Source: Anaerobacillus alkalidiazotrophicus
Lineage (GTDB): Bacteria > Bacillota > Bacilli > Bacillales_H > Anaerobacillaceae
DNA: 64,000 nt
Assembly: GCF_001866055.1 (NCBI RefSeq)
Contig: NZ_MLQS01000001.1
Coordinates: 1,361,616 to 1,425,615 of the forward strand
Direction of reading: 5' to 3'
The notes below the pieces were generated by a model, which made no database searches, had not been told where the DNA came from, and was given only the letters and a program-made list of their open reading frames with translations. Positions 1 through 64,000 of the stretch are shown piece by piece. The first letter of the stretch is position 1. The number at the start of each line of letters is the position of its first letter. The position numbers and the translations under genes were made by a program.

Positions 1-365
1 AAGAACAACAAAATCAACTACGGTCCAATCCTTTGATCGAGAAAGTAAGTGAAACAAATATTTCTTACACAAAAGAATTTAAAGAACGTTTTTATCAGGA
101 GTACCAATCTGGAAAAGGACCATCTGCTATTCTGCGTGATATGGGAATTGATCCGACTCTTTTAGGTAAAAGGAGAAAGGACAGTCTGGTTCAAAGAGTT
201 AAGGATTATGCAGCACGAATAGATGGCTATCAAGACCTGAGAGGTAAAAATTCTGGTCGTCCTTCCACTAAGGAATTATCAGATGCCGACCAAATAAAAC
301 GGTTGGAGCATCAAATAAGGTATCTAAAACAAGAGAATGAATTTCTAAAAAAACAGAGTTTCTAG
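1..365 (+). CDS. IS3-type transposase orfA, 5' partial (runs off left edge)
   Basis: The reading frame is open to the left edge, so the N-terminus is missing. A TTG at 33 is available, but in-frame residues upstream look like the usual leader of this family. The visible ~110 residues hold a helix-turn-helix type DNA-binding region (YTKEFKERFY to about residue 45) and end in a charged coiled coil (KRLEHQIRYLKQENEFLKK), the standard layout of OrfA in IS3-family insertion sequences, where OrfA and a downstream OrfB make the transposase. The stop is TAG at 363-365. The DDE-bearing OrfB is not intact: a GTG-started frame at 379 begins like an OrfB and is cut at about 449, where 23S rRNA sequence begins. 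The element is therefore dead, or the junction is an assembly join. Confidence 0.7.
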   Translation, partial: EQQNQLRSNPLIEKVSETNISYTKEFKERFYQEYQSGKGPSAILRDMGIDPTLLGKRRKDSLVQRVKDYAARIDGYQDLRGKNSGRPSTKELSDADQIKRLEHQIRYLKQENEFLKKQSF

Positions 366-378
366 ACAGACAGGCAGA

Positions 379-449
379 GTGGAAGGAAAACCAGAAGCAA
401 CGCCAGAAGAAAAATTCAGACACATCGAAGAAATGACATTGCGAGATAA
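379..449 (+). pseudogene. Truncated start of IS3-type orfB
   Basis: A GTG at 379 opens a frame (VEGKPEATPEEKFRHIEEM...) that resembles the beginning of an IS3-family OrfB. It stops being transposase-like at about 449/450, where the bases become recognisable 23S rRNA. The frame then runs by chance through rRNA to a stop near 510. No catalytic DDE residues remain. The assignment rests on position after orfA and on family resemblance from memory. Confidence 0.4.
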
Positions 450-698
450 GTACCAGTTGTTCCGCCAGGAGCATAGCTGGGTAGCTACGTATGGAAGGGA
501 TAAGTGCTGAAAGCATCTAAGCATGAAGCCCCCCTCAAGATGAGATTTCAGCATCTAAGCATGAAGCCCCCCTCAAGATGAGATTTCCCTTGGAGTTAAT
601 CCAGTAAGACCCCTTAGAGATGATGAGGTTGATAGGTCTCGGGTGGAAGCACGGTGACGTGTGGAGCTGAGAGATACTAATCGGTCGAGGACTTATCC
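450..698 (+). rRNA. 23S rRNA, 3'-terminal fragment with internal 38-bp duplication
   Basis: From GTACCAGTTGTTCCGCCAGG through AGCTGGGTAGCTACG to GGTCGAGGACTTATCC the sequence matches the 3' end of Bacillus 23S rRNA from memory. Only about 250 nt are present; the rest is replaced on the left by insertion-sequence DNA. Positions 513-550 and 551-588 are a perfect or near-perfect tandem duplication of a 38-bp segment beginning GCATCTAAGCATGAAG. A functional 23S would carry this segment once, so this copy is broken, or the left edge of the contig is mis-assembled. Confidence 0.85.
513..588 (+). repeat. 38-bp tandem duplication inside 23S rRNA
   Basis: Two adjacent copies (513-550, 551-588) of a segment starting GCATCTAAGC and ending GATGAGATTTC. 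Direct reading shows 37 of 38 positions identical. It lies in a conserved 3' region of 23S rRNA. Confidence 0.9.
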
Positions 699-783
699 TA
701 AAATAAGAATTGAATTCACACTCAAGAAACTTATATGTATGTTATCTAGTTTTGAAAGAATGATTTCTTTCAATTAAATAATA

Positions 784-898
784 TCTAGTGGCGATAGCGA
801 AGAGGTCACACTCGTTCCCATGCCGAACACGATCGTTAAGCTCTTTTGCGCCGATGGTAGTTAGGGGCTTCCCCTTGTGAGAGTAGGACGTTGCTAGG
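784..898 (+). rRNA. rrf: 5S rRNA
   Basis: The sequence TCTAGTGGCGATAGCGAAGA through CCCATGCCGAACACGATCG and GTGAGAGTAGGACG to TTGCTAG matches Bacillus 5S rRNA closely, with the expected length of about 115 nt and complementary ends (CTAG...CTAG). It lies 85 nt after the 23S tail, the normal order. A strong hairpin terminator follows at 905-938. No tRNA genes follow. Confidence 0.93.
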
Positions 899-904
899 TA
901 AGTT

Positions 905-938
905 AAAGAACACATTCCAATGGAGTGTGTTCTTTTGT
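905..938 (+). terminator. rRNA operon terminator
   Basis: A 15-bp stem (AAAGAACACATTCCA / TGGAGTGTGTTCTTT, one mismatch) with a one-base loop, followed by TTGTG, directly after 5S rRNA. Confidence 0.85.
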
Positions 939-984
939 GTTTTCTAAAGATAAAATTTTATCTTTAGTTAGAATAGCTGCATCT

Positions 985-1200
985 GTGTTTACTACTAGTA
1001 ACGCTTCGAAGTGTGTTTCCTCGATGCATAACTGCACGTAGCCATTTCAAAGAAGTAACTCATGAAGTAATTGAAGTCAGTAGCTTTTCTGCGTCTACTA
1101 GTATCGCTTCGAAGCGTGCTTCCTCGTCGCAAAGCTGCATGTAGTAAATTCAAAGAGGCTATTCATGAAGTGAATGAGGTCAGTTGCTTCGCCGATGGTA
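985..1200. repeat. Two degenerate copies of a repeat module, reverse orientation
   Basis: Two imperfect ~100-bp copies (around 985-1085 and 1092-1190) each hold ACTAGTA-CGCTTCGAAG, TTCCTCG and GCATG/GCACGTAG motifs. Read in reverse complement they resemble the internal part (CATGCAGCTTTGC...GAGGAAG...) of the interspersed element at 7822 and 41061. The segment ends with GCCGATGGTAGTTGG, which echoes 5S rRNA 849-863, suggesting a 5S-derived scrap. No gene is visible in this 300-bp stretch. Confidence 0.5.
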
Positions 1201-1229
1201 GTTGGAACCTTGTACTTCCAATTTTTTAA

Positions 1230-1262
1230 CTAAAGCCAGAAGTTACTTCTTCTGGCTTTAGT
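1230..1262. terminator. Bidirectional hairpin after the 1266 gene
   Basis: CTAAAGCCAGAAG-ttact-TCTTCTGGCTTTAG forms a 13-14-bp stem immediately beyond the stop codon of the minus-strand gene at 1266. Confidence 0.75.
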
Positions 1263-1265
1263 AGT

Positions 1266-2564
1266 TTATTGTTTTCTTATGGCAGTAAGTATATGGTCAT
1301 GATACTTTTTTAAGATTGGATATTGATCATTTCTTTTAAAATTGTTTAATATTGAGGGATTCTTAGTTATATCGGTTCCTTTGTAAATAAGGACATTATT
1401 ATTATTTTCATCGATGATTTTTTGTGATAGTAGTAGATTTAATCTTACTAATTGTGCTAGTTCCTCTTGATATAGAAAGGAATTTTGTAGATGAGAGGTG
1501 TCTGTTTTACTTTTTAGTACTTCTCTGATTAAGATGTTTAGCTTGCTCCTAGCATTTACTGCTTCGTTAAAGATGTCCAACCAGTTTGTATCCATATTTG
1601 TTTCAGAAAATAAACTATGGAAAAAACATGATCTAGCATCGTTATATTTGATGAAACCAAGCCACATGGTGTCTTCTTTACAATGAGAAAGTGCTAATTT
1701 AAATGCTTCGCGTGAGTCATTTAAAAACATCATTGCTAGTACTCTGTCATTACCTGTTATTTGGTGTATATGTTTTTGAATGTAGATTAAATTTTCAATT
1801 TCTAGTAGATCTTTATTTTCTAGATTTAATATATTTCGAATAATCGCCATGGCTTTTTTATTATAAAGTAAGCCGAGATAATTAAAATAAACGGTTCTTG
1901 TAACTCCATTTCTTAACAAAGGACCACGAACTTCTAGAAGGACAGTATCGCCATCTAATTTGTTATTACTAATGAAGTTTTGGTAGGCGATAACACCTTC
2001 AATTAGTTTAACAGTTTCGCTAATTTGTATACGGTTGCCTGTGTTAATAGCAATGAGGTCATTCTTTTTCTTATTAATAAGCTTGAGAATTGCTTTCATT
2101 TGATTTTCATATTCAGCTTTATTTATATCCTTGGCATTAAATAATGCTGGGAAAAAAATGATGATGTCGATAAAGTGTATGAGGTTTTCGGTAAATTCAA
2201 TCGATGTTTTTGATTCTTTTTTAAACTTGATTTCAAGACTTTCGAAAATTTTATCTTCGGTTTCTTTTAATGATCGTGCATGGTATTGCTTCATTAGGCT
2301 TCCGAGTGAAATGACATAATGTTCGTTTTCGAGAATGTTTCCCTCCATTTTAGTAATTTTATTAACACTGTCTATAGAAGTGAAGGTGTTAAGTGCGATA
2401 AAAAAAGCCATAAGTGAAATGGTTAATGAAACGAGTGAAATTGTAAATGAAATGAGGTCGATTTCTGAATCGCTTTTATAAAGCCAATATGAGAATGCTG
2501 CAGCTGCGGTGATAAATAAGATTGTGAATAAGAGGTAAATATAACGAATTTTATATATTAACAT
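1266..2564 (-). CDS. Hypothetical membrane protein, 432 aa
   Basis: I do not recognise the family. Two hydrophobic segments near the N-terminus (about residues 8-28 and 36-60) would anchor it in the membrane with a short loop between. The remaining ~370 residues are soluble, helix-rich and charged, and probably cytoplasmic. No catalytic motif is evident. ATG start with an AAAGGAC ribosome-binding site 11 nt upstream. The start overlaps the end of a possible 32-codon ORF (2558-2656), which would allow translational coupling. A hairpin terminator lies just past the stop. Length and composition are those of a real gene; codon use is AT-rich like the rest of the window. Confidence 0.75.
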   Translation of the reverse strand: MLIYKIRYIYLLFTILFITAAAAFSYWLYKSDSEIDLISFTISLVSLTISLMAFFIALNTFTSIDSVNKITKMEGNILENEHYVISLGSLMKQYHARSLKETEDKIFESLEIKFKKESKTSIEFTENLIHFIDIIIFFPALFNAKDINKAEYENQMKAILKLINKKKNDLIAINTGNRIQISETVKLIEGVIAYQNFISNNKLDGDTVLLEVRGPLLRNGVTRTVYFNYLGLLYNKKAMAIIRNILNLENKDLLEIENLIYIQKHIHQITGNDRVLAMMFLNDSREAFKLALSHCKEDTMWLGFIKYNDARSCFFHSLFSETNMDTNWLDIFNEAVNARSKLNILIREVLKSKTDTSHLQNSFLYQEELAQLVRLNLLLSQKIIDENNNNVLIYKGTDITKNPSILNNFKRNDQYPILKKYHDHILTAIRKQ

Positions 2565-2656
2565 GAGCTTCTATGTCCTTTCGTTTTTGGTGTGCGTGGT
2601 AGATTGTAAGAGTCTGTTAACAGGAAAATTATTGTCATTAGGGTTTGTTTTTTCAT
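2558..2656 (-). CDS. Possible 32-residue ORF coupled to the 1266-2564 gene
   Basis: ATG at 2656 follows GGAGG with good spacing. The frame reads MKKQTLMTIIFLLTDSYNL... for 32 residues: a basic start, a short hydrophobic stretch, then a basic tail. Its TAA overlaps the ATG of the downstream gene (stop 2558-2560, start 2562-2564), a classic coupling arrangement. It could be a leader peptide or a small membrane peptide. No homolog is known to me. Confidence 0.4.
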   Translation of the reverse strand: MKKQTLMTIIFLLTDSYNLPRTPKTKGHRSSC

Positions 2657-2717
2657 TTTAACCTCCGATATGGACAAAATTGATTCTTCAGTTAACCTGC
2701 TGCTTGTTACTTCAATA

Positions 2718-2752
2718 ACAATAGGAGCGGTCGCATCAACAGCTCCTATACT
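2718..2752 (-). terminator. Hairpin downstream of the 2801 gene
   Basis: AATAGGAGC...GCTCCTAT forms a 9-bp stem with a ~13-nt loop. On the minus strand it is followed by TTGTTATTG, only moderately T-rich. Confidence 0.45.
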
Positions 2753-2800
2753 AAAGCCCTCTTAAGTTGAAGAAGAACTCATTCGTTGAACTTTAGATTT

Positions 2801-3082
2801 TTACATAACTATTTGATTAAGTATTAACCCTAAAATTACAAACCCAACAATAAAAGCACCTATGTGAATTAAAATCCTATATCTCAACTTAATTTTTAAT
2901 AAGGAATATAACTTAAAGGCGAAATAAATTATTACCAAATCAATAGGTGTTTTAATCAGTGAAACAATCAATTTATTATTGATATGGAACTGTTCATAAA
3001 TAAAATCCTTAAAAAAATAATTATTTGCTATAGCAATCATAGAAAAAACGACTTGATAAACAAAAAACTTCAAGAGGTTCAC
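2801..3082 (-). CDS. Small membrane protein, 93 aa
   Basis: GTG start preceded by GGGGAG at good spacing. The 93-residue product is almost entirely hydrophobic, with three probable membrane segments (about 7-25, 38-58 and 70-90) separated by short basic loops. No family recognised and no motif seen. It shares strand with its neighbours at 3237 and 1266, but gaps of ~150 bp and a hairpin argue against one tight operon. Confidence 0.65.
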   Translation of the reverse strand: MNLLKFFVYQVVFSMIAIANNYFFKDFIYEQFHINNKLIVSLIKTPIDLVIIYFAFKLYSLLKIKLRYRILIHIGAFIVGFVILGLILNQIVM

Positions 3083-3236
3083 ACAATTCCATCTCCCCTA
3101 TAGTCAAATCTTGATTATATTCTTGTTTCCATTCTTCTAAAGTATTGTTTTACTAATTATTTGATATTCAACTATATGGCTAACTTTAGCCCAATAAGAA
3201 GGTGCGCGACCTTTGTTAAATCAACGTACCCTTCGT

Positions 3237-3839
3237 TTAATAAGAAACTACAAAATACCAATTTTTATCTAACTTTTTGATTTCTTTAATATCCCCATTA
3301 AAATCATCCTGATTTGGCTTTCTATCCTCTGGTGAATAAATAAAACCAGAAAATCCATCCAATACTCCACGGTGAGTAAAGAATAAAACGGAATATTGTT
3401 TATTCTTTTTTTCAATAAATATTTGTCCACCACCCTTGGACAATTTTTCATACTTTTCAGGTAAAAGGATGGCAGAAGGGTTATTCGGAACATTTGGTTT
3501 TAATGTACCGTTTATCACTAATTCCACCACTTCTTCGCGTTCTAATTTATTCATTTTGAAATCCAAATCTAACATAACTTCAGTAAAGGGAAAGAACAGC
3601 CATATTATGATAGTTATTAACTGAATGGCAAGTGGTTTCCAATCCTTATTTTTAAATAAATTCATAACGGTCATAATTGTAATGACAATAAAAAATCCAA
3701 ATACCACTAACCAAATAGGTATCATTAAAAATTCAGTGATTATATCAATCAAATTCCATTGAAAAAATGCAATTAAAATAACCAATACACTACTAGCTAA
3801 TGCAAGAAATAAAAGTCGATTTCGTTTCAAGTTTTTCAC
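3237..3839 (-). CDS. Hypothetical membrane protein, 200 aa
   Basis: Three N-terminal hydrophobic segments (about residues 8-28, 34-60 and 70-90) are followed by a ~110-residue hydrophilic C-terminal domain with no motif I recognise. The GTG at 3839 has GAGAG directly against it, too close for a ribosome-binding site. A TTG three codons later (3830) is better spaced from GAGAGAG, so the true start may be there. The family appears to be a lineage-specific Bacillales membrane protein. Confidence 0.65.
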   Translation of the reverse strand: MKNLKRNRLLFLALASSVLVILIAFFQWNLIDIITEFLMIPIWLVVFGFFIVITIMTVMNLFKNKDWKPLAIQLITIIIWLFFPFTEVMLDLDFKMNKLEREEVVELVINGTLKPNVPNNPSAILLPEKYEKLSKGGGQIFIEKKNKQYSVLFFTHRGVLDGFSGFIYSPEDRKPNQDDFNGDIKEIKKLDKNWYFVVSY

Positions 3840-4430
3840 TCTCTCAAAATAGTTTGTTTTTTTAAAAAATCATAACAATACCAGTGGTGTTATGTGGCAA
3901 TTCTTCATCATCATCCTTGTTAGTGGAATAACACTATTTTTATTATATTTTAACATAAAATCCCAATAACCCTACTAAGAAGTTTTAACAATGGAATTGG
4001 TAACTCTATTAGCAACACTTCTAGCAATTATTTTGTAAGGACGACAATAATTATTGTAACTCTGTTAATTGATATGATAATTAAGAAGTTATTTGACTTG
4101 TTAAATCATTCAAAGTTCTTTTATACCAACGAAAAATGGAGTATAAATCAATATGTTAATTCATATTTCGAATGAATACTCCTGCAGTTTAATTGAAGCA
4201 AAAGCGATTTTTAGTTCTATGTATTTCAATAACTTTTTATAGTATCCCTCTCGAGTCGTCCAAAAATATAGATGACTCAAGAGGGCGTATTGTAATTATT
4301 TTAGGGCTTAGTGCATTGCCAACACTCGAATTTTGTCAAATTACCTGAAAAAAGCACTATTTTTTTTGGTTCAATTCCCATATGATTAAAGGTGGGTCTT
4401 TTTAGGGATAAGTGTATAAAATTCTGAAGT
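3840..4430. other. Gene-free stretch
   Basis: About 590 bp of AT-rich DNA without a convincing ORF. The only clear structure is an inverted repeat at 4248-4285 (CCCTCTCGAGTCGTC / GATGACTCAAGAGGG, loop ~9 nt) with no following T-run. Confidence 0.5.
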
Positions 4431-4433
4431 TAA

Positions 4434-4590
4434 AAGCTGTCAAGCGTAAGCGCGTGGCGCTTGTCTTGTCTAGCTCCAGGCACCATCGGCTCGACCACTT
4501 CAGACCTTCTCTTTCGGTCAAAAACCGATCGCTACGAGTGGGTTTCCCAGTGTTTGTCGCCGGTAGGTGGGCGCCTTACGCTTTTCTAAT
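4434..4590. repeat. Interspersed hairpin-ended element, copy C1
   Basis: The segment holds GTCTAGCTCCAGGCACC...CACTTCAGACC at the left and GCGCCTTACGCTTTTC at the right. These are the signature ends of an intergenic repeat family also present at 19752, 30402, 41061 and 44799. It ends just before the ribosome-binding site of the gene at 4608. A chance ORF across it is not a gene. Confidence 0.7.
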
Positions 4591-4607
4591 GAAAGGAGGA
4601 GTATTGA

Positions 4608-5816
4608 ATGTTATGTTCTCAATGTGGAAACAAAATATTAGTAGATTCCAAGTTTTGTAGTGAGTGCGGACATCCTACCCTACAAAAGGAAGATAAAGAT
4701 GATACTCAAGAAATGGTTATAGAAGAGCAGACGACGATTACCGAAGCTCGGGATCAAGAGGAAAACATAGTAGAAAAGAAGCGTTGGTGGCTTCTAGCTT
4801 TGCCTCTTACAGCCTTATGTTTAGGGGTTGCCGCTGTAGCTCTCATTTATTATATTGAAACGAACCAAAATGACAAAGCAACTGCCTATATTTCTAATGC
4901 CCAAGGCTTTGCGCTTGAAGGAAAGTGGCAGGAAGCTATTGAGAATTACGACAAAGCCCTTAGTCTTCATCCAATGAATAAAACGATCATTAGTGAGAAG
5001 GACATGATAAGTTTCGCATTGTCCGTTGAAGAGGATATTGATAGAATTCGAGAGTATCTTGAGGAAAAAAACTATGAGGACGCAACGAAGCTAGTAGAAG
5101 AGGTTCAACAATCGTTAGATCATCAAAATGGTAAAGTGATTGAGCTTTTACGTGCCAAAGTAGCAGATGAATCGATGTTGTTAACAATTGCTAAAATAGA
5201 AAAAGAGATTCCTTCAATGAATGATTACAATGATGTCGTCTATAATCTTCAAGTACTTTCTGGACTGCCCAAAAAAGAAACAGAGCCGACTCGTCATAAA
5301 TTAAATGAAAAAATGATTGAGATCATCAAAGCTGAAGTAACTAGTCTTTTAAATAATCATCAATTCAGTGATGCATTTGCTGCTGTAAAAAAGGGATTGG
5401 TTCACCTAGCTGAAAATGATCAACTTCAGTTATTAAAAAATGAGATTGAAGATAAAAAAATTGAATTTGAACAACAAGAACAAAAACGTATACAACTTGC
5501 CAAGCAAAAAGCAGCTGAAGAAGATCTTCTGAACAGGACAGCCGCCATTGAAATGACTGACATTGAGGTTGAATTAGATGAATGGGGTTATACCATTTAC
5601 GGTACAGTTATATCAAAAGGTACACGTCCTCTTTCCAATATCGCCGTTCATTATACGGTTACAGACGAAGATGGGTCTTACGTAACAGAATCTTCGGTTT
5701 ATACAAATCCAAATATTTTGTATCCAGGTGAAAGTGCTTCTTTTAGTATGCAGCATTTCGGAACGTACGATTACTTAGACGTTCAAGCAGATCAAATTAC
5801 ATGGGTTATTGAGTGA
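4608..5816 (+). CDS. Zinc-ribbon, membrane-anchored FxLYD-type protein
   Basis: 402 residues, start ATG after AAAGGAGG (4591-4597). Residues 1-23 form a zinc ribbon with Cys3, Cys6, Cys17 and Cys20. An acidic linker is followed by a transmembrane helix at about 60-82, leaving the ribbon in the cytoplasm. Residues ~90-310 are helical with TPR-like character (EGKWQEAIENYDKALSLHP) and a coiled coil. The last ~85 residues are a beta domain like FxLYD (NIAVHYTVTDEDGSYV, PGESASFSM). The function is unknown; the layout suggests a sensor or scaffold joining cytoplasm and cell surface. It lies 12 bp upstream of the S1C protease, so the two are probably co-transcribed. Confidence 0.8.
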   Translation: MLCSQCGNKILVDSKFCSECGHPTLQKEDKDDTQEMVIEEQTTITEARDQEENIVEKKRWWLLALPLTALCLGVAAVALIYYIETNQNDKATAYISNAQGFALEGKWQEAIENYDKALSLHPMNKTIISEKDMISFALSVEEDIDRIREYLEEKNYEDATKLVEEVQQSLDHQNGKVIELLRAKVADESMLLTIAKIEKEIPSMNDYNDVVYNLQVLSGLPKKETEPTRHKLNEKMIEIIKAEVTSLLNNHQFSDAFAAVKKGLVHLAENDQLQLLKNEIEDKKIEFEQQEQKRIQLAKQKAAEEDLLNRTAAIEMTDIEVELDEWGYTIYGTVISKGTRPLSNIAVHYTVTDEDGSYVTESSVYTNPNILYPGESASFSMQHFGTYDYLDVQADQITWVIE

Positions 5817-5828
5817 AGGGAGGAATGA

Positions 5829-6962
5829 ATGGTGAATAAACGACGTGCGATGCATTTTATAAGTATAATCTCTACTATAGTTATTATTATTATTTCTATT
5901 TTTAGTGGAATAGCTGTCAAAAGTTATGTCGAACGTTCTTTTACCGTCTCTTCTGTTTTAATTGAGGAACCTGATGCCGAAGCGGTACCAGCTTCTACCG
6001 TACCTCGAGATTTAAAGGATATTATTCACGAAACACAGAAGAAAGTCGTCAATATAGAAACAGATAATGGATTTGGTTCTGGCTTTTTATATACGGAAAA
6101 TGGAGATGTTGTCACAAACGCACACGTTGTTGCTAATGTGAAGGAGGTTCATGTGAAAACATCTGACGGTCGCTCGTATCCAGGAACGGTGATTGGGATT
6201 AGTTCGACATTGGATCTAGCGGTTGTCCGTGTCTCTGGCTTAAAAGGAAACGAACCACTGACTATACACGAAAAGCGAGCAGAGATTGGGGATGAGATTC
6301 TAGCATTAGGAAGTCCACTTGGCTATCAAAATACGGTTACGACTGGAATTATTAGTGGTGTTGATCGTAATTTTGAGATTGAACCATTTCATTTTGAAAA
6401 TGTCTACCAAATATCGGCGCCAATTGCTCCTGGTAACAGTGGTGGCCCTCTTGTAGAAGCCACAACTGGAGAGGTATTTGGGATCAATTCAGCTGGAGCA
6501 AATCAAGGGAATATTGGATTTAGCATTCCAATCATTGACGTCGTTTCAGTGATTGATGATTGGATAACGAATCCACTTTCAGAGTTACCGACGATTAATC
6601 TTTCTTCTGATGGTTATGAAGACATTCAATTTTCAGAGGAAGAGCTTGCGGGCTACATCGTTTCCTATTTTTACGAGAGCCTTTCTCAAGGAGACTATGT
6701 GACGGCCTATTCGTTATTAGGTTCAGAATGGCAAAAAGACATGAGCTACGAATCATTTCGTAACGGCTATCAAAACACACTGGCAGTATCATTAGACGAT
6801 TTAACCGTCGTAAAAAAAGACGATGGTTATGAAGTCATTGGTTTTATCTCAGCACTCGAACGACAAGAATCCTTATCCTATCAATCCTATAAAGTAACCT
6901 ACTTTATCCGCTACGAAAACGACCAACTAAAGATCATCTCAGGAAAAGGAGAGAAAGTGTAG
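5829..6962 (+). CDS. Membrane-anchored S1C (HtrA-like) serine protease
   Basis: 377 residues. An N-terminal membrane anchor (about 11-32) is followed by a trypsin-fold protease domain with the full triad: His99 in TNAHVV, Asp129 in STLDLAVV and Ser204 in PGNSGGPL. Unlike DegP/HtrA there is no PDZ domain; a ~120-residue C-terminal domain of unknown type follows. The protease should face outside the membrane and act on misfolded or regulatory exported proteins. Start ATG 12 bp after the zinc-ribbon gene, with GGGAGG upstream. The stop TAG is directly joined to a palindromic repeat (6962-7013). Confidence 0.9.
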   Translation: MVNKRRAMHFISIISTIVIIIISIFSGIAVKSYVERSFTVSSVLIEEPDAEAVPASTVPRDLKDIIHETQKKVVNIETDNGFGSGFLYTENGDVVTNAHVVANVKEVHVKTSDGRSYPGTVIGISSTLDLAVVRVSGLKGNEPLTIHEKRAEIGDEILALGSPLGYQNTVTTGIISGVDRNFEIEPFHFENVYQISAPIAPGNSGGPLVEATTGEVFGINSAGANQGNIGFSIPIIDVVSVIDDWITNPLSELPTINLSSDGYEDIQFSEEELAGYIVSYFYESLSQGDYVTAYSLLGSEWQKDMSYESFRNGYQNTLAVSLDDLTVVKKDDGYEVIGFISALERQESLSYQSYKVTYFIRYENDQLKIISGKGEKV

Positions 6963-7013
6963 GGGTCAGACCCCCGTCACTTTAAAGCGTTAACGCAGTG
7001 GGGGTCAGACCCC
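6962..7013. repeat. REP-like palindrome, inverted pair, copy a
   Basis: GGGGTCAGACCCCC, a ~24-nt spacer holding TTTAAAGCGTTAACGC, then an opposing GGGGGTCAGACCCC. The two arms can pair into one long hairpin. It begins in the stop codon of the protease gene. Confidence 0.9.
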
Positions 7014-7030
7014 AGAGAGGGGGGAGTACT

Positions 7031-7699
7031 TTGAAACGATCAATCATCTATCTGACCATCTTATGTTTACTATTGTTAGTAGGAACGATAATACTACTGA
7101 TTCGCCCTGTTGAAAAAATAGATCCAACGCCAAGAGCCAACAAAGAAGTGGCCAGTCATTTTTGGTCTTCGTTTAATGAAATTAATTTTGAACTGACAAA
7201 TGAAGGGATTTACATTGAGCAGTTTATAGATAGTGACAGATTGAACCAACTTGTTCAAATTTCAGATGATAACGGACCAAGTCAGATGGCCATTCAAGGT
7301 TCTATTGAAGCTGGAAAAGTTATAATCATAGCGAATTCGAAGCTACTAGCGTTTCCAACTCAATATCGTCTTAGCTATACTCCTTCGATCAAAGATGGAA
7401 GAATGGCTTTAACATTAGAAGAAGCGAAAATTGGTAGACTTCCGTTACCTATAAACATTGTAAAATCTAGGTTAGCAGGATTAAAAGGGCACTTAATTGA
7501 AAAAGACGTCGATGAAGACCTTGTGTTCACTGGCACACCTCGTGCCTTTGTTTTTCAAGAAGCAAAAATACAAGATGAATCTTTATTTATTGGCTTTCAT
7601 ATAAAAATAACTTCACTTAACGATTTAATTGAATTAGGTAGCTTTATGATCCCAGAGCAAATTATACAAGTGATCAGAAAGCATGTTTTAGGATTTTAG
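7031..7699 (+). CDS. YpmS-like (DUF2140 family) anchored protein
   Basis: I choose TTG 7031, behind GGGGGAG (7020-7026). An upstream GTG at 6998 would begin inside the palindromic repeat and add 11 unlikely residues. The 222-residue product has one N-terminal transmembrane helix (about 4-24) and an extracytoplasmic beta-rich domain. The segment LSYTPSIKDGRMALTLEEAK followed by IGRLPLPINIVKS is typical of YpmS/DUF2140 proteins of Bacillales. The molecular role of that family is not known to me. It is third in line after the zinc-ribbon protein and the S1C protease, separated from them by a repeat. Confidence 0.75.
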   Translation: MKRSIIYLTILCLLLLVGTIILLIRPVEKIDPTPRANKEVASHFWSSFNEINFELTNEGIYIEQFIDSDRLNQLVQISDDNGPSQMAIQGSIEAGKVIIIANSKLLAFPTQYRLSYTPSIKDGRMALTLEEAKIGRLPLPINIVKSRLAGLKGHLIEKDVDEDLVFTGTPRAFVFQEAKIQDESLFIGFHIKITSLNDLIELGSFMIPEQIIQVIRKHVLGF

Positions 7700-7749
7700 G
7701 GGTCAGACCCCCACTGCTTAGACCCCCACTGCTTTAAAGTGATAAAGTG
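7699..7749. repeat. REP-like palindrome, copy b
   Basis: Starts in the TAG stop of the YpmS-like gene: GGGGTCAGACCCCCACTGCTT, then a partial second GACCCCCACTGCTT and TTAAAGTGATAAAGTG. A single-arm copy with an internal 14-bp duplication. Confidence 0.85.
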
Positions 7750-7773
7750 AACCTGCAAATAGTGGAGAAAAGA

Positions 7774-7817
7774 AACCAGCCCACAATGTCCGGATTAGTA
7801 CATTGTGGGCTGGTTTT
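7774..7817. terminator. Strong bidirectional terminator
   Basis: A 17-bp perfect stem (AAACCAGCCCACAATGT / ACATTGTGGGCTGGTTT) with a 10-nt loop and a TTTT tail. It ends the 4608-7699 gene group. Confidence 0.9.
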
Positions 7818-7821
7818 ACTT

Positions 7822-8000
7822 GCAGTATCAGAATTTCTAACTTTCTAGCTTGGAAACTGTCTAGCGCAAGCAGCCTACGAGTTCGGTCACTTCAGTCAAG
7901 CAATGGAATTCAATTACTGCTTGAGATCCTTCGTAGATTAGCTTCATGTAGCTTTGCTTCGAGGAAGCTTGCTACGAAGCTCTACTAGAAGACGTGATCC
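7822..8000. repeat. Interspersed element, copy C2
   Basis: Shares the left end CAGTATCAGAATTT and GGAAACTGTCTAGCGCAAG with copies at 19752 and 41061, then CACTTCAGTCAAGCAA and GCTTCGAGGAAGCTTGCTACG. It lacks the right-hand GGCGCTTGCGC end, so it is a partial copy. No gene is seen between 7700 and 8094. Confidence 0.75.
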
Positions 8001-8094
8001 TCACTGCATTACCGCTATAAAGTTATAGAATGTTGTAACTGGTATTACGATGCTTTTAAGATATGGACAGAGTATCTGTCCCGAGCACCCTAAT

Positions 8095-8892
8095 TTAACG
8101 TCCATTGCTGTAATCGTACAAGTCTGGTAGATTATATAAATATTTACTCAAGGCAATGCTATTTTGTTCGTCTAGCATTCCACGAGGCATTGTTCCCTTT
8201 CCATTCATAATGATATCTAAAATTTCATCTTCGCTATACTTTTGATTTAAATTATATAAACTTGGCCCTGCCAAGCCTTGCCACGTACTTCCGTGACAAG
8301 CAATACATGTTTTATCAACATATTCAAATAATCTTTTTTCTTCTTCAGTAAAATAGAAATCAGTTCCTAAGTAACTTAAATCCATACCATCTTCTAAGTC
8401 AAAATATGAATCTTTTAAATTATTTTGTGCGTCATAGTTGTGAGGTTCATTATATATTTCATCATTAGTTATTAAATGACTATGTGCCTTTTCTTCTTCA
8501 GGATTATAATAGCTTGGGTCATACCATATCCATACTGTTGAATCGGGTAACTTACCGTAATTCACTCCGTTGTAGCTAACAATTGCAGTTTTAGGAAGTG
8601 CATATCCATTTAGATAGTTTCCTCTCATAGTTACTTCAACACTAAACCTTCTATCATTCGAGGGTTGCCTATACGTAATCGAAATATCTTCAAAATCTTT
8701 TATATAACCTGACTGTTTACGTGATATTACATAGTTATGTAACCAATCTTCATTAACGTAAAGTTCATTTGCTTGAAGATATGAAGTTATGTCATATGCT
8801 ATTTCATCAACTTTAGGCTGTGCAATAGTATAATAGGTTATCCAACCTAAAATTTTAGATGCGGCAAATATTAGTAAAGAAATACTAAACAA
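8095..8892 (-). CDS. Membrane-anchored single-haem cytochrome c protein
   Basis: 265 residues from a TTG at 8892 that lacks a ribosome-binding site. The frame stays open upstream and encodes a basic stretch (KRTKFITKS) typical of the cytoplasmic side of a membrane anchor, so the natural start probably lies further upstream and may have been disturbed by the repeat at 8946-8981. The hydrophobic anchor is residues 1-23. Residues 25-190 are a soluble domain I do not recognise. The C-terminus is a class I cytochrome c domain with CIACH (Cys196, Cys199, His200) and a likely Met ligand in GTMPRGM. Probably a monohaem electron carrier outside the membrane, of the type in CccA-like proteins but with an extra N-terminal domain. 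Confidence 0.8.
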   Translation of the reverse strand: MFSISLLIFAASKILGWITYYTIAQPKVDEIAYDITSYLQANELYVNEDWLHNYVISRKQSGYIKDFEDISITYRQPSNDRRFSVEVTMRGNYLNGYALPKTAIVSYNGVNYGKLPDSTVWIWYDPSYYNPEEEKAHSHLITNDEIYNEPHNYDAQNNLKDSYFDLEDGMDLSYLGTDFYFTEEEKRLFEYVDKTCIACHGSTWQGLAGPSLYNLNQKYSEDEILDIIMNGKGTMPRGMLDEQNSIALSKYLYNLPDLYDYSNGR

Positions 8893-8945
8893 GATTTTTA
8901 ATGTAAACCAGATACTTTTTGTTATGAATTTCGTTCTCTTTTTTT

Positions 8946-8981
8946 GCTTTATCGCTTTAACGCGGCGGGGGTCAGACCCCC
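8946..8981. repeat. REP-like palindrome, copy c (reverse)
   Basis: Minus-strand reading: TAGGGGGTCTGACCCCC, then GCCGCGTTAAAGCGATAAAGC. It sits between two minus-strand genes and touches the stop codon of the upstream one. Confidence 0.85.
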
Positions 8982-10429
8982 TAAATATACTCTAAACATT
9001 CAGTAGCTTGCAAATGTTCATTACGCTCCAAATGATAGGAGGAAAGGTTTTCAGCGAGTTTAATTAGCTGTTTTTGTAAGTTGTTTTTGAGAGTGAGTGC
9101 CCACTCGTCGTAAATTCCAGGTAAAATGTCTTTTGGCGCATTTATCAAAACTCGTTTAAACTGCAGATAATCACTGCAAATATCTTTTTCTTCCAAGTCT
9201 TTTATTTGATTCAAATAATTTACAAGATCGCACGTTATTTGTCCTCGTAAGTAAATATGCTCCTTGTCTGATTGCAAAAACTCCATGTTTTCTCTATTAA
9301 CTAGTTTTTTTAAATGGTTTAAATATACACGTAAATCTCTTTTTGCAGTAACTAGGTCTTTTTCAGGCATTAAGTCATCACAAATTTGCTCTCTAACAAC
9401 GGTTTGATGAAGAAGTAGATAACAAAATAATTTTTTGGCCATTCGTTGATTCCAACCTTTAGTGATGGGAATATCATTAATTTCGACAGAGAAATTATCA
9501 ATAAGTTTCACTTCTATAACATTACTTTTTATTTCAGTAACACCGACTTGAACAAGCTGAGTTAAGTGTGTGCTAAGTTCATTTATGTATTGACTCGTAT
9601 ATCTATCTGTATTAGTCGTTTTATCCAAGTCTTTGAATATAAATTTTGTCATGCATTCTGTGGTTTTCATAGGTTGATCGAGAAAGGTCCCGTTAGAAGC
9701 ATTTGGGATAATGATGTAATGATTATTTGGAATGGTATATGTCGCAATTCCAGTCGCTTTTGGTGGGAAAATAGGATCATATTCACCTGATAATAGTAAT
9801 GTAGGGACCATCAGTTGAGAGACCTGTTCTAAAGTAAGGGTAGAGGGGATTAACTTTTCCCAATACTGAAAGTAAGTGTCAACAGTAACGTTAGAATAAC
9901 ATGATTTTAACAATTCAAGATCATTAGTATTTGTGTCCATCATGATTTTTGGTATTAAATACTCAGCTAGTGGTTGTAATGAGCCTAACTGTGACAGCTT
10001 CTTTCGATAAGAAAGGATCTGGTTGGTCACTTCTACTGGAAAATAAATTAATGTTGAGATAATGGTTAAGCTCTTGATTAATTTTGGGAATCGGTAAGAA
10101 AAGTACATCGCTAAATTCGCTCCAAGACCATGTCCTACAATGTGAAAATTATTAATTTTAAGTTCATCAACGAGATTTTTTAAATCATCAGTCAAGAGCT
10201 CCCATGATATTTCTTTATCTCCTAACTCGCTTTTGCCGTGTCCTCTTAAATCATATGTAATAACGCTAAAGCTCTCTCTTAATAGAGGAATAATTTTATA
10301 CCAGTACCGTCTATCCATTCCTAATCCATGAACTAGTATTATATGTGGAACCTCCATACTAGTGCTATTTATACATGTATAGTGGCTATAGTCAAAGTTT
10401 TTATTGCCTACTTTATTTTTTTTCCTCAT
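8981..10429 (-). CDS. Alpha/beta-hydrolase-like sensor fused to SARP/BTAD-type DNA-binding domain
   Basis: Start chosen at ATG 10429 with GGGGAG upstream (a start at 10477 has no site); 482 residues. Residues ~25-265 are an alpha/beta-hydrolase fold (ILVHGLGMDRRYW, DLRGHGKS). The nucleophile elbow is GHGLG, so the catalytic Ser is Gly101, and the expected catalytic His is Asn246 (NASNGTFLDQP). Asp218 remains. It is therefore probably a non-catalytic ligand sensor. Residues ~304-389 look like an OmpR/SARP winged helix (MAKKLFCYLLLHQ...KRDLRVYLNHLKKLV), followed by a BTAD-like helical region. The protein stops within that region, at a palindromic repeat, so the C-terminus may be truncated. Likely a transcription regulator; targets unknown. 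Confidence 0.75.
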   Translation of the reverse strand: MRKKNKVGNKNFDYSHYTCINSTSMEVPHIILVHGLGMDRRYWYKIIPLLRESFSVITYDLRGHGKSELGDKEISWELLTDDLKNLVDELKINNFHIVGHGLGANLAMYFSYRFPKLIKSLTIISTLIYFPVEVTNQILSYRKKLSQLGSLQPLAEYLIPKIMMDTNTNDLELLKSCYSNVTVDTYFQYWEKLIPSTLTLEQVSQLMVPTLLLSGEYDPIFPPKATGIATYTIPNNHYIIIPNASNGTFLDQPMKTTECMTKFIFKDLDKTTNTDRYTSQYINELSTHLTQLVQVGVTEIKSNVIEVKLIDNFSVEINDIPITKGWNQRMAKKLFCYLLLHQTVVREQICDDLMPEKDLVTAKRDLRVYLNHLKKLVNRENMEFLQSDKEHIYLRGQITCDLVNYLNQIKDLEEKDICSDYLQFKRVLINAPKDILPGIYDEWALTLKNNLQKQLIKLAENLSSYHLERNEHLQATECLEYI

Positions 10430-10647
10430 CAAAACTCCCCTTATGTAAGTGTGTGTAACATAAGTGTAACGCTTCAATTGATAAAATAAAATCAGTTTTT
10501 GGAATTTTTAATAAATCATACCAACTTTTTTACGGATTGGTGAGGGTTCTATGTGGAGAATGTCTTTGTTAGGACAATTTAACTATTTTTATGTTCGTTT
10601 CTATATCTAAAATTTCGTGAAAAATTTCAGTTCGAGGAGGAAATAGA

Positions 10648-13503
10648 TTGAAAAGATTTAGTCGTGTTTTTTTAGCAATGTTAATAATGTTTAGTTTTTT
10701 GTTTCCGTTTCCTATAACCTTAGCACAAGAAACTAGTTGGCAAACGGCTTATAGGGAGTATCTTAAGGAGTACCTTGATCAAAATAGGCTAGATCAAATG
10801 ATATTGGTTGATTTAAACAGAGATGGTATACCTGAACTTTTTGGTGGAAATTCAAGTATGATATCTTCGCCTGTGGAAGTAGCCATTACTTTTCAAGATG
10901 ATAAGGTAGTAGAGTTGAACCATGACGGTAATGGAATTTCAGGTTGGGAAAGTACGATCGATTTTATGATTGGCTTACCGACTTTTGTAGGATTAGAGTT
11001 GTATCAAGATATAAACAGAAATGAGTATATATTCTTTGGGTCAGATTCTGTAAGTGGTGGTGATTCGCAGGATGGATGTACATATGAAATAAGTTTGGTG
11101 GATCATACGGTTTTTACAAAGGAAATCTACTGTGCGTCTGTTCCAAAGTGGGAATATGAAGAGGGAATAACAGAAACGTTTACGTTCCTTGGTTTAGAGG
11201 TAACAGAAGTGGAATTTGAAAGAAAAAGGTCTGATTATTATTCTACATTACAAGAAGTTGATCTTAAGCTTATTTCCACTGGATACGGTTGGATGTCAAA
11301 CCTCCTAGATGGAGCAGAAATAGACTCGGCGATCAATCACTTTTTAAATAGTTATTCGAATAGCTTTAGTGAGGATCTATATTTATCTATGGCTTCAGAA
11401 GATAAGCTACGTTTGAATGAATTTATAAATCACTTCATACAAAATTTTTCGGAATTTGATATTACTAGATATGGTGATACTGATTTCCTTGATTTGGCGC
11501 TTTGGAATACTTTCACTAATATTTCACCAGTTGAATTTAACGAAGATCAACTAAAGTACCGACCGCTTTATCTTAAAGAGGAAGCTGAATATTACGGTTT
11601 TACAGAAGAAGTTGTTAATTGGCCATTTTATTTAATGTCTGCTAATGCGGTGGATGAGTATCTTACTGAGTTATTTGGAGTTGTTCCAGAAAAAAAACAA
11701 AAGTATAAAAGTGAAGGGTTCAATACTTTTTATTTTGAGGATGGTTACTATTTTTTTCCTGAACTGATGTTTGGTGGTGAGTGGACTGCTGTTTCTCCTC
11801 AGGTTGAGCATCTGTATTCGATCGAGGATGGATTATATTATCTAGAATATTCAATCTATGACTTTGCTTACTCTGACGATATAGATTTTTCGATTGAATT
11901 AAAGGAGAATTGGAGTCAAGAAAAAAAGCATAGTGCGTATAAGGTAAATAGTGGTTATGCGATTATTAGAGATGTGGTCATCGATGGAGTAGAAACTTGG
12001 AACTTAGTCAAATATGAATCCAATGATGCTGCACTGCTTTATGATGATTTAAAGCTATATCAACAACAACCATTACAAGAGTCAAATATAACATTTGATG
12101 ATCCAACTGGCTCTACAGAGTATGTTACATATTTAGAAGAAGTTTTAGAGCAATTAAATGGGTCCGAGCCTAATCACCAAGGTAATAGTGCTATTACAAG
12201 GTTTATCGAATATTCGTTACAAAGGATTGCGATGGAAAATGTTACTGCCGAAGATAACCAAGTTTTCATAACAAAAGAGAGTGTTAGTGACGTTTTGGAT
12301 CACGTACTTGAGGCCAAAAGTGATGTTGATAAAGTGTTAGAAGCATTTGCTATTACTTTAAATAAAAATGCTGATGTAGTACTAACATTTCATAGCGATA
12401 ATCTAGATTTGAGTATGCCTGTAATTGTGAATTTTGACCAATCGATCGTCGAAAAAGCTGATTTGGTTGACCGTATTTTGGTTTCTTTAGACGGGAAAGG
12501 GGATTTTCTTTCAATATCAGTTGAAGACCTGAAAGATTTCGGTTCAATCTCTATTCAGTTTGAAAAAAGTTCGGACCAATATTTACTAACTTTTTTAGAT
12601 GATTTTGGTCAAGCTGTCGACCGAATCGGTCATTCCCTGAGTTTATCTTTTCCGGCAGAAAATGAATTTTCTACTGTTTTTATGGAAGCTGGTGGATACA
12701 ATTTGGGTGGTCGATATGATGAGGTATCTCAAACCATACAGATTTTGACAAATCTTTCTGGAGAGTATAGGGTATTACAAAATGAAGTGTCAATAAATGA
12801 TATTGACCATCTCTCATTAGATATTCAAAAAGCAATCTATTTTATGGTATCAAGAGGTTATTTGACGCTAGAAAATGATCGTTTTAACCCTGCGGATAAT
12901 TTGAATAGAAACGATTTAACGATGGCCTTGGTTAAGATGTTATATGCCTATGATAAAAACTTACAAACAACATACTCTGATGTTGAAGCCAATGATGAAT
13001 ATTATCATTATATAGCATCTGCACAAAATCAGGATATTGTTAGACGATTAGATGAGGAAACATTTAATGGATTAAGTTATATAGATAAAGAGGAATTTCT
13101 CGCTTTGAGTAGTCAAACATTGAGGAATAAAAAAGGATATGATTACCCAGAAGATCTAACCAATTATCTAGTTTTTATCGATAGCAATAAAATTTCTAAT
13201 GACGTAGAACAAGAATTAGCATTAGCGGTGCAGAAGGGGTTAAATTCTAGCGGTGGTTTTCTAATGCCTAACAAAGAAATAAGTCGTAGTGAGGCAGCCT
13301 ATGTCTTACATAAACTGTTTATGTTAATGTATGACACTCCATCAGCAGCAATCAATGCCGAGTTAGCAGCCACCCCTGCAAATGAAGCGACCGAAATAAC
13401 CCAAGACCAAGAAAAAAGTAGTAAAGCTATATACTACATACTACTGATAATCATAGTTTTTATTATTTTTAGGGGTCAGACCCCCACCCCTTTAAAGCGT
13501 TAA
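10648..13503 (+). CDS. Secreted SLH-like surface protein, 951 aa
   Basis: TTG start behind GAGGAGG. A clear signal peptide (residues 1-26, cut after ITLAQ) leads into a long acidic exported region with DLNRDGIPELFGG near the start, an FG-GAP/EF-hand-like segment that could bind calcium. Near the C-terminus, residues ~725-890 resemble S-layer homology modules (FNPADNLNRNDLTMALVKML; then ISRSEAAYVLHKLF), followed by a hydrophobic helix (about 926-941). It may attach to wall polymers or the membrane. The middle is not recognised. The last ten codons, including the stop, lie inside a palindromic repeat, so the native C-terminus has been replaced. Confidence 0.7.
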   Translation: MKRFSRVFLAMLIMFSFLFPFPITLAQETSWQTAYREYLKEYLDQNRLDQMILVDLNRDGIPELFGGNSSMISSPVEVAITFQDDKVVELNHDGNGISGWESTIDFMIGLPTFVGLELYQDINRNEYIFFGSDSVSGGDSQDGCTYEISLVDHTVFTKEIYCASVPKWEYEEGITETFTFLGLEVTEVEFERKRSDYYSTLQEVDLKLISTGYGWMSNLLDGAEIDSAINHFLNSYSNSFSEDLYLSMASEDKLRLNEFINHFIQNFSEFDITRYGDTDFLDLALWNTFTNISPVEFNEDQLKYRPLYLKEEAEYYGFTEEVVNWPFYLMSANAVDEYLTELFGVVPEKKQKYKSEGFNTFYFEDGYYFFPELMFGGEWTAVSPQVEHLYSIEDGLYYLEYSIYDFAYSDDIDFSIELKENWSQEKKHSAYKVNSGYAIIRDVVIDGVETWNLVKYESNDAALLYDDLKLYQQQPLQESNITFDDPTGSTEYVTYLEEVLEQLNGSEPNHQGNSAITRFIEYSLQRIAMENVTAEDNQVFITKESVSDVLDHVLEAKSDVDKVLEAFAITLNKNADVVLTFHSDNLDLSMPVIVNFDQSIVEKADLVDRILVSLDGKGDFLSISVEDLKDFGSISIQFEKSSDQYLLTFLDDFGQAVDRIGHSLSLSFPAENEFSTVFMEAGGYNLGGRYDEVSQTIQILTNLSGEYRVLQNEVSINDIDHLSLDIQKAIYFMVSRGYLTLENDRFNPADNLNRNDLTMALVKMLYAYDKNLQTTYSDVEANDEYYHYIASAQNQDIVRRLDEETFNGLSYIDKEEFLALSSQTLRNKKGYDYPEDLTNYLVFIDSNKISNDVEQELALAVQKGLNSSGGFLMPNKEISRSEAAYVLHKLFMLMYDTPSAAINAELAATPANEATEITQDQEKSSKAIYYILLIIIVFIIFRGQTPTPLKR

Positions 13504-13523
13504 CGCGGTGGGGGTCTGACCCC
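13472..13523. repeat. REP-like palindrome, inverted pair, copy d
   Basis: GGGGTCAGACCCCCACC, spacer with TTTAAAGCGTTAACGC, then GGTGGGGGTCTGACCCC. The 17-nt arms are perfectly complementary. It encodes the last residues and stop of the gene to its left and abuts a truncated IS4 transposase on its right. Confidence 0.92.
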
Positions 13524-14680
13524 AATGGCGTTATAAGTCAATGTTTATCGTTACTTCCTACAAAAGTATTTTCGTGTCCACTTCTAAATTATGGTAACGA
13601 CAAGCTTGACGCAGATGCATTAATGAAAATATTTGTAGCTGCTCATCTAGACAACTGGAAATCTTATAGCGATATCGAAGAAAAACTTTATGCGAACCCG
13701 GATTTCTGTAAATCAATAAATCTATCAAGTATAAGTGGCTCTCAAATTAGTCGACGAATTAACGAATTGCCAACTGAATGGGCGCAAGATCTCTTCTTAA
13801 GAGTGGTTCACATTCTTCAAGATCTAACTAAAGGTTTTAAAGGCGTAAGCCCAGAAGTTGGACTACTAAAAATTATTGATTCTACTCATTTGAAGTTACC
13901 GCCAGAGTTATGTGACTGGGCTTACGTCACAAAAGGTTGGAATGTAGTTAAAATGCACACTCGGTTGGTTGTTGTTTCTGATGATACGTATTATCCAGAT
14001 AAGATCGTACCTTTAACGGGAATTGTTAGTGATTTTGAGAGCGCTAATTTTCTTGTTGAGAAATCCGAAGCCACCTTTTTGGTGGATCGAGGATTTCCAT
14101 CAAAGGAGAATCTTCAAAAGTGGTTAGAAGAAGGCGTTTTTTTCGTTGCTCGGATCACCAAAAGTCTAAAAGTGACCTCTCTAGAAGAATATGAAATTAG
14201 TCATCCGGCCATCATTAGAGATGCAAGAGTTTTGTTTGGCAAATCACAAAAACCTATTCGCTTAGTTGAGTTTAGAGATGAAGAACAATGACTTTATCGT
14301 TTAATGACAACTAGATGGGACCTAACCGGTGAGCAGATTATGGATCTTTATCGCTATCGTTGGATGATAGAAACGTTTTTCAGGTGGGTGAAACAGCATT
14401 TAAGCCTAGTAAGAATTTGGAGTACAAAGCCACAAGGAATGTAGAATCAAATGTTTCTCGCTTTAGCTGCCTATGGTTTGGCGTTGATTCTTCAGCTTCA
14501 AACCAAAACTTCGAAAACATTATGGTCATTTTTACGATTAATGAGAACATACATTACAAAACATGGAAAAAGTTTACTAGTGCACTATTTCGGAAGAAAA
14601 GTAAGACGTCGAGGGGGAGACAAAAAGTCCCTATCCCAAAGAAAAAGGAAACCGTCTTTCAAGGAACTGTTGCACTGATT
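13524..14680 (+). pseudogene. IS4-family transposase, degraded
   Basis: One frame runs from the repeat at 13523 (QCLSLLPTKVF...) through the ATG at 13623 to about 14680. It encodes an IS4-type DDE transposase: SGSQISRRINELP near the N-terminus, IDSTHL and VDRGFPS for the first catalytic region, and the YREK-like YRYRWMIETFFRWVKQHL. Two in-frame stops break it: TGA at 14289-14291 and TAG at 14442-14444 (a Trp in intact relatives, from memory). The N-terminus is cut at the repeat. No terminal inverted repeats are evident. It is a dead copy. Confidence 0.85.
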
Positions 14681-14815
14681 AAATTAAAAAAGAATTAATG
14701 ATCGTAAAACACAAGTGAAAAGGAAAAAAAGGAATTTACTTTTTGATTTAGAAAGAAAAACTAAATGGAAAAATATAACTTATTTTTATTTGTATTACAT
14801 TGGTGCAACGCCAAT

Positions 14816-14847
14816 GGGTCTGACCCCCGACGCTTTAAAGCGTTAAA
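14816..14847. repeat. REP-like palindrome, copy e
   Basis: GGGTCTGACCCCCGACGCTT then TAAAGCGTTAAAA. A single-arm copy after the IS4 remnant. Confidence 0.8.
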
Positions 14848-14890
14848 AAGAACGAACCGCATCATTCGTGATTGCGTGTTCGTTCTTTCC
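14848..14890. terminator. Hairpin terminator
   Basis: AAAGAACGAAC...GTTCGTTCTTT forms an 11-bp perfect stem around an AT-rich loop; usable from either strand. Confidence 0.6.
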
Positions 14891-14901
14891 GTTATGTAGA
14901 G

Positions 14902-14999
14902 AAGTTGAATTCACTCTAACGTGTTGGTCACTTAAGAAAGTGTCTAGCTTTTTTTCGATTATTTGCAGTAGAATGGGATAGGGGGAGTGAATTCAACTT
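14902..14999. repeat. Short element with 15-bp terminal inverted repeats
   Basis: AAGTTGAATTCACTC at 14902-14916 is perfectly inverted at 14985-14999, with 68 non-coding bp between. It looks like a miniature transposon remnant; no second copy was noticed. It and the neighbouring hairpin fill the gene-free gap 14699-15166. Confidence 0.45.
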
Positions 15000-15166
15000 G
15001 ACTTAATTATGAGGGAGTTGGTGCGGTAAGGGTCTGAACCCGGTACTTCCAAAGGCCGCCTGTCAACTAATATGAATACATACAAAATGTTATCTAAGAA
15101 AACATAAAAACTATGAAAGCATTCTAGATAGTTTTTATAAAAATTAAATTGTAAGTAGGTTATTTC

Positions 15167-16401
15167 ATGAAAAAAAATAAGTTATTTATAGAAAGTAAAA
15201 GTACTGTAGTAGAAGATTTTCAAACATTTTTATCCTATGTAGAATCTACCAATATAAAATTAACGAAGACAAAAGAGTTTTTATCGAAGAAAGATTTGAG
15301 AGCAATAAATGAACAGCTCATTGAACCAATTTTACCTATTACTGCAAAAGAACAGCAGATGGATTACCCTATATTCCATTTATTCTTTCATCTTAGTTTA
15401 ATATTAGATGTATTACGTAAAGTGAAAGCACCAGGAGGAACGTATTTACATGTTCACAAAATCGTTTAGCTGAGTTTAAGCTGTTAACATATACAGAAAA
15501 ATATGTTGCTTTACTCGAAGCTTTTTGGACAAAAGCAGATTGGAACGATTTGCAATGGTCAGAATATGGTGGGGCTCCCACAAATATTGATATTCTCTTC
15601 GAACATTTAGAAAAGTACCCAATTAACAAAAAAATCAATATTAAAAAGAAGCAAACATTATATTACTTACTAGATAATTTTAGACACTTCCTTAATTTTT
15701 TTCACTATTTTGGAATTTGGGAGGTCAAGTTACAAGAAAAAAAAGCTGATGCTTCATCTATTACAGCAAATTACAGAGCAAGTTCCATTGTCATCACTCC
15801 ATTGTTTGCTCTTTTAAAGGATGCATTATACGATACATGGAATATGGATTCAGAAGTTGATCATTGGATAGAAGGTTTGGAGTTATTTAGTGTATTACTT
15901 GGCGAATCGAACGAACTTGGAAATTTAAAGCAAATTTTGTCTGAACAAAGATCAGATAATGAAATAAATGACGAGGAGGTATCGTTTTTTTCACGGTTGC
16001 AATCTTTATTTCCACCTGAAGATCTCTCGAAATCTTACGTATCCAGAGAGGACAACTATGTAGCTGGAAGATATCTCTTCAAAGTAACGCTCAATAAAAG
16101 GTGCTCGAAAACGGTAGAACTTTCAAGCACGAACACACTTCTTGACTTTCATAATTGCATTCAACAAGCCTTTGAGTTGAATGATGATCATTTGTATGCC
16201 TTTTATATGGATAATAATAAATTTAGTAGGCGATGTTACAACTCCCCAATGGATAACTACGGTCCCTTCGTACATGAAGTCGTAATAGGTATGCTTAATT
16301 TATATAAAGGCCAATCATTCCTATATTTATTTAACTTTGGAGATGAAATAGAATTCAATATTGATGTATTGAAAATAGAGAATGTGGAATTTGGGGTCTG
16401 A
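15167..16401 (+). pseudogene. Plasmid pRiA4b ORF-3-like protein, frameshifted
   Basis: The first ~97 codons (from ATG 15167) and the following ~310 codons are in different frames. After LHVHK at about 15460 the alternative frame continues NRLAEFKLLTYTEK without interruption, so one indel near CACAAAATCG (15455-15465) splits a single ~410-residue gene. The second part contains a C-terminal pRiA4b ORF-3-like domain (YLFKVTLNKRCSKTVELS, LDFHNCIQQAFELNDDHLY). The reading frame ends at TGA 16399 inside a palindromic repeat, so the C-terminus may also be cut. It could be a sequencing error or a real pseudogene. The function of the family is unknown. Confidence 0.7.
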
Positions 16402-16444
16402 CCCCCGGCGCTTTAAAGCGGTAATGCGGTGAGGGTCTGACCCC
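16393..16444. repeat. REP-like palindrome, inverted pair, copy f
   Basis: GGGGTCTGACCCCCGGCGC, spacer CTTTAAAGCGGTAATGCGG, then TGAGGGTCTGACCCC. It contributes the TGA stop of the gene on its left. Confidence 0.9.
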
Positions 16445-16472
16445 TTCCAAATTGAGTTAAGGGGGTAAATGT

Positions 16473-17093
16473 ATGAATGGAAAAGAAATGACAAAAGAAG
16501 ATGTACTTTTTTATTTGGATATGATCGGTTCAAGATATGGCCCAACTTACCAACATAAATTTGGTAACCAGAAGCCTTACTACCAATTGGTCAAAGAGAA
16601 AGATTCTGAAAATTATAAGACTTTTATTCGAGTGTATCAACATTATAGAGATCTGTTAGAGGAAAAACCAAAAATGATATTAGACTTACTTTATGGAGTT
16701 GAAAGTAAAGTTCATAGATTGAACGAAATAGGGAAACTATTAGGCATCTCTGGTAGGCGTGTAGCTCAAATAAGACACAAAGCTGAATATACGATTACAA
16801 AAGGGATTTTGAGATATTTAGCCAGTATAGAACCTAAAAAACCTAAAAAACCAAAAGAGTCGTTTAAAACTGTGATTGCGATACAACCTGATGAAATGTT
16901 AGTGAAGATGGGAAGAGCTATACGTTCTTACGAAGCTGTTGTTGAACATTACTTTAATGAGAAATACATTGATTATTATAAAAATCGTAAAAAGTTAGAA
17001 AGGTTACTTATCCATTTGTGGCAAGAAAACGAATTAGATCATCGTCAAAGAGCATTGGAAATTTTAAATAGGGATGATATAGATATTTATTAG
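16473..17093 (+). CDS. Hypothetical protein with sigma-region-4-like HTH, 206 aa
   Basis: ATG 16473 behind AAGGGGG. Residues ~75-110 (VHRLNEIGKLLGISGRRVAQ) look like the helix-turn-helix of sigma factor region 4, so DNA binding is plausible. A KPKKPKKPKE linker is followed by a basic helical C-terminal half rich in aromatic residues. No region 2 is present, so it is not a complete sigma factor. Family unknown. It is bracketed by repeats f and g. Confidence 0.6.
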   Translation: MNGKEMTKEDVLFYLDMIGSRYGPTYQHKFGNQKPYYQLVKEKDSENYKTFIRVYQHYRDLLEEKPKMILDLLYGVESKVHRLNEIGKLLGISGRRVAQIRHKAEYTITKGILRYLASIEPKKPKKPKESFKTVIAIQPDEMLVKMGRAIRSYEAVVEHYFNEKYIDYYKNRKKLERLLIHLWQENELDHRQRALEILNRDDIDIY

Positions 17094-17098
17094 CCTCC

Positions 17099-17150
17099 GG
17101 GGTCAGACCCCTGACGCTTTAAAGCGTTAGGGTAGTGGGGGTCTGACCCC
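17099..17150. repeat. REP-like palindrome, inverted pair, copy g
   Basis: GGGGTCAGACCCCTGACGC, spacer TTTAAAGCGTTAGGGTAG, then TGGGGGTCTGACCCC. It lies between two convergent genes and touches the stop of the minus-strand L,D-transpeptidase gene. Confidence 0.9.
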
Positions 17151-17151
17151 A

Positions 17152-18633
17152 CTACCCTAACCATTCAAAGATTGTATCTGTCGTTTGCTTACTATTCGGT
17201 CGATCTTCAGGTCGTGCGGAGTCAATGTAATTCGAAATGGGAATATAACCACTGGGTGTGGGGGAACCTTCAACGATTGTTACGTTTGCTCCTTTTGGAA
17301 CAAAATCAAAGATCTCTAGCATATCATCATTAGATACGCGTATACATCCTAGCGATTTGAAGTCTGAAATAGAACTTTCATCATAGGTTCCGTGAATCGC
17401 AATATCGCCTAAGCCTAATCCTGCTGTGCCATATATGTCAGGAATTTCTCCTTTCGGTTCAATCACTCGATCAAAGACGGTAAATTCACCTACTGGAGTG
17501 GAGTTTTCCTTCCCTAACCCAATTTTTTTCTGAGTCATGATATAGGGAGAACTTTGAAGTATAAGAGTAAATGACTCTTTATCAACAATGACTTCAACTG
17601 GTTCGAAAGGAATTTGATAAAAATCCTGGTTGAAGTCAGAGGTGTTGGGGTAAAACATTGCTTCTAATTTGTTAGCCTTTTGGTCGTAAACCCAACCACC
17701 ATCACCCGAAAACTCTGAGACAATTTGATTTGACTTAGTCATCGTTTCGTTTGGTATAAATGATAGATAGTTATTAGGAAAATCATTTGTAAGGTTGGTC
17801 ACGTCGATTGGAGGCTTTCCTTTATCTTCAATATAGATTTGAAGTGCAGTTCTAACCAAATTTGTACTAAAAAAATTAGCTGAATAAAGATCATTTATCG
17901 CTTCGTTAAAATTTTTATTTAAAAAACGTATTTTTACCGATTGATCTAAGGCGGAGTTGTATTCGGCTATAACAAATGCACTTTCTCTTATTTTTTCATT
18001 TTTCAATGGTAAGGCTTGAAGGTGAAGTTTAGGATCAGTTGTGAGCACCCCGTACAACACTATATTTTGGTTAGATAGATTACCACTAAGGTTTACGGCT
18101 TGATCAAATAATGTCTTTTCAACCTCTTCAAATGGCGTGTCTATAGGAATATAGAAAACATAAGGAACGTCTTCACTTTCATAAACGACATCCATTCCGG
18201 TATCCCACTTTTTTGTAGTAGATGCAATGGCACTTAGTGAAGCTTTTCCAAATAAGATTACTAGTAAAAGTAAGTTGACGATAATGAGAAAAATGATTGT
18301 GGATCTTGCAAATAGAGGAGTCATTTTCGTTGGTTCGTCTTCTAAATAATGTAATGAAGTTACATTCATTTGATTTTCTAGAAGTTGAGAGGCTTTTTTG
18401 GCTTTAATGTAGAAGGGGGAATTAACATCAGCTGCTTCTTTATAATGATTGTAAGCTTTAACAAGAAACCCTTCTTTTTCATAGTGTTCCGCTAAGCGAA
18501 AGTGGGCCTCGGCGGTATTAGGACCGTTATAACGGATGATTTTTTCATAATAGTGAGAGTCATTCTTAGAAACATAAAGATTTTTATCTATTTTATCCAA
18601 ATTTCGTTTTAGGTGGCTATCGAAGCGGCTCAT
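17152..18633 (-). CDS. Membrane-anchored L,D-transpeptidase (YkuD domain) with TPR-like N-terminus
   Basis: 493 residues, ATG start behind AAGGAGG. Residues ~35-90 are a cytoplasmic TPR-like region (AEAHFRLAEHYEKEGFLVKA). A transmembrane helix lies at ~110-129, followed by a ~200-residue extracellular spacer and a C-terminal L,D-transpeptidase domain. The catalytic motif is intact: His414 in IHGTYDES and Cys430 in SLGCIRVSN. The enzyme would make 3-3 cross-links or attach proteins to peptidoglycan on the outer face of the membrane. It ends seven residues after TTDTIFE at the palindromic repeat, with no loss of catalytic parts. Confidence 0.9.
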   Translation of the reverse strand: MSRFDSHLKRNLDKIDKNLYVSKNDSHYYEKIIRYNGPNTAEAHFRLAEHYEKEGFLVKAYNHYKEAADVNSPFYIKAKKASQLLENQMNVTSLHYLEDEPTKMTPLFARSTIIFLIIVNLLLLVILFGKASLSAIASTTKKWDTGMDVVYESEDVPYVFYIPIDTPFEEVEKTLFDQAVNLSGNLSNQNIVLYGVLTTDPKLHLQALPLKNEKIRESAFVIAEYNSALDQSVKIRFLNKNFNEAINDLYSANFFSTNLVRTALQIYIEDKGKPPIDVTNLTNDFPNNYLSFIPNETMTKSNQIVSEFSGDGGWVYDQKANKLEAMFYPNTSDFNQDFYQIPFEPVEVIVDKESFTLILQSSPYIMTQKKIGLGKENSTPVGEFTVFDRVIEPKGEIPDIYGTAGLGLGDIAIHGTYDESSISDFKSLGCIRVSNDDMLEIFDFVPKGANVTIVEGSPTPSGYIPISNYIDSARPEDRPNSKQTTDTIFEWLG

Positions 18634-18708
18634 GATGTCTACCTCCTTAAAAGATAAAAAAGTTCATTCATTACCTATTTTTATGGCGGATTAGGCCGAA
18701 ATAGAACA

Positions 18709-18743
18709 GGGGGTCTGACCCCCGATGCGTTAAAGTGGTAAAG
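18709..18743. repeat. REP-like palindrome, copy h
   Basis: GGGGGTCTGACCCCCGATGC then GTTAAAGTGGTAAAGTG. A single-arm copy in the gap between the divergent L,D-transpeptidase and nucleotidyltransferase genes. Confidence 0.88.
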
Positions 18744-18783
18744 TGGATGTGTGTACAAACTACTTAGTAAGGATGAAGTTTAG

Positions 18784-19512
18784 ATGAAATGTATAATATT
18801 AGCTGCGGGGTATGCTACTCGATTATATCCACTTACAAAAAATAAACCAAAGTCATTACTGAAGGTTGGAGAGAAACCAATTCTTGAACATATCCTTGAA
18901 AATATTACGAAAATTAGGATCATCGATGAAATATTCATTGTCACAAATGGAAAATTTTATCCTAGCTTTGTAAAGTGGGCTGAAGGTTTACGATGTATTA
19001 AAGCGATAAAGATCATCAATGATCAAACAACAACGAATGATAATCGACTTGGCGCAATTGCCGATCTTCAATTCGTGATTGAAAAAGAAGAATTGGATGA
19101 GGAAATCATCGTTCTCGCTGGGGATAATTTGTTTGAATTTGAATTAGTTAATTTTGTTGAGTATTATCACAACATGAAAGCTGATTGCATTACTACTCAT
19201 GAATTAGATCATATAGAAGAACTAAAGAGCTCAGGTGTTATAGAAGTAGACGCCAGTGGGAAAGTCATTTCATTTGAAGAGAAGCCGAAACATCCAAGAT
19301 CAAATTTGGCTGTACCGCCATTTTATATTTACCAAAAAGAAACTGTGCCATTGATCAAGCAGTACATCGAAGAAGGGAACAATCCAGATGCACCAGGTTA
19401 TTTTATCCCGTGGCTTATTGCGCAAAAAGATGTTTATGCTTATAAATTTAAAGGATTTAGATATGATATAGGAACGTTGGAAAGTTACAAGTTGGTTCAG
19501 GAATTGTTTTAA
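18784..19512 (+). CDS. Sugar-1-phosphate nucleotidyltransferase family protein
   Basis: 242 residues with the NTP-transferase signature at the N-terminus (AAGYATRLYPLTKNKPKSLL; the GXGTRL motif has Tyr/Ala variants) and the metal/sugar region VLAGDNLFEF, EEKPKHPRSN and YDIGTLESY. This family joins an NTP to a sugar phosphate to give an NDP-sugar; close relatives are glucose-1-phosphate thymidylyl- and uridylyltransferases, and substrate cannot be fixed by eye. It stands alone here but could supply the Ugd/GalE genes 13 kb away. A terminator follows at ~19629. Confidence 0.85.
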   Translation: MKCIILAAGYATRLYPLTKNKPKSLLKVGEKPILEHILENITKIRIIDEIFIVTNGKFYPSFVKWAEGLRCIKAIKIINDQTTTNDNRLGAIADLQFVIEKEELDEEIIVLAGDNLFEFELVNFVEYYHNMKADCITTHELDHIEELKSSGVIEVDASGKVISFEEKPKHPRSNLAVPPFYIYQKETVPLIKQYIEEGNNPDAPGYFIPWLIAQKDVYAYKFKGFRYDIGTLESYKLVQELF

Positions 19513-19628
19513 TTTGTTTGAAAGAAAATGAATCGAAAAGTTGTATGTAGAAGTTGAGCTTGATTTTGAATGCTCACTTTTCGATACTCATGCTCACATT
19601 GTTTATTCTAATCGTCAAAGAAACAAAG

Positions 19629-19680
19629 AAAAAGTAGCTGCCCAAACTTCGCCCAAAAGATAGTGGGTAGTTACTTTTTC
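19629..19680 (+). terminator. Terminator after the nucleotidyltransferase
   Basis: AAAAAGTAGCTGCCC...GGGTAGTTACTTTTT forms a stem with two G-U-type mismatches and a T-rich tail. Confidence 0.75.
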
Positions 19681-19751
19681 TATTTATGTCAGCCGCTCTT
19701 CATACCGTATGTGGTGCATCAACTAGGCATTCGGATTGTCTAGTCTTTTTT

Positions 19752-19970
19752 ACAGTATCAGAATTTATAAGTTTCTAACTTAGAAACTGTCTAGCTTCAG
19801 CGCCTACGAGCTCGGTCACTTCAGTCCTTTTCGGAAGCCAAAGAGCGGCTTCTGTCAAAGGCCGCCCCAGTGAAGCTACTACTTGGATTACTACGAAGCG
19901 GCTTTGCGACGAGCAAACGGAGTGGCACAGGAGCAGCTGCTCGTGACCAAGGCGCTTACGCTTTTCTTAT
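19752..19970. repeat. Interspersed element, copy C3
   Basis: Begins CAGTATCAGAATTTATAAG, continues AGAAACTGTCTAGCTTCAGC, CACTTCAGTCC and GAGCGGCTTCTGTCAAAGG, and ends GACCAAGGCGCTTACGC then TTTTC. This is one of the most complete copies; left and right ends (AGCTTCAGCGCC / GGCGCTTACGCT) are partly complementary. A chance ORF to its right (19987-20184) is not supported. Confidence 0.8.
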
Positions 19971-20169
19971 GATTAATTATACATGAATGACATTAGAGTT
20001 AGCCCTCCGTAGCATAGGATGCATCAAGTCCTACCATGCTGATGCATATAGGTTGAGAGTTACAAGAGGATACAGGAATTGTTTTGATTCGCATTGTTAT
20101 CGCATGTGCAATGGGTGGGTAGGGAGTTCTTATGACGAAAGTTTGAGTTTATGGAGCTTGAAAACAAAC

Positions 20170-20292
20170 TCACTCCGAAAATAGTGATCTTAACTCTTCC
20201 AAATAGGCATTCATGTCTTCAATTTCTTCCGTTTCGTCTTTCGCATCTTCAAGCATAGAATTAATCTTTTCAATATATTCATATAAACTCAT
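20170..20292 (-). CDS. 40-residue acidic micro-protein
   Basis: ATG at 20292 behind AAAGGAG with an ideal gap. The product is 40 residues, beginning MSLYEYIEKINSMLED and ending LEELRSLFSE: strongly acidic, helix-forming, no Cys, no signal. Small acidic helical proteins like this are often missed by gene callers. The clear ribosome-binding site and the lack of any overlapping gene support it. Function unknown. Confidence 0.6.
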   Translation of the reverse strand: MSLYEYIEKINSMLEDAKDETEEIEDMNAYLEELRSLFSE

Positions 20293-20460
20293 GTGTTCCA
20301 TCTCCTTTTAAATGAAAATATGTAATCCTAATCTGTATATCTGAAATTTTCCATTTTGTTACTGTCATTTAGCAAAAAATTTCTTAGACGTTTTGTCTTC
20401 CTAGTTACCAGTGTTGCCAAAATAACAAGCTATTAAACTAGTACCTTGAAAAAAAAGTGA

Positions 20461-20512
20461 GGGGTCTGACCCCCATCACATTAACGCGTTAACGTAGCGA
20501 GGGTCAGACCCC
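20461..20512. repeat. REP-like palindrome, inverted pair, copy i
   Basis: GGGGTCTGACCCCCATCAC, spacer ATTAACGCGTTAACGTAGC, then GAGGGTCAGACCCC. It lies upstream of the ABC exporter operon. Confidence 0.9.
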
Positions 20513-20577
20513 TCATATTTATGCTATTATTAGAAAATGATAGAAAAATAGAAACTGATCTAGAGGAGTGAGTGTGG

Positions 20578-21783
20578 GTGATGAAGGGTTTTGTGTGGAT
20601 ACGCTATGAGCTTAAGAATATGCTAGCGGATGTGAAAGTAGTTGGTCTACTCTTCAGTGTTCCTCTTCTTTTGCTTTTTTTATTTGGGTATGTACTAGCT
20701 CCTTATTTTGTCGAGGATCGTCAGTTTGAAAAAATAGATTTGGCTCTGATCAATCAGGACAATTCTCAAGAAACCAAAATGATGATTCAACATTTTTTAA
20801 ATAACGAATACGTAAAACGAAGTGTCGGACTTACACAGCTGCATGAAGAAGGGGCAAGGCAAATGCTAGCTGATGATAAAGTCTCGGCTGTTATCATTAT
20901 TCCTGAAGGTTTTAGTCGAGATATAGAAAGGGGAATTAACACCCCAGTAACGGTCTTAGGAAATCCGACACGTCCTTTGCAGGCAGCTCTCGTTCGCACT
21001 CTCATGGAAAGTGGTGCCGATATGGTGACCGCTGCACAAAGTGGCGTAAACACGATCTATACGTATATGGCAAAAGCAGGTGTCAGCCAGGAAGAGCTAC
21101 AGAGCGCTTTTCGCGAATCGGTGCTTCAATTCACGTTACAAACGTTAAATCGCCAAGAAATGTGGGAAAAAACAAGTGTCTCTCTGTACGGAGATGTGAG
21201 CATGCAGCAGTACTATCTCGTGACGATCGGGATTATCTTTGTCTTATGCAACGGCTTAGTAGGAGTAAGAATGGGTACGTCAGATAGCAGACTACTCGAG
21301 CGACGTTTACGTTCACAAGGGATCGGTAGTTTCCAATTCGTAATCGTACGCTGGATGACGCTATCGATCTTCGTTGCCATCCCGTATTTCTATTACTTTG
21401 GCATCCTCGCTTGGATGATGAGAGATTCATATCAAGGTGAAATCAGCTACCTACTCATCATGAGTCTCGTTTTTCCACTGACAGTGAGCGCACTGTTTAC
21501 AACCGTTTTTACAATCCTGAGAAAAATGGCAACAATCAATCTAGTAAGCTTCGTACTAATTATCGGAATGTCCGTGGTTGGCGGAACGATTATTCCACTT
21601 GCATATTTGCCGCTTTGGGTTGAAAAATTTCAGTATATCTCTTTGAATTACTGGCTTGCACAAGCCATCCTTTCTTCTTTTTTTAATGGAGACGGCTTTT
21701 GGACTAGTTTGATCGTGTTAAATGTATGTTTCATTTCCTTACTTAGTATTACCGTCACTCTGCAACAAAGGAGAGTGGTGTAA
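20578..21783 (+). CDS. ABC-2 type exporter permease, first subunit
   Basis: About 401 residues. AGAGGAG at 20562-20568 best fits GTG 20578 or ATG 20581; GTG 20572 is too close. Layout: one N-terminal transmembrane helix, a ~150-residue external loop (NQDNSQETKMMIQHFLNN...), then five helices, ending in PLAYLPLWVEKFQYISLNYW, typical of ABC-2 permeases. It forms an exporter with the paired permease (3 bp downstream) and the ATPase. The gene set resembles LnrLMN-type antibiotic or lipid exporters of Bacillus in composition but not gene order. The substrate is unknown. Confidence 0.88.
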   Translation: MMKGFVWIRYELKNMLADVKVVGLLFSVPLLLLFLFGYVLAPYFVEDRQFEKIDLALINQDNSQETKMMIQHFLNNEYVKRSVGLTQLHEEGARQMLADDKVSAVIIIPEGFSRDIERGINTPVTVLGNPTRPLQAALVRTLMESGADMVTAAQSGVNTIYTYMAKAGVSQEELQSAFRESVLQFTLQTLNRQEMWEKTSVSLYGDVSMQQYYLVTIGIIFVLCNGLVGVRMGTSDSRLLERRLRSQGIGSFQFVIVRWMTLSIFVAIPYFYYFGILAWMMRDSYQGEISYLLIMSLVFPLTVSALFTTVFTILRKMATINLVSFVLIIGMSVVGGTIIPLAYLPLWVEKFQYISLNYWLAQAILSSFFNGDGFWTSLIVLNVCFISLLSITVTLQQRRVV

Positions 21784-21785
21784 GT

Positions 21786-23000
21786 ATGTGGAACATTTTC
21801 TTTTCATCTGTTTCGTTGCGATGGAAATGGTGGGCAAAGCGTCCGTTGGAAGTAAGTGTGTTATTTCTAATTGTTCCACTAGCAATGTTCTTGTTGACGA
21901 CGATCATTCAAGGTGTCGGACAAAAAGACGGGATCCCCATCGTTGTCGTTGATAAAGATCAAAGTAACTACTCGCAACTTGTGATAGAGAGAGTCGCCGA
22001 GCATCCCATTGTTTCGGTAGAACGTTCCGATGAAGAAGAAGCCATTCGCCTATTGCAAACCCAAAAAGTAGAAGCGGTGTTTATTTTTAACGAAGGGTTC
22101 ATGGAAAAGCTGCATCAGGCCGACCGAAAGCAGTTACTTGAAATGCTACATACACCGTCTTCATTAGTAGCCGGTTTACTTACTGAAGTTTTTACAAGTG
22201 AAGTAAATCGACTAGCGAGTAATAGCCAAGCTGCTCACTATGTTTCAAGAAAATATGAAGAGTTAGGGCTAATTGAGATAGAAGAAAAGAGACATGAGAC
22301 GAGCCTTTGGCAAGAGTCGTGGGAGCACACAGATTCCTATTGGGAGCCAGAGCCGTTGATGAGCATTCGTTATTTCGAGCTTGACCGGTTTTCACACATT
22401 GGGCAAAGAAATCAGATAGAAATTGAGAACGGCGGATTGGTTCGCTATGAACTGCAGCTATTGATGGGCTGGCTTAGTGCATTGTTACTGTTCGTGCTCA
22501 TTTTTGTTGCTCAGTGGTTAGTCGAGGAGAAACAAAATGGTATCCTAAAACGTTTAAAAAGTACGGCTGCGTCTCCATTCTTTTATGTAATCGGTCATTC
22601 ATTTCCTGCTTTTATATTTGCGTTCATTCAAGGGGGATTCACGTTCGTCATGATTTTTTGGCTGTATGACTTTGTGGTCCCATTAACGCTCGAATTATTA
22701 ATACTTTTTTTCATGTATTTCGCGGCAGCTTTTTCACTAAGCCTCTGTATCGCAATTTTCGTAAAAACAACAGGACAATTACAGGCAGTAGGTATTTTTA
22801 TCGTTTTACTTACAAGTCTAGTAGGTGGCAGCTTTATTGATTTAGGTGAATGGATTAGCTTTTTTAAGTGGCTTTCTTATGGTACCCCTCAGGGCTGGTT
22901 TTTACACGGCTTTAGAGAAGGCGCATTTGAACCGGCACTTTTCGGTTTTGTACTCTTATTTTCTTTTTTTAGTATAGGAAGGTGGCGAAAACAACTGTGA
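21786..23000 (+). CDS. ABC-2 type exporter permease, second subunit
   Basis: 404 residues, beginning two bases after the stop of the first permease. Same topology: N-terminal helix (about 27-45), large extracellular loop to about residue 225, then five to six helices ending at LFSFFSIGRW. The C-terminal part has the ABC-2 signature SLVGGSFIDLGEWISFFKW. The two permeases are alike in plan but differ in sequence, implying a heterodimer. The last 19 bp overlap the ATPase start, so the three genes are translationally linked. Confidence 0.88.
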   Translation: MWNIFFSSVSLRWKWWAKRPLEVSVLFLIVPLAMFLLTTIIQGVGQKDGIPIVVVDKDQSNYSQLVIERVAEHPIVSVERSDEEEAIRLLQTQKVEAVFIFNEGFMEKLHQADRKQLLEMLHTPSSLVAGLLTEVFTSEVNRLASNSQAAHYVSRKYEELGLIEIEEKRHETSLWQESWEHTDSYWEPEPLMSIRYFELDRFSHIGQRNQIEIENGGLVRYELQLLMGWLSALLLFVLIFVAQWLVEEKQNGILKRLKSTAASPFFYVIGHSFPAFIFAFIQGGFTFVMIFWLYDFVVPLTLELLILFFMYFAAAFSLSLCIAIFVKTTGQLQAVGIFIVLLTSLVGGSFIDLGEWISFFKWLSYGTPQGWFLHGFREGAFEPALFGFVLLFSFFSIGRWRKQL

Positions 23001-23686
23001 TTCGAGTGGAGAATGTTAGTAAAAAAATTGGTTCTAAAATCGTGCTCGAAAACATTAACTTATTTGTAGAGAAAGGGGGGATTCTAGGCTTAGTCGGTCC
23101 AAACGGGGCAGGCAAAACGACGTTGCTTTCTGTGCTTAGCACAACAATCATGCCTGATGGTGGGGAAATATGGGTTGCAGAACATTCGCTAAGTCAAGAA
23201 TTACAAGAGATCCGCAAAAAAATCGGCTATGTCCCACAAGAAATTGCCTTATACCCTTCACTATCGATTAAAGATAACCTAACATTTTGGGCAAAATTGA
23301 CTCAAGTAAAAAATAGGAAAAGTAGGATAAAGGAAGTTGTTGAACTCCTAGGGTTAGACCACTATTGGCATGAGAAAGTAGAGCGATTATCTGGCGGGTA
23401 TAAACGCCGAGTTAATATAGCGGTAGCACTTCTACATCAGCCACAAGTCTTGATTATGGATGAACCAACCGTTGGCATGGATTTATACTCAAAGCGGGAA
23501 CTACTCCCTTTTTTAAAAAACCTTACAAAAAATGGAACGATTGTTATTTATACGAGTCATGATGTTGAGGAACTTCTATACCTTTCAGACAGAATAGCGA
23601 TGCTTGAACAAGGTCAACTTGTCTTTGAAGGATCTGTGGAAGAAGCGAAAAAAGAGTTAAGTATTTTACAAGGGGTTATTGGGTAA
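22982..23686 (+). CDS. ABC transporter ATP-binding protein
   Basis: 234 residues, GTG start overlapping the upstream permease by 19 bp with AGGAAG in front. All nucleotide-binding motifs are present: Walker A GPNGAGKTT (Lys45), Q-loop GYVPQE, signature LSGGYKRR, Walker B LIMDEPTVGMD and the switch His in YTSHDVEE. It powers the two permeases. Length is short for ABC-2 ATPases (usually ~300), lacking the extended C-terminal regulatory region. Confidence 0.93.
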   Translation: MAKTTVIRVENVSKKIGSKIVLENINLFVEKGGILGLVGPNGAGKTTLLSVLSTTIMPDGGEIWVAEHSLSQELQEIRKKIGYVPQEIALYPSLSIKDNLTFWAKLTQVKNRKSRIKEVVELLGLDHYWHEKVERLSGGYKRRVNIAVALLHQPQVLIMDEPTVGMDLYSKRELLPFLKNLTKNGTIVIYTSHDVEELLYLSDRIAMLEQGQLVFEGSVEEAKKELSILQGVIG

Positions 23687-23697
23687 TTTAGAAAAAA

Positions 23698-23726
23698 TTG
23701 TATTTTTTTATTCAGAAAACTATATT
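23698..23726 (+). promoter_or_regulatory. Possible sigma-A promoter for the lipoprotein gene
   Basis: TTGTAT, 17 bp, then TATATT: a fair match to the -35/-10 consensus, ~55 bp before the start codon. Confidence 0.35.
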
Positions 23727-23780
23727 GTTTAATAAATTTGTAGTATGATTGTTTAGTAGAAAAAAAACAGGGGGTACGTA

Positions 23781-25082
23781 ATGTTTAAATTTAAACCGTT
23801 TTTGTTGGTGGTATTAGTTGGACTTATGGCATTGCTTGCGGCTTGTAGTAGTGATTCCGCAAGTAACAAAAATCAGGATCCAAAAGAACTATTAGTGGAT
23901 GCATTTAACAAGTCTCAAGAAATCGAAAGCTATGCTTTTGATGGTAGTTTTATTGTTTCATTAGATTTTGATGGCTTACCGTTAGATCAAGAAGAAATGG
24001 CATTTTTGGATGTTCTAAAAGATTTAACGATCAATTTTAAAGGTGCTTATCAAGAAGACATCGAAAAAATGGAGCTTATACTAGAAACTCAATTAAACTT
24101 AGGTGATTTAAGAACGACCTTAGAAGTTCCACTTCTTATTGAAGGAGAAAAAATCTGGGTGAAAATTCCTGCTGTACCTGGATTTATTCCAGATGAAGTA
24201 GCAGGGCAATATATCGAATTTGACTTAGAACAATTGGGTGAGTTTACTGGGGAAGAAATTCCTTCGTTATTTGATAAAGAAGCAGAAGAAAATCAAGCGG
24301 CTTTAGCACTAGTGCAAGATATCGTTGAAATCTTTGTTAATAACATAGACGACGAATTTTTTACAGTAACTAGCGATACTAACACAATAGTGACTACAGA
24401 TTTTGGTGGAGATAGATTTTATGAAGTTATCGAAGGTGTCGTAACGAATTCATTACCGGAGCTTATTAGCTTACTAGAAAATGCAGAATATCTAGATTTA
24501 CTAGGGTTGGCTCCAGCTGATTTAGAGGAGCTTAAAGCAATTGAAGAAGAGATCCCAGCAGAATTTTACGAAGCATTAGAAGAAATGAAAGAAGCTTTAC
24601 AAGTGAATAAAGCAGAACTTGCTGTTCACATTGATAAGGATGGATTTATCTCGAAGCAAGATCTAGTATTTGGTGCTACATTTACAGATCCTGAAGAAGG
24701 AAATAGCGTAGGAATTTCGTTTACTACGACAGAAAATTACTATAACATTAATGAGGACCAAGAATTTACGGTAGAAACACCAGTAGATAATGTGTTAGAT
24801 GTTATGGAATTATTCGGAATCTTTATGATGGGTGCAATGGGCTTTGATGAAGATTTTGATTTTGATATGGATTTTGACATGGATTTAGAGCTTGATCGAG
24901 TAGATGAGCTTCAGTTTTCACTATGGGAACAAGAATGGTTCCAAAACCCTGAAATCGAAGAATTATTTTTTACAGACGAAGACTTTTTCGATGCATTATA
25001 TGATGAAGAAATTTTAGAAATGCTACTCAACGACGAAGAAGCACGCAAAGAATGGTTCAGCCAGTACGGCATTGAATTATAG
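23781..25082 (+). CDS. Acidic lipoprotein, 433 aa
   Basis: ATG behind GGGGG. A type II signal peptide ends in the lipobox LLAAC (Cys22), so the protein is lipid-anchored to the outer membrane face. The mature part is acidic and beta-rich, with a layout reminiscent of LppX/DUF6612-like lipoproteins (DAFNKSQEIESYAFDGSF at the start). An Asp/Phe-rich stretch (FDEDFDFDMDFDMDLELD) near residue 360 could bind metal. The C-terminal ~70 residues are Glu-rich. Function unknown. Its TAG stop is directly joined to a palindromic repeat. Confidence 0.75.
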   Translation: MFKFKPFLLVVLVGLMALLAACSSDSASNKNQDPKELLVDAFNKSQEIESYAFDGSFIVSLDFDGLPLDQEEMAFLDVLKDLTINFKGAYQEDIEKMELILETQLNLGDLRTTLEVPLLIEGEKIWVKIPAVPGFIPDEVAGQYIEFDLEQLGEFTGEEIPSLFDKEAEENQAALALVQDIVEIFVNNIDDEFFTVTSDTNTIVTTDFGGDRFYEVIEGVVTNSLPELISLLENAEYLDLLGLAPADLEELKAIEEEIPAEFYEALEEMKEALQVNKAELAVHIDKDGFISKQDLVFGATFTDPEEGNSVGISFTTTENYYNINEDQEFTVETPVDNVLDVMELFGIFMMGAMGFDEDFDFDMDFDMDLELDRVDELQFSLWEQEWFQNPEIEELFFTDEDFFDALYDEEILEMLLNDEEARKEWFSQYGIEL

Positions 25083-25114
25083 GGGGTCTGACCCCCACCG
25101 CTTTAAAGCGGTAA
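25082..25114. repeat. REP-like palindrome, copy j
   Basis: Touches the TAG stop of the lipoprotein gene: GGGGGTCTGACCCCCACCGC then TTTAAAGCGGTAAAA. Single-arm copy. Confidence 0.88.
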
Positions 25115-25124
25115 AACATATGAT

Positions 25125-25156
25125 CGAGTGGTGCCTGCGCACCACTCGTTTTTTAT
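25125..25156 (+). terminator. Terminator of the lipoprotein gene
   Basis: CGAGTGGTGC-ctgc-GCACCACTCG with a TTTTTTATTT tail: a textbook rho-independent terminator. Confidence 0.92.
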
Positions 25157-25160
25157 TTAT

Positions 25161-25199
25161 GGGGGTCAGACCCCCGCTGGTTTAAAGCATTAAAGTGAC
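25161..25199. repeat. REP-like palindrome, copy k
   Basis: GGGGGTCAGACCCCCGCTGG then TTTAAAGCATTAAAGTG, between the terminator and the 3' end of capA. Confidence 0.85.
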
Positions 25200-25215
25200 A
25201 GTTCCTCAAAGTCCG

Positions 25216-26343
25216 TCACTCAACCTGAGTGTGTTCAACAATGTCTTCAAGTGTTGCCCCTGAAATAGATGGGCTATCTGCTTCAGACATTGGTACAACA
25301 AAGAAGCCATTCTTTTTATGTAGCACGAGAGTGGGCTCAATTTGTGGAGAATGAAGTGACACCGAACTTTTATCTCCTTCAATCACTTTAGTAACTTCCA
25401 CAGTTGCCACTCCACCTATATCGGTATAATCAAAGTTTTGTCCTGAATAAAAGTTACCTAACGAGAAGAAAACGATTGTTTCTTGGTCGTTATCTTTTAG
25501 CCGTTCGATAGGTTGTAAGACATGAGGGTGGTGACCAAAAATAATATCAACTCCTGCAGCGGATAAGATTTGTGCGAGGTCGCGCTGTGTTTGATTAGGT
25601 TTACGTTCATACTCAGATCCCCAGTGCATATGAACAATGACGATGTCTACTTGATCTCGCAGCTTCTGAACATCGTCAACGATTCGTATTGGATCGATTA
25701 ATGCTACTACATCTTCGTGACCTTGAGGAATAGGAATACCATTTGTCCCGTATGTGTAGGCGAGCACACCAAGCGAAACGTCTTCAACTGTTACGATGCG
25801 AGCATTATTTCTATCTTCCGTATCACGGTACATCCCAACATAAGGCATTTTAACATCGTCGTATAAGTAAATCGCGCTATCGATTGCTTTTATTCCTTTG
25901 TCTAGAGTATGATTATTTGCGCCAATCACCATATCGACTCCTAAACTTTGTAGATCAGTCACAATTTCTTGAGGACTATTGAACGTTGGATAGGTGGATA
26001 AGCCGATATCTACACCACCTGGTATTGATTCGATGTTTGCCATTAAAAAGTCAGGTGACTGTAAAAGGTCTTCAACTCCTTGTAACATAGGTATAAAATC
26101 ATACCGCCCATTATCCACTTCCGCGTGTTGGTAAAGGCGCTTATGAAGTAATACATCACCAATCGCACCTACTGTAACGGTTATTTCCTTTTTTGTATCT
26201 TCTTTTACTTCAATGTAATCCTTCTCTTCAACTACCTCAGAGAAATCTTCAATAATTCGGTTATCCTCTTTTGTTTCATCAGTATGTTGACAGCCGATCA
26301 TTAGTAATATGCTCATCAAAAGCACAGCCTTAAATAATTTCAC
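25216..26343 (-). CDS. capA: CapA-family metallophosphoesterase-like lipoprotein
   Basis: 375 residues with a lipobox (LLMIGC, Cys18), so it is tethered outside the membrane. The CapA/PgsA fold is clear: GAIGDVLLHKRL, LMANIESIPGG, IGANNHTLDKG, VHMHWGSEYERKP, DIIFGHHPHVLQPIE and FFSLGNFYSG. These Asp/Asn/His motifs match the metal-binding sites of calcineurin-like phosphoesterases. Relatives take part in poly-gamma-glutamate synthesis and export, but no pgsB/pgsC partner is nearby, so the role here may differ. No close partner gene; flanked by repeats k and l. Confidence 0.85.
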   Translation of the reverse strand: MKLFKAVLLMSILLMIGCQHTDETKEDNRIIEDFSEVVEEKDYIEVKEDTKKEITVTVGAIGDVLLHKRLYQHAEVDNGRYDFIPMLQGVEDLLQSPDFLMANIESIPGGVDIGLSTYPTFNSPQEIVTDLQSLGVDMVIGANNHTLDKGIKAIDSAIYLYDDVKMPYVGMYRDTEDRNNARIVTVEDVSLGVLAYTYGTNGIPIPQGHEDVVALIDPIRIVDDVQKLRDQVDIVIVHMHWGSEYERKPNQTQRDLAQILSAAGVDIIFGHHPHVLQPIERLKDNDQETIVFFSLGNFYSGQNFDYTDIGGVATVEVTKVIEGDKSSVSLHSPQIEPTLVLHKKNGFFVVPMSEADSPSISGATLEDIVEHTQVE

Positions 26344-26361
26344 CTAATACACTCCTTGTAT

Positions 26362-26398
26362 GGGGGTCAGACCCCCACTGCTTTAAACCGCTAAAGTA
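26362..26398. repeat. REP-like palindrome, copy l
   Basis: GGGGGTCAGACCCCCACTGC then TTTAAACCGCTAAAG, in the 67-bp gap between capA and the ZIP transporter. Confidence 0.85.
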
Positions 26399-26410
26399 AC
26401 CCCTGATTCC

Positions 26411-27163
26411 CTACATATAATGTAGCCATAATGAGATGAAAACACCAATTGAGGTGACGAATCCGACGGTAGGTCCACCTTCTTTGTAAGCTTCGGGCAT
26501 CATGGTTGAGGCGATCATCGCGATAATGGCCCCACCAGCAAAGCTACTGACGATTGCTTTGATACTATTTGGTGCATCATCCAAAAGTGTGGCACCGGCT
26601 AGGGCGCATAAAGCAGAAAAAAAGACAACGAGTCCCCACATCACTAAAATTTTCTTTTTTGCAAAGCCGCTTTGTCGTAGGCCTACCGTACTAGATAACC
26701 CTTCTGGAATGTTACTAATGAAAACAGAAACCACTAGCGCTAAACTTACTTTGCCACCACCGATTAAACTCATACCAATCATCGCAGACTCTGGCAGTGT
26801 ATCCATAACACTCCCAATAAAAATACCCATTCCGGAAGTTTTCCCATGACTTTGCTGCTCAGAATCTTTGACAGTAGGACGTTGGGCTTCTTTTCGTTGA
26901 TGCCCACCTTTATGCGAGATAAAATAGTCCAATATAGTAAAAAGTAGTGAGCCACCCAAAAATCCAATTGCTACTTCTATAAAACCACTAATTTCTAACG
27001 ATTCTTGTAGCAGTTCATAAGTCGTTGCACCAATTAATGCACCAGTTCCTAAAGCCATAACATAGCCAATAATTCGGCTTGGGATGGAGAATTTCAATGC
27101 CAAAACTGAACCAAATAATGTTGCTGAAGCAGCGAAAGTCCCCCAAAAAAGGGCATTCCACAT
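26411..27163 (-). CDS. ZIP-family metal transporter
   Basis: 250 residues, seven to eight hydrophobic helices, and a His/Lys-rich cytoplasmic loop (HKGGHQRKEAQR...SHGK) between helices 3 and 4, as in ZIP proteins. Helix 4/5 motifs MDTLPESAMIG and FISNIPEGLSSTVG carry the metal-binding (N/D)xxPE residues of the family. It should import Zn2+ or other divalent cations, though some bacterial members have other roles. GGAGG ribosome-binding site upstream. Confidence 0.9.
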   Translation of the reverse strand: MWNALFWGTFAASATLFGSVLALKFSIPSRIIGYVMALGTGALIGATTYELLQESLEISGFIEVAIGFLGGSLLFTILDYFISHKGGHQRKEAQRPTVKDSEQQSHGKTSGMGIFIGSVMDTLPESAMIGMSLIGGGKVSLALVVSVFISNIPEGLSSTVGLRQSGFAKKKILVMWGLVVFFSALCALAGATLLDDAPNSIKAIVSSFAGGAIIAMIASTMMPEAYKEGGPTVGFVTSIGVFISLWLHYM

Positions 27164-27287
27164 AGAAACGCCTCCTAAAATAAAGTAAAGTAGACGCCAA
27201 GAGGCTCTTAAGTAGTAAAACGTAAGCGAAAAAATTATAATATCTATCTTATTTTTAGTAATTTTTTAATAAATATACTTAACTCTT

Positions 27288-27322
27288 GGGGTCTGACCCC
27301 CACCACGTTAAAGTACTAAAGA
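27288..27322. repeat. REP-like palindrome, copy m
   Basis: GGGGTCTGACCCCCACCACG then TTAAAGTACTAAAG, between the ZIP and M20 genes. Confidence 0.85.
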
Positions 27323-27356
27323 AACCCCAGCTTGATACAAGCTGGGGTTTCTTTAG
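27317..27356. terminator. Terminator at the 3' end of the M20 gene
   Basis: TAAAGAAACCCCAGCTTG-atac-CAAGCTGGGGTTTCTTTA (shared bases at the loop) makes a perfect ~17-bp stem. It overlaps the stop codon of the minus-strand gene and directly adjoins repeat m. Confidence 0.88.
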
Positions 27357-28570
27357 TTTGAATGTATATTTGTATCATCAGGGGTTGCTGAAGCTCCCTC
27401 TTCAAGGTAATCAACAGTGGCTTGTGCTAATACTCTTGCTGCAACTAACATGCAACGCTCGTCGATGTTAAATTTAGGGTGGTGGTGTGGATAAACGATG
27501 CCTTCATCGACATTCCCAGCGCCAGTAAAAAAGAAGGTTCCTGGTACATGCTGAAGATAATAGGAAAAATCTTCACCGCCCATCACAGGCGCCATTTGCT
27601 TTACATTTTCTTCACCCATAATTTGTTTAGCGCTCGCTACAAGAGAAGCTGTTTCCGAGTCATGATTAATGACAGTCGGATAGCCTTTTCGATATTTGAA
27701 TTCATAATCTGCACCAGAAGCAATACAAATACCAGACACATAGCGTTCTAGCTTCTCGATAATATCATCTTGAACTTCAGGCTCAAACGTACGGACAGTT
27801 CCTTTTATTTTGGCAGTATCAGAAATAACATTATAAGCTTCGCCAGCATGGAATGAACCGACAGTTACGACCGCGGATTTCAGTGGATCGACATTACGGC
27901 TAACGATTTGTTGGAAATTTGTTATTAGTGTTGAAGCTACGACTATAGAGTCAACAGTTTCATGAGGAGCAGCACCATGTCCACCTTTTCCGTGAATTGT
28001 CACTTCAAATGAGTCAGCTGCAGCCATGATTGGACCGTAACAGAACCCAATTTCACCAATAGGCATTGTTGACCATATATGTGTGCCAAATACCGCGTCT
28101 ACACCTTCTAAGCAGCCATCTTCAATCATTGGCTTTGCTCCACCGGGTGCCAATTCCTCAGCAAATTGAAAAATAAGTACGATATTACCTTGAAGAAAAG
28201 TTCTATTTTCTTGTAATACCTTTGCTAAAACTAATAAAGTTGCTGTATGTGCATCGTGACCACATGCATGCATCACACCAGGGTTTTGGGATTTAAACTC
28301 AACATTCGTCTCTTCTTGTATTGGTAAAGCGTCAAAGTCGGCTCTTAAGGCCACGGTTTTTCCAGGTTTTCCACCGTGTATGATACCAACAACGCCACGC
28401 CCACCCACATTCTCTTTGCATTCAATTCCTAAATCAGTTAAATACTGAAAAATCGTCTTTGCTGTTTCGACTTCCTTAAACGAAAGTTCTGGATACTGAT
28501 GAAAATGGCGTCTAAGTTGAACCATTTCAGAAAATAAATCTTCTAATCTACGAATTACGTTTTCTACCAC
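27353..28570 (-). CDS. M20-family metallo-amidohydrolase (N-acyl amino acid/hippurate type)
   Basis: I choose GTG 28570, which has GAGAGGG at the right distance; an ATG at 28597 has none. About 405 residues. Motifs: LRRHFHQYPELSFKE, LRADFDALPI, HACGHDAHTATLL (metal ligands), QFAEELAPGGA, then the dimerisation insert GKGGHGAAPHETVD, and VMGGEDFSYYLQHVPGTFFF near the C-terminus. Members of this group hydrolyse N-acyl or N-carbamoyl amino acids in the cytoplasm using two metal ions. Exact substrate unknown. Confidence 0.92.
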   Translation of the reverse strand: MVENVIRRLEDLFSEMVQLRRHFHQYPELSFKEVETAKTIFQYLTDLGIECKENVGGRGVVGIIHGGKPGKTVALRADFDALPIQEETNVEFKSQNPGVMHACGHDAHTATLLVLAKVLQENRTFLQGNIVLIFQFAEELAPGGAKPMIEDGCLEGVDAVFGTHIWSTMPIGEIGFCYGPIMAAADSFEVTIHGKGGHGAAPHETVDSIVVASTLITNFQQIVSRNVDPLKSAVVTVGSFHAGEAYNVISDTAKIKGTVRTFEPEVQDDIIEKLERYVSGICIASGADYEFKYRKGYPTVINHDSETASLVASAKQIMGEENVKQMAPVMGGEDFSYYLQHVPGTFFFTGAGNVDEGIVYPHHHPKFNIDERCMLVAARVLAQATVDYLEEGASATPDDTNIHSN

Positions 28571-28670
28571 GGTACAATCCCTCTCTCTCACTGTCATATA
28601 TACCCATCAATTTAAAAATATTTAGAATTTTTTACTCAATGATAACTTAAAAGTAGTGAAAATACAATTC

Positions 28671-28709
28671 GGGGGTCTGACCCCCACTGAGTTAAAGCGT
28701 TAAAGTGGG
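28671..28709 (+). repeat. REP-like palindrome, copy n (left of RAYT)
   Basis: GGGGGTCTGACCCCCACTGA then GTTAAAGCGTTAAAGTG, forward orientation, 192 bp before the RAYT start codon. Forms an inverted pair with copy o on the other side of the gene. Confidence 0.9.
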
Positions 28710-28900
28710 TTTGGCCGAGTGTTACTACCACACGGTCTACTCTTTGGGATGATTAACTCATGGAAACGGTGCAGCTATATAGTAGTTCTTTATTATTAAA
28801 TATGATTGAAAAATTTTTTTAAACCTAAGAAGGAAATTACAATATTTTGTTGAATTACTAATATTGCAATGAAACCATGAAAAACTGAGGTGATTTAAAT

Positions 28901-29434
28901 TTGGCAAGAAAGATAAGAATTTGGTTTCCGGGTGCAATATACCACATTTCGAAACGTGGAAACCGTCGATCGGCTCTTTTTTACGATGATAAAGATCGAT
29001 TCAAGTATTTGCAATTGTTAGAGGAAACCTGCATTTTATACCCGTTTGTTCTTCATTCCTATTGTCTCATGACCAACCATATTCATCTCCTTTTAGAAAC
29101 CATCGACCATCATCCAAAAGAAATAATGAAAATGTTAAATTCCCGTTACGCCATGTACTTTAATAAAAGACATGATCTAGTAGGTCATTTATTTCAAGGA
29201 CGTTATGGAGCTGAACTAATTGATAGTTCTCAGTATTTTCTTGAAGTTAGTAGATATATTCATTTGAACCCTGTCAAAGCACAGATGGTAAAATATCCTC
29301 AAGATTATCCATGGAGTAGTTTTAACGCCCTTGTCTCCGAACAAATAAATCCTCATATTACCACTCAAAAAATCTTATCATATTTTCCAGAGCAAAGTAA
29401 GGAAGCGTACAAATTATATGTAGAGAATAAATGA
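28901..29434 (+). CDS. REP-associated tyrosine transposase (RAYT, Y1_Tnp/TnpA_REP)
   Basis: 177 residues, TTG start behind GAGGTGATT. It is a Y1 HUH nuclease: HUH motif His60-Ile-His62 in MTNHIHLLLE and the catalytic tyrosine Tyr119 in SRYIHLNPVKAQMV. The N-terminal RIWFPGAIYHISKRGNRR is typical of the RAYT branch. RAYTs nick and join single strands at short palindromes and are believed to spread REP repeats. The gene stands alone, is intact, and is flanked by repeats n and o of the family scattered through the preceding 22 kb, so it is the likely mobiliser of that family. Confidence 0.93.
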   Translation: MARKIRIWFPGAIYHISKRGNRRSALFYDDKDRFKYLQLLEETCILYPFVLHSYCLMTNHIHLLLETIDHHPKEIMKMLNSRYAMYFNKRHDLVGHLFQGRYGAELIDSSQYFLEVSRYIHLNPVKAQMVKYPQDYPWSSFNALVSEQINPHITTQKILSYFPEQSKEAYKLYVENK

Positions 29435-29471
29435 TATTCAGTATCGCAGTATGCTTTTGACCGTCCAATAA

Positions 29472-29514
29472 GCTTTAATGAGTTAGAGCGTTAATGTAGC
29501 GGGGGTCAGACCCC
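29472..29514 (-). repeat. REP-like palindrome, copy o (right of RAYT, reverse)
   Basis: On the minus strand: GGGGTCTGACCCCCGCTAC then ATTAACGCTCTAACTCATT. This is the opposite orientation to copy n, so the RAYT gene is bracketed by inverted repeats. It is the last copy in the window. Confidence 0.9.
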
Positions 29515-29530
29515 TCAAAAAAACAAAAAA

Positions 29531-29584
29531 ATAACCTTTGCCCATGTTTCAATTTTTGAAATGTGGGAAGAAGGTTACTTTTGT
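29531..29584. terminator. Hairpin terminator
   Basis: TAACCTTTGCCCATGTTTCA...TGAAATGTGGGAAGAAGGTTA pairs with few mismatches and is followed by CTTTTGTG. With repeat o it accounts for the gene-free gap 29435-29785. Confidence 0.7.
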
Positions 29585-29785
29585 GTATTTAGTTTTTAAA
29601 GTAACCGTTCTTCTTGTGAGGTAGTTACATTAAATAAATCGATACGTTCGGAGTTCGGTCATGGGGAGTATGTCTAATATTATTGTGTGACCTTATTAAG
29701 TGTTGAAACATTGAATTTATGTTATTTTTCGTAAGAACATGAAGTCAAAGCGTGGTATTGTTTCGAAGTAAATTGGTAAGTAAGG

Positions 29786-30247
29786 TTATTGTTTTTGGTT
29801 AATATACTCTAAAACATGTTGATGCTGCTTTTGGATAGTAGAGAATTGCTTGATTTCACTACTTAATTCAGTTTTTGTTTCATCGAGTTTTTTCATCATA
29901 CTTCCATAATAAAAGGCAACCTCTTTGCGCATTTCACCTTGTTCAGCAGCGAGTACGTTTTGACCTTCTTGTAATGAAGTAATATCACTTTTCATTAAGT
30001 TCATATCAGACTTCATTAGGCCCATATCACTTTTCATTAAGTCCACATCAGACTTCATTAGGCCCATATCACTTTTCATTAAATCCATATCAGACTTCAT
30101 TGAATTCATATCTTTCTTAATTGAAACAACATCTTTAGTTAATGTATCAACATTGGTAGTCAATGTACCAACATTGGTAGTTAAGGTACCTACACCTTTG
30201 GTCAATACATTTAGTTGGTCGAGAACTTTAGATAAAGTGCCTTCCAT
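29786..30247 (-). CDS. Heptad-repeat coiled-coil protein, 153 aa
   Basis: Start set at ATG 30247 behind AAAGGAGGTG; an in-frame GTG at 30298 would start upstream of that perfect site. The product begins MEGTLSKVLDQLNVLTKGV. It is a continuous coiled coil: first VGTLTTN repeats, then about six copies of a 7-residue unit like LMKSDMD/LMKSDMG, each encoded by a near-identical 21-bp DNA repeat, then a C-terminal helical segment. No membrane segment or signal. Such unit-copy heptads expand and contract easily. Possibly a structural or oligomerisation protein; function unknown. Confidence 0.75.
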   Translation of the reverse strand: MEGTLSKVLDQLNVLTKGVGTLTTNVGTLTTNVDTLTKDVVSIKKDMNSMKSDMDLMKSDMGLMKSDVDLMKSDMGLMKSDMNLMKSDITSLQEGQNVLAAEQGEMRKEVAFYYGSMMKKLDETKTELSSEIKQFSTIQKQHQHVLEYINQKQ

Positions 30248-30333
30248 GCTATTCACCTCCTTTTTTTTATTATATATGGTAGGTGAATAATTTGTCACCC
30301 TTTGAAAGCGATTAACAATTTGTCTAAAAATAG

Positions 30334-30374
30334 AAAAGAGTGTGCCGAAAATAAATTTTCTGACACACTCTTCC
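30334..30374 (-). terminator. Terminator for dcuB
   Basis: AAGAGTGTG...CACACTCTT, 9-bp stem, followed on the minus strand by TTCTATTTTT. Placed ~215 bp after dcuB, beyond repeat C4. Confidence 0.65.
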
Positions 30375-30401
30375 TTTTAAAAGGAAAAAGAAGTTTTTGC
30401 G

Positions 30402-30531
30402 GTTGGAAACTGTCTAGTTTCAGCGCCCGCGAGCTTTGCCACTTCAGTCTTTATCGGAAGTTAAAAAGCGGCTTCTGTAAAAGGATTTAAAGTGCCTATC
30501 GTTCGTGAGCAAGGTGCTCTACGCTTTCTGT
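30402..30531. repeat. Interspersed element, copy C4 (short)
   Basis: Begins GTTGGAAACTGTCTAGTTTC, then CACTTCAGTCTTTATCGG and GCGGCTTCTGTAAAAGG, and ends GAGCAAGGTGCTCTACGC then TTTC. This 130-bp version lacks the middle insert of C5. Confidence 0.75.
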
Positions 30532-30589
30532 GAAAGTAATATACTTTCATGCTGGTTGGTTTGTGCGTGTTGAACGCTTGGGTGTTTTC

Positions 30590-31906
30590 TTAAAAGAATA
30601 AGAAAACTAAGATAAACCCTATTACCACGGAACACACACTGGCAATTAGTCCTGGTGCCATAAAACTGTGGTTAAATACATACTTACCAATTTTCGTTGT
30701 CCCAGTTCGGTCCATATTAATAGCAGCTAATAATGGTCCGTAGTTTGGTATGAAGAAGTAACCATTAACAGCAGGGAACATGGCAATTAAGAAAAATGGA
30801 GAAATTCCAAGGCTAAGTCCTAATGGCATTAATGCTCGAACGGTTGCAGCTTGAGAGTTTACTAAAATTGATAGAACGAATAAAGCTAATGCAAACAACC
30901 ATGGGAGAGTTGTTACTAAGCTAGAGATATTGTCTTGAATTAACCCTAAGTTTGCTTGGAAGAAAGTATCTCCTAACCATGCGATACCAAAAATAGCAAC
31001 GACTGCAACAACACCTGATCTGAATACATTTCCAGTGACAATTTTTTCTACATTACATTTACATATTAAAATAATAAGTGCTGAAACTGTTAACATAATA
31101 ATTTGAATGGCATAAGCCATTGATAACTGAGTAACTTCTTCGCCAACTACAAAAGTTGGTCTGAGTTCAGGGAAGCTACCTAATAAAACAACGAAAACTG
31201 CACCGAATAAAAACAAGTAAACAGAGATTTTTGATTGCTTCGTCACTTCTAAAGACTTCGCACGTTCTTGTTTCATAGGCTCTAACCCATCTTTCAAACG
31301 ACGTTGGTATTCAGGATCGTCTTCAAGCTCTAATCCTTTTTTTCGAATTAAAAATGCAGAAATCATGATCCCAAGGAAAGTAGCTGGAATGGTCACACCG
31401 AGTATTTGCAACAACGTAATATCAAAAGGAGAAAGAATTGCTAATAAGGCTACGGTTGCTGCTGAGATGGGACTCGCTGTGATTGCTTGTTGAGAAGCGA
31501 TAACGGCAATAGAGAGTGGCCGCTCTGGGCGAACTTTCGACTCTTGAGCAACCCCTGAAATAACTGGTAAGAGACTATAGGCCACGTGCCCTGTTCCCGC
31601 AAAAAACGTAAATAAATACGTTGTAATGGGGGCCATAAATGTAATATGATCTGGATTTTTGCGTAACATTTTCTCTGCTAGCATGATGAGATAATTTAAC
31701 CCTCCGGAAGCTTGCAACGCACCTGCAGCAGTAATTACTGCTAAAATCATTAGCATTACGTCAATTGGCGGAGCTGTAGGTTGCATTTGAAAACCAAACG
31801 TTAAGATGGCCAAACCAATACCACCCATAACCCCGAGACCAACACCACCGATTCGTGCCCCAACTAGGATACAAGCCAAAACGATAATTAATTGGATCCA
31901 AAACAT
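30590..31906 (-). CDS. dcuB: Anaerobic C4-dicarboxylate transporter, DcuA/DcuB family
   Basis: 438 residues, about 10-12 transmembrane helices. The sequence follows DcuB closely (from memory): GGVGLGVMGGIGLAILTF, PPIDVMLMILAVITAAGALQ, AGTGHVAYSLLPVI, QQAITASPISAATVALLA and a central cytoplasmic linker around LELEDDPEYQRRLKDG. It exchanges fumarate, malate or aspartate for succinate during anaerobic respiration, in the cytoplasmic membrane. No two-component partner or fumarate reductase is near. It fits an organism that respires without oxygen. DcuA is the alternative. Confidence 0.88.
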   Translation of the reverse strand: MFWIQLIIVLACILVGARIGGVGLGVMGGIGLAILTFGFQMQPTAPPIDVMLMILAVITAAGALQASGGLNYLIMLAEKMLRKNPDHITFMAPITTYLFTFFAGTGHVAYSLLPVISGVAQESKVRPERPLSIAVIASQQAITASPISAATVALLAILSPFDITLLQILGVTIPATFLGIMISAFLIRKKGLELEDDPEYQRRLKDGLEPMKQERAKSLEVTKQSKISVYLFLFGAVFVVLLGSFPELRPTFVVGEEVTQLSMAYAIQIIMLTVSALIILICKCNVEKIVTGNVFRSGVVAVVAIFGIAWLGDTFFQANLGLIQDNISSLVTTLPWLFALALFVLSILVNSQAATVRALMPLGLSLGISPFFLIAMFPAVNGYFFIPNYGPLLAAINMDRTGTTKIGKYVFNHSFMAPGLIASVCSVVIGFILVFLFF

Positions 31907-32390
31907 GTTTTTCCACCACCTATTCTTTTAATGTGAGAAAAGCAATATACGAGAATAGTATACCTATAATTTTCAGAATAATGCTTGTCCCATTTTACAA
32001 TTCACAAATAGTTCAATTTGTTTACAAAGAATGTGAGAGTCTTGTAAACTGCTTAAGGTTATATCAGATTAGTGACACCTAGTAACTTTATGTAATAGTA
32101 AAGCGACGACTTTGCCATACTAGAAGCGAATAGAAATAGTGTTTAAACATTATAAAATTCTTATTCAAAAAGTACTATTATGACTTGTTAATTTAATCGT
32201 TTTCGATATAATTTAGAAGATGTAATATTCTCAATAAACAAGCCGGGCGCATTAACTTATTAAAAATAGTAATTTTAATTAAAAGTAACAGTAAAATTAG
32301 CAACAATTAAGGCGGCTTTCTGTAAAATAATGATATATCGTAAATAAAGTTGAAATTTTCGATGAAATTGGAACGAGGGTGAGAGAACAA
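31907..32390. other. Gene-free divergent promoter region
   Basis: About 480 bp between dcuB and ugd, with AT-rich tracts and no convincing ORF. A sigma-A-like pair for ugd (TTGTTA, 16 bp, TATAAT) lies at 32185-32212. I see no clear FNR box or riboswitch. Confidence 0.5.
32185..32212 (+). promoter_or_regulatory. Possible promoter for ugd
   Basis: TTGTTA and TATAAT separated by 16 bp, ~180 bp upstream of the start codon. Confidence 0.4.
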
Positions 32391-33557
32391 ATGAAAATAG
32401 CAGTAGCTGGTACAGGTTATGTAGGCTTGTCTAATGCGGTTTTATTAGCCCAACATAACGAAGTGATAGCAGTTGATATTGATGAAAGAAAAGTAGAGAT
32501 GATTAATCAAAAAAAATCTCCAATTGTTGATAGGGAAATTGAAGAGTTTTTAACGACAAAAAATCTAAATCTTGTCGCGACAACAGATATAAAAAAAGCA
32601 TATGAGCAAGCAGAATTTATTATTATTGCAACACCGACTGATTATGATCCTGAAACGAATTACTTTAACACAAAATCTATCGAAAGCGTTATTAATAATG
32701 TGTTGTCGATAAATCCGTCAGCAGTAATGGTCATTAAATCGACGATTCCAGTTGGTTATACGAAGGAGATAAAAGAAAAATTTCAAACAAAAAATATTAT
32801 GTTTTCGCCTGAATTTTTACGTGAAGGAAAGGCTTTGTATGATAATTTATATCCTTCTAGAATTATCGTTGGTGAAAATTCAGAACGAGCAAAAACATTT
32901 GCAAATTTATTAATGCAAGGTGCCAAGAAAGAGGATATTCCGGTATTGTTTACGAACTCGACTGAGGCTGAGGCGGTTAAGTTATTTTCAAATACGTATT
33001 TAGCACTTAGAGTCGCTTATTTTAATGAACTTGATACGTATGCGGAATTAAACGGACTAAATACAAAGCAAATTATTGAAGGAGTAGGGTTAGATCCACG
33101 AATCGGAATGCATTATAACAATCCTTCATTTGGTTATGGTGGTTACTGCTTACCTAAAGACACAAAACAGCTAAAAGCAAATTTTTCTGGAATTCCAAAC
33201 AACATGATAGCAGCGATTGTTGAAGCGAATGATACAAGAAAAGATCACATTGCCTCTAGAATTATTGCAAAGAACCCTAAAGTTGTCGGGATTTATCGTT
33301 TGACAATGAAAACAGACTCGGATAACTTCCGGGCATCAGCAATCCAAGGTATAATAGAAAGGATACAAGACAAGGGCGTTGAAGTTGTCATATACGAGCC
33401 AGTTCTAAACGAAGACTACTTTGAGAACTATAGAGTGATCAAAGATTTAAACGAGTTTAAACAAATCTCAGATGTTATCGTCTCAAATAGACTAGAAGCT
33501 AATTTAGCTGATGTAGGAGAGAAAGTTTACACAAGAGATATATTTAATAGAGATTAA
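32391..33557 (+). CDS. ugd: UDP-glucose 6-dehydrogenase family enzyme
   Basis: 388 residues from ATG 32391, which fits the GAGGGTGAG site better than GTG 32379. The N-terminal Rossmann motif is [11 protein letters not shown]; the centre has [20 protein letters not shown]; the catalytic Cys is in [14 protein letters not shown]; the C-terminal domain follows. The length equals that of short E. coli-type Ugd. It oxidises UDP-glucose (or a similar NDP-sugar) to the uronate with two NAD+, feeding surface polysaccharide synthesis. galE follows 426 bp downstream after a repeat element, so they are not one tight operon. Confidence 0.92.
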
Positions 33558-33569
33558 GAATTGAACACA

Positions 33570-33785
33570 ATAAAGCTGAACTTCAATCAGTGGGGGGGTT
33601 CCTTCATCCCCCACTGATTGTTAGTTCAACTTATACCACAGGCATAAGAATAACTAATCATCAGCTTCACTGATGAAAGTTATTCTATATCGGACCTTTA
33701 GGGGCAGTTAATCCCCCACCTAAACTTCTCGATTTTCTTACGTTTTGAGGTGGGGGTCTTACTGCCCCTTAAGAGTGGGATAAAA
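33570..33785. repeat. Three-hairpin modular repeat, copy B1
   Basis: A ~216-bp unit with three successive hairpins: CAATCAGTGGGGG/CCCCCACTGATTG; AGAATAACT...CATCAG/CTGATG...AGTTATTCT; and GGGGCAGT..CCCCCACCT/AGGTGGGGG..ACTGCCCC. Nearly identical to copy B2 at 38907. Non-coding. Confidence 0.9.
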
Positions 33786-33915
33786 AACAACAACACCCTC
33801 TTTGTTCATATTTTTGGATAAAAAGGGTGTTTATAATTGTTTGCTTAGCCAGAACATCTACAATTTTTTTGTGGAAAATGACTTAAGTGAAGCTTTGTTA
33901 AACGAACTTTCATCA

Positions 33916-33945
33916 TTGTATAGTCTGATAGCCAAATAGTATAAT
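33916..33945 (+). promoter_or_regulatory. Probable galE promoter
   Basis: TTGTAT, 18 bp, TATAAT, ending 38 bp before the galE start. Confidence 0.5.
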
Positions 33946-33983
33946 GAAGGTTAACGCTTGTAGTAAAAAATAGGAGGTACATA

Positions 33984-34982
33984 ATGTCGATTTTAGTTAC
34001 TGGTGGTGCCGGATATATTGGGAGTCATACGTGCATAGAGCTATTAGAAGCTGGATATGAAGTGATTGTAATCGATGATTTATCCAATAGTAAATATGAA
34101 TCGATTACGAGAGTTGAGGAAATTACAGGTCAAAAGATAACTTTTTATGAAATAAGTATCTTAGATAAAGCAAAGTTAGAGCGTGTTTTTGAGGAAAACC
34201 AAATTGATGCTGTCATCCATTTTGCTGGGTTAAAGGCAGTTGGGGAGTCTGTGAGGATACCACTCCATTATTATCATAATAATATTACCGGGACCTTACT
34301 ATTGTGCGAGGTTATGGCTAACTTTGGTGTGAAGAAATTGGTCTTTAGTTCTTCGGCTACAGTTTATGGTGTTCCTAAACAAGTCCCTATTACCGAGGAC
34401 TTTCCGCTTAGTGCTACAAATCCTTATGGGCGTACAAAATTAATGATTGAAGAAATCCTTCGAGATCTGTATGTCTCAGACCAAAATTGGAGCATTGCAT
34501 TACTTCGCTACTTTAATCCAATTGGAGCTCATGAAAGTGGGAAAATTGGTGAAGATCCAAACGGAATACCGAACAACTTAATGCCGTATATTACAAAAGT
34601 AGCGATCGGTGAATTGCCACATTTGAATATATTCGGCAATGACTATCCAACGGTTGATGGAACAGGTGTGAGAGATTACCTTCACGTTGTAGACTTAGCT
34701 AAAGGGCATATTAAAGCGTTAGAAAAAATAAAAAATGAAGCTGGTGTTGATGCGTATAACCTTGGTACTGGAACAGGGTATAGTGTGCTGGAAATAGTTG
34801 CAGCATTCGAGAAAGCCTCAAAGGCACACGTTCCTTATAAAATTGTTGAAAGACGTCCTGGCGATATTTCTACATGTTATGCAAACCCGATAAAGGCTAA
34901 AGAGAAATTAGGCTGGGAAGCTACAAAGGGAATTGAAGAGATGTGTATAGATGCGTGGCGTTGGCAGCAACGGCGATACTAG
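33984..34982 (+). CDS. galE: UDP-glucose 4-epimerase
   Basis: 332 residues, start ATG behind AGGAGG. Extended short-chain dehydrogenase fold: [10 protein letters not shown] for NAD binding, catalytic Ser124 in SSSATVYG, and Tyr148-x-x-x-Lys152 in [25 protein letters not shown] and [14 protein letters not shown] are GalE hallmarks. It interconverts UDP-glucose and UDP-galactose in the cytoplasm. With Ugd and the nucleotidyltransferase at 18784 it points to exopolysaccharide or wall polymer synthesis. Its own promoter lies just upstream. Confidence 0.96.
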
Positions 34983-35017
34983 AAGCTTAAAAAGTGAAGA
35001 GAAATAACTCTTTTCGA

Positions 35018-35123
35018 AGCAGTGGTTCCTTTATTTTAAAAAAATTAGTAAAAATATAAAGGAACCACTGTTGGCCAATATTAAAAATGATTTAACGGAA
35101 CTGTAGTCCGTTCCCCCTTATCA
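35018..35123. repeat. Hairpin and AACGGAACTGTAGTCCG repeat, copy D1
   Basis: CAGTGGTTCCTTTA...AAAGGAACCACTG makes a long stem at about 35021-35070. It is followed at 35094 by AACGGAACTGTAGTCCGTT, a motif also seen at ~49048 and ~62363. Confidence 0.65.
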
Positions 35124-35170
35124 AAACCTTCGAAACTTTGGACCCCAAATTCCTACATTATGTTTCTAAT

Positions 35171-35692
35171 CTAGAAATCAACCAGGTCTAATAATTCACT
35201 AGTCTTGAGGTTTGATCGTATCCTCTCGATTGCCCTCTTACGCCACTTTTTAACTGTGTCGACAGGAACGTTGTATTGTTTAGCGATAGCTGTAGGTCCT
35301 ATATCATTTTCATAATACTCAACAAACCAAATACGCTCCGTTTTTGAAAGAAGTGGAACGATACGTTCTAAAGGGAAGGGACGTTGTTTTTGAAACTCTT
35401 GTGCTGGGATTTTTTCGACTGACTCAGGCTCAAGGTAGATTTGGAAACGTTGTTGAAAGGTTTGTTCTTTTTTGAGATGGTGAAGCATTTTTCCTCTGAC
35501 ATATTTTTGAGCAAAACTAGGAAAGTATCCTTTCGTTTCATCGAAATTTTTACTTGCTTCCCATAAAGCAATTAGGCCAATTTGATATAATTCATCGTAA
35601 TGCACAGTTTGATTCAACTGTTTGATTTGTTTTTTTATAAGAGGTTCAAATTTTTCCACTAATTGTTCAAATGGTAGTTCAGTAACATTCAT
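35171..35692 (-). CDS. Sigma-70-family RNA polymerase sigma factor
   Basis: Start set at ATG 35692 (GGAG 11 nt upstream); an in-frame start at 35776 would add 28 unlikely residues. 173 residues. Region 2 is seen at about 30-80 (HYDELYQIGLIALWEASKNF, YVRGKMLHHLKKE) and region 4 at about 115-160 (LSKTERIWFVEYYEND, IAKQYNVPVDTVKKWRKRA). Region 3 is absent, as in ECF-type or short sporulation-like factors. No anti-sigma gene is adjacent. Targets unknown. Confidence 0.8.
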   Translation of the reverse strand: MNVTELPFEQLVEKFEPLIKKQIKQLNQTVHYDELYQIGLIALWEASKNFDETKGYFPSFAQKYVRGKMLHHLKKEQTFQQRFQIYLEPESVEKIPAQEFQKQRPFPLERIVPLLSKTERIWFVEYYENDIGPTAIAKQYNVPVDTVKKWRKRAIERIRSNLKTSELLDLVDF

Positions 35693-35969
35693 TTTATAAA
35701 CAACTCCGACGGAAAGCGCGCCTTCCTTGTATTCCGCGGTTGTTTTTATTATCATCACGAGCCGGATTGTTGTCATATCATGAAAATTTAAAAATAAGTT
35801 CCATTGGTTATTGAACCTATGGTTTACAAAAAGATAAAGTCTAGCTATATCATCATTTTTTCTTGCTTGAAAAATAAATTTTCATAGGTTAATAACTGCG
35901 AGAATTTAAAGTTTCACCAATAATTTAATAAGTAAAAAAAATAGGGTACCCTCAGTGGAGTACCGCATT

Positions 35970-36302
35970 CTAGTTTTTAAGTATCAAGTTCTTTTCCTCT
36001 TCTTCTATGGATATATAGCGTTCAATTTTCTTTAATAACAATTCAAGCTGTAATCGATTTGGATTTGTCTTACTTTCGAATAGCAGCTTTTCTTTTTTGA
36101 CGATTTGATCATGTAGATCTGCTTTTAATGTGAATATATAGCCTTTTTCTTCTGGGGTTTCAAAAAGATATTCATCGCACGCTTCGGTAACAATTTGCTT
36201 CTTCAGCTTAAGATCTTCATAGGATTTCTCTAATTTATCGATTTCGTTATTTAGTTTATTTAAATCGTACTCAATTTCTTTTTTCCACTTTTCGAGTTCC
36301 AC
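35970..36302 (-). CDS. Coiled-coil hypothetical protein, 110 aa
   Basis: GTG start behind GGAGGG. The first ~45 residues are a strong coiled coil (NKLNNEIDKLEKSYEDLKLK); the rest is charged and helical, with no signal peptide or motif. Probably cytoplasmic. Family not recognised. Confidence 0.65.
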   Translation of the reverse strand: MELEKWKKEIEYDLNKLNNEIDKLEKSYEDLKLKKQIVTEACDEYLFETPEEKGYIFTLKADLHDQIVKKEKLLFESKTNPNRLQLELLLKKIERYISIEEEEKNLILKN

Positions 36303-36507
36303 AATATTCCCTCCATACTTCGGTTCTTTTCTATCATTTTATAGGATTAAATAAACGTTCTCAATACGGTGGTAGGACATTCATGAAAAAACGTAAAATA
36401 CGTGTGAATTTGAGCAATTAAATCTTAAAGTAGATGTTTATCATGATGGTGGTTAGGTATACAATAAATAGTATAAATTTATTTTTGTCCAGAAATGTGG
36501 TGAATAG

Positions 36508-37245
36508 ATGCAGAAAAAAAATAGATACGGTTTACCTAAAGTTGATTTTTTCAAGATTATTGATGTGTATAAGAGTTATGCTGCTTACATTGAAAGAGTT
36601 ATTTTGTTTGGTTCACGGGCTAGAGGGGACTATAAATTAGCGTCTGACATCGATATGGCTATTAAATTTAGAAATGATCATGAAAAGTTTTATAGTATAA
36701 AAGAAAAGCTTTCTCAGTTAAACATCATTTACACCTTTGATTTGTTAGATTACGATAAAATCTCAAATGAAAAGTTGAAAAAATATATTGATACGGAAGG
36801 AAAGACGATTTTTTTAACAAACTCTAAAGGACAGGTGATTGGCAATATGAACAAAATAATAGATAAAATAGGGGATCTAGAGAAGGCATTGAAGAAGCTT
36901 CATGAAAGTTTAGTAAGAGATCCTAAACTAGATGATCTAGTTATTGATGCTACAATCCAACGTTTTGAATTTACATATGAATTGTCGTGGAAGCTAATGA
37001 AAGTCTACTTGGAGTATAATGGTAACTTAGAGGTAACAAGCCCAAGGAGAACAATACAAGAAGCCTTCAAGGAAGGTATTATAACCGAAGGCGATAAGTG
37101 GTTGAAAATGTTAGAAAACCGTAATCGAACGTCTCATACATATGACGAAGAGATTGCGAACGAAATCTACCGTAATATAAAGGAAGAATTTAGTACGATT
37201 TTTGATAGCTTATTAGAAGAAATGAAAAAGAGAGTACAGCCTTAA
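36508..37245 (+). CDS. Fused MNT nucleotidyltransferase-HEPN (HI0073/HI0074-type) protein
   Basis: 245 residues. The N-terminal ~105 residues are a minimal nucleotidyltransferase: FGSRARGD with Gly35-Ser36, Asp47 and Asp49 in ASDIDMAI, and a third acidic residue at Asp78. The C-terminal ~130 residues are a HEPN domain of the HI0074 type. It carries the RNase-type signature Arg205-x4-His210-x-Tyr212 (RNRTSHTY), the motif whose tyrosine is AMPylated by MNT partners in known toxin-antitoxin pairs. Here both halves are one polypeptide, joined near LTNSKGQVIGNMNK. Probably a self-contained toxin-antitoxin or stress module. The ribosome-binding site is weak. Confidence 0.85.
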   Translation: MQKKNRYGLPKVDFFKIIDVYKSYAAYIERVILFGSRARGDYKLASDIDMAIKFRNDHEKFYSIKEKLSQLNIIYTFDLLDYDKISNEKLKKYIDTEGKTIFLTNSKGQVIGNMNKIIDKIGDLEKALKKLHESLVRDPKLDDLVIDATIQRFEFTYELSWKLMKVYLEYNGNLEVTSPRRTIQEAFKEGIITEGDKWLKMLENRNRTSHTYDEEIANEIYRNIKEEFSTIFDSLLEEMKKRVQP

Positions 37246-37263
37246 TCAAACTGATATGAACTT

Positions 37264-37370
37264 AAGGGTCATAGACCCTCACCTCTAAGCGTAGCGTAGG
37301 TGGGAACTTCCATTCAGGTGGAGTTGAGAATCCATCTGAATTTCCGATGTTCTAGCGAAGCTAGAACGAG
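37264..37370. repeat. Chain of four hairpins
   Basis: In order: GGGTC/GACCC, CACCT...AGGTG, ATTCAGGTGGA/TCCATCTGAAT and GTTCTAGC/GCTAGAAC, packed into ~105 bp. It recalls the structured right ends of IS200/IS605 elements, but no tnpA/tnpB is present. It could also be a structured RNA. Confidence 0.5.
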
Positions 37371-37441
37371 TTCTCTTGTGGTGTTTCTTAATAGCTAAAA
37401 AGTTCTTGTTGGCTAATTGTTACCCTTTCTATTTTTCGTTT

Positions 37442-37480
37442 TAAGGTGTGAATGTACGTACGTTCACACCTTTTATTTTT
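37442..37480 (+). terminator. Terminator
   Basis: AAGGTGTGAATGTAC/GTACGTTCACACCTT (near-perfect 14-bp stem) with a TTATTTTTATT tail. Confidence 0.85.
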
Positions 37481-37587
37481 ATTGCTTCCCCATCAGAAAC
37501 AAACCTCTCTAAATAATGTTTCCTTCATCCAAAAACGATCATTCCATATTTATGAACCTTTCTACACTTTTATCAAAATTTTTTTAA

Positions 37588-37614
37588 TTGGACAAGAGTA
37601 TTTAGTGGTATAAT
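37588..37614 (+). promoter_or_regulatory. Possible promoter for the DUF418 gene
   Basis: TTGGAC, 15 bp, TATAAT, ~35 bp before the TTG start. The spacing is slightly short. Confidence 0.45.
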
Positions 37615-37649
37615 CAAGGATGGAAAAATAAGTAAAGGAGGTATGTGGT

Positions 37650-38906
37650 TTGAAACGAGAACTTTGCTTCGCACCTACTTCAAATCAAGAAAGGATTGTA
37701 TCCCTTGATATTATAAGGGCTATTGCGTTGTTTGGGATCTTGTTAGTAAATATGAAGTTTTTTTCAACACCTACTTTGCAGGCAGAAATGGCCAATGTAT
37801 CGTTTTCTACAACACTTGCAGATGAAATAAGCCAATGGTTTATTTTTATATTTGCAGAGTTTAAGTTTATTTCGATGTTCTCGCTATTATTTGGGATTGG
37901 ATTTTTAGTATTTATGGAGCGGGGGGAAAGAAGAGGTGCTAACGTAAAGAAGATATTCGTTAGACGCCTATTGTTTCTATTATGCGTTGGTTTGTTCCAC
38001 ATGTTTTTCTTATGGTACGGAGATATTTTAACGTTTTATGCTCTTTTAGGATTTGTATTACTTATCGTTCGCTTCAAATCACCGAAGTTCTTATTAAAAG
38101 CAACGTTCATGACAATGATGATTCCAGTTTTGTTCTTTCTACTACTAGCAGTATTGTTGGCTTTTGTTAGTCCGACGACAACAACCGATCAAGCTAACTA
38201 TTTATCATTTAGTGAGGTGCAAACGGTTGTTGAGATTTACGGTGGGGGTAGTTATAAAGAAATTTTTATGCAAAGGCTTCAAGAAATTGGAATGATTTTG
38301 GTTGGGAATATCTTTGTATTGGCGGTAGTTTTGTCCATGTTCTTTTTTGGAATGTATTTGTGGAAAACAGGAATTTTCACAAAAACCCAAGAGCAAATAG
38401 ATAGAGTCCGTAAAATAGCGAGAAATAGTTTTTTAATAGGGGTTGTTGGACTTGTACTCGCGATAGTCGGTAAGCTGCTTTATGCTGGTGGGGATTCGCC
38501 ATGGTACTTTGTGCAGTATGCGGGACTATTTGTAAGTGGTCCTTCGTTAAGTGTTTTTTATATCATGTGTATTTTATTACTCTTACAAAATAAACGAAGG
38601 TTAGCGTCAGTTGCTCAAGTCCTACAGCCAGTTGGAAAAATGGCCTTAACAAACTATTTGATGCAAACGATCCTCTGCACATTTATCTTTTATAGTTATG
38701 GACTAGGGTTGTTTGGAAAAATAGGTCCGTTTTATGGTTTATTATTTACGGTTATGATTTTCTTACTTCAAATAGGTTATAGCTTTTTATGGATGAAACG
38801 CTTTGCATTTGGACCAATGGAATGGTTATGGCGTAATGTCACATATGGTATGAGTACAGAGAAGTTGAGAATGAATAAGCAGGTTGATCAATCGGTCGAG
38901 CGTTGA
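37650..38906 (+). CDS. DUF418-family membrane protein
   Basis: 418 residues, TTG start behind AAAGGAGG. About ten transmembrane helices. The N-terminal SLDIIRAIALFGILLVNMKFF and the C-terminal DUF418 region (KMALTNYLMQTILCTFIFYS, PMEWLWRNVTY) are typical of YeiB/YxaH-like proteins, related to acyltransferase-3 folds. Possibly acts in cell-surface modification or transport; unproven. Its TGA stop is at the very edge of repeat B2. Confidence 0.85.
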   Translation: MKRELCFAPTSNQERIVSLDIIRAIALFGILLVNMKFFSTPTLQAEMANVSFSTTLADEISQWFIFIFAEFKFISMFSLLFGIGFLVFMERGERRGANVKKIFVRRLLFLLCVGLFHMFFLWYGDILTFYALLGFVLLIVRFKSPKFLLKATFMTMMIPVLFFLLLAVLLAFVSPTTTTDQANYLSFSEVQTVVEIYGGGSYKEIFMQRLQEIGMILVGNIFVLAVVLSMFFFGMYLWKTGIFTKTQEQIDRVRKIARNSFLIGVVGLVLAIVGKLLYAGGDSPWYFVQYAGLFVSGPSLSVFYIMCILLLLQNKRRLASVAQVLQPVGKMALTNYLMQTILCTFIFYSYGLGLFGKIGPFYGLLFTVMIFLLQIGYSFLWMKRFAFGPMEWLWRNVTYGMSTEKLRMNKQVDQSVER

Positions 38907-39122
38907 TAAAGCTGAACTTCAATCAGTGGCGGTTTTCCTTCATCCCCCACTGATTGTTAGTTCAACTTATACCACGGGCATAAGAATAACTAATCATCAG
39001 CTTCACTGATGAAAGTTATTCTATATCGGACCTTTAGGGGCAGTTTATCCCCCACCTAAACTTCTCGATTTTCTTACGTTTTGAGGTGGGGGTCTTACTT
39101 GCCCCTTAAGAGTGGGATAAAA
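38907..39122. repeat. Three-hairpin modular repeat, copy B2
   Basis: A ~216-bp copy nearly identical to B1 (33570): same three hairpins, with end motifs ATAAAGCTGAACTTC and CTTAAGAGTGGGATAAAA. It begins directly at the stop codon of the upstream gene. Confidence 0.9.
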
Positions 39123-39364
39123 TAGTAGGGTTTACGAAAGTACGTAGTTAGAAAAAAATGAATCGACATGTCATGGTTGAAAATCGACTCTATTACTCTA
39201 GCAAAACAACATTTCCCATCATTTTCCGGGAAATATCCTTCTTTTCTTTCGGCATTTTCCGGGAAATGTAGTCGATTTGTGATAAACTCGCAGAACAGAA
39301 AAAATGATGTTCTGCGAGAACAATTAGTTTTTTTATCAAGAAAAAATAACGAGGAGTGTGTGTA

Positions 39365-39751
39365 ATGAAATTAGCAAATGTCCACCATATTGCTATTATT
39401 TGTTCGGATTATGAAAGGTCAAAAGATTTTTATGTTCGAATTTTAGGATTGAATATTGTAAATGAAGTTTTTCGCAAAGAACGTCAGTCATATAAGTTAG
39501 ATTTGGCATTAAATGATACATATGTGATCGAGTTGTTTTCCTTTGAAAATCCTCCAAAACGCCCCACTACTCCAGAAGCTACGGGATTACGTCACTTAGC
39601 TTTTTCTGTTGAGGACATGCCTGAGGCAATCAGTCACTTAGAAGACTACGGTGTTGAAGTTGAGGAAGTACGAATCGATCCTCATACTGGGAAACAATTT
39701 ACATTTTTTAAGGACCCAGATGGTTTGCCGATAGAATTATACGAAATGTAA
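39365..39751 (+). CDS. VOC (glyoxalase/dioxygenase fold) protein
   Basis: Start ATG 39365, spaced correctly from GAGGAG; 128 residues. Two beta-alpha-beta-beta-beta modules: the first with HHIAIICSDYERSKDFYVRIL, the second with LRHLAFSVEDMPEAI. Probable metal ligands are a His in HHIAI, a Glu in VIELFSF, a His in LRHLAF and a Glu in PIELYEM, as in GloA2/YaeR-like proteins. A metal-dependent isomerase or lyase is likely; substrate not inferable. Terminator at 39773. Confidence 0.85.
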   Translation: MKLANVHHIAIICSDYERSKDFYVRILGLNIVNEVFRKERQSYKLDLALNDTYVIELFSFENPPKRPTTPEATGLRHLAFSVEDMPEAISHLEDYGVEVEEVRIDPHTGKQFTFFKDPDGLPIELYEM

Positions 39752-39772
39752 CAGTGCGTGACCTGAAGCGAA

Positions 39773-39817
39773 AAAAGGCAGCTACATGACAATATCAGTA
39801 GGCTGCCTTTTAGTTTT
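39773..39817. terminator. Terminator after the VOC gene
   Basis: AAAAGGCAGC...GCTGCCTTTT with a following TTTTG. Confidence 0.85.
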
Positions 39818-39914
39818 GCCTAATACATCCCCTTTTTTAATATGGATTGTACTTATTATATAGATAATCGAAATATAATGAGCATTTCTATAAATAGAAA
39901 AGGAGAGAAGTTCT

Positions 39915-41015
39915 ATGAATTTTAGAAAATTGGAGCAGCTAGTAGATGTAAGAGCTTCCATAACAGGCCACAAAACTAAACAGTTTCCTGTAGTCGGAAT
40001 TGAGCGGAAGGAAGATATTGCACTTCATCATTCTTTAACTAAAATGCATCTTAGTGGCAGTAATGCAGAAGGTTATGCAAACTATCACGTTTACACACTA
40101 GGTTGGCCAGGGATAGGGTATCATTTTGTGATAGAGGAAAACGGAACGATAAAATGGTGTAATAATTTAGATTTGCGAACGTATCATGTAGGTAATTTTA
40201 ATAATCAGGCTATAGGAATTTGTTTATCAGGGGACTTTCGTATAGAACAGCCTACTGACGCTCAAAAACAATCCTTACGTCACTTAGTCGAGGCTTTGAA
40301 AATAGATTTGCCAAATTATAAACGAACGTTAGGCCATAATGACTATCCGGGATATGCGCGAAAGCAATGCCCTGTTTTTGATTGGAAATCGGTGTTAGCT
40401 AGTAAATCGATAGCACCTATAACATTGGAAAACTCGACACATGTGATAAAAAAAGGCGATACACTTTGGGAAATAGCTGCGGGTAACCATATAACAGTCG
40501 CAAAACTTCTTTCATTAAATCCGAATCTCGATCCGTATCATCTAAGAATTGGACAAACTATTCAACTAGCAGCAGGAAAAAATAGAGAAGTGATTGGACA
40601 TGCAACGGTATTAGTTCCATTTCTAAATCGTAGAGCTGAAGCGTCATTTAACTCAAAAATTACTGGTGCGATTCGAAAAGGGCAACAGTTGGAAGTTTAC
40701 GGGATAAAGAATGGGTTGTATGACATCGGTTCGTTAGGTTGGATTTCAGCAGGGACAAAGTATACGAGATTTGAGCCTACTATTAGTGAACTACCAAATG
40801 GTATTTTGAGGCGTGGTGATCGTGGGGAAGGAGTTAAGCAACTTCAGAGAGCACTAAATACAGTTAACTTTCACGTTGGAGAAGAGGATGGAATTTTTGG
40901 TAGAAAAACAAAAGACGGAGTGAGTCGTTTTCAATCAGTCTATCTACCAAATGAAATTGATGGTATTTACGGACCGAATACAAAAAGAGAGTTGGAGAGG
41001 CGGTTGTTGGAGTAG
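39915..41015 (+). CDS. N-acetylmuramoyl-L-alanine amidase with LysM, SH3-like and PG-binding domains
   Basis: 366 residues, ATG behind AAAAGGAGAG. Residues ~20-155 are an Amidase_2 (PGRP-like) domain with zinc-ligand candidates in IALHHS, TYHVGNF and CPVFDW plus GYHFVIEENG. Residues ~178-218 are a LysM (VIKKGDTLWEIAAG). Residues ~225-280 resemble an SH3-type module, and ~292-366 a PG_binding_1 domain (LRRGDRGEGVKQLQRALNTV). There is no signal peptide, as in phage-like or spore-mother-cell lytic enzymes. It cleaves the amide between MurNAc and L-Ala. Confidence 0.9.
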   Translation: MNFRKLEQLVDVRASITGHKTKQFPVVGIERKEDIALHHSLTKMHLSGSNAEGYANYHVYTLGWPGIGYHFVIEENGTIKWCNNLDLRTYHVGNFNNQAIGICLSGDFRIEQPTDAQKQSLRHLVEALKIDLPNYKRTLGHNDYPGYARKQCPVFDWKSVLASKSIAPITLENSTHVIKKGDTLWEIAAGNHITVAKLLSLNPNLDPYHLRIGQTIQLAAGKNREVIGHATVLVPFLNRRAEASFNSKITGAIRKGQQLEVYGIKNGLYDIGSLGWISAGTKYTRFEPTISELPNGILRRGDRGEGVKQLQRALNTVNFHVGEEDGIFGRKTKDGVSRFQSVYLPNEIDGIYGPNTKRELERRLLE

Positions 41016-41060
41016 GTAGACAAATTCAGTGAGTTTTTTTAGGAAGTTATGAAAGTATAA

Positions 41061-41341
41061 TATTTCTAACTTGGAAACTGTTTAGCGCAAGAAGCTTACG
41101 AGCTCGTTCACTTCAGTCAAGCAACGGACTTCAATATTTGTTTGAGATCTTTCGTCGATTAGCTTCATGCAGCTTTGCTCCTGCGGTTACTCGTCGCACA
41201 AAACACTGCTTCGAGGAAGTTTGCTACGGAACTATGCTAGAAGACGCAGAAGCACGTAAATATGAAAGGCCAAAGAGCGGCTTCTGTCAAAGGACTTCCA
41301 GTGCCTATCGCTTGTGACCAAGGCGCTTGCGCTTTTCTTAC
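41061..41341. repeat. Interspersed element, copy C5 (long form)
   Basis: A 281-bp copy with CTTGGAAACTGTTTAGCGC at the left, CACTTCAGTCAAGCAA, the internal GCTTCATGCAGCTTTGC and GCTTCGAGGAAG modules, then GAGCGGCTTCTGTCAAAGG and the right end CCAAGGCGCTTGCGCTTTTC. It combines the module of C2 with the right half of C3/C4, so it is the most complete form seen. Confidence 0.8.
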
Positions 41342-41433
41342 GGATAAATAAAAATCGATTTATTACACTGATATAAAGTTTAGTAATGATTATTTAACTT
41401 ACCATCCCCCCCTCATTCAACTTTAATAAAAAG

Positions 41434-41462
41434 AAGGAGAGTGTGAAGACACACATCTCCTT
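41434..41462 (-). terminator. Terminator for the 41488 lipoprotein gene
   Basis: AAGGAGAGTGTG/CACACATCTCCTT stem; on the minus strand followed by CTTTTTATTAAAG. Confidence 0.8.
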
Positions 41463-41487
41463 AGATAATGTCTGTTTGAGTAGTTAG

Positions 41488-42252
41488 TTAATGACTGATA
41501 ATTTCTCCGTAATCATTATATATATCGCCTGTTTTCCAATCGACAAAAAGCTCACCAACATAACTTGTGGTATCTGGATCGATCACAGGGATAATCCACG
41601 TATATACACCAAAAATCTGAATCGGTACGGGTTCTGTTTTGTATTGCTGTTTTGAAGTGTCAAATTCATCTGCATATTGAAGACCTGTTTTTTCCTCGAC
41701 AAGTTTGATCGCTTCCCAAGGTCCTATTACATATTCACCTTTGAATGGTGAATTTTGTTGTAGCAAACTTTCTATTTGGTCAATGATTAATTCGTGACTT
41801 TCCTGTGTTACATCTTCACCGTTATATTTTATAGTGATTGAATAATGATAGTCTGAATCACTTTGATGAAATAGAACCGTTATATGGGAAGGTTCGCCAG
41901 GGAAAATTTCTTTGTTAAAATAACCTTGAAATGAAACTTTTCCATCTTTAATGCTCCATTCACCGTCTGAAAAGAGCTGCTCATTGAATATATCACCTAT
42001 TGCATAGTAAGTAATTTCATCTAAATATGCTAGTTTTACCTCAATAATTAAGTCATTTTCTGTAGGCTCTTTGTTCGTTTCTTCTTTTGTGTCATCATGG
42101 GTTTGTTTTACATCAACTTCTTCTATAACAGGATCCAGCTCCTTATCTTCATTGGTAGTTTCTTCTGTATTTGCACATCCTACAAATAGTAGAGAAGTAA
42201 CGATAAAGGCAAACAGTACGATACAATTATATAACTTTTTAGTTAAAATCAT
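41488..42252 (-). CDS. Lipoprotein of unknown function, 254 aa
   Basis: A type II signal peptide with lipobox LFVGC (Cys26) is followed by an acidic linker (EETTNEDKELDPVIEEVDVK) and a ~180-residue exported domain. The C-terminal part (GLQYADEFDTSKQQYKT, then LFVDWKTGDIYNDYGEI) has a PepSY-like pattern, though this is not certain. AGGAG ribosome-binding site. Function unknown. Confidence 0.75.
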   Translation of the reverse strand: MILTKKLYNCIVLFAFIVTSLLFVGCANTEETTNEDKELDPVIEEVDVKQTHDDTKEETNKEPTENDLIIEVKLAYLDEITYYAIGDIFNEQLFSDGEWSIKDGKVSFQGYFNKEIFPGEPSHITVLFHQSDSDYHYSITIKYNGEDVTQESHELIIDQIESLLQQNSPFKGEYVIGPWEAIKLVEEKTGLQYADEFDTSKQQYKTEPVPIQIFGVYTWIIPVIDPDTTSYVGELFVDWKTGDIYNDYGEIISH

Positions 42253-42665
42253 TTCTTCATCTCCTAAGTTAATAGTTTTAAAGTTGAATACTACATCTCA
42301 AAGGATGATATTATTCATCGAGATGTAGTTAAGTTATTAAAACTATGGTTCAATCCGTTGTTAATCATTAACAGATTAGCACTTTTACATTATTTAGTAA
42401 AGAAATTATAAATAGTTGGATATAAATAATAACTAAACTACTTATCGCTTAGCTACTCTTGAAGAGGGGAACTTCTTGCATAAACGTTAAAGCACGGTCA
42501 TAAGTCGATAAAATAACACTACCTCTTGGAAATGAAGATAGTTGGCTAACTTTATTTAGAAAGAACGTTGCACTAGAAATCCCTCCAAGTCTGAAATTTT
42601 TTACTTTTATTTTATAAAAAAAGACTCCTAATATAGGAGCCCTTCATGAAAAACAAAGTAGTCGA
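42253..42665. other. Gene-free stretch between two minus-strand genes
   Basis: Contains an inverted repeat at about 42288-42328 (CTACATCTC/GAGATGTAG) and, at 42623-42642, the S8 protease terminator. No ORF or repeat-family member is seen otherwise. Confidence 0.5.
42617..42645 (-). terminator. Terminator of the S8 protease gene
   Basis: On the minus strand GGCTCCTATATTAGGAGTC followed by TTTTTTTATAAAA. Confidence 0.85.
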
Positions 42666-44684
42666 TTACCTGTTTTGATTTACTTCCATTAATTTACCTA
42701 AAAGAAGAGGACTAGCTAAACCATCAACAGGTAGCTTATGTTTAGCTTGAAATTTCATTACTTGTTCAGTTGTAATTGGGCCAAACCAGTTTGTAGGATT
42801 TGACGATACTGAGAAGCCTGCTTTTTCTAAATCTAGTTTTAGCTGAATGACTTCAGAACGTCGATCACCTTCTTGTAAAAATAAAATTTCGCCGTTAATG
42901 GCTTTTCTTAATGTTGTTAATGTTTCGCTATTAGTAACACCTGTTACCGGTAATAGAAAAGCTTTTTGAAATTCTCTGACCTTTTGGGTTGTAATAGGAC
43001 CATACCAGTTTGTAGGGGTTGCAGATACTTGAAAACCTACTTTTTCAAGATCTAGTTTTAATTGGGTGACTTCTGGTCGTCTGTCACCTTCCTTTAAAAC
43101 TTTTTCCGGTATTGGTGAACGAGTAATTTCCCCATTAATGACCTTTTTAAGCGTTAGTAATGTTGTTGAGTCAGCTACACCAGTTTCTTTTAATCCAAAA
43201 ACAGCTTGAAATTCTCTAACTTTTTGAGTTGTGATAGGCCCGTACCAACTTGTAGGAGTTACCGATACACGGAACCCAACTTTTTCAAGGTCTAATTTTA
43301 ATCGAATGACATCGGGGTGATTGTCGCCTTCTTTTAAAATTTGATTAATGACAGGTGGGCGAGTAATCTCCCCATTAATGACTTTTTTAAGTGTTAATAG
43401 TGTTGTTCGATCGGCGATACCCGTTTCGTTTAATCCAAAAACTGTTTGGAACTCTCTAACTTTCTGTGTTGTGACGGGTCCAAACCAATTAGTTGGGTTA
43501 CTAGAAATAAAGAAATTCGCCCTTTCTAAATCGAGTTTTAACTGAATGACTTCTGGAAGGCGATCACCTTCTTTTAACTCAAGTATCTTTGGAGCTTGGA
43601 CGATACCAAAACCAAATAATGGATCCCTTCCGACAGATCCTATATCAAGGGCTGATTGTTGTAATTTTTCTCTTATTTGAATATGAGAAAGTGTAGGATT
43701 AGCTTCTATTAATAAGGCTAATACTCCGGAAACAAAAGGTGCAGCCATTGAAGTCCCACTCATATTTACATAACCATTGTTTAAATGTGTACTATAAATA
43801 TTGACTCCAGGAGCTGTTACCTCAATGGCACTTCCTGTAGCAGAGAATGACGGACGCCTTTCCAATGAATCAATTGCTGATACGGCAATAACAGAAGGAT
43901 AGATAGCTGGATACTGCACAGTGTTGCCAGTCCCTTGTTGATTACCGTTATTTCCTGCCGCAGCAACGACGAGAACCCCTTTATCATAAGCTTTATTAAC
44001 GATATTTTTAAGTGAAAGCGATTCTTGAGATGTCCCTAAGCTAATGTTAATAATATCCATATTGTTTGTAATTGCCCAATCAACTCCAGCAACGATGCGT
44101 GACACAAGTCCTTGTCCGTTTTCATCCAAGGCTTTAACTGCAAATATATTAGCATTTGGGGCTACCCCACTTATTCCATTACCATTGTTTTGTGCAGCGA
44201 TAATTCCAGCTATATGTGTACCGTGTCCATTTTCATCATTATATGAAGTAGAGTCTGGAAGAAATGAAACTCCGCCAGCAATAGTCAAATCTTTATGAAC
44301 AGCGATACCGGTATCAATAATAGCAATGTTTATTCCTTTACCGGTGTATTCTAATTCCCAAGCTGCAGCTGCGTGGACTTTCTCTATACCCCAGTTTTGA
44401 ATTTGACTATTAATCTGAATAATTTGGTCTACTTCTACCGAAAGGACTTTATCATTTTGTTGTAGAAGCATTTTTGCTTCTTCATTAGGCAATTCTGCGA
44501 TTATTGTTGAAACTTGATGATAGGTTTGATCGATTTGCCCATCTAAATCAGTTATTAAAGATTCATCAATATCGTCATGATAGACGATTATTACTTTTTC
44601 AGTAGATGTTTCTGCCCAAGCTTGAGGTAACAATATTAAAAAAACTACTAAAAATAACAAGGGAAATATAAAAACCTTTCTCAT
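42666..44684 (-). CDS. Secreted S8 subtilisin-like protease with four PG-binding repeats
   Basis: 672 residues from ATG 44684 (AAAGGGTG upstream). Signal peptide ~1-24; I9-type propeptide ~28-90; subtilisin domain ~95-365 with the triad Asp124 (IIDTGI), His154 (NGHGTH) and Ser312 (SGTSMAAP). The C-terminal ~300 residues are four tandem ~70-residue PG_binding_1-like repeats (LKEGDRRPEVTQLKLDLEKV, NWYGPITTQKVREFQ). It is an exported, wall-attached endopeptidase. The M14 carboxypeptidase on the other side of the intergenic region (45204) carries the same repeat type and is divergently transcribed. Confidence 0.93.
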   Translation of the reverse strand: MRKVFIFPLLFLVVFLILLPQAWAETSTEKVIIVYHDDIDESLITDLDGQIDQTYHQVSTIIAELPNEEAKMLLQQNDKVLSVEVDQIIQINSQIQNWGIEKVHAAAAWELEYTGKGINIAIIDTGIAVHKDLTIAGGVSFLPDSTSYNDENGHGTHIAGIIAAQNNGNGISGVAPNANIFAVKALDENGQGLVSRIVAGVDWAITNNMDIINISLGTSQESLSLKNIVNKAYDKGVLVVAAAGNNGNQQGTGNTVQYPAIYPSVIAVSAIDSLERRPSFSATGSAIEVTAPGVNIYSTHLNNGYVNMSGTSMAAPFVSGVLALLIEANPTLSHIQIREKLQQSALDIGSVGRDPLFGFGIVQAPKILELKEGDRLPEVIQLKLDLERANFFISSNPTNWFGPVTTQKVREFQTVFGLNETGIADRTTLLTLKKVINGEITRPPVINQILKEGDNHPDVIRLKLDLEKVGFRVSVTPTSWYGPITTQKVREFQAVFGLKETGVADSTTLLTLKKVINGEITRSPIPEKVLKEGDRRPEVTQLKLDLEKVGFQVSATPTNWYGPITTQKVREFQKAFLLPVTGVTNSETLTTLRKAINGEILFLQEGDRRSEVIQLKLDLEKAGFSVSSNPTNWFGPITTEQVMKFQAKHKLPVDGLASPLLLGKLMEVNQNR

Positions 44685-44798
44685 TATCCACACCCTTTAT
44701 CCCATACTATGAATCTATTATAATAGAATGTTTAAAAATATAAATAGAATATTATAGAAATAGTTTGATGAAAAGATAAGAATTTATAAATTTTTGAA

Positions 44799-44990
44799 CT
44801 TGGAATGATGCCTAACTCCACCGCCTATGAGCTTTGTCACTTCAGACCTTATCAGAGCCAAAATGCGGCTTCTGTTAAAGGACGCCCTGTTGTGAAGCTA
44901 CTACTTGGATTACTTCGAAGCTCCTTTGCTCTTGAGCAAACGGAATGGCATAAAGCTGCTGCTCGTGCCCAAGGGTCTTGAGAGTTTCTT
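44799..44990. repeat. Interspersed element, copy C6 (degenerate)
   Basis: GAACTTGGAATGATGCCTAA, CACTTCAGACCTTATC, GCGGCTTCTGTTAAAGGACG and GTGCCCAAGGGTCTTGAG then TTTC. Same order of blocks as C3, with more mismatches. Confidence 0.65.
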
Positions 44991-45203
44991 ATTTTGGGTA
45001 AATGTTCTACAAAAACGATATAGGAAAATTACGGTAATGTATATATAATATAGTAGATGTATATTGGATTGTAATATAGAAAGGTAGTGGTTACTTGTAA
45101 GGATAATAAGAAATATTACTAGGTTAAGGAGAAACTTTACGTGGTTTACTAGATTTGAAAAATTTAACAAACAATATAGACTTTTTGAAAGGTGTAGAAG
45201 CAG

Positions 45204-47717
45204 TTGAAAGCCATAATAATTAAAGTGTTTTTATCATTTTTATGTTTCGTATTTTCTTTTCAGCCCCTATTTACTAATATTACATTTGCAGAGACTACTC
45301 ACCAATCTTTTGAATTTGAAGAAGTTGGAGGTGAACTAAACGAAGATATTGTATGGGATCAAAATAAAAGATTAACTGAAGACTTATTTATTAACAGTAA
45401 ATTAATAATAGATCATGCAATTATAGATAGCAATGGGTTTCAGATTATTAATAATTATGAACTACACATAAATGGAAATGTTACGTTTATTGGGATAGAA
45501 GAGGGGAACCTTGAAGATGTAATACTATCAAACGATAGCTCAATTTCTTTTATTTCGTATGACGAGTTTACTAGTTTAGATTTACTCACAGAAGATGAAC
45601 TCGAAATCGACTCTACTGAAAATAACATATCTACAGCGGAAGAAGTTGTAGATGAAATTATTGAGGAAGAAGAAACAGAGGAAAGCGATAAGATAGAAGA
45701 AACGGAACAACTAGAAGAAGAGAATGGTCTAGTATTAAGAGAAGGGGATCGTAATGATGCCGTCATTCAATTAAAGCTTGACCTAGAAAAGGTTGGCTTT
45801 AAAGTCTCAAACAATCCTACGAATTGGTACGGTCCGGTAACAACATTGGCAGTTGTGGAATTCCAAGAAACTCACAATTTAGAGGTAGATGGAGTAGCTG
45901 ATGAAGAGACTTTTAAAAAAATTGCCGAAATCCTTGCATCAGAACTGCAAGAAGAGGCTAGGAATCCTGATGTTATCCAACTAAAGCTTGATTTAGAAAA
46001 AGTCGGCTTCAAAATATCTAGTAACCCTACAGAGTGGTATGGGCCAGTAACAACGAGAACGGTAATGGAGTTTCAAAGGGTTCATGGTTTACCTGAAAAT
46101 GGGATAGCTGATGATTTAACGTTAAAAAAAATTGCTGAAATTCTTGCATCAGATTTGCAAGAAGGGGCTAGAAATACTGATGTCATCCAGTTAAAACTTG
46201 ATTTAGAAAAAGTTGGCTTCAAAATGTCCAATAACCCAACAGAATGGTATGGACCAGTAACAACAAGAACAGTAATGGACTTTCAAAGTACATTTGATAT
46301 TCCAGTTAATGGAATCTCTGATCAACTAACCTTGAATAAGATCAAAGAAGTTAGTTCTTTAGTTCTGAGGGAAGGGGTTCGACATGAAGCCGTAGTACTT
46401 CTAAAAATTAATTTAGAAAAAGTCGGTTTTCGTATTTCAGCAAATCCAACAACCTGGTATGGACCTTCTACCGCTAAAGCAGTTAGAGATTTTCAAAGAG
46501 CTCATAATCTCACAGTTAATGGCGTTGCTGATCAAACTGTTTTAAACAAAATAAATGAGATATTAGCTTCTCCTTTGCAACAAGATGTAAGAAGTAATCA
46601 AGTGATTAGGTTAAAAAGAGACTTCGATCGCGCTGGTTTTTCAGTTTCAGCAAATCCAACAAATTTATATGGGAGGATTACAGCTCAAAGGGTCAGCCAA
46701 TTTCAAAAGTATTATAGCATTCCCGTGAATGGAATTGCTGATCAACTGACTTTATCTACTTTAGACAAAGCTTTAAATGGAGAAATTCGTCCGAAAATAT
46801 CTTCTGTTGTGAATGGAAGACAAATTTATACGTACGAACAAATGGAGAAAGATATTGTCCAATTGAATAGAATGTATCCAGATATTATTGAAACTAGAAT
46901 CATTGGCAAATCGGTTGACGGTAGAAATTTACACGCTATTAAGCTTGGCTTAGGTAAAACAGAAATCTTTATTAATGGTTCCAACCATGCGCGAGAACAT
47001 ATGACAACAAATGTTACGATGAAAATGCTAGACGATTATGCTAGAGCTTATGCTCAAAGAACCAAAATCGATGGCTATGACGCTAGACAAATATTAACAA
47101 ATACTAGTATTTGGTTTGTTCCTATGGTAAATCCGGATGGAGTTACTTTGGTTCAAAAAGGTCATAAAAGTGCCAAAAATCCTCAAGCTGTATTAAGACT
47201 AAATAACAATAGTACTAATTTCAGGTCGTGGAAGGCAAACATTAGAGGTGTGGATTTAAATAGACAGTTTCCAGCATTATGGAATTCAATTACGAATAAT
47301 CCTGGAAAGCCAGGCCCTGAAAATTATAAAGGAACGAAACCTTTAAGTGAGCCCGAAGCAATAGCACTTTACAATTTTACGTTAAGTAGAGATTTTAAAA
47401 CAGCTATTTCATATCATTCTTCTGGAGAAGTGATTTTTACTAGATTGGATCAGGAACCTTTTACACGCAATATCGCTTCAATGGTTTCGCAAAAAACAGG
47501 GTATCGGATTATTGACTTAAAAAACAGTGTGAGTGGTGGTGGGTTTACTGACTGGTTTATTTTAACTCAGAAAAAACCTGCATTAACACCTGAAATTTCA
47601 CCATTTGTTGGTGCTCGCCCTGTACCACTCTCAAATTGGAACACAATCTGGAATCAAAATAACTCAGTTGGTTTAATGTTAGCTAATGAAGCATACGTAA
47701 ATAGAAATAGAAGGTAA
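45204..47717 (+). CDS. Secreted M14 zinc carboxypeptidase with five PG-binding repeats
   Basis: 837 residues, TTG start behind AAAGGTG. Signal peptide ~1-29; an N-terminal region and a Glu-rich linker to ~175; five tandem PG_binding_1-like repeats (~177-530), close in sequence to those of the S8 protease; then an M14 domain. Zinc ligands are His595 and Glu598 in NHARE and His738 in SYHSSGE; the catalytic Glu797 is in TPEISP. FVPMVNPDG and VDLNRQFP are family hallmarks. Likely a wall-bound carboxypeptidase acting on peptides or gamma-D-glutamyl stems. No nearby partner except the S8 protease. Confidence 0.92.
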   Translation: MKAIIIKVFLSFLCFVFSFQPLFTNITFAETTHQSFEFEEVGGELNEDIVWDQNKRLTEDLFINSKLIIDHAIIDSNGFQIINNYELHINGNVTFIGIEEGNLEDVILSNDSSISFISYDEFTSLDLLTEDELEIDSTENNISTAEEVVDEIIEEEETEESDKIEETEQLEEENGLVLREGDRNDAVIQLKLDLEKVGFKVSNNPTNWYGPVTTLAVVEFQETHNLEVDGVADEETFKKIAEILASELQEEARNPDVIQLKLDLEKVGFKISSNPTEWYGPVTTRTVMEFQRVHGLPENGIADDLTLKKIAEILASDLQEGARNTDVIQLKLDLEKVGFKMSNNPTEWYGPVTTRTVMDFQSTFDIPVNGISDQLTLNKIKEVSSLVLREGVRHEAVVLLKINLEKVGFRISANPTTWYGPSTAKAVRDFQRAHNLTVNGVADQTVLNKINEILASPLQQDVRSNQVIRLKRDFDRAGFSVSANPTNLYGRITAQRVSQFQKYYSIPVNGIADQLTLSTLDKALNGEIRPKISSVVNGRQIYTYEQMEKDIVQLNRMYPDIIETRIIGKSVDGRNLHAIKLGLGKTEIFINGSNHAREHMTTNVTMKMLDDYARAYAQRTKIDGYDARQILTNTSIWFVPMVNPDGVTLVQKGHKSAKNPQAVLRLNNNSTNFRSWKANIRGVDLNRQFPALWNSITNNPGKPGPENYKGTKPLSEPEAIALYNFTLSRDFKTAISYHSSGEVIFTRLDQEPFTRNIASMVSQKTGYRIIDLKNSVSGGGFTDWFILTQKKPALTPEISPFVGARPVPLSNWNTIWNQNNSVGLMLANEAYVNRNRR

Positions 47718-47747
47718 AAAATACAAGCAAATCACGGAGAGTAATGA

Positions 47748-47790
47748 GAGGTCTTGAACATTTTTAAGTTCATACCTCTTTTTTTACCTC
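47748..47790 (+). terminator. Terminator of the M14 gene
   Basis: GAGGTCTTGAAC/GTTCATACCTC with a TTTTTTTACC tail. Confidence 0.9.
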
Positions 47791-47795
47791 ACTAC

Positions 47796-47836
47796 TAAGG
47801 GGCAGTAGACCTCCACTGTTTGAAGTTCAGCTTTAT
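47796..47836 (-). repeat. Modular repeat fragment, copy B4
   Basis: AAGGGGCAGTAGACCTCCAC then TGTTTGAAGTTCAGCTTTAT: the two ends of the B family joined with nearly all internal hairpins missing, in reverse orientation. Confidence 0.7.
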
Positions 47837-48012
47837 GACGATTAACGCTACATGTGTTCAAAAACACGATTGTAAGGTAGTTGGTTAGAGCTATAATCTA
47901 AAAGATCAAAGAGTAGGAGACAAAACAAGTGAGTAGCTACTAATCTTGACATAAAAGGCTAAATCATAATAGATTGGTAAGAATATCAATTCTGTGGAAA
48001 AAAGGGGATGCT

Positions 48013-48879
48013 ATGAGAACTTTTAAACTTGTTTTATTCTATTGGTTACCTGTTTTATTTATGGCAACAATTATTTTTGTGGCATCGTCTCAAAGTTATG
48101 AGCAACAAGATATTAAACCGTATTTAGGAAAAGTGACGGATATAGAAAAAGTAAAGGTATTAGTAAGCGAATTAAGTATTGAAAATGCGAAACGTAAGCT
48201 TTATGAAAAAGGTGATGGATTAGGTCTGATTACGCTTGTTACTGAACAGTGGATGCTCTTTATCGTCCTACTTAGTCTTGGTACTTTGGCTCTTGTTGGT
48301 TGGTTTGTCAATTATCTTTGGAAAATTTATAAGAGAAAAGGTCTTGATTATCTCTATAAAGTATTGTTTCACGGGTTTTTATTTCTTATATTAGCAATAA
48401 GTTTTATAATGTTGGCAGTTTTTATGGCTTTCAGAATTGAATCAATTTTACTTTTCTTGAAAAGAAAAATTGAAGTCGGAACTGCAATCGAATTTTTGAA
48501 AAATATCCAATTTACCTATGCGACAGCCGAAATAAGTATTGCTAGATTAGGTGTAGAATCTTTCCTTGAATTTGTAATTCGAAAAGGAGCTCATTTTACT
48601 TTTTTCTTCTGCCTCGGTTTTCTTTTTTATCGAGCGATGTGGGCGAGCAGTTTTCCAAAAGTGTTAAGTTTCATCAGTTCCCTTTGCTTCGTTGTGATCT
48701 ATGCAATTAGTGATGAGTTACACCAAGCTTTCACACCCAACCGTACTCCTTTGGTGCAAGATGTTGTCCTTGATTCTGTAGGTGGTTTAACTGGGATAGT
48801 TTTTGCCCTTTTTATCTATTTTATGATAGATCATTTTAGGAACCAGAAGCAATCAGTCATAAAAACTAGTAGATACTAG
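48013..48879 (+). CDS. VanZ-family membrane protein
   Basis: Start ATG 48013 with AAAGGGG (a start at 47974 has no site); 288 residues. One N-terminal helix, a ~70-residue loop, then about five more helices. The VanZ signature lies near the C-terminus: FVIRKGAHFTFFFCLGFL and SDELHQAFTPNRTPLVQDVV. VanZ proteins are linked to low-level glycopeptide resistance, but their biochemical role is uncertain. The extended N-terminal half is unusual for a short VanZ (~160-200 aa). Confidence 0.88.
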   Translation: MRTFKLVLFYWLPVLFMATIIFVASSQSYEQQDIKPYLGKVTDIEKVKVLVSELSIENAKRKLYEKGDGLGLITLVTEQWMLFIVLLSLGTLALVGWFVNYLWKIYKRKGLDYLYKVLFHGFLFLILAISFIMLAVFMAFRIESILLFLKRKIEVGTAIEFLKNIQFTYATAEISIARLGVESFLEFVIRKGAHFTFFFCLGFLFYRAMWASSFPKVLSFISSLCFVVIYAISDELHQAFTPNRTPLVQDVVLDSVGGLTGIVFALFIYFMIDHFRNQKQSVIKTSRY

Positions 48880-48934
48880 AAAAGTATGATGTTTACCATT
48901 CTTTTTTCGTCATACTACATAGTAGATTTTTTTA

Positions 48935-49062
48935 TCGGTCAGAGAATCCGTTATTTACTTAAAACTATCAATTATTTACTCAAAAATTACTAAATAACGG
49001 AACCATGGTCCGAAAGTCTATAAAAAACTCACATTTTTGAGAAATAACGGAACTGTGGTCCC
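48935..49062. repeat. AACGGAAC repeat, copy D2
   Basis: AGAATCCGTTATTTACTT, then AAATAACGGAACCATGGTCC and GAAATAACGGAACTGTGGTCC. Repeated degenerate units of the D family. Confidence 0.65.
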
Positions 49063-49073
49063 TAAAACATCCT

Positions 49074-49230
49074 TTTATCCCACTCTTAAGGGGCAGTAAG
49101 ACCCTCACCTCAAAACGAAAGAAAATATAGAAGTAGGTGGGGGATTAACTGCCTCTAAAGGTCCGATAAGTTGAACTAACAATCAGTGGTGGATGAAGGA
49201 GCTTCCCCACTGATTGAAGTTCAGCTTTAT
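49074..49230 (-). repeat. Two-hairpin modular repeat, copy B3 (reverse)
   Basis: Reads in reverse from CTTTATAAAG-side end: same first and third hairpins as B1/B2, but the middle hairpin (AGAATAACT type) is absent, giving a 157-bp unit. Outer motifs AAGCTGAACTTCAATCAG and CTTAAGAGTGGGATAAA are conserved. Confidence 0.85.
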
Positions 49231-49392
49231 AAAAAAAATGAGGAATTACATAAAAAGATGTATTATAATGGAGACAAAATTCCTGCCATTTTAATGTAGT
49301 TAAAGATAAAACTTCTAATAAAATGGTATAATCTAATAGGAACATAAGGTAGTTACTAGAATGAAGGAGTAATAGTTAGATTGGAGGTATGT

Positions 49393-50343
49393 ATGAAAAA
49401 GAAACTAGCAGTTATCGTTACTGTACTGTTGTGTAACCTTACTTTTTCTACAACTGTATTAGGAGAAGTAGATGAAAATAAAGATACTTCGAATAAAAAT
49501 ACAGCTATTAATGAGAATGATGAAACGTCTACGGGAAAGCCGACTGACAAACAAGAAGATGATAAAGTAAGTGAACCACCAAAAGAGGAAATACCTCAAC
49601 AGGAAAAACCAAAAGAAGAAGAACCAAAGCAACAAGAAGAAACTCCGAAAGTAGAGCCAAAACCTAAAGAAACGACACCACCTAAGGAAGAAGAGAAACA
49701 GACCCAACCAAATAAACCTAAGGAAGAGAAAACGACAACTGAAAATCGAAAACCACAAACACCTCAAACGACAAATGAAAACGAACCTACTACAACAATA
49801 GAACCAGTAATCGTTCCACAGCAAGAGAATGAGGTAATAGAGGATATAAAAAAAGATGTTGTAGAAGAAATTATTCTTTCATTTAATGCAAACAACGAAT
49901 ATTATAAAAAGCTAGATGATTTTATCCTACATAATGTCCTAACTATTCTACTACATAATCATCCTCACGAAAGTGCTTTAGCAGCTTTTTCAGAAGATCC
50001 ATTCAATGATCTTGTTAGAAGGTTATCAAATGAACAAATCGATGAATTATTGATGATTATTAAAGATAACCCTTATGAAAATGACCTTGATTTCGAAAAG
50101 ATTATTAGTAGATTACAAGAACTTAAATCTTTACAAGAAGAGTACGTGACAAGGCTTGAAGCCGAGGCTGAAGAAGTAAAGATAGAGCTCGAACAATTTA
50201 TTCAAAGTGAAACGGTAGAAGTCAACGGAGATGAAGATGAAGTTGAACAACAAAAAGGGTTGCTTTCATTAATTGGAAGTACGATTTCTAACATTTTTAA
50301 ATGGTTCGGAACGTTATTTAAACTATTAATATCCATATTCTAA
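49393..50343 (+). CDS. Exported protein with Lys/Glu/Pro-rich spacer, 316 aa
   Basis: Start ATG 49393 behind GGAGG. Signal peptide ~1-24 (VLLCNLTFSTTVLG). Residues ~40-145 are a low-complexity K/E/P/Q/T-rich spacer, likely extended and wall-spanning. Residues ~150-280 are helical and acidic. The last ~30 residues (SLIGSTISNIFKWFGTLFKL) form an amphipathic or membrane-seeking helix. No family recognised. 16 bp upstream of the SGNH hydrolase gene on the same strand, so probably a two-gene operon. Confidence 0.75.
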   Translation: MKKKLAVIVTVLLCNLTFSTTVLGEVDENKDTSNKNTAINENDETSTGKPTDKQEDDKVSEPPKEEIPQQEKPKEEEPKQQEETPKVEPKPKETTPPKEEEKQTQPNKPKEEKTTTENRKPQTPQTTNENEPTTTIEPVIVPQQENEVIEDIKKDVVEEIILSFNANNEYYKKLDDFILHNVLTILLHNHPHESALAAFSEDPFNDLVRRLSNEQIDELLMIIKDNPYENDLDFEKIISRLQELKSLQEEYVTRLEAEAEEVKIELEQFIQSETVEVNGDEDEVEQQKGLLSLIGSTISNIFKWFGTLFKLLISIF

Positions 50344-50359
50344 GATATAAGGTGAATAT

Positions 50360-51163
50360 ATGAAGAAAATAGCAATCGTTTTTGTAGTTTTTATAGCAAT
50401 AGCTACAATTATAGTAAGTAAAAATTTGTATGATCAAAAATTGAAAGCAACTGCCACTGAGGCGAAACAATTAATGCAGGAAAACATAGAACAAGAGATT
50501 CAATCTGAGAAAGAGGAAGCCCAAAAGGAACGATTACGGCTAATAACTGAAAATATGGACGATGCGGTTGCCGAGCTCGTTATTGGTGCAGTAGGTAATA
50601 ATGAGGAAATAAAGATCGTTATTACCGGGTCTAGCGTACTAGAAGCGACAGCAGAAATGGATAGTTGGCCTGATATTTTTATGGAGCGTTTAGACGAAGC
50701 ATATGGTCATGGTGTGTTTTCTGTAGAAGTTGTTTCATATGGAGATAAAGGTTCGTATGAAGTTTTACATGAAAAGGGATACCATTTAGTCGTTGAAAAA
50801 TCCCCTGATATCCTAGTAATTGAACCTTTATTGTTGAATGATAATGGTATAACACGTATCGAAGACACACTCAAACATTTAGATCGTTTCATTGATGAAG
50901 TTAGGGAAGTGCATAACGATATCGTTGTTATTGTACAACCGCCACAGCCCATTTTTCAGCCGTCTTATTATTTAACTCAAGTAACTAAGTTAGAGGAACA
51001 TTCACTTGCAAAGGGTTACCTATACTTTGATCATTGGGACATGTGGCCTTCTATTGAGGATGAAGCACTAAACGAATATATCCTTGATGATCAAAGAACA
51101 CCTAACGAAGATGGTCACCATCTTTGGGCAAACTTTGTAAGTCATTATTTTATAAGTGAATAA
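50360..51163 (+). CDS. SGNH/GDSL-type hydrolase, membrane-anchored
   Basis: 267 residues: N-terminal helix (~3-21), a coiled-coil stalk (~30-60), then an SGNH-like domain. Block I is ITGSSVLEA, with Ser as nucleophile in place of the usual GDS; GDKGSYEVL and PDILVIEPLLLND fill the oxyanion-hole blocks; the C-terminal PNEDGHHLWANF supplies Asp and His. It likely deacylates a surface glycan or lipid outside the membrane. It pairs with the exported spacer protein 16 bp upstream. Confidence 0.82.
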   Translation: MKKIAIVFVVFIAIATIIVSKNLYDQKLKATATEAKQLMQENIEQEIQSEKEEAQKERLRLITENMDDAVAELVIGAVGNNEEIKIVITGSSVLEATAEMDSWPDIFMERLDEAYGHGVFSVEVVSYGDKGSYEVLHEKGYHLVVEKSPDILVIEPLLLNDNGITRIEDTLKHLDRFIDEVREVHNDIVVIVQPPQPIFQPSYYLTQVTKLEEHSLAKGYLYFDHWDMWPSIEDEALNEYILDDQRTPNEDGHHLWANFVSHYFISE

Positions 51164-51184
51164 CAGGTTGTTGATAAACGATAT

Positions 51185-51222
51185 GAAAAGAGGCGATGAA
51201 CAAGTGTTCATGCCTCTTTTTT
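51185..51222 (+). terminator. First of two tandem terminators
   Basis: AAAAGAGGCGATGAAC/GTTCATGCCTCTTTT plus T-run. Confidence 0.92.
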
Positions 51223-51277
51223 GGGCTCTATAATAATTGTTTGGTAACCCCAACAATTATTATAGAGCCCTTTTTTG
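51223..51277. terminator. Second tandem terminator
   Basis: GGGCTCTATAATAATTGTT/AACAATTATTATAGAGCCC is a 19-bp perfect stem with a T6 tail. Confidence 0.92.
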
Positions 51278-51329
51278 TAGGCTAAGAAGAAGCGTAAATT
51301 GAGTAACGTGCCAAAAAAAGAAGTGGAAT

Positions 51330-51836
51330 CGCGCATAAATGTATTGCCGCGCACAATCGACAGCGAACCGCGCACAAACGGGAGAGAATCGCGCATAATC
51401 GACAAAGAATCGCGCACAAACGGGAGTGAAACGCTCATAAATGGATTGCCGCGCACAACTAGTGGGGAAACGAGCAGAACAGGGTGAGGAACGCACACAA
51501 ACGGGAGTGAACCGCGCATAATCGACAAAGAATCGCGCACAAACGGGAGAGAATCGCACATAAATGGATTACCGCGCACAACTAGTGGGGAAACGAGCAG
51601 AAAAGGGAGCGGATCGCGCACAATCGACAGCGAACCGCGCACAAACGGGAGTGAACCGCTCATAAATGGATTGCCGCGCACAACTAGTGGGGAAACGAGC
51701 AGAAAAGGGAGCAGAGCGCGCACAATCGACAGCGGACCGCGCACAAACGGGAGAGAATCGCGCATAAATGTATTACCGCGCACAAACGGGAGAGAATCGC
51801 GCATAAATGTATTACCGCGCACAAACGAGAGTGAAT
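51330..51836. repeat. Minisatellite: 25 units of 21 or 18 bp
   Basis: Twenty-five head-to-tail units begin with CGCGCA or a variant: nineteen of 21 bp (for example CGCGCACAAACGGGAGAG+3) and six of 18 bp (such as CGCGCATAAATGTATTAC). All lengths are multiples of three, so frames stay open on both strands and give spurious repetitive ORFs. A higher-order order of unit types (18-bp unit, ACTAGTGGGG unit, GAGCAGAA unit) recurs three times. No ribosome-binding site serves those ORFs. The array lies between two terminators and the cytochrome cluster. Confidence 0.9.
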
Positions 51837-51841
51837 CGCGT

Positions 51842-52195
51842 TCGAGTGACTTAGTGAGTGGATTCTGTGTCCACAAAAGCAGCTATTTTAAAGCTACCAT
51901 TTCCGAGTCTTGGTTTTGGTGGCTTTTGTCGTTCTATCTTAAAATCCACTAAATTTAAAGCGTTATCAAGTTTGCAAGCTCTTTGGTTGATTGTGGACAT
52001 ACCAACTGAGAATCTCTATCACATACTCTCACACATTATCACACAATTCACATTATGTTCACAACTATAATGGTATGTTTTGTAATAGAATGAGAGTAAG
52101 TAACCACTAACTAACACTGTAACAAAACGCTATCTTAATAGTGTTTACATATACCTGGTACGCGGTAAATAAACCAAAAGGGTGGGCCGGAAATT
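51842..52195. other. Upstream region of the multihaem cluster
   Basis: About 350 bp without a gene. It has AT-rich DNA with ATTATCACACAATTCACATT and further TGTGA/TCACA-like half sites, but I cannot identify a specific operator or riboswitch. The promoter of the cytochrome genes should lie here. Confidence 0.4.
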
Positions 52196-53284
52196 ATGGG
52201 AAAAGATGAAAAAGTGAAGAAGCCGTTCTTAGTGAAAAGAATACGGAGGCGCTTACGTCAAATCAACTGGAGTGATCCAATAAATAAATGGAAACTATTA
52301 TTTTTTTCAGTCGTTGCTTTTGTTATGATTGCCGGATTTTCTTACGGAGCGATCGCAGCAACATCGACTACGTCGTTTTGCTCTAGTTGCCATGAGATGT
52401 CACCGGAGTATGTTTCTCATATATCAACCACTCATAGTGAGATCAAATGTACAGCTTGTCATATTGAACCAGGATTCACAAGCACGATTCTCGGAAAACT
52501 AGCTGCAACAAAAGAAGTTTATCGCCATGTCACTCGTACTCAGCCTAATCCAATTACATTGCCTAAAGCGATGAGGGACGTTGTTTGTTTAGAATGTCAT
52601 TCCCCTAATCGTGTCGTTTCTGCAACTGATAATTTAATTGAAGACCATGATGTTCATCTAGAACAAGGGATTTCTTGTGTGACCTGTCATAGCGGTGTTG
52701 CTCACGCCAAAATGGTTGAACGCGGTATTAACACCAATGATACATACGACTATTGGACAGTTGAAAATGCAGATAAATTAATTACTCGAGATTATGTAAA
52801 AACAAATATGGGTACTTGTATAGATTGTCATTATCAAGTAAACCAAGGCTTAAAGCCATGGGAAGATAAAAACTATATTATTGCTGTTCCGCCTAACGCC
52901 TTTGAAGGACCAATTTTAACATCTAGTGAAGTTTTTGAGACCGTGATACGAACAGCAAACAAGGACGATAAAATTTCAATGGAATGCCAGACATGCCATA
53001 TAGAGATGAAAATTCCAACTCACCATGAGCAAACAGACTGGAATGAAAATCACGGTGAGTATGCCCGTAAACAACTTGAACAGTGTATCACCTGCCACGA
53101 CGAAAATAATTGGGTGAAGAGAGTTCAACCACAATCTATTGAAGAAATATTAGAAGCAAAAGAGATGGCTTGGGATAATTACGTACCTAATATCGAAGTG
53201 GTTCAAAGGGAAGCTGCAAATACCGTTTTCTGCTTAACCTGTCATATAGAGAAGAACCCGGATTTTGTACCGAACAACGAGTAA
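52196..53284 (+). CDS. NapC/NirT-type membrane-anchored octahaem cytochrome c
   Basis: 362 residues. A basic N-terminus (KRIRRRLRQ) and one transmembrane helix (~36-60) precede eight CxxCH haem sites: CSSCH, CTACH, CLECH, CVTCH, CIDCH, CQTCH, CITCH and CLTCH. The first is followed by EM (CSSCHEM), as in NapC/NrfH, where that region meets the quinol. Usual NapC/NrfH proteins carry four haems, so this one is extended. It probably oxidises menaquinol and passes electrons outward. It is the first gene of the 34-haem cluster, 82 bp before the dodecahaem gene. Ribosome-binding site AGGGTGG. Confidence 0.92.
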   Translation: MGKDEKVKKPFLVKRIRRRLRQINWSDPINKWKLLFFSVVAFVMIAGFSYGAIAATSTTSFCSSCHEMSPEYVSHISTTHSEIKCTACHIEPGFTSTILGKLAATKEVYRHVTRTQPNPITLPKAMRDVVCLECHSPNRVVSATDNLIEDHDVHLEQGISCVTCHSGVAHAKMVERGINTNDTYDYWTVENADKLITRDYVKTNMGTCIDCHYQVNQGLKPWEDKNYIIAVPPNAFEGPILTSSEVFETVIRTANKDDKISMECQTCHIEMKIPTHHEQTDWNENHGEYARKQLEQCITCHDENNWVKRVQPQSIEEILEAKEMAWDNYVPNIEVVQREAANTVFCLTCHIEKNPDFVPNNE

Positions 53285-53365
53285 TTCGTGTCATTCAATT
53301 CACTGATAAAAATAGAATTACTTTTACTAAGATAGCAGCGAAAGGATTAGGTGGGGTGACGAAAC

Positions 53366-54580
53366 GTGAAAAATGATCATGATCAAGAAGAAAAGCAATT
53401 ACAGGAATTAGGCGCTGAAAGTTCAGACGCATATAGAAAAAAATTAAAAATCATTAAGGTCGCAACATTCTTTTTTATTGGATTAGTAGGACTAGCATTA
53501 TCCGTGACAATTGGAGTTCAGGCTACCTCTACGAATACGTTCTGTGCAAGCTGTCATATGATGCAGCCGCAAGTATTAACGTGGGAAGCGTCTTCGCATA
53601 GTTCGGTTAACTGTAAAGATTGTCATATTAAGCCAGGACTTGAAGGGACCGTTGAAGCAAAAATTGGTGGGCTTTGGGAACTTTATCATACCATTACAGA
53701 TACGTATGTTGCACCAATTCGAATGCCAAGTTTAATTCCGGATGAGTCGTGTACAAAGTGTCACAATATGGAAAATAGAAAAGTGACCTCCTCGGGTGAT
53801 ATTATTTCCGAACATGGCATTCATGCCGATAAAGAAGTTAAGTGTGTAACCTGTCACGCTGGTGTGGCACACGGAAAAGTATCAGAACGAAGAGTAACAT
53901 TCAAATCTGATTTTGAACATTGGGATGAAACTTTAGGTGCTTACATGATGAGCTATTCGAAGTATACTGCACCACAAAAAGCGACATGTATGGATTGTCA
54001 TGAACTAAAGCGAGCGCCGTTAACATGTGAAGCATGTCATTCAACAGGGATGTTCCCAATTGATCATGAAGATAAAGACTTTTTAACAAAAAATCATGGG
54101 AAGCTGTCAGAAGAAGAGTTGTTAACCTGTCATAGCTGTCATTCTTTCCAGTCAAAAAATCCTATTAAAGAACTTAAAGACAAAACATATTATACGAAAT
54201 TTATTCTAAGCGAACCTGATCATCAACAAATACCTGTTCAAGAATATGCGAAAACAAATACATTTTGTGCAGATTGTCATAGTCAAAGTCCTGATAGTCA
54301 CCAGGCTAAAGGATTTTTCTCAAAACACGGTACGTTCGTAAATGAAAACAAAGACGGCTGTTTAACCTGTCATGATTATGACAAGTCGTCACAATCGCAA
54401 TCACCTGTCACAAACGTTACTTGTGCAACCTGTCACTCTGGTGGGCATCCAGATCAGTGGCAACAAAAACATCCAACGCCTTTGTCGCCTGAACCGAAGT
54501 TTGACAGAACTTGCTTAAGTTGCCATGTTGAACAAACTTGTACCTCATGTCACATCGATGGAAGAAAAGAAGAAAACTAG
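53366..54580 (+). CDS. NapC/NirT-like membrane-anchored dodecahaem cytochrome c
   Basis: 404 residues, GTG start behind AGGTGGGG. One transmembrane helix (~29-51), then twelve CxxCH motifs, including the overlapping-looking TCHSCH. The first site is followed by MM (CASCHMMQP), resembling the NapC-type quinol end. It shares its plan and VKCVTCHAGVAHGKVSER-like blocks with the upstream octahaem protein, suggesting duplication plus haem gain. The C-terminal half packs haems closely (CATCH, CLSCH, CTSCH in the last ~45 residues before the end), as expected for a conduit through the wall. 15 bp before the TPR gene. Confidence 0.92.
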   Translation: MKNDHDQEEKQLQELGAESSDAYRKKLKIIKVATFFFIGLVGLALSVTIGVQATSTNTFCASCHMMQPQVLTWEASSHSSVNCKDCHIKPGLEGTVEAKIGGLWELYHTITDTYVAPIRMPSLIPDESCTKCHNMENRKVTSSGDIISEHGIHADKEVKCVTCHAGVAHGKVSERRVTFKSDFEHWDETLGAYMMSYSKYTAPQKATCMDCHELKRAPLTCEACHSTGMFPIDHEDKDFLTKNHGKLSEEELLTCHSCHSFQSKNPIKELKDKTYYTKFILSEPDHQQIPVQEYAKTNTFCADCHSQSPDSHQAKGFFSKHGTFVNENKDGCLTCHDYDKSSQSQSPVTNVTCATCHSGGHPDQWQQKHPTPLSPEPKFDRTCLSCHVEQTCTSCHIDGRKEEN

Positions 54581-54595
54581 AAGGAGGGATTTGGA

Positions 54596-55378
54596 ATGGC
54601 AAACAATCACAACAGTAAAGAAGAAAAAGAAAAAGCAAGACAGCGAGAATTAGAGAAAGAATTAGAAATGGAACTAGATGAAGAAATCCAGAAATCAAGA
54701 AATAACGAAACGGAAAAAATCCCACATTTTAAACAGAAGTTTACCATCCTTCAAACGATTGGTTTACTAGTGATAACGTTACTCCTTAGTACAGGTGGTG
54801 GGATCGCGCTTGGGAATGCTTATTTTTGGAATAGTGGAGATATGAAACGAATTAATGAACAACTAGAATTCTATCAAGAAAAAGTAAGCCAAGACCCTAA
54901 CAATCTAGAAGATCGTATTGTTCTTGGTTATACCTACTATTTAAAAGGTGATAACAAAAATGCAATAAACCAATTTAAAACGGTAGTAGACAAGGATGAG
55001 AATTATTTTGATGCGTATTACAATTTAGGGTTGGTGTATTTAGAGGAAGATCGTCATTATGATGCATTATCAATGTTTAACAAAACAGTCCAACTTGCAC
55101 CAAGAGATTTTAAGGGACACGCACAAATGGGAATTACGTACCGTCATTTAAAAATGTATAACGAAGCGATTGAAGCATTGTCTGAAGCAAATAATCTTGC
55201 TCCTGCTAATGCCGATATTATTTATCAAATCGGTCTAGTTGCTGAAGAAGTAGGGGAATATGAAGCGGCAGTTGAAATTTATAAAGATGTATTAAATTAT
55301 GATCCGCTTTTCCAACCAGCTTTAGAAGCGTTAGAACGTGCTCAAAATGTAGTAAAAGAAGTGGGTGATAATTCATGA
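54596..55378 (+). CDS. Membrane-anchored TPR protein of the cytochrome cluster
   Basis: 260 residues, ATG behind GAAGGAGG. A charged coiled-coil start (KEKARQRELEKELEMELDEE), a transmembrane helix (~49-72), then about four TPR repeats (LGYTYYLKGDNKNAINQF, DAYYNLGLVYLEEDRHYDAL, GITYRHLKMYNEAIEAL and IGLVAEEVGEYEAAVEI). The TPR domain should lie outside the membrane. TPR proteins act in cytochrome c maturation (NrfG/CcmH-type) and in assembly of multihaem filaments. Its stop overlaps the next start (ATGA), so it is translationally coupled to the NHL gene. Confidence 0.88.
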   Translation: MANNHNSKEEKEKARQRELEKELEMELDEEIQKSRNNETEKIPHFKQKFTILQTIGLLVITLLLSTGGGIALGNAYFWNSGDMKRINEQLEFYQEKVSQDPNNLEDRIVLGYTYYLKGDNKNAINQFKTVVDKDENYFDAYYNLGLVYLEEDRHYDALSMFNKTVQLAPRDFKGHAQMGITYRHLKMYNEAIEALSEANNLAPANADIIYQIGLVAEEVGEYEAAVEIYKDVLNYDPLFQPALEALERAQNVVKEVGDNS

Positions 55379-56343
55379 ATAGATTAGCAGTATATATAGC
55401 AATGGCTTCAATCGTTGTGATCAATGTTGTCGTGTTTGGCTTCATTTTTTCTAATCAAACCAAGGCATTGCCGACAGGACTTCAGACAGTTAATCAAGAT
55501 GCAAATGTCAGAGCTTTGAAACAAATTTATGGTGGTTTTGAAAATGGAATAGAAAGACCGATGGATGTCACTGTTTCAACTCAATTTATGTACGTTTCAG
55601 ATACAACGAAAAAAGCCATTCATGTTTTTAACGCAGAAGGTGAACCGCTGTTTACGTTTGGTGAAGGTGGCAAAGATCCTGGTCAATTTGATTTTCCTTA
55701 TGGATTGGCCGTTGATGATAAAGGTACTCTTTACGTAGCCGATATGTATAATGGTCAGATCTCAATGTTTGATAGAGAAGGGCAATTTATTGATTATTTT
55801 GCTTACGAGTATAGTGAAGATGGTACATTTATTTCCCCTGCAGGATTAAGAATTATCGATGGAAAAGTCTATGTGACGGATGTTGATGCTAATAAAGTAT
55901 TTGTCTTTGACTTAGACGGGGAGCTACTCCTTGAAATTGGAGAAGAGGGTAGTGAGGAAGGCCAATTTTTAGCACCAAATGCAGTTACGGCTGATAAAGA
56001 CGGTAATATTTTTGTCGTAGATACTGTGAATGATAGAGTCCAAATGTTTGATCATGAAGGTAATTTTCTTAGAGTAATAGATGGGGCAAAAAACGAGATG
56101 GATCAGTCAGTTTTACTCAATCCAAGAGGGATTGGTATTGATAGTAAAGGAAATATTTTTGTCGTAAGCAATATGTCAAACTTTGTTCACGTATTTACTC
56201 AGGAAGGTGAACACTTATATCGTTTTGGCGGAATGGGTCAAGAAGCAGGGCAACTTTATTTACCAAATGGTTTATTTATAGATGGTAGAGATAACGTTTA
56301 TGTCACAGATACCCTTAACCTACGAATCTCTGTTTTTCAGTAA
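55375..56343 (+). CDS. NHL-repeat beta-propeller, exported
   Basis: 322 residues. An N-terminal signal/anchor (~4-26) is followed by about six NHL repeats (for example PMDVTVSTQFMYVSDTTKKA, LFTFGEGGKDPGQFDFPYG, GIGIDSKGNIFVVSNMSNFV, LPNGLFIDGRDNVYVTDTLN), forming a six-bladed propeller. NHL proteins are neighbours of multihaem nanowire cytochrome genes in Geobacter (from memory), where a role in assembly or protein contact is supposed. The start overlaps the TPR gene by 4 bp. 96 bp later comes the OmcS-like gene; that gap has a GAAGCTAA...TTAGCTTC inverted repeat. Confidence 0.9.
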   Translation: MNRLAVYIAMASIVVINVVVFGFIFSNQTKALPTGLQTVNQDANVRALKQIYGGFENGIERPMDVTVSTQFMYVSDTTKKAIHVFNAEGEPLFTFGEGGKDPGQFDFPYGLAVDDKGTLYVADMYNGQISMFDREGQFIDYFAYEYSEDGTFISPAGLRIIDGKVYVTDVDANKVFVFDLDGELLLEIGEEGSEEGQFLAPNAVTADKDGNIFVVDTVNDRVQMFDHEGNFLRVIDGAKNEMDQSVLLNPRGIGIDSKGNIFVVSNMSNFVHVFTQEGEHLYRFGGMGQEAGQLYLPNGLFIDGRDNVYVTDTLNLRISVFQ

Positions 56344-56439
56344 AAGAAGCTAACATTTCTTTGAAGGAGGTGGTGAGGTAACCAGTAATTAGCTTCAAAT
56401 CAAGATTCGTAATGATAAATTTATTAAGGAGGGGAAACT

Positions 56440-57879
56440 GTGAAAAAGGTTAGTTTAAGCTTATTGTTTTCTTTATTTTTATTAGGATTATTTGCAACAG
56501 TAGCTTTAGCTGAAGGCCCTATCGGAATTCAAGATCCAGTTGATGGGTATAACGAAGAAGCTGAGCCTAGTGACGTATCGAATGTAAATCCTAATGCTAA
56601 CAAAACAGGTGTACTAGATTTGAAATTAAATCATAGTGGACAGTTAGTGCCGTCATTTGACAAAGGCGGAAGTAGACATGGTAACTATTTAAATAACACA
56701 AACACATGTGCAACGTGTCACCAAACGCACACAGCGTCGAGTAGAAACTTAATTTTTGCAGATAATGTATACCAATCTTGTATTGCATGCCATGATGGTA
56801 CTGGCGGTGGTGCAAGTCGAAATGTTTTAAACACTGATTATGATTTTGTCATGACACGTAATAGTCCAAACGGGTCTGGATCTACTGCAACTACGGCAGG
56901 AACGTTTGCTGGAACACACGCTAGCAATATGAGTGTTCACTTAACAACAGGTACTGTAGCTATTAAAGCTGCACCAGGTGGAAATCCAGAAGGTGATGGC
57001 AAGGCATTTACTTGTGCAAGCTGTCATAACCCACACGGTTCTTACAGTAACAAATACCTTCACCATAATCCTAATGGAATGGCTACAAAACCAGTAACAG
57101 AGGGAGGTAAAGGATTAAAAAACATAAAAGTTGTTAATACTTTATCTGGTTTAACGGCTGCTGATCAATATGTCTTCCATAGAGAAAATGGAAAAATTGT
57201 TTTAAAACAAAGAGTGGGTAACAATTATGTAACGGATAAATCGCCATGGTTAAACGGAAGTTGGGAATTTTCAACGTCAGCTGCTAATACTTCATTAACT
57301 GATAGTCAAGCAGGAGTTACCGTTGATCGTGGTGTAAATGCAAATGAAGCACCATTCATCTCAGGTGATAATGTCAATAGCATAACAAAAGTAACGGTAA
57401 ACCGTGCTTATTTTGTTGAATTACCAACTGATAGAAGGGATTTATGGACGGGTAATGATCATCTAAGAGGAATTCAAATGTCAGAGTTCTGTGCAAGCTG
57501 TCATACAGATTACCTTGCCTCTAGAGGTGTAGGGGTAAACGATGGTAAGAGTTACTTTAATGCAGACAAAGATATTTATGGACACACGACAAACACGAAT
57601 AGCTTTACTTGCGTTCGCTGTCACTATGCACACGGAACAACAGCTGAAATTATGATTGATGCAAAAGGAAATAGCATCTCTTCGTTAACAGCAAGTGGAG
57701 CCATGACAAAGGAGCAAGCACATGACTATATGTTAGATGTAAATCCATCTTCAGCGTTAAAGAAATTTACAAACATGTCTAGCTGTTGGGCTTGTCATAA
57801 CTCATCTAAGAGTGGAAATGTCATTAATACGAATCGATTAATTGATGATCGCCCTACTGGAATGCCAGCAAATAGATAA
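56440..57879 (+). CDS. Secreted OmcS-like hexahaem cytochrome (candidate nanowire subunit)
   Basis: 479 residues, GTG start behind AAGGAGGGG. Signal peptide ~1-24 (cut after VALA), no membrane anchor. Six CxxCH haem sites begin at 90, 114, 192, 351, 391 and 449. Against Geobacter OmcS from memory, the number, order and spacing of haems agree (pair; single; long gap; single; single; C-terminal single). Local motifs agree too: APGG then CASCHNPHGSY; MSEFCASCHTD; CVRCHYAHG; and DAKGNSI before the last haem. OmcS is six-haem and polymerises into micrometre-long conductive filaments. This protein is longer by ~50 residues, mostly between haems 3 and 4. Function inferred, not shown. Confidence 0.88.
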   Translation: MKKVSLSLLFSLFLLGLFATVALAEGPIGIQDPVDGYNEEAEPSDVSNVNPNANKTGVLDLKLNHSGQLVPSFDKGGSRHGNYLNNTNTCATCHQTHTASSRNLIFADNVYQSCIACHDGTGGGASRNVLNTDYDFVMTRNSPNGSGSTATTAGTFAGTHASNMSVHLTTGTVAIKAAPGGNPEGDGKAFTCASCHNPHGSYSNKYLHHNPNGMATKPVTEGGKGLKNIKVVNTLSGLTAADQYVFHRENGKIVLKQRVGNNYVTDKSPWLNGSWEFSTSAANTSLTDSQAGVTVDRGVNANEAPFISGDNVNSITKVTVNRAYFVELPTDRRDLWTGNDHLRGIQMSEFCASCHTDYLASRGVGVNDGKSYFNADKDIYGHTTNTNSFTCVRCHYAHGTTAEIMIDAKGNSISSLTASGAMTKEQAHDYMLDVNPSSALKKFTNMSSCWACHNSSKSGNVINTNRLIDDRPTGMPANR

Positions 57880-57932
57880 AAAGACTACCAAGTAGCTGCC
57901 ACTAATTGATAGTCTATAAAGAGATACCTAAA

Positions 57933-57970
57933 TGACTAATGTATGGGGCTAATAGTCTCATACATTAGTC
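57933..57970 (+). terminator. Hairpin after the OmcS-like gene
   Basis: GACTAATGTATG/CATACATTAGTC is a 12-bp perfect stem with no T-run. It may stabilise the upstream mRNA end or reduce read-through to the next gene. Confidence 0.55.
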
Positions 57971-58172
57971 CTCTAAACAATTATCACTATCATATCGCAT
58001 TTTCATACAGTGCGCTGTAAAAAATGTCACAGTGAAATTATTTTACGGATTTTATTTAAGGTAGAAAGCACGAAATTTATTACTTGGGAAGTTTGCGCTA
58101 GTAATAAAAAGCAATAGTATTATTTAGTTTTTCAAGCTCATTCCGATCAAAACATTAAAGGGTGATACCAGT

Positions 58173-60284
58173 ATGATGCAAAAAAAGGAAGCAAGAAAAA
58201 AACTTATCGTATTCCTCTGTTTCATTATTTTCCTACATATCAATCCATTTATCCCCTCATCACTAGTCGTAATGGGTAATGAATTAGAAACTGAAGAGGG
58301 AGAACAAGATCCAGATCAAACGGAAGAAGGCGAAGAGTTTATTAAACAAAGTGAGGCTCAACAAGACCTTGCTATCACAATCCTCACTCCGGAAACTGGA
58401 TTATCCTTTAATGAGTTGATAGAAGTAAATGGTGAAGTAACTGGTAGTATAGAGGAGACAGTGGAAATAACATTACTTGTTTATAATTATGGTGAAGAGG
58501 ACGTTTTTAAACAGTATGAAAAAATTGCGGTTGATGCTGATGACCATACATGGATTTACGTTATCAACCTTTCTGAGACTGAAAATGAAGATCAATATGT
58601 TTATGAAGATGGAACATATCTATTACAAGCAACATTAAATGACGATGAAGAAATTTCATCAAATGAAGTAACGTTTACAGTTGATCGTAAAGCACCAGAA
58701 ATAGAAATCACAAGCCCTACTAGTGATTTAACAAATCAAGCGATAATTGCAGGAGAAACCGAGAGTGGGGCTATAGTCACGTTATACATCGAGGGAGAAA
58801 CCGAAGCCTTTACAGATCCAATCATTTCTAATGATGAAGGAAAGTTCGTGTTCGAATTAAACGAGTTACAAGACGGAAAGCATACGTTTATTGTGACGGT
58901 CACAAATGAACTAGGGAATATAGCTGAAACTGAAATCACATTTGTATATGATGGTACAAGTCCATTCGTTTCAACGAATTCCCTTTTTCCTAAACCGAAT
59001 ATGTCGCAAGTATCAGTAGAGACTTTAAAGGTAAAAGCAAAAATTATGGATGAAAATATTGATTTAACGAGTGTTGTCACCCCAATTGAAGTAACTGAAC
59101 AAGGGACAGGTAAGAAAGTGACAGGTACGTATGATATAGTGGATGAAACGATTATTTTTACTCCCAATTCTGGGGAAATAAAACCGAATACAAAATATTT
59201 TGTGATCATAAATCCAACGATCACTGACAAAGCAGGAAACTTCATCCACTCTAGAAACTGGTCATTTACGACTGCAACGAGTACGAATGTGGGAAGTCCT
59301 CATGGCGGGTATACGAACAATACGAACTCCTGTAAAATTTGCCATGGCGTTCATGCAGCATCAGAACCGAAAATCGAGCAAGTTAATCTAGAGTACGCAG
59401 ATGATCCAAATAAAGAATTAAAAGAAAAGGTCGTTCCTGATGCGATCAATGGCTATTGTATGACTTGTCATGACGGAACGGTTGCGAGTAATATGACAAA
59501 CCACCAAAACAAAAAGTCCGACCACAATATGCAACTAGTTCGAAAAGGAGATAACAAGGTCGTCAGCCAATCATGTGGAAACTGCCACAATGTTCACTTA
59601 GACTCCCATTCTAGCAACCCAAATTTACTAAAAGATCATTTTGTTTTTGATCATGTTGGTATTGCTGGAGTTGGGAAAATTGATAGTAGTGAACGTTTAT
59701 GCGAATCGTGTCATCAGTATGATTTGCTAGATGTTTTAAATGAAGATCAGTATCAAGTGTTTTCTTACCGTCATTGGAATACGAGCCAAGAAGAGATTGA
59801 CGGTGATCACTTCGGTTCAGTAGATGATTATCGCCTATGCCTTCGTTGCCATAATGAAGAGTATGCCAATACGTATAAAAATGTTGAAGATATTGAAACG
59901 CACTATAAAAACACGAACTCCGGACACAATATTGCTTTTTCAAAAATAAAGGACGGAACGCTATTAGACGGAAACATGCCTTGTGCTACATGCCATGAAA
60001 CTCATAGCTCACCGAATGATAAGTTAATAAAATCAGAGCTCGGGGTGAATGCTGATCTTTTAATAGGATGGTCTAGCTCAGATGAACGAAGCTTTTGTTT
60101 AAGTTGTCACAACAATGAGACTGAAGTATTTGGAATTACTGTACCTTTACCGATGACAAGAACTAACGGGAATCCGATTGGACCACACCAATCGACAAGC
60201 GATAGAGCATGTTCAGACTGTCACGGTGGAGAATCCAAAACGTTTGTAGAAGCAGCACACTCACCAAGTCGGCGAGGGAATTAA
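58173..60284 (+). CDS. Surface protein with Ig-like domains and eight haem sites
   Basis: 703 residues. Signal peptide ~1-30, acidic linker, then two bacterial Ig-like domains (~65-260; ITSPTSDLTNQAIIAGETES, VTNELGNIAETEITFVYDGT) and a Big_5-like domain (~265-370; EIKPNTKYFVIINPTITDKA). The C-terminal ~330 residues hold eight CxxCH sites: CKICH, CMTCH, CGNCH, CESCH, CLRCH, CATCH, CLSCH and CSDCH, in the doubled-CXXCH style (SPHGGYTNNTNSCKICHGVH resembles the region before haem 1 of the OmcS-like protein). Exported with no membrane anchor or LPXTG. A possible contact between filament and wall, or a terminal reductase. Confidence 0.9.
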   Translation: MMQKKEARKKLIVFLCFIIFLHINPFIPSSLVVMGNELETEEGEQDPDQTEEGEEFIKQSEAQQDLAITILTPETGLSFNELIEVNGEVTGSIEETVEITLLVYNYGEEDVFKQYEKIAVDADDHTWIYVINLSETENEDQYVYEDGTYLLQATLNDDEEISSNEVTFTVDRKAPEIEITSPTSDLTNQAIIAGETESGAIVTLYIEGETEAFTDPIISNDEGKFVFELNELQDGKHTFIVTVTNELGNIAETEITFVYDGTSPFVSTNSLFPKPNMSQVSVETLKVKAKIMDENIDLTSVVTPIEVTEQGTGKKVTGTYDIVDETIIFTPNSGEIKPNTKYFVIINPTITDKAGNFIHSRNWSFTTATSTNVGSPHGGYTNNTNSCKICHGVHAASEPKIEQVNLEYADDPNKELKEKVVPDAINGYCMTCHDGTVASNMTNHQNKKSDHNMQLVRKGDNKVVSQSCGNCHNVHLDSHSSNPNLLKDHFVFDHVGIAGVGKIDSSERLCESCHQYDLLDVLNEDQYQVFSYRHWNTSQEEIDGDHFGSVDDYRLCLRCHNEEYANTYKNVEDIETHYKNTNSGHNIAFSKIKDGTLLDGNMPCATCHETHSSPNDKLIKSELGVNADLLIGWSSSDERSFCLSCHNNETEVFGITVPLPMTRTNGNPIGPHQSTSDRACSDCHGGESKTFVEAAHSPSRRGN

Positions 60285-60299
60285 CGAGTAAACACGAAA

Positions 60300-60335
60300 T
60301 GAGGAATGAGCGATTGCGTTCGTTCCTTTTTTTGT
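60300..60335 (+). terminator. Terminator of the multihaem cluster
   Basis: AGGAATGAGCG/CGTTCGTTCCT with a T7 tail. Confidence 0.88.
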
Positions 60336-60360
60336 TTGTCAGGTGAGTGAATTTCATTGG

Positions 60361-60425
60361 TATAAGTTAAACTAACAATCAGTGGGGGATAAGGAAAACC
60401 GCCACTGATTGAAGTTCAGTTTTAT
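60361..60425 (-). repeat. Single-hairpin modular repeat, copy B5 (reverse)
   Basis: Only the first B hairpin is present (CAATCAGTGGGGG...CCACTGATTG), ending GAAGTTCAGTTTTAT. Together with the terminator it explains most of the gap before 60598. Confidence 0.8.
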
Positions 60426-60597
60426 TTTAATAAGTATCCGTGGTAAATATTGGAATACAACTCCTACCTATGTCCTTAATTCGTGTTAGACGCTAAAATA
60501 TACTGATTTATATCCACAAATCTAGTAAAATAAGGTAAAATAATAGCGAATGAAGAAAACTAGTTCATAGGACATGAATGAAAAGGAGGTAGGAGCT

Positions 60598-62079
60598 ATG
60601 GGGACATCTAATCGGAGCCAATTGAAAAAGGCAACTGTTACAGCAACGATAGCAACTGGTATTGGTTTGTTTTTATTATCACCTCAAGGAGTAGAAGCAG
60701 CTCTCGGTGATCGGACATTACAACCTGGAATGACACATCAAGATGTAAAAGAATTACAAGATTTACTAAAGCAAAAAGGTTATTTTACTTTCCATACTTC
60801 TACAGGCTTTTATGGAGATATTACAAAGGCAGCCGTTGAGAGATTTCAACAAGCTCATCATCTACCAAAAACGGGTATTGCCGATGCGAATACATTAAAC
60901 ACGTTGCTAAATGACGCTCAAGCAACATTACGAGTAGGTTCAAGAGGACAAGCTGTCACAAATTTACAAAATGACCTTAGAGCACTCGGAACATTTAACC
61001 ATGCAACAACAGGTTATTTTGGTCCGATTACAGAAGCGGCTGTAAAAGAGTTTCAGTTACGAAATGGCCTTCGTGCAACAGGAATCGCTGATAGCGCTAC
61101 ATTAGATGGAATTAAGCGAATTCGTGCGAATGGTACGCAACAGCAAACACAAGAGACGAGTCGAAGTGCTACTTCTCAAACGACATTGCAAATCGGTTCA
61201 AGAGGAAATGCCGTTTCTGAAGTTCAGACATTATTAAAAGATGCAAATCTATTTAACTATCATACAATCACGGGTTACTATGGAGAAATTACAGCAACTG
61301 GCGTTCGTGATTTTCAAAGACAAGCAAATCTGCAAGTTACAGGACGCGCTGACACTCAAACTGTACAAGCATTAAGAGATCACGTCCAAAAATTAAAGCA
61401 ACAACAAGCCGCTGCACAGCCTTCACAAACAGTATCTACACCAACTGTACAGTCAGAAAGTTCTTTTGTACTGAAGGTTGGTCAAACTAGTGATTCGGTA
61501 CGAGAATTGCAACACCAATTAAAATCATTAGGGTACTTTAACCATCAAGTAACAGGTTATTTTGGTCCGATTACGGAAACGGCAGTAAGGGCATTTCAAC
61601 GAGACCATCAGCTGATCGTAGATGGAGTTGTCACAACAAGTACACTGAATAAAATTGTTGATGAAGCTGCAAAAAAATTGTTACCAGCCATTGTTCTACC
61701 TTCAGAAACAGCCAAAAGCTTTGATGTTATGAATCTAATTGCTGATGCATCGCAACTTCTTGGCACTCCGTACTTATGGGGTGGAACGACATCAAGAGGA
61801 ATGGATTGTAGCGGTTTTATCCAATATGTTTTTCAAAAAAATGGAGTCCAATTACCACGCACGGTTGCGCAAATGTGGAATGTAGGGAGCACGGTTTCTA
61901 AACCGAAAGTAGGAGATCTTGTATTCTTTGAAACTTATACACGCGGCCCATCGCATGCGGGAATTTATATCGGAAACAACCAATTTATACATAGTGGTAG
62001 CTCTACTGGAGTAACGATTAGTAATATGACAACGAATTACTGGAGTAGTCGATACTTAGGGAGTAAAACTTATCAATAA
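60598..62079 (+). CDS. Secreted NlpC/P60 endopeptidase with four PG-binding domains
   Basis: Start ATG 60598 behind AAAGGAGG; 493 residues. Signal peptide ~1-34 (cut near VEAA). Four PG_binding_1 domains (at ~45-105, 110-175, 198-262 and 290-358), separated by a Gln/Thr/Ser-rich linker before the third. The C-terminal NlpC/P60 domain has catalytic Cys404 in MDCSGF, His453 in PSHAGIYIG and a third polar residue His465 in FIHSGSS. A D,L-endopeptidase that cuts peptidoglycan stem peptides during growth or separation. The repeats differ in sequence from those of the S8/M14 pair. Confidence 0.95.
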   Translation: MGTSNRSQLKKATVTATIATGIGLFLLSPQGVEAALGDRTLQPGMTHQDVKELQDLLKQKGYFTFHTSTGFYGDITKAAVERFQQAHHLPKTGIADANTLNTLLNDAQATLRVGSRGQAVTNLQNDLRALGTFNHATTGYFGPITEAAVKEFQLRNGLRATGIADSATLDGIKRIRANGTQQQTQETSRSATSQTTLQIGSRGNAVSEVQTLLKDANLFNYHTITGYYGEITATGVRDFQRQANLQVTGRADTQTVQALRDHVQKLKQQQAAAQPSQTVSTPTVQSESSFVLKVGQTSDSVRELQHQLKSLGYFNHQVTGYFGPITETAVRAFQRDHQLIVDGVVTTSTLNKIVDEAAKKLLPAIVLPSETAKSFDVMNLIADASQLLGTPYLWGGTTSRGMDCSGFIQYVFQKNGVQLPRTVAQMWNVGSTVSKPKVGDLVFFETYTRGPSHAGIYIGNNQFIHSGSSTGVTISNMTTNYWSSRYLGSKTYQ

Positions 62080-62086
62080 GAAAGAG

Positions 62087-62116
62087 AAAGTGCTCGGGTT
62101 AGAGCACTTTTTTCGT
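62087..62116 (+). terminator. Terminator of the NlpC/P60 gene
   Basis: AAAGTGCTC-gggtta-GAGCACTTT plus TTTCG. Confidence 0.9.
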
Positions 62117-62199
62117 GCTTTCGTGTGAGGTGTGGAGCGCGCCTAGGGTTTGCAAGTTTTGAATTAAACTTTGTTCATGCTACCAAACGACTCTATTTG

Positions 62200-62385
62200 T
62201 AGCGGACAGACGTTCCGTTATTTTAGGGAATCCTACATTTTTCGGATTCTTTCGGACAGGAGATCCGTTATTTGCTTAAATTCATAGAAAAATAGCTATT
62301 AAATGGTGAAATAAAGGAACCACAGTCCGATAGCTTCAAAAAAGTATACTTTTTATAGAAATAACGGAACTGTAGTCCGCTAGGC
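62200..62385. repeat. AACGGAAC repeat, copy D3
   Basis: Alternating units: GTTCCGTTATTTTAGGG, GAGATCCGTTATTTGC, AAATAAAGGAACCACAGTCC and AAATAACGGAACTGTAGTCC. No gene in the ~520-bp gap to the next CDS. Confidence 0.7.
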
Positions 62386-62598
62386 TTGATGACAGGCAGC
62401 ACCTAAAATAAAACGGAAAGAATTTTATATGAATTCAGCTCAGTCTCCAAACAGAAAAATAGATTTTTTAAAAGGAAAAAATTATTTGTCGTCGAATGTA
62501 ATATAATGTAAATTCTTGTCTTGTTAATGACAGTGTACCTTTGTTACGATTTTCAGTTTTAAAGCAAGAGTTATCAATAGAAAAAGGGAGCGATTATT

Positions 62599-63054
62599 AT
62601 AAAGAAATTCGTTTTAGTTTTTTTTATCTTCATTTCAGTTATGTTTAGTATAGGGTGCTCGATAAGTGCAGAGGAAGATTTGTGGCGCTTAAGTCCTATT
62701 CATAACTTTTTAGATTCAAAAATTGTAGGAAATCCAAATACAATAGGTTTGTCTAGTCCAATTTTTTCTACTGAAGAAGTAACTGAACACTTGTTATATT
62801 TATTTGAGAGTGTTCCAGCATCTAGTATAAAGCTAGTAGGGGTTCATAAAGAAACTCATAGAGTTGAAAAAGTTATTATCGACGAAGATACGAAGGTTTG
62901 GGAAGTGTCAACTGATAATAGTGAGGTAAGTAAAGGTAGCGACTATCACTACATTCCATTGCAACTCAAATTTCCCCAAACGGGCGTATGGAGATTAGAT
63001 GTGTTTTTTGAAAATAGGTTTATTAAGCATATTATCGTTAAAGTAAACAAGTAG
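62599..63054 (+). CDS. Small lipoprotein with probable non-standard start codon
   Basis: The frame reads KKFVLVFFIFISVMFSIGCS before the ATG at 62641: a perfect lipoprotein signal with lipobox SIGC. The codons available for its start are ATT (62593, 62596) or ATA (62599), with GGGAG at 62586-62590. Starting at ATG 62641 would remove the signal. So either a rare ATT/ATA start is used, or the ATG has mutated. The mature ~125-residue part (ending VWRLDVFFENRFIKHIIVKV) looks like a small Ig-like domain as in DUF4871-type lipoproteins; the family is unsure. Confidence 0.7.
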   Translation: MKKFVLVFFIFISVMFSIGCSISAEEDLWRLSPIHNFLDSKIVGNPNTIGLSSPIFSTEEVTEHLLYLFESVPASSIKLVGVHKETHRVEKVIIDEDTKVWEVSTDNSEVSKGSDYHYIPLQLKFPQTGVWRLDVFFENRFIKHIIVKVNK

Positions 63055-63278
63055 AGAGTGTATAAAAAAGAGGATCAGGTCATCGTATGAAGAATAACAA
63101 ACAAAGAAGAGGTAGCCACTAACGGTTGCCTTTTTAATTTCAAAAAAGCACCGGATAAAGCAAATTGTCCTTGAGTTGTCAAACCCCTATAGGTAGTTAT
63201 TTGTATATGTGATAAAATGTAAATTAAGTAAAAAAATCCAATGTGCACTTGAAAATAAAAGGGGGAATGTTAACATTG

Positions 63279-63848
63279 ATGAACAAATCTTTATCACTAA
63301 GGTTCGGAATAGTCGGCCTTGTAGTAATCGTAATGGCTGTTTCTGCATACAATCATTACTTACGTTCAGATAGTTCTAGTTTAGTTGATAAAGGAGATGA
63401 GAAAGAGGTTGTCGAGGATGTAGAAAATGTTGAAATTGATGAAGTCCCAACTGAGCCTGTCGCAACTCCGATTGACAACGCCAATGAAAAAGAGCTACAT
63501 AATAAAATTTTCCAATTACATACTGAATTAAACAACACCGTAGGTTGGAGAGGGTACCTAAGTGTAAACTGGGATGATGAAGGTAGAATGAACTATTTAA
63601 TAGAGCAAACGTTTTTAATAGAAAAAGGTACAAGCAGTGAGGTGCTTAAGCAAGATATGGTCAATATGAGAGCTTGCTTAGAAGTTGCCTACGAAAAAAA
63701 AGACGTGTATGGTCTTAGACTTGCTCACCGGATTATTCATGATCTAGATTATTTCATAAATAACAACAGTACTGACGGTATCGTTTACAATATGACTAGT
63801 TATGGTAACGATTCAAAGATAAACGAAGTCTTCACGTATATTCAATAA
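63279..63848 (+). CDS. Membrane-anchored hypothetical protein, ~189 aa
   Basis: Starts possible at ATG 63279 or TTG 63276, with GGGGGA about 10-13 nt upstream; starts at 63243 and 63267 are poorly placed. One N-terminal helix (~7-25), an acidic linker (DKGDEKEVVEDVENVEIDE), then a helical exported domain of ~110 residues (NVNWDDE-like, AHRIIHDLDYFI). No family recognised. No terminator is seen before the window end; 63849-64000 is empty of recognisable features. Confidence 0.65.
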   Translation: MNKSLSLRFGIVGLVVIVMAVSAYNHYLRSDSSSLVDKGDEKEVVEDVENVEIDEVPTEPVATPIDNANEKELHNKIFQLHTELNNTVGWRGYLSVNWDDEGRMNYLIEQTFLIEKGTSSEVLKQDMVNMRACLEVAYEKKDVYGLRLAHRIIHDLDYFINNNSTDGIVYNMTSYGNDSKINEVFTYIQ

Positions 63849-64000
63849 CGACAATCGTTAAACATAGCCAAGACGCCAAAAAAGCATTAAATAGAAGAAA
63901 AATTTTAAAACATCGTGAAGGAAAAAATGTAAGTTTCTTAGCTAAATAAGTCATCAATAAGGGAAATAGTAGTTTTTTTCCGAAGTGGTTTACGAGAGTG

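Follow-up and report, generated by a model that had tools for sequence, protein, structure and literature searches.

Operon and hexahaem protein

The window considered here, a stretch of 64,000 nucleotides from Anaerobacillus alkalidiazotrophicus (NZ_MLQS01000001.1, positions 1,361,616 to 1,425,615 of the forward strand), carries an operon of multihaem cytochrome genes (Table 1). From 5' to 3' the order is a NapC-type gene with eight haem sites, a NapC-type gene with 12, a TPR gene, an NHL gene, the hexahaem gene, a hairpin, an octahaem gene and a terminator-like stem. The hexahaem gene begins with GTG and, as read from the translated open reading frame, its stop codon ends at position 57879.

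Table 1. Features of the cytochrome operon, in window coordinates
Feature	Position	Strand	Remarks
NapC/NrfH-type membrane cytochrome, 8 CxxCH	52196..53284	+	PF03264 E 1.4e-24; predicted quinol-oxidising entry point
NapC/NrfH-type membrane cytochrome, 12 CxxCH	53366..54580	+	PF03264 E 2.4e-19
TPR protein, one hydrophobic segment near N-terminus	54596..55378	+	weak CcmH/CycH-type TPR match, 38.2 bits (cut-off 42)
NHL beta-propeller, N-terminal hydrophobic segment	55375..56343	+	PF01436 E 6.1e-21; overlaps TPR gene by 4 bases
Hexahaem cytochrome (OmcS/CwcA-like)	56440..57879	+	479 aa; predicted signal peptide ~residues 1-24
Codon of His97 (CATCHQTH97)	56728..56730	+	place of OmcS mature His16; His in 87/87 A3 rows
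Strong hairpin, 17 bp stem, no T-run	57929..57975	+	z -6.0
Octahaem cytochrome, N-terminal Ig-like domains (Big_5, Big_13)	58173..60284	+	candidate anchor, cap or outlet
Terminator-like stem-loop with T-run, operon end	60301..60328	+	

The N-terminus of the hexahaem protein is a hydrophobic, signal-peptide-like segment with a predicted end near residue 24. The initial annotation described six CxxCH sites at residues 90, 114, 192, 351, 391 and 449, and this is exactly what the protein contains; 2000 shuffles of its composition yielded at most one such site each (mean 0.0125). The motifs that were named as OmcS-like can also be found (APGG...CASCHNPHG, MSEFCASCHTD, CVRCHYAHG, DAKGNSI and a C-terminal CWACH), and comparison with the 6EF8 sequence confirms that they are motifs of OmcS itself. 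Only generic doubled-CXXCH and c3/c7 models pass their cut-offs in Pfam and NCBIfam, and no reductase family in these two collections reaches its cut-off. The Gram-positive background that had been assumed is likely, with the closest named relatives among the matches listed belonging to Anaerobacillus and Evansella (40-44% identity) and with peptidoglycan-binding proteins encoded nearby. In the octahaem protein the haem region starts with an H, CxxCHxxH unit like that of the hexahaem protein and has an extra C-terminal histidine. Downstream of the hexahaem gene, bases 57920-57990 fold at -24.5 kcal/mol (z -6.0).

Several other features of the window may be recorded. Just upstream of the operon lies a tandem-repeat array (51326-51840), in which units of 18-21 bases are nested within units of 39, 102, 123 and 225 bases; the open frames across it may exist only because of the repeat. 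Arrays of peptidoglycan-binding repeats occur in a subtilase and an M14 carboxypeptidase encoded by adjoining genes on opposite strands (42666-44693 and 45204-47717, with four and five matched stretches). The gene at 36508-37245 encodes 245 residues in which an MntA-like nucleotidyltransferase domain is fused to an HI0074/HepT-like partner domain; the two are usually encoded by separate genes. At 406-899 a 23S rRNA gene ends and a 5S rRNA gene follows.

Conserved histidines and gene order

A search of 5.8 billion proteins gave 7993 scored candidates and 621 relatives of the hexahaem protein at E<1e-3. The organisms named among the best 120, which were listed, are all Bacillaceae (Anaerobacillus, Evansella, Neobacillus, Mesobacillus and Bacillus), and some relatives carry SH3 or fn3 domains. 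Alignment A1 holds 33 proteins, namely the window protein (P0001) and 32 listed relatives, and A3 holds 87 rows drawn from P0001, listed proteins and 19 genome loci; the rows of both were picked by eye, with many similar or long relatives omitted. Twelve histidines are invariant in A1, six within the CxxCH sites (94, 118, 196, 355, 395 and 453) and six elsewhere (80, 97, 167, 199, 382 and 398). Eleven of them stay invariant in A3 and His382 is kept in 99%. Twelve conserved histidines are the requirement of six bis-His haems, and we presume from the alignments that these residues are the haem ligands. The ligand that passes between OmcS subunits is presumably His16, just after the first CxxCH of the mature protein. 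In a joint alignment of 18 proteins the His97 column of the window family aligns with an OmcS-family histidine in all 18 rows.

Departures from the single hexahaem protein were also seen. In Carboxydothermus islandicus (G003; L078, 532-3063) an 843-residue protein fuses a hexahaem unit to a second, unlike six-site domain; we considered a tandem of two hexahaem units and rejected it, as the site pattern differs in the second half. In four Bacillaceae operons (L057, L058, L069 and L072) the single protein is replaced by two to four shorter hexahaem-like proteins in tandem, of about 340-445 residues, one of which has eight sites.

A genome scan with the single hexahaem protein found no loci, and one with the hexahaem alignment produced 75 loci in bacterial genomes from its best 80 matches. 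All but one (74) match at least one of the six proteins of the window operon, and 67 have a hexahaem-like frame (five to eight sites, on the matched strand). Counting from the first such frame per locus, and with some contigs ending too early to tell, the genes directly upstream are NHL in 60 of the 67, TPR-NHL in 59 and NapC2-TPR-NHL in 53, with a further NapC-type gene in 41; an octahaem gene follows downstream in 42. The loci among these best 80 matches come from Bacillaceae, from Thermincola-, Desulfosporosinus-, Dethiobacter- and Carboxydothermus-labelled genomes, from two Chloroflexi and from one Desulfovibrio-labelled genome. Bacillaceae conserve the operon, and genomes labelled Thermincola and Desulfosporosinus retain part of it. 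Should the family polymerise like OmcS, the recurrence of the TPR-NHL-hexahaem cassette would point to core assembly factors of cytochrome wires, in a setting free of outer-membrane export. Six stretches from two Thermincola-labelled genomes (L120-L125) contain nine TPR-NHL-cytochrome cassettes, whose cytochromes have six or seven sites; five of the cassettes lie behind genes for 15-17 haems. These stretches also encode very long multihaem proteins of 1754-2050 residues, one of which is ended by the stretch boundary.

The hairpin is a recurrent feature where an octahaem gene comes next, as 36 of 41 such operons have a fold of z < -3 in the first 100 bases 3' of the hexahaem gene (median -5.8). 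In the gap before the hexahaem gene such folds occur in only three of 48 cases. They follow hexahaem frames that have no octahaem gene next in 23/44 cases and, as expected for terminators, octahaem genes in 26/47; among the few long gaps they are found in two of four between NapC-type genes and three of four before the TPR gene. A run of five T lies within 110 bases in 19 of the 41 operons. Acting through partial termination or 3'-end protection, the hairpin would raise the amount of hexahaem protein above that of the octahaem protein. A polymer with a cap or outlet would need such unequal amounts.

Relation to OmcS

A phmmer search with P0001 alone returned no match to OmcS in the PDB at E values up to 10. 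The A1 profile did so, with OmcS (6EF8) as the best of three PDB matches (E 6.2e-4). From the other end, a 407-residue OmcS query, identical to 6EF8 chain A throughout, gave 7997 scored proteins and 4060 at E<1e-3; the best 120 were listed and 31 aligned (A2). The conserved histidines of the OmcS family follow the order H, CxxCHxxH, CxxCH three times over, with one extra histidine at 90%. The window family has the same order without the extra residue, and the order is absent from the two NapC-type families of the same operons and partial in the octahaem family. In the joint alignment 10 of the 12 histidines share columns in 18/18 rows; the two exceptions, the first and ninth, agree in order only.

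The strength of the resemblance was gauged against sequences in which the CxxCH sites were retained and all residues between them shuffled. The OmcS profile scored 69 hexahaem relatives at a median of 13.1 bits vs. -5.7 for 345 shuffled sequences (best shuffled 16.5), and the A3 profile scored 120 OmcS-family proteins at 26.8 bits vs. -7.7 for 600 shuffled (best shuffled 20.2). NapC-type proteins, which have more sites, had a median score below zero in this profile scoring. P0001 itself reached 14.7 bits with the OmcS profile, against 14.5 for the best of its 300 shuffled copies and a median of -5.7. The window octahaem protein scored 13.6 bits, and the median of 41 octahaem relatives was -2.8. 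Once the CxxCH sites were masked, real and shuffled scores were alike (-1.3 vs. -1.9 and -2.0 vs. -2.4) and the profile signal was gone. A likeness to OmcS outside the CxxCH sites, on which the first reading depended, therefore stands only in part: the signal is lost on masking, but it is also mostly lost when the rest is shuffled with the sites kept, and we conclude that the similarity resides in the close surroundings and the spacing of the haem sites. Local hhalign comparison of the 33-row profile with OmcS gave one 51-column segment only. Global hhalign gave 99.7% for A3-A2 and 99.8% for bridge-A2, with control pairs that were not all low (W6-A2 98.0%, W1-A3 98.3%, W6-A3 99.8%), so that we place no weight on these values.

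A family of intermediate character links the two ends. The TPR-NHL-hexahaem genes of a Dethiobacter-labelled genome (L062) include one for a hexahaem protein of 447 residues, predicted to start, once mature, with AFHPPDDAGRTCFRCHSTH, which is similar to the OmcS start AFHSGGVAECEGCHTMH. A search with this protein recovered nine proteins at E<1e-3 including the query (P0242-P0250), and these together with L060 and L061 make up the bridge profile. In one member, P0246, the last CxxCH is lost through a short alignment gap, leaving five sites. We came across no name for this family. It has the OmcS histidine order plus two extra histidines. It is like the window protein in ligand order and in its TPR-NHL-hexahaem genes, which in L060 and L062 follow a gene for 21 haems, and differs in that its predicted mature start sets Phe/Leu-His beside haem site 1, as in OmcS.

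At E<1e-3 the bridge profile matches 69/69 window-type hexahaem proteins and 109 of the 120 listed OmcS-family proteins, with none among the shuffled controls (0/207 and 0/360) or the NapC-type proteins (0/46 and 0/57). With the OmcS profile the E-values of the 11 bridge proteins run from 1.9e-7 to 3.4e-3, and 0/330 shuffled copies fall below 1e-3. The A3 profile finds them at 2.6e-43 to 5.8e-30, but three of 330 shuffled copies also fall below 1e-3 (best 6.3e-6), which means that such E-values flatter haem-rich sequences. The bridge profile also matches 20 of 41 octahaem homologues, and as octahaem proteins score with both the OmcS and the bridge profiles the signal belongs to a wider cytochrome superfamily. 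Overall, there is good evidence, drawn from these sequence comparisons, that the window family and OmcS share common descent, with the octahaem proteins as further cousins. The proposal of an OmcS-type subunit thus survives as a remote homologue with an identical order of 12 histidines, including the place of the inter-subunit ligand, but with no direct pairwise match.

Predicted function and known systems

Electrons that leave a Gram-positive cell have 20-80 nm of cell wall to cross (PMC7911101). Slightly better than evenly balanced, in our judgement, is the case that the hexahaem protein, as a remote relative of OmcS, forms a head-to-tail polymer, a chain of haems carrying electrons through the cell wall and probably beyond it. 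In such a scheme the two NapC-type membrane cytochromes would take electrons from menaquinol, the TPR protein would hold the apocytochrome during haem loading, and the NHL propeller would shape or guard assembly. In OmcS 11 ligand histidines come from the subunit itself and one, for haem 5, from its neighbour (PMC6584659; PMC7096707). If the pairing is as in OmcS, haem 5 (His395) of each subunit would be short of one ligand until the next subunit docks, and His97 of that subunit would fill it, such that chain growth and completion of the haem site would be one event. The octahaem Ig-domain protein, whose level the hairpin would keep down, may anchor, cap or discharge the chain; it is speculation that its H, CxxCHxxH unit and extra C-terminal histidine would let it end the chain. 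An outer-membrane export machine would not be needed. Were the family to polymerise like OmcS, haem wires would be a general monoderm solution, reaching beyond thermophilic Thermincola to culturable Bacillaceae.

Predicted structures bear little on this. Two AlphaFold2 models of the hexahaem protein (pLDDT 72.4 and 73.0; pTM 0.74 and 0.73) had no relevant match in the PDB by Foldseek, nor did the first by VIA-align, and they are uninformative on the OmcS fold. VIA-align of the first model matched only a beta-rich stretch (226-322), weakly, to a phage tailspike. The low-confidence stretches, which include residues 69-89 and 97-101 in the first model and 22-57 in the second, would suit a tail that becomes ordered only in the polymer, and we do not count them as evidence.

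Other readings must be weighed against a polymer. The resemblance to OmcS might be convergence, with short motifs of the kind expected of any doubled-CXXCH cytochrome, and the fall of the masked scores to background and the partial pattern of the octahaem neighbours would fit this. We nevertheless hold it to be highly improbable: the median score drops sharply in shuffled sequences that keep their CxxCH sites, NapC-type proteins do not match despite having more sites, the intermediate family with its OmcS-like mature start bridges both ends, and the NHL neighbour is common to both. As a whole explanation convergence is disfavoured by the bridge family and the controls. A catalytic role, as a secreted multihaem reductase of oxyanions or metals, for example, rather than a conduit, is suggested by Gram-positive surface multihaem proteins such as OcwA, which are reductases (PMC7096707). 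This too seems very unlikely, since six haems with 12 conserved histidines have no evident vacant site and generic doubled-CXXCH and c3/c7 models are the only families at cut-off.

The hexahaem protein could also be a carrier, embedded in the wall or secreted, that belongs to the same superfamily and has the same place in the operon but does not polymerise, with single molecules or short stacks relaying electrons by contact. This is a serious possibility, if a rather doubtful one. The OmcS paralogues OmcT, OmcJ and GSU2501 are, by one account, not known as wire formers (PMC12977616), and both the relatives with SH3 or fn3 domains and the Carboxydothermus fusion (L078) of the hexahaem unit with another six-site domain suit fixed surface proteins as well as filaments. 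On the other hand, His97 is kept in 87/87 rows and, if the pairing is that of OmcS, would have no spare haem to ligate within its own chain, and the hairpin between the hexahaem and octahaem genes points to unequal amounts of the two products. The same account describes OmcS as the only one of its G. sulfurreducens paralogues known to form a wire, and the paralogues as not reliably told apart by sequence (PMC12977616). What cytochrome filaments do physiologically is also under dispute (PMC11077965).

The head-to-tail polymer can also be set beside the gene clusters of OmcS. An NHL gene adjoins the OmcS-type gene in eight of 12 OmcS-family loci with short flanks, from genomes of the phylum of G005, and in L098 this NHL protein matches that of the window at 9e-20, a value to be read with the wide cross-matching of NHL repeats in mind. 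In five of six longer stretches (L094, L095, L097-L099) the cluster also encodes a PPIase, another propeller, a protein of some 755-775 residues (a longer frame in L094) and an LpoB/GNA1162-like protein with weak likeness to CsgG, by the domains read in L098. OscD is reportedly a beta-propeller and OscH a prolyl isomerase, as Shen et al. are said to have described in 2025. This cluster, the osc operon, has been assigned functions in folding (OscH), secretion (OscEFG) and morphology (OscD) (PMC13194489). In searches of the 75 loci and of the six window proteins the PPIase and the 775-residue protein had no match, and the LpoB/CsgG-like protein had one in just two loci, L071 (Deltaproteobacteria-labelled) and L073 (Poribacteria-labelled); the positive control recovered all three in five of the six OmcS-cluster stretches. 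Both systems have a propeller-type companion, and the export genes were not found in the Bacillota loci, as would be expected of a monoderm cell. A more far-reaching scheme, which we put forward tentatively and think unlikely, is that Bacillaceae build OmcS-type wires from a minimal TPR-propeller-hexahaem kit. Here Gram-positive CwcA systems and the osc cluster of Geobacter would have the propeller-hexahaem pair as their common ancestral core, with export across the outer membrane as an addition in diderms; the octahaem protein would end or anchor the wire by lending its first CxxCHxxH histidine to the last open haem, and the conserved hairpin would set the ratio of subunit to cap.

Compared with OmcS of Geobacter (6EF8), then, the window protein shares six CxxCH sites, the identical order of 12 histidines, local motifs and an NHL propeller gene that often adjoins, but it has an extra N-terminal extension and gives no direct pairwise match; its gene has NapC-type neighbours instead of the PPIase, 775-residue and LpoB/CsgG-like ones. 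SmhB has been placed beside a group of "bacillary hexahemes" in a study of Carboxydothermus ferrireducens (PMC7829351), the main text of which does not mention OmcS. SmhB is a dodecahaem protein, and the 12-site C. islandicus protein (L078) carries a window-type hexahaem unit at its N-terminus.

The closest parallel is CwcA, the hexahaem protein Tfer_0075/TherJR_1122 of Thermincola, which is 18% identical to OmcS (PMC7911101). The idea of haem nanowires without an outer membrane, raised by the initial annotation, is not new: CwcA was modelled in 2021 as an OmcS-like polymer in peptidoglycan, its haem 5 perhaps completed by another subunit (PMC7911101), and the model was repeated in a 2025 review (PMC12203936). 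Four cwcA copies have been described in one metagenome bin (PMC11748539). Open-access literature searches, in their top results, showed no earlier description of a Bacillaceae protein of the OmcS or CwcA type. One Thermincola-labelled stretch (L123) has genes for 10-haem, 12-haem, 17-haem, TPR, NHL and six-haem proteins in this order. TherJR_1117 is a ten-haem membrane protein (PMC7911101), and from haem counts and gene order we infer that the L123 cluster is TherJR_1117..1122. For the hexahaem protein of L123 the A3 profile gives E 4e-15 and the OmcS profile 2.4e-5, the latter with 27.4 bits against 12.1 for the best of 200 shuffled copies. On this reading, both CwcA and the window protein are Gram-positive hexahaem proteins encoded after NapC-type multihaem genes, TPR and NHL, and for both an OmcS-like arrangement with a haem 5 ligand from another subunit is proposed. 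The window protein differs from that of L123 in having some 55 more N-terminal residues ahead of the first conserved histidine and a wider spacing of haem sites 3 and 4 (159 vs. 78 residues between histidines), and its operon has an octahaem Ig-domain neighbour but no 17-haem gene. Overall, the window appears to encode a CwcA-like system in a Bacillaceae-type form, with CwcA as its likely relative.
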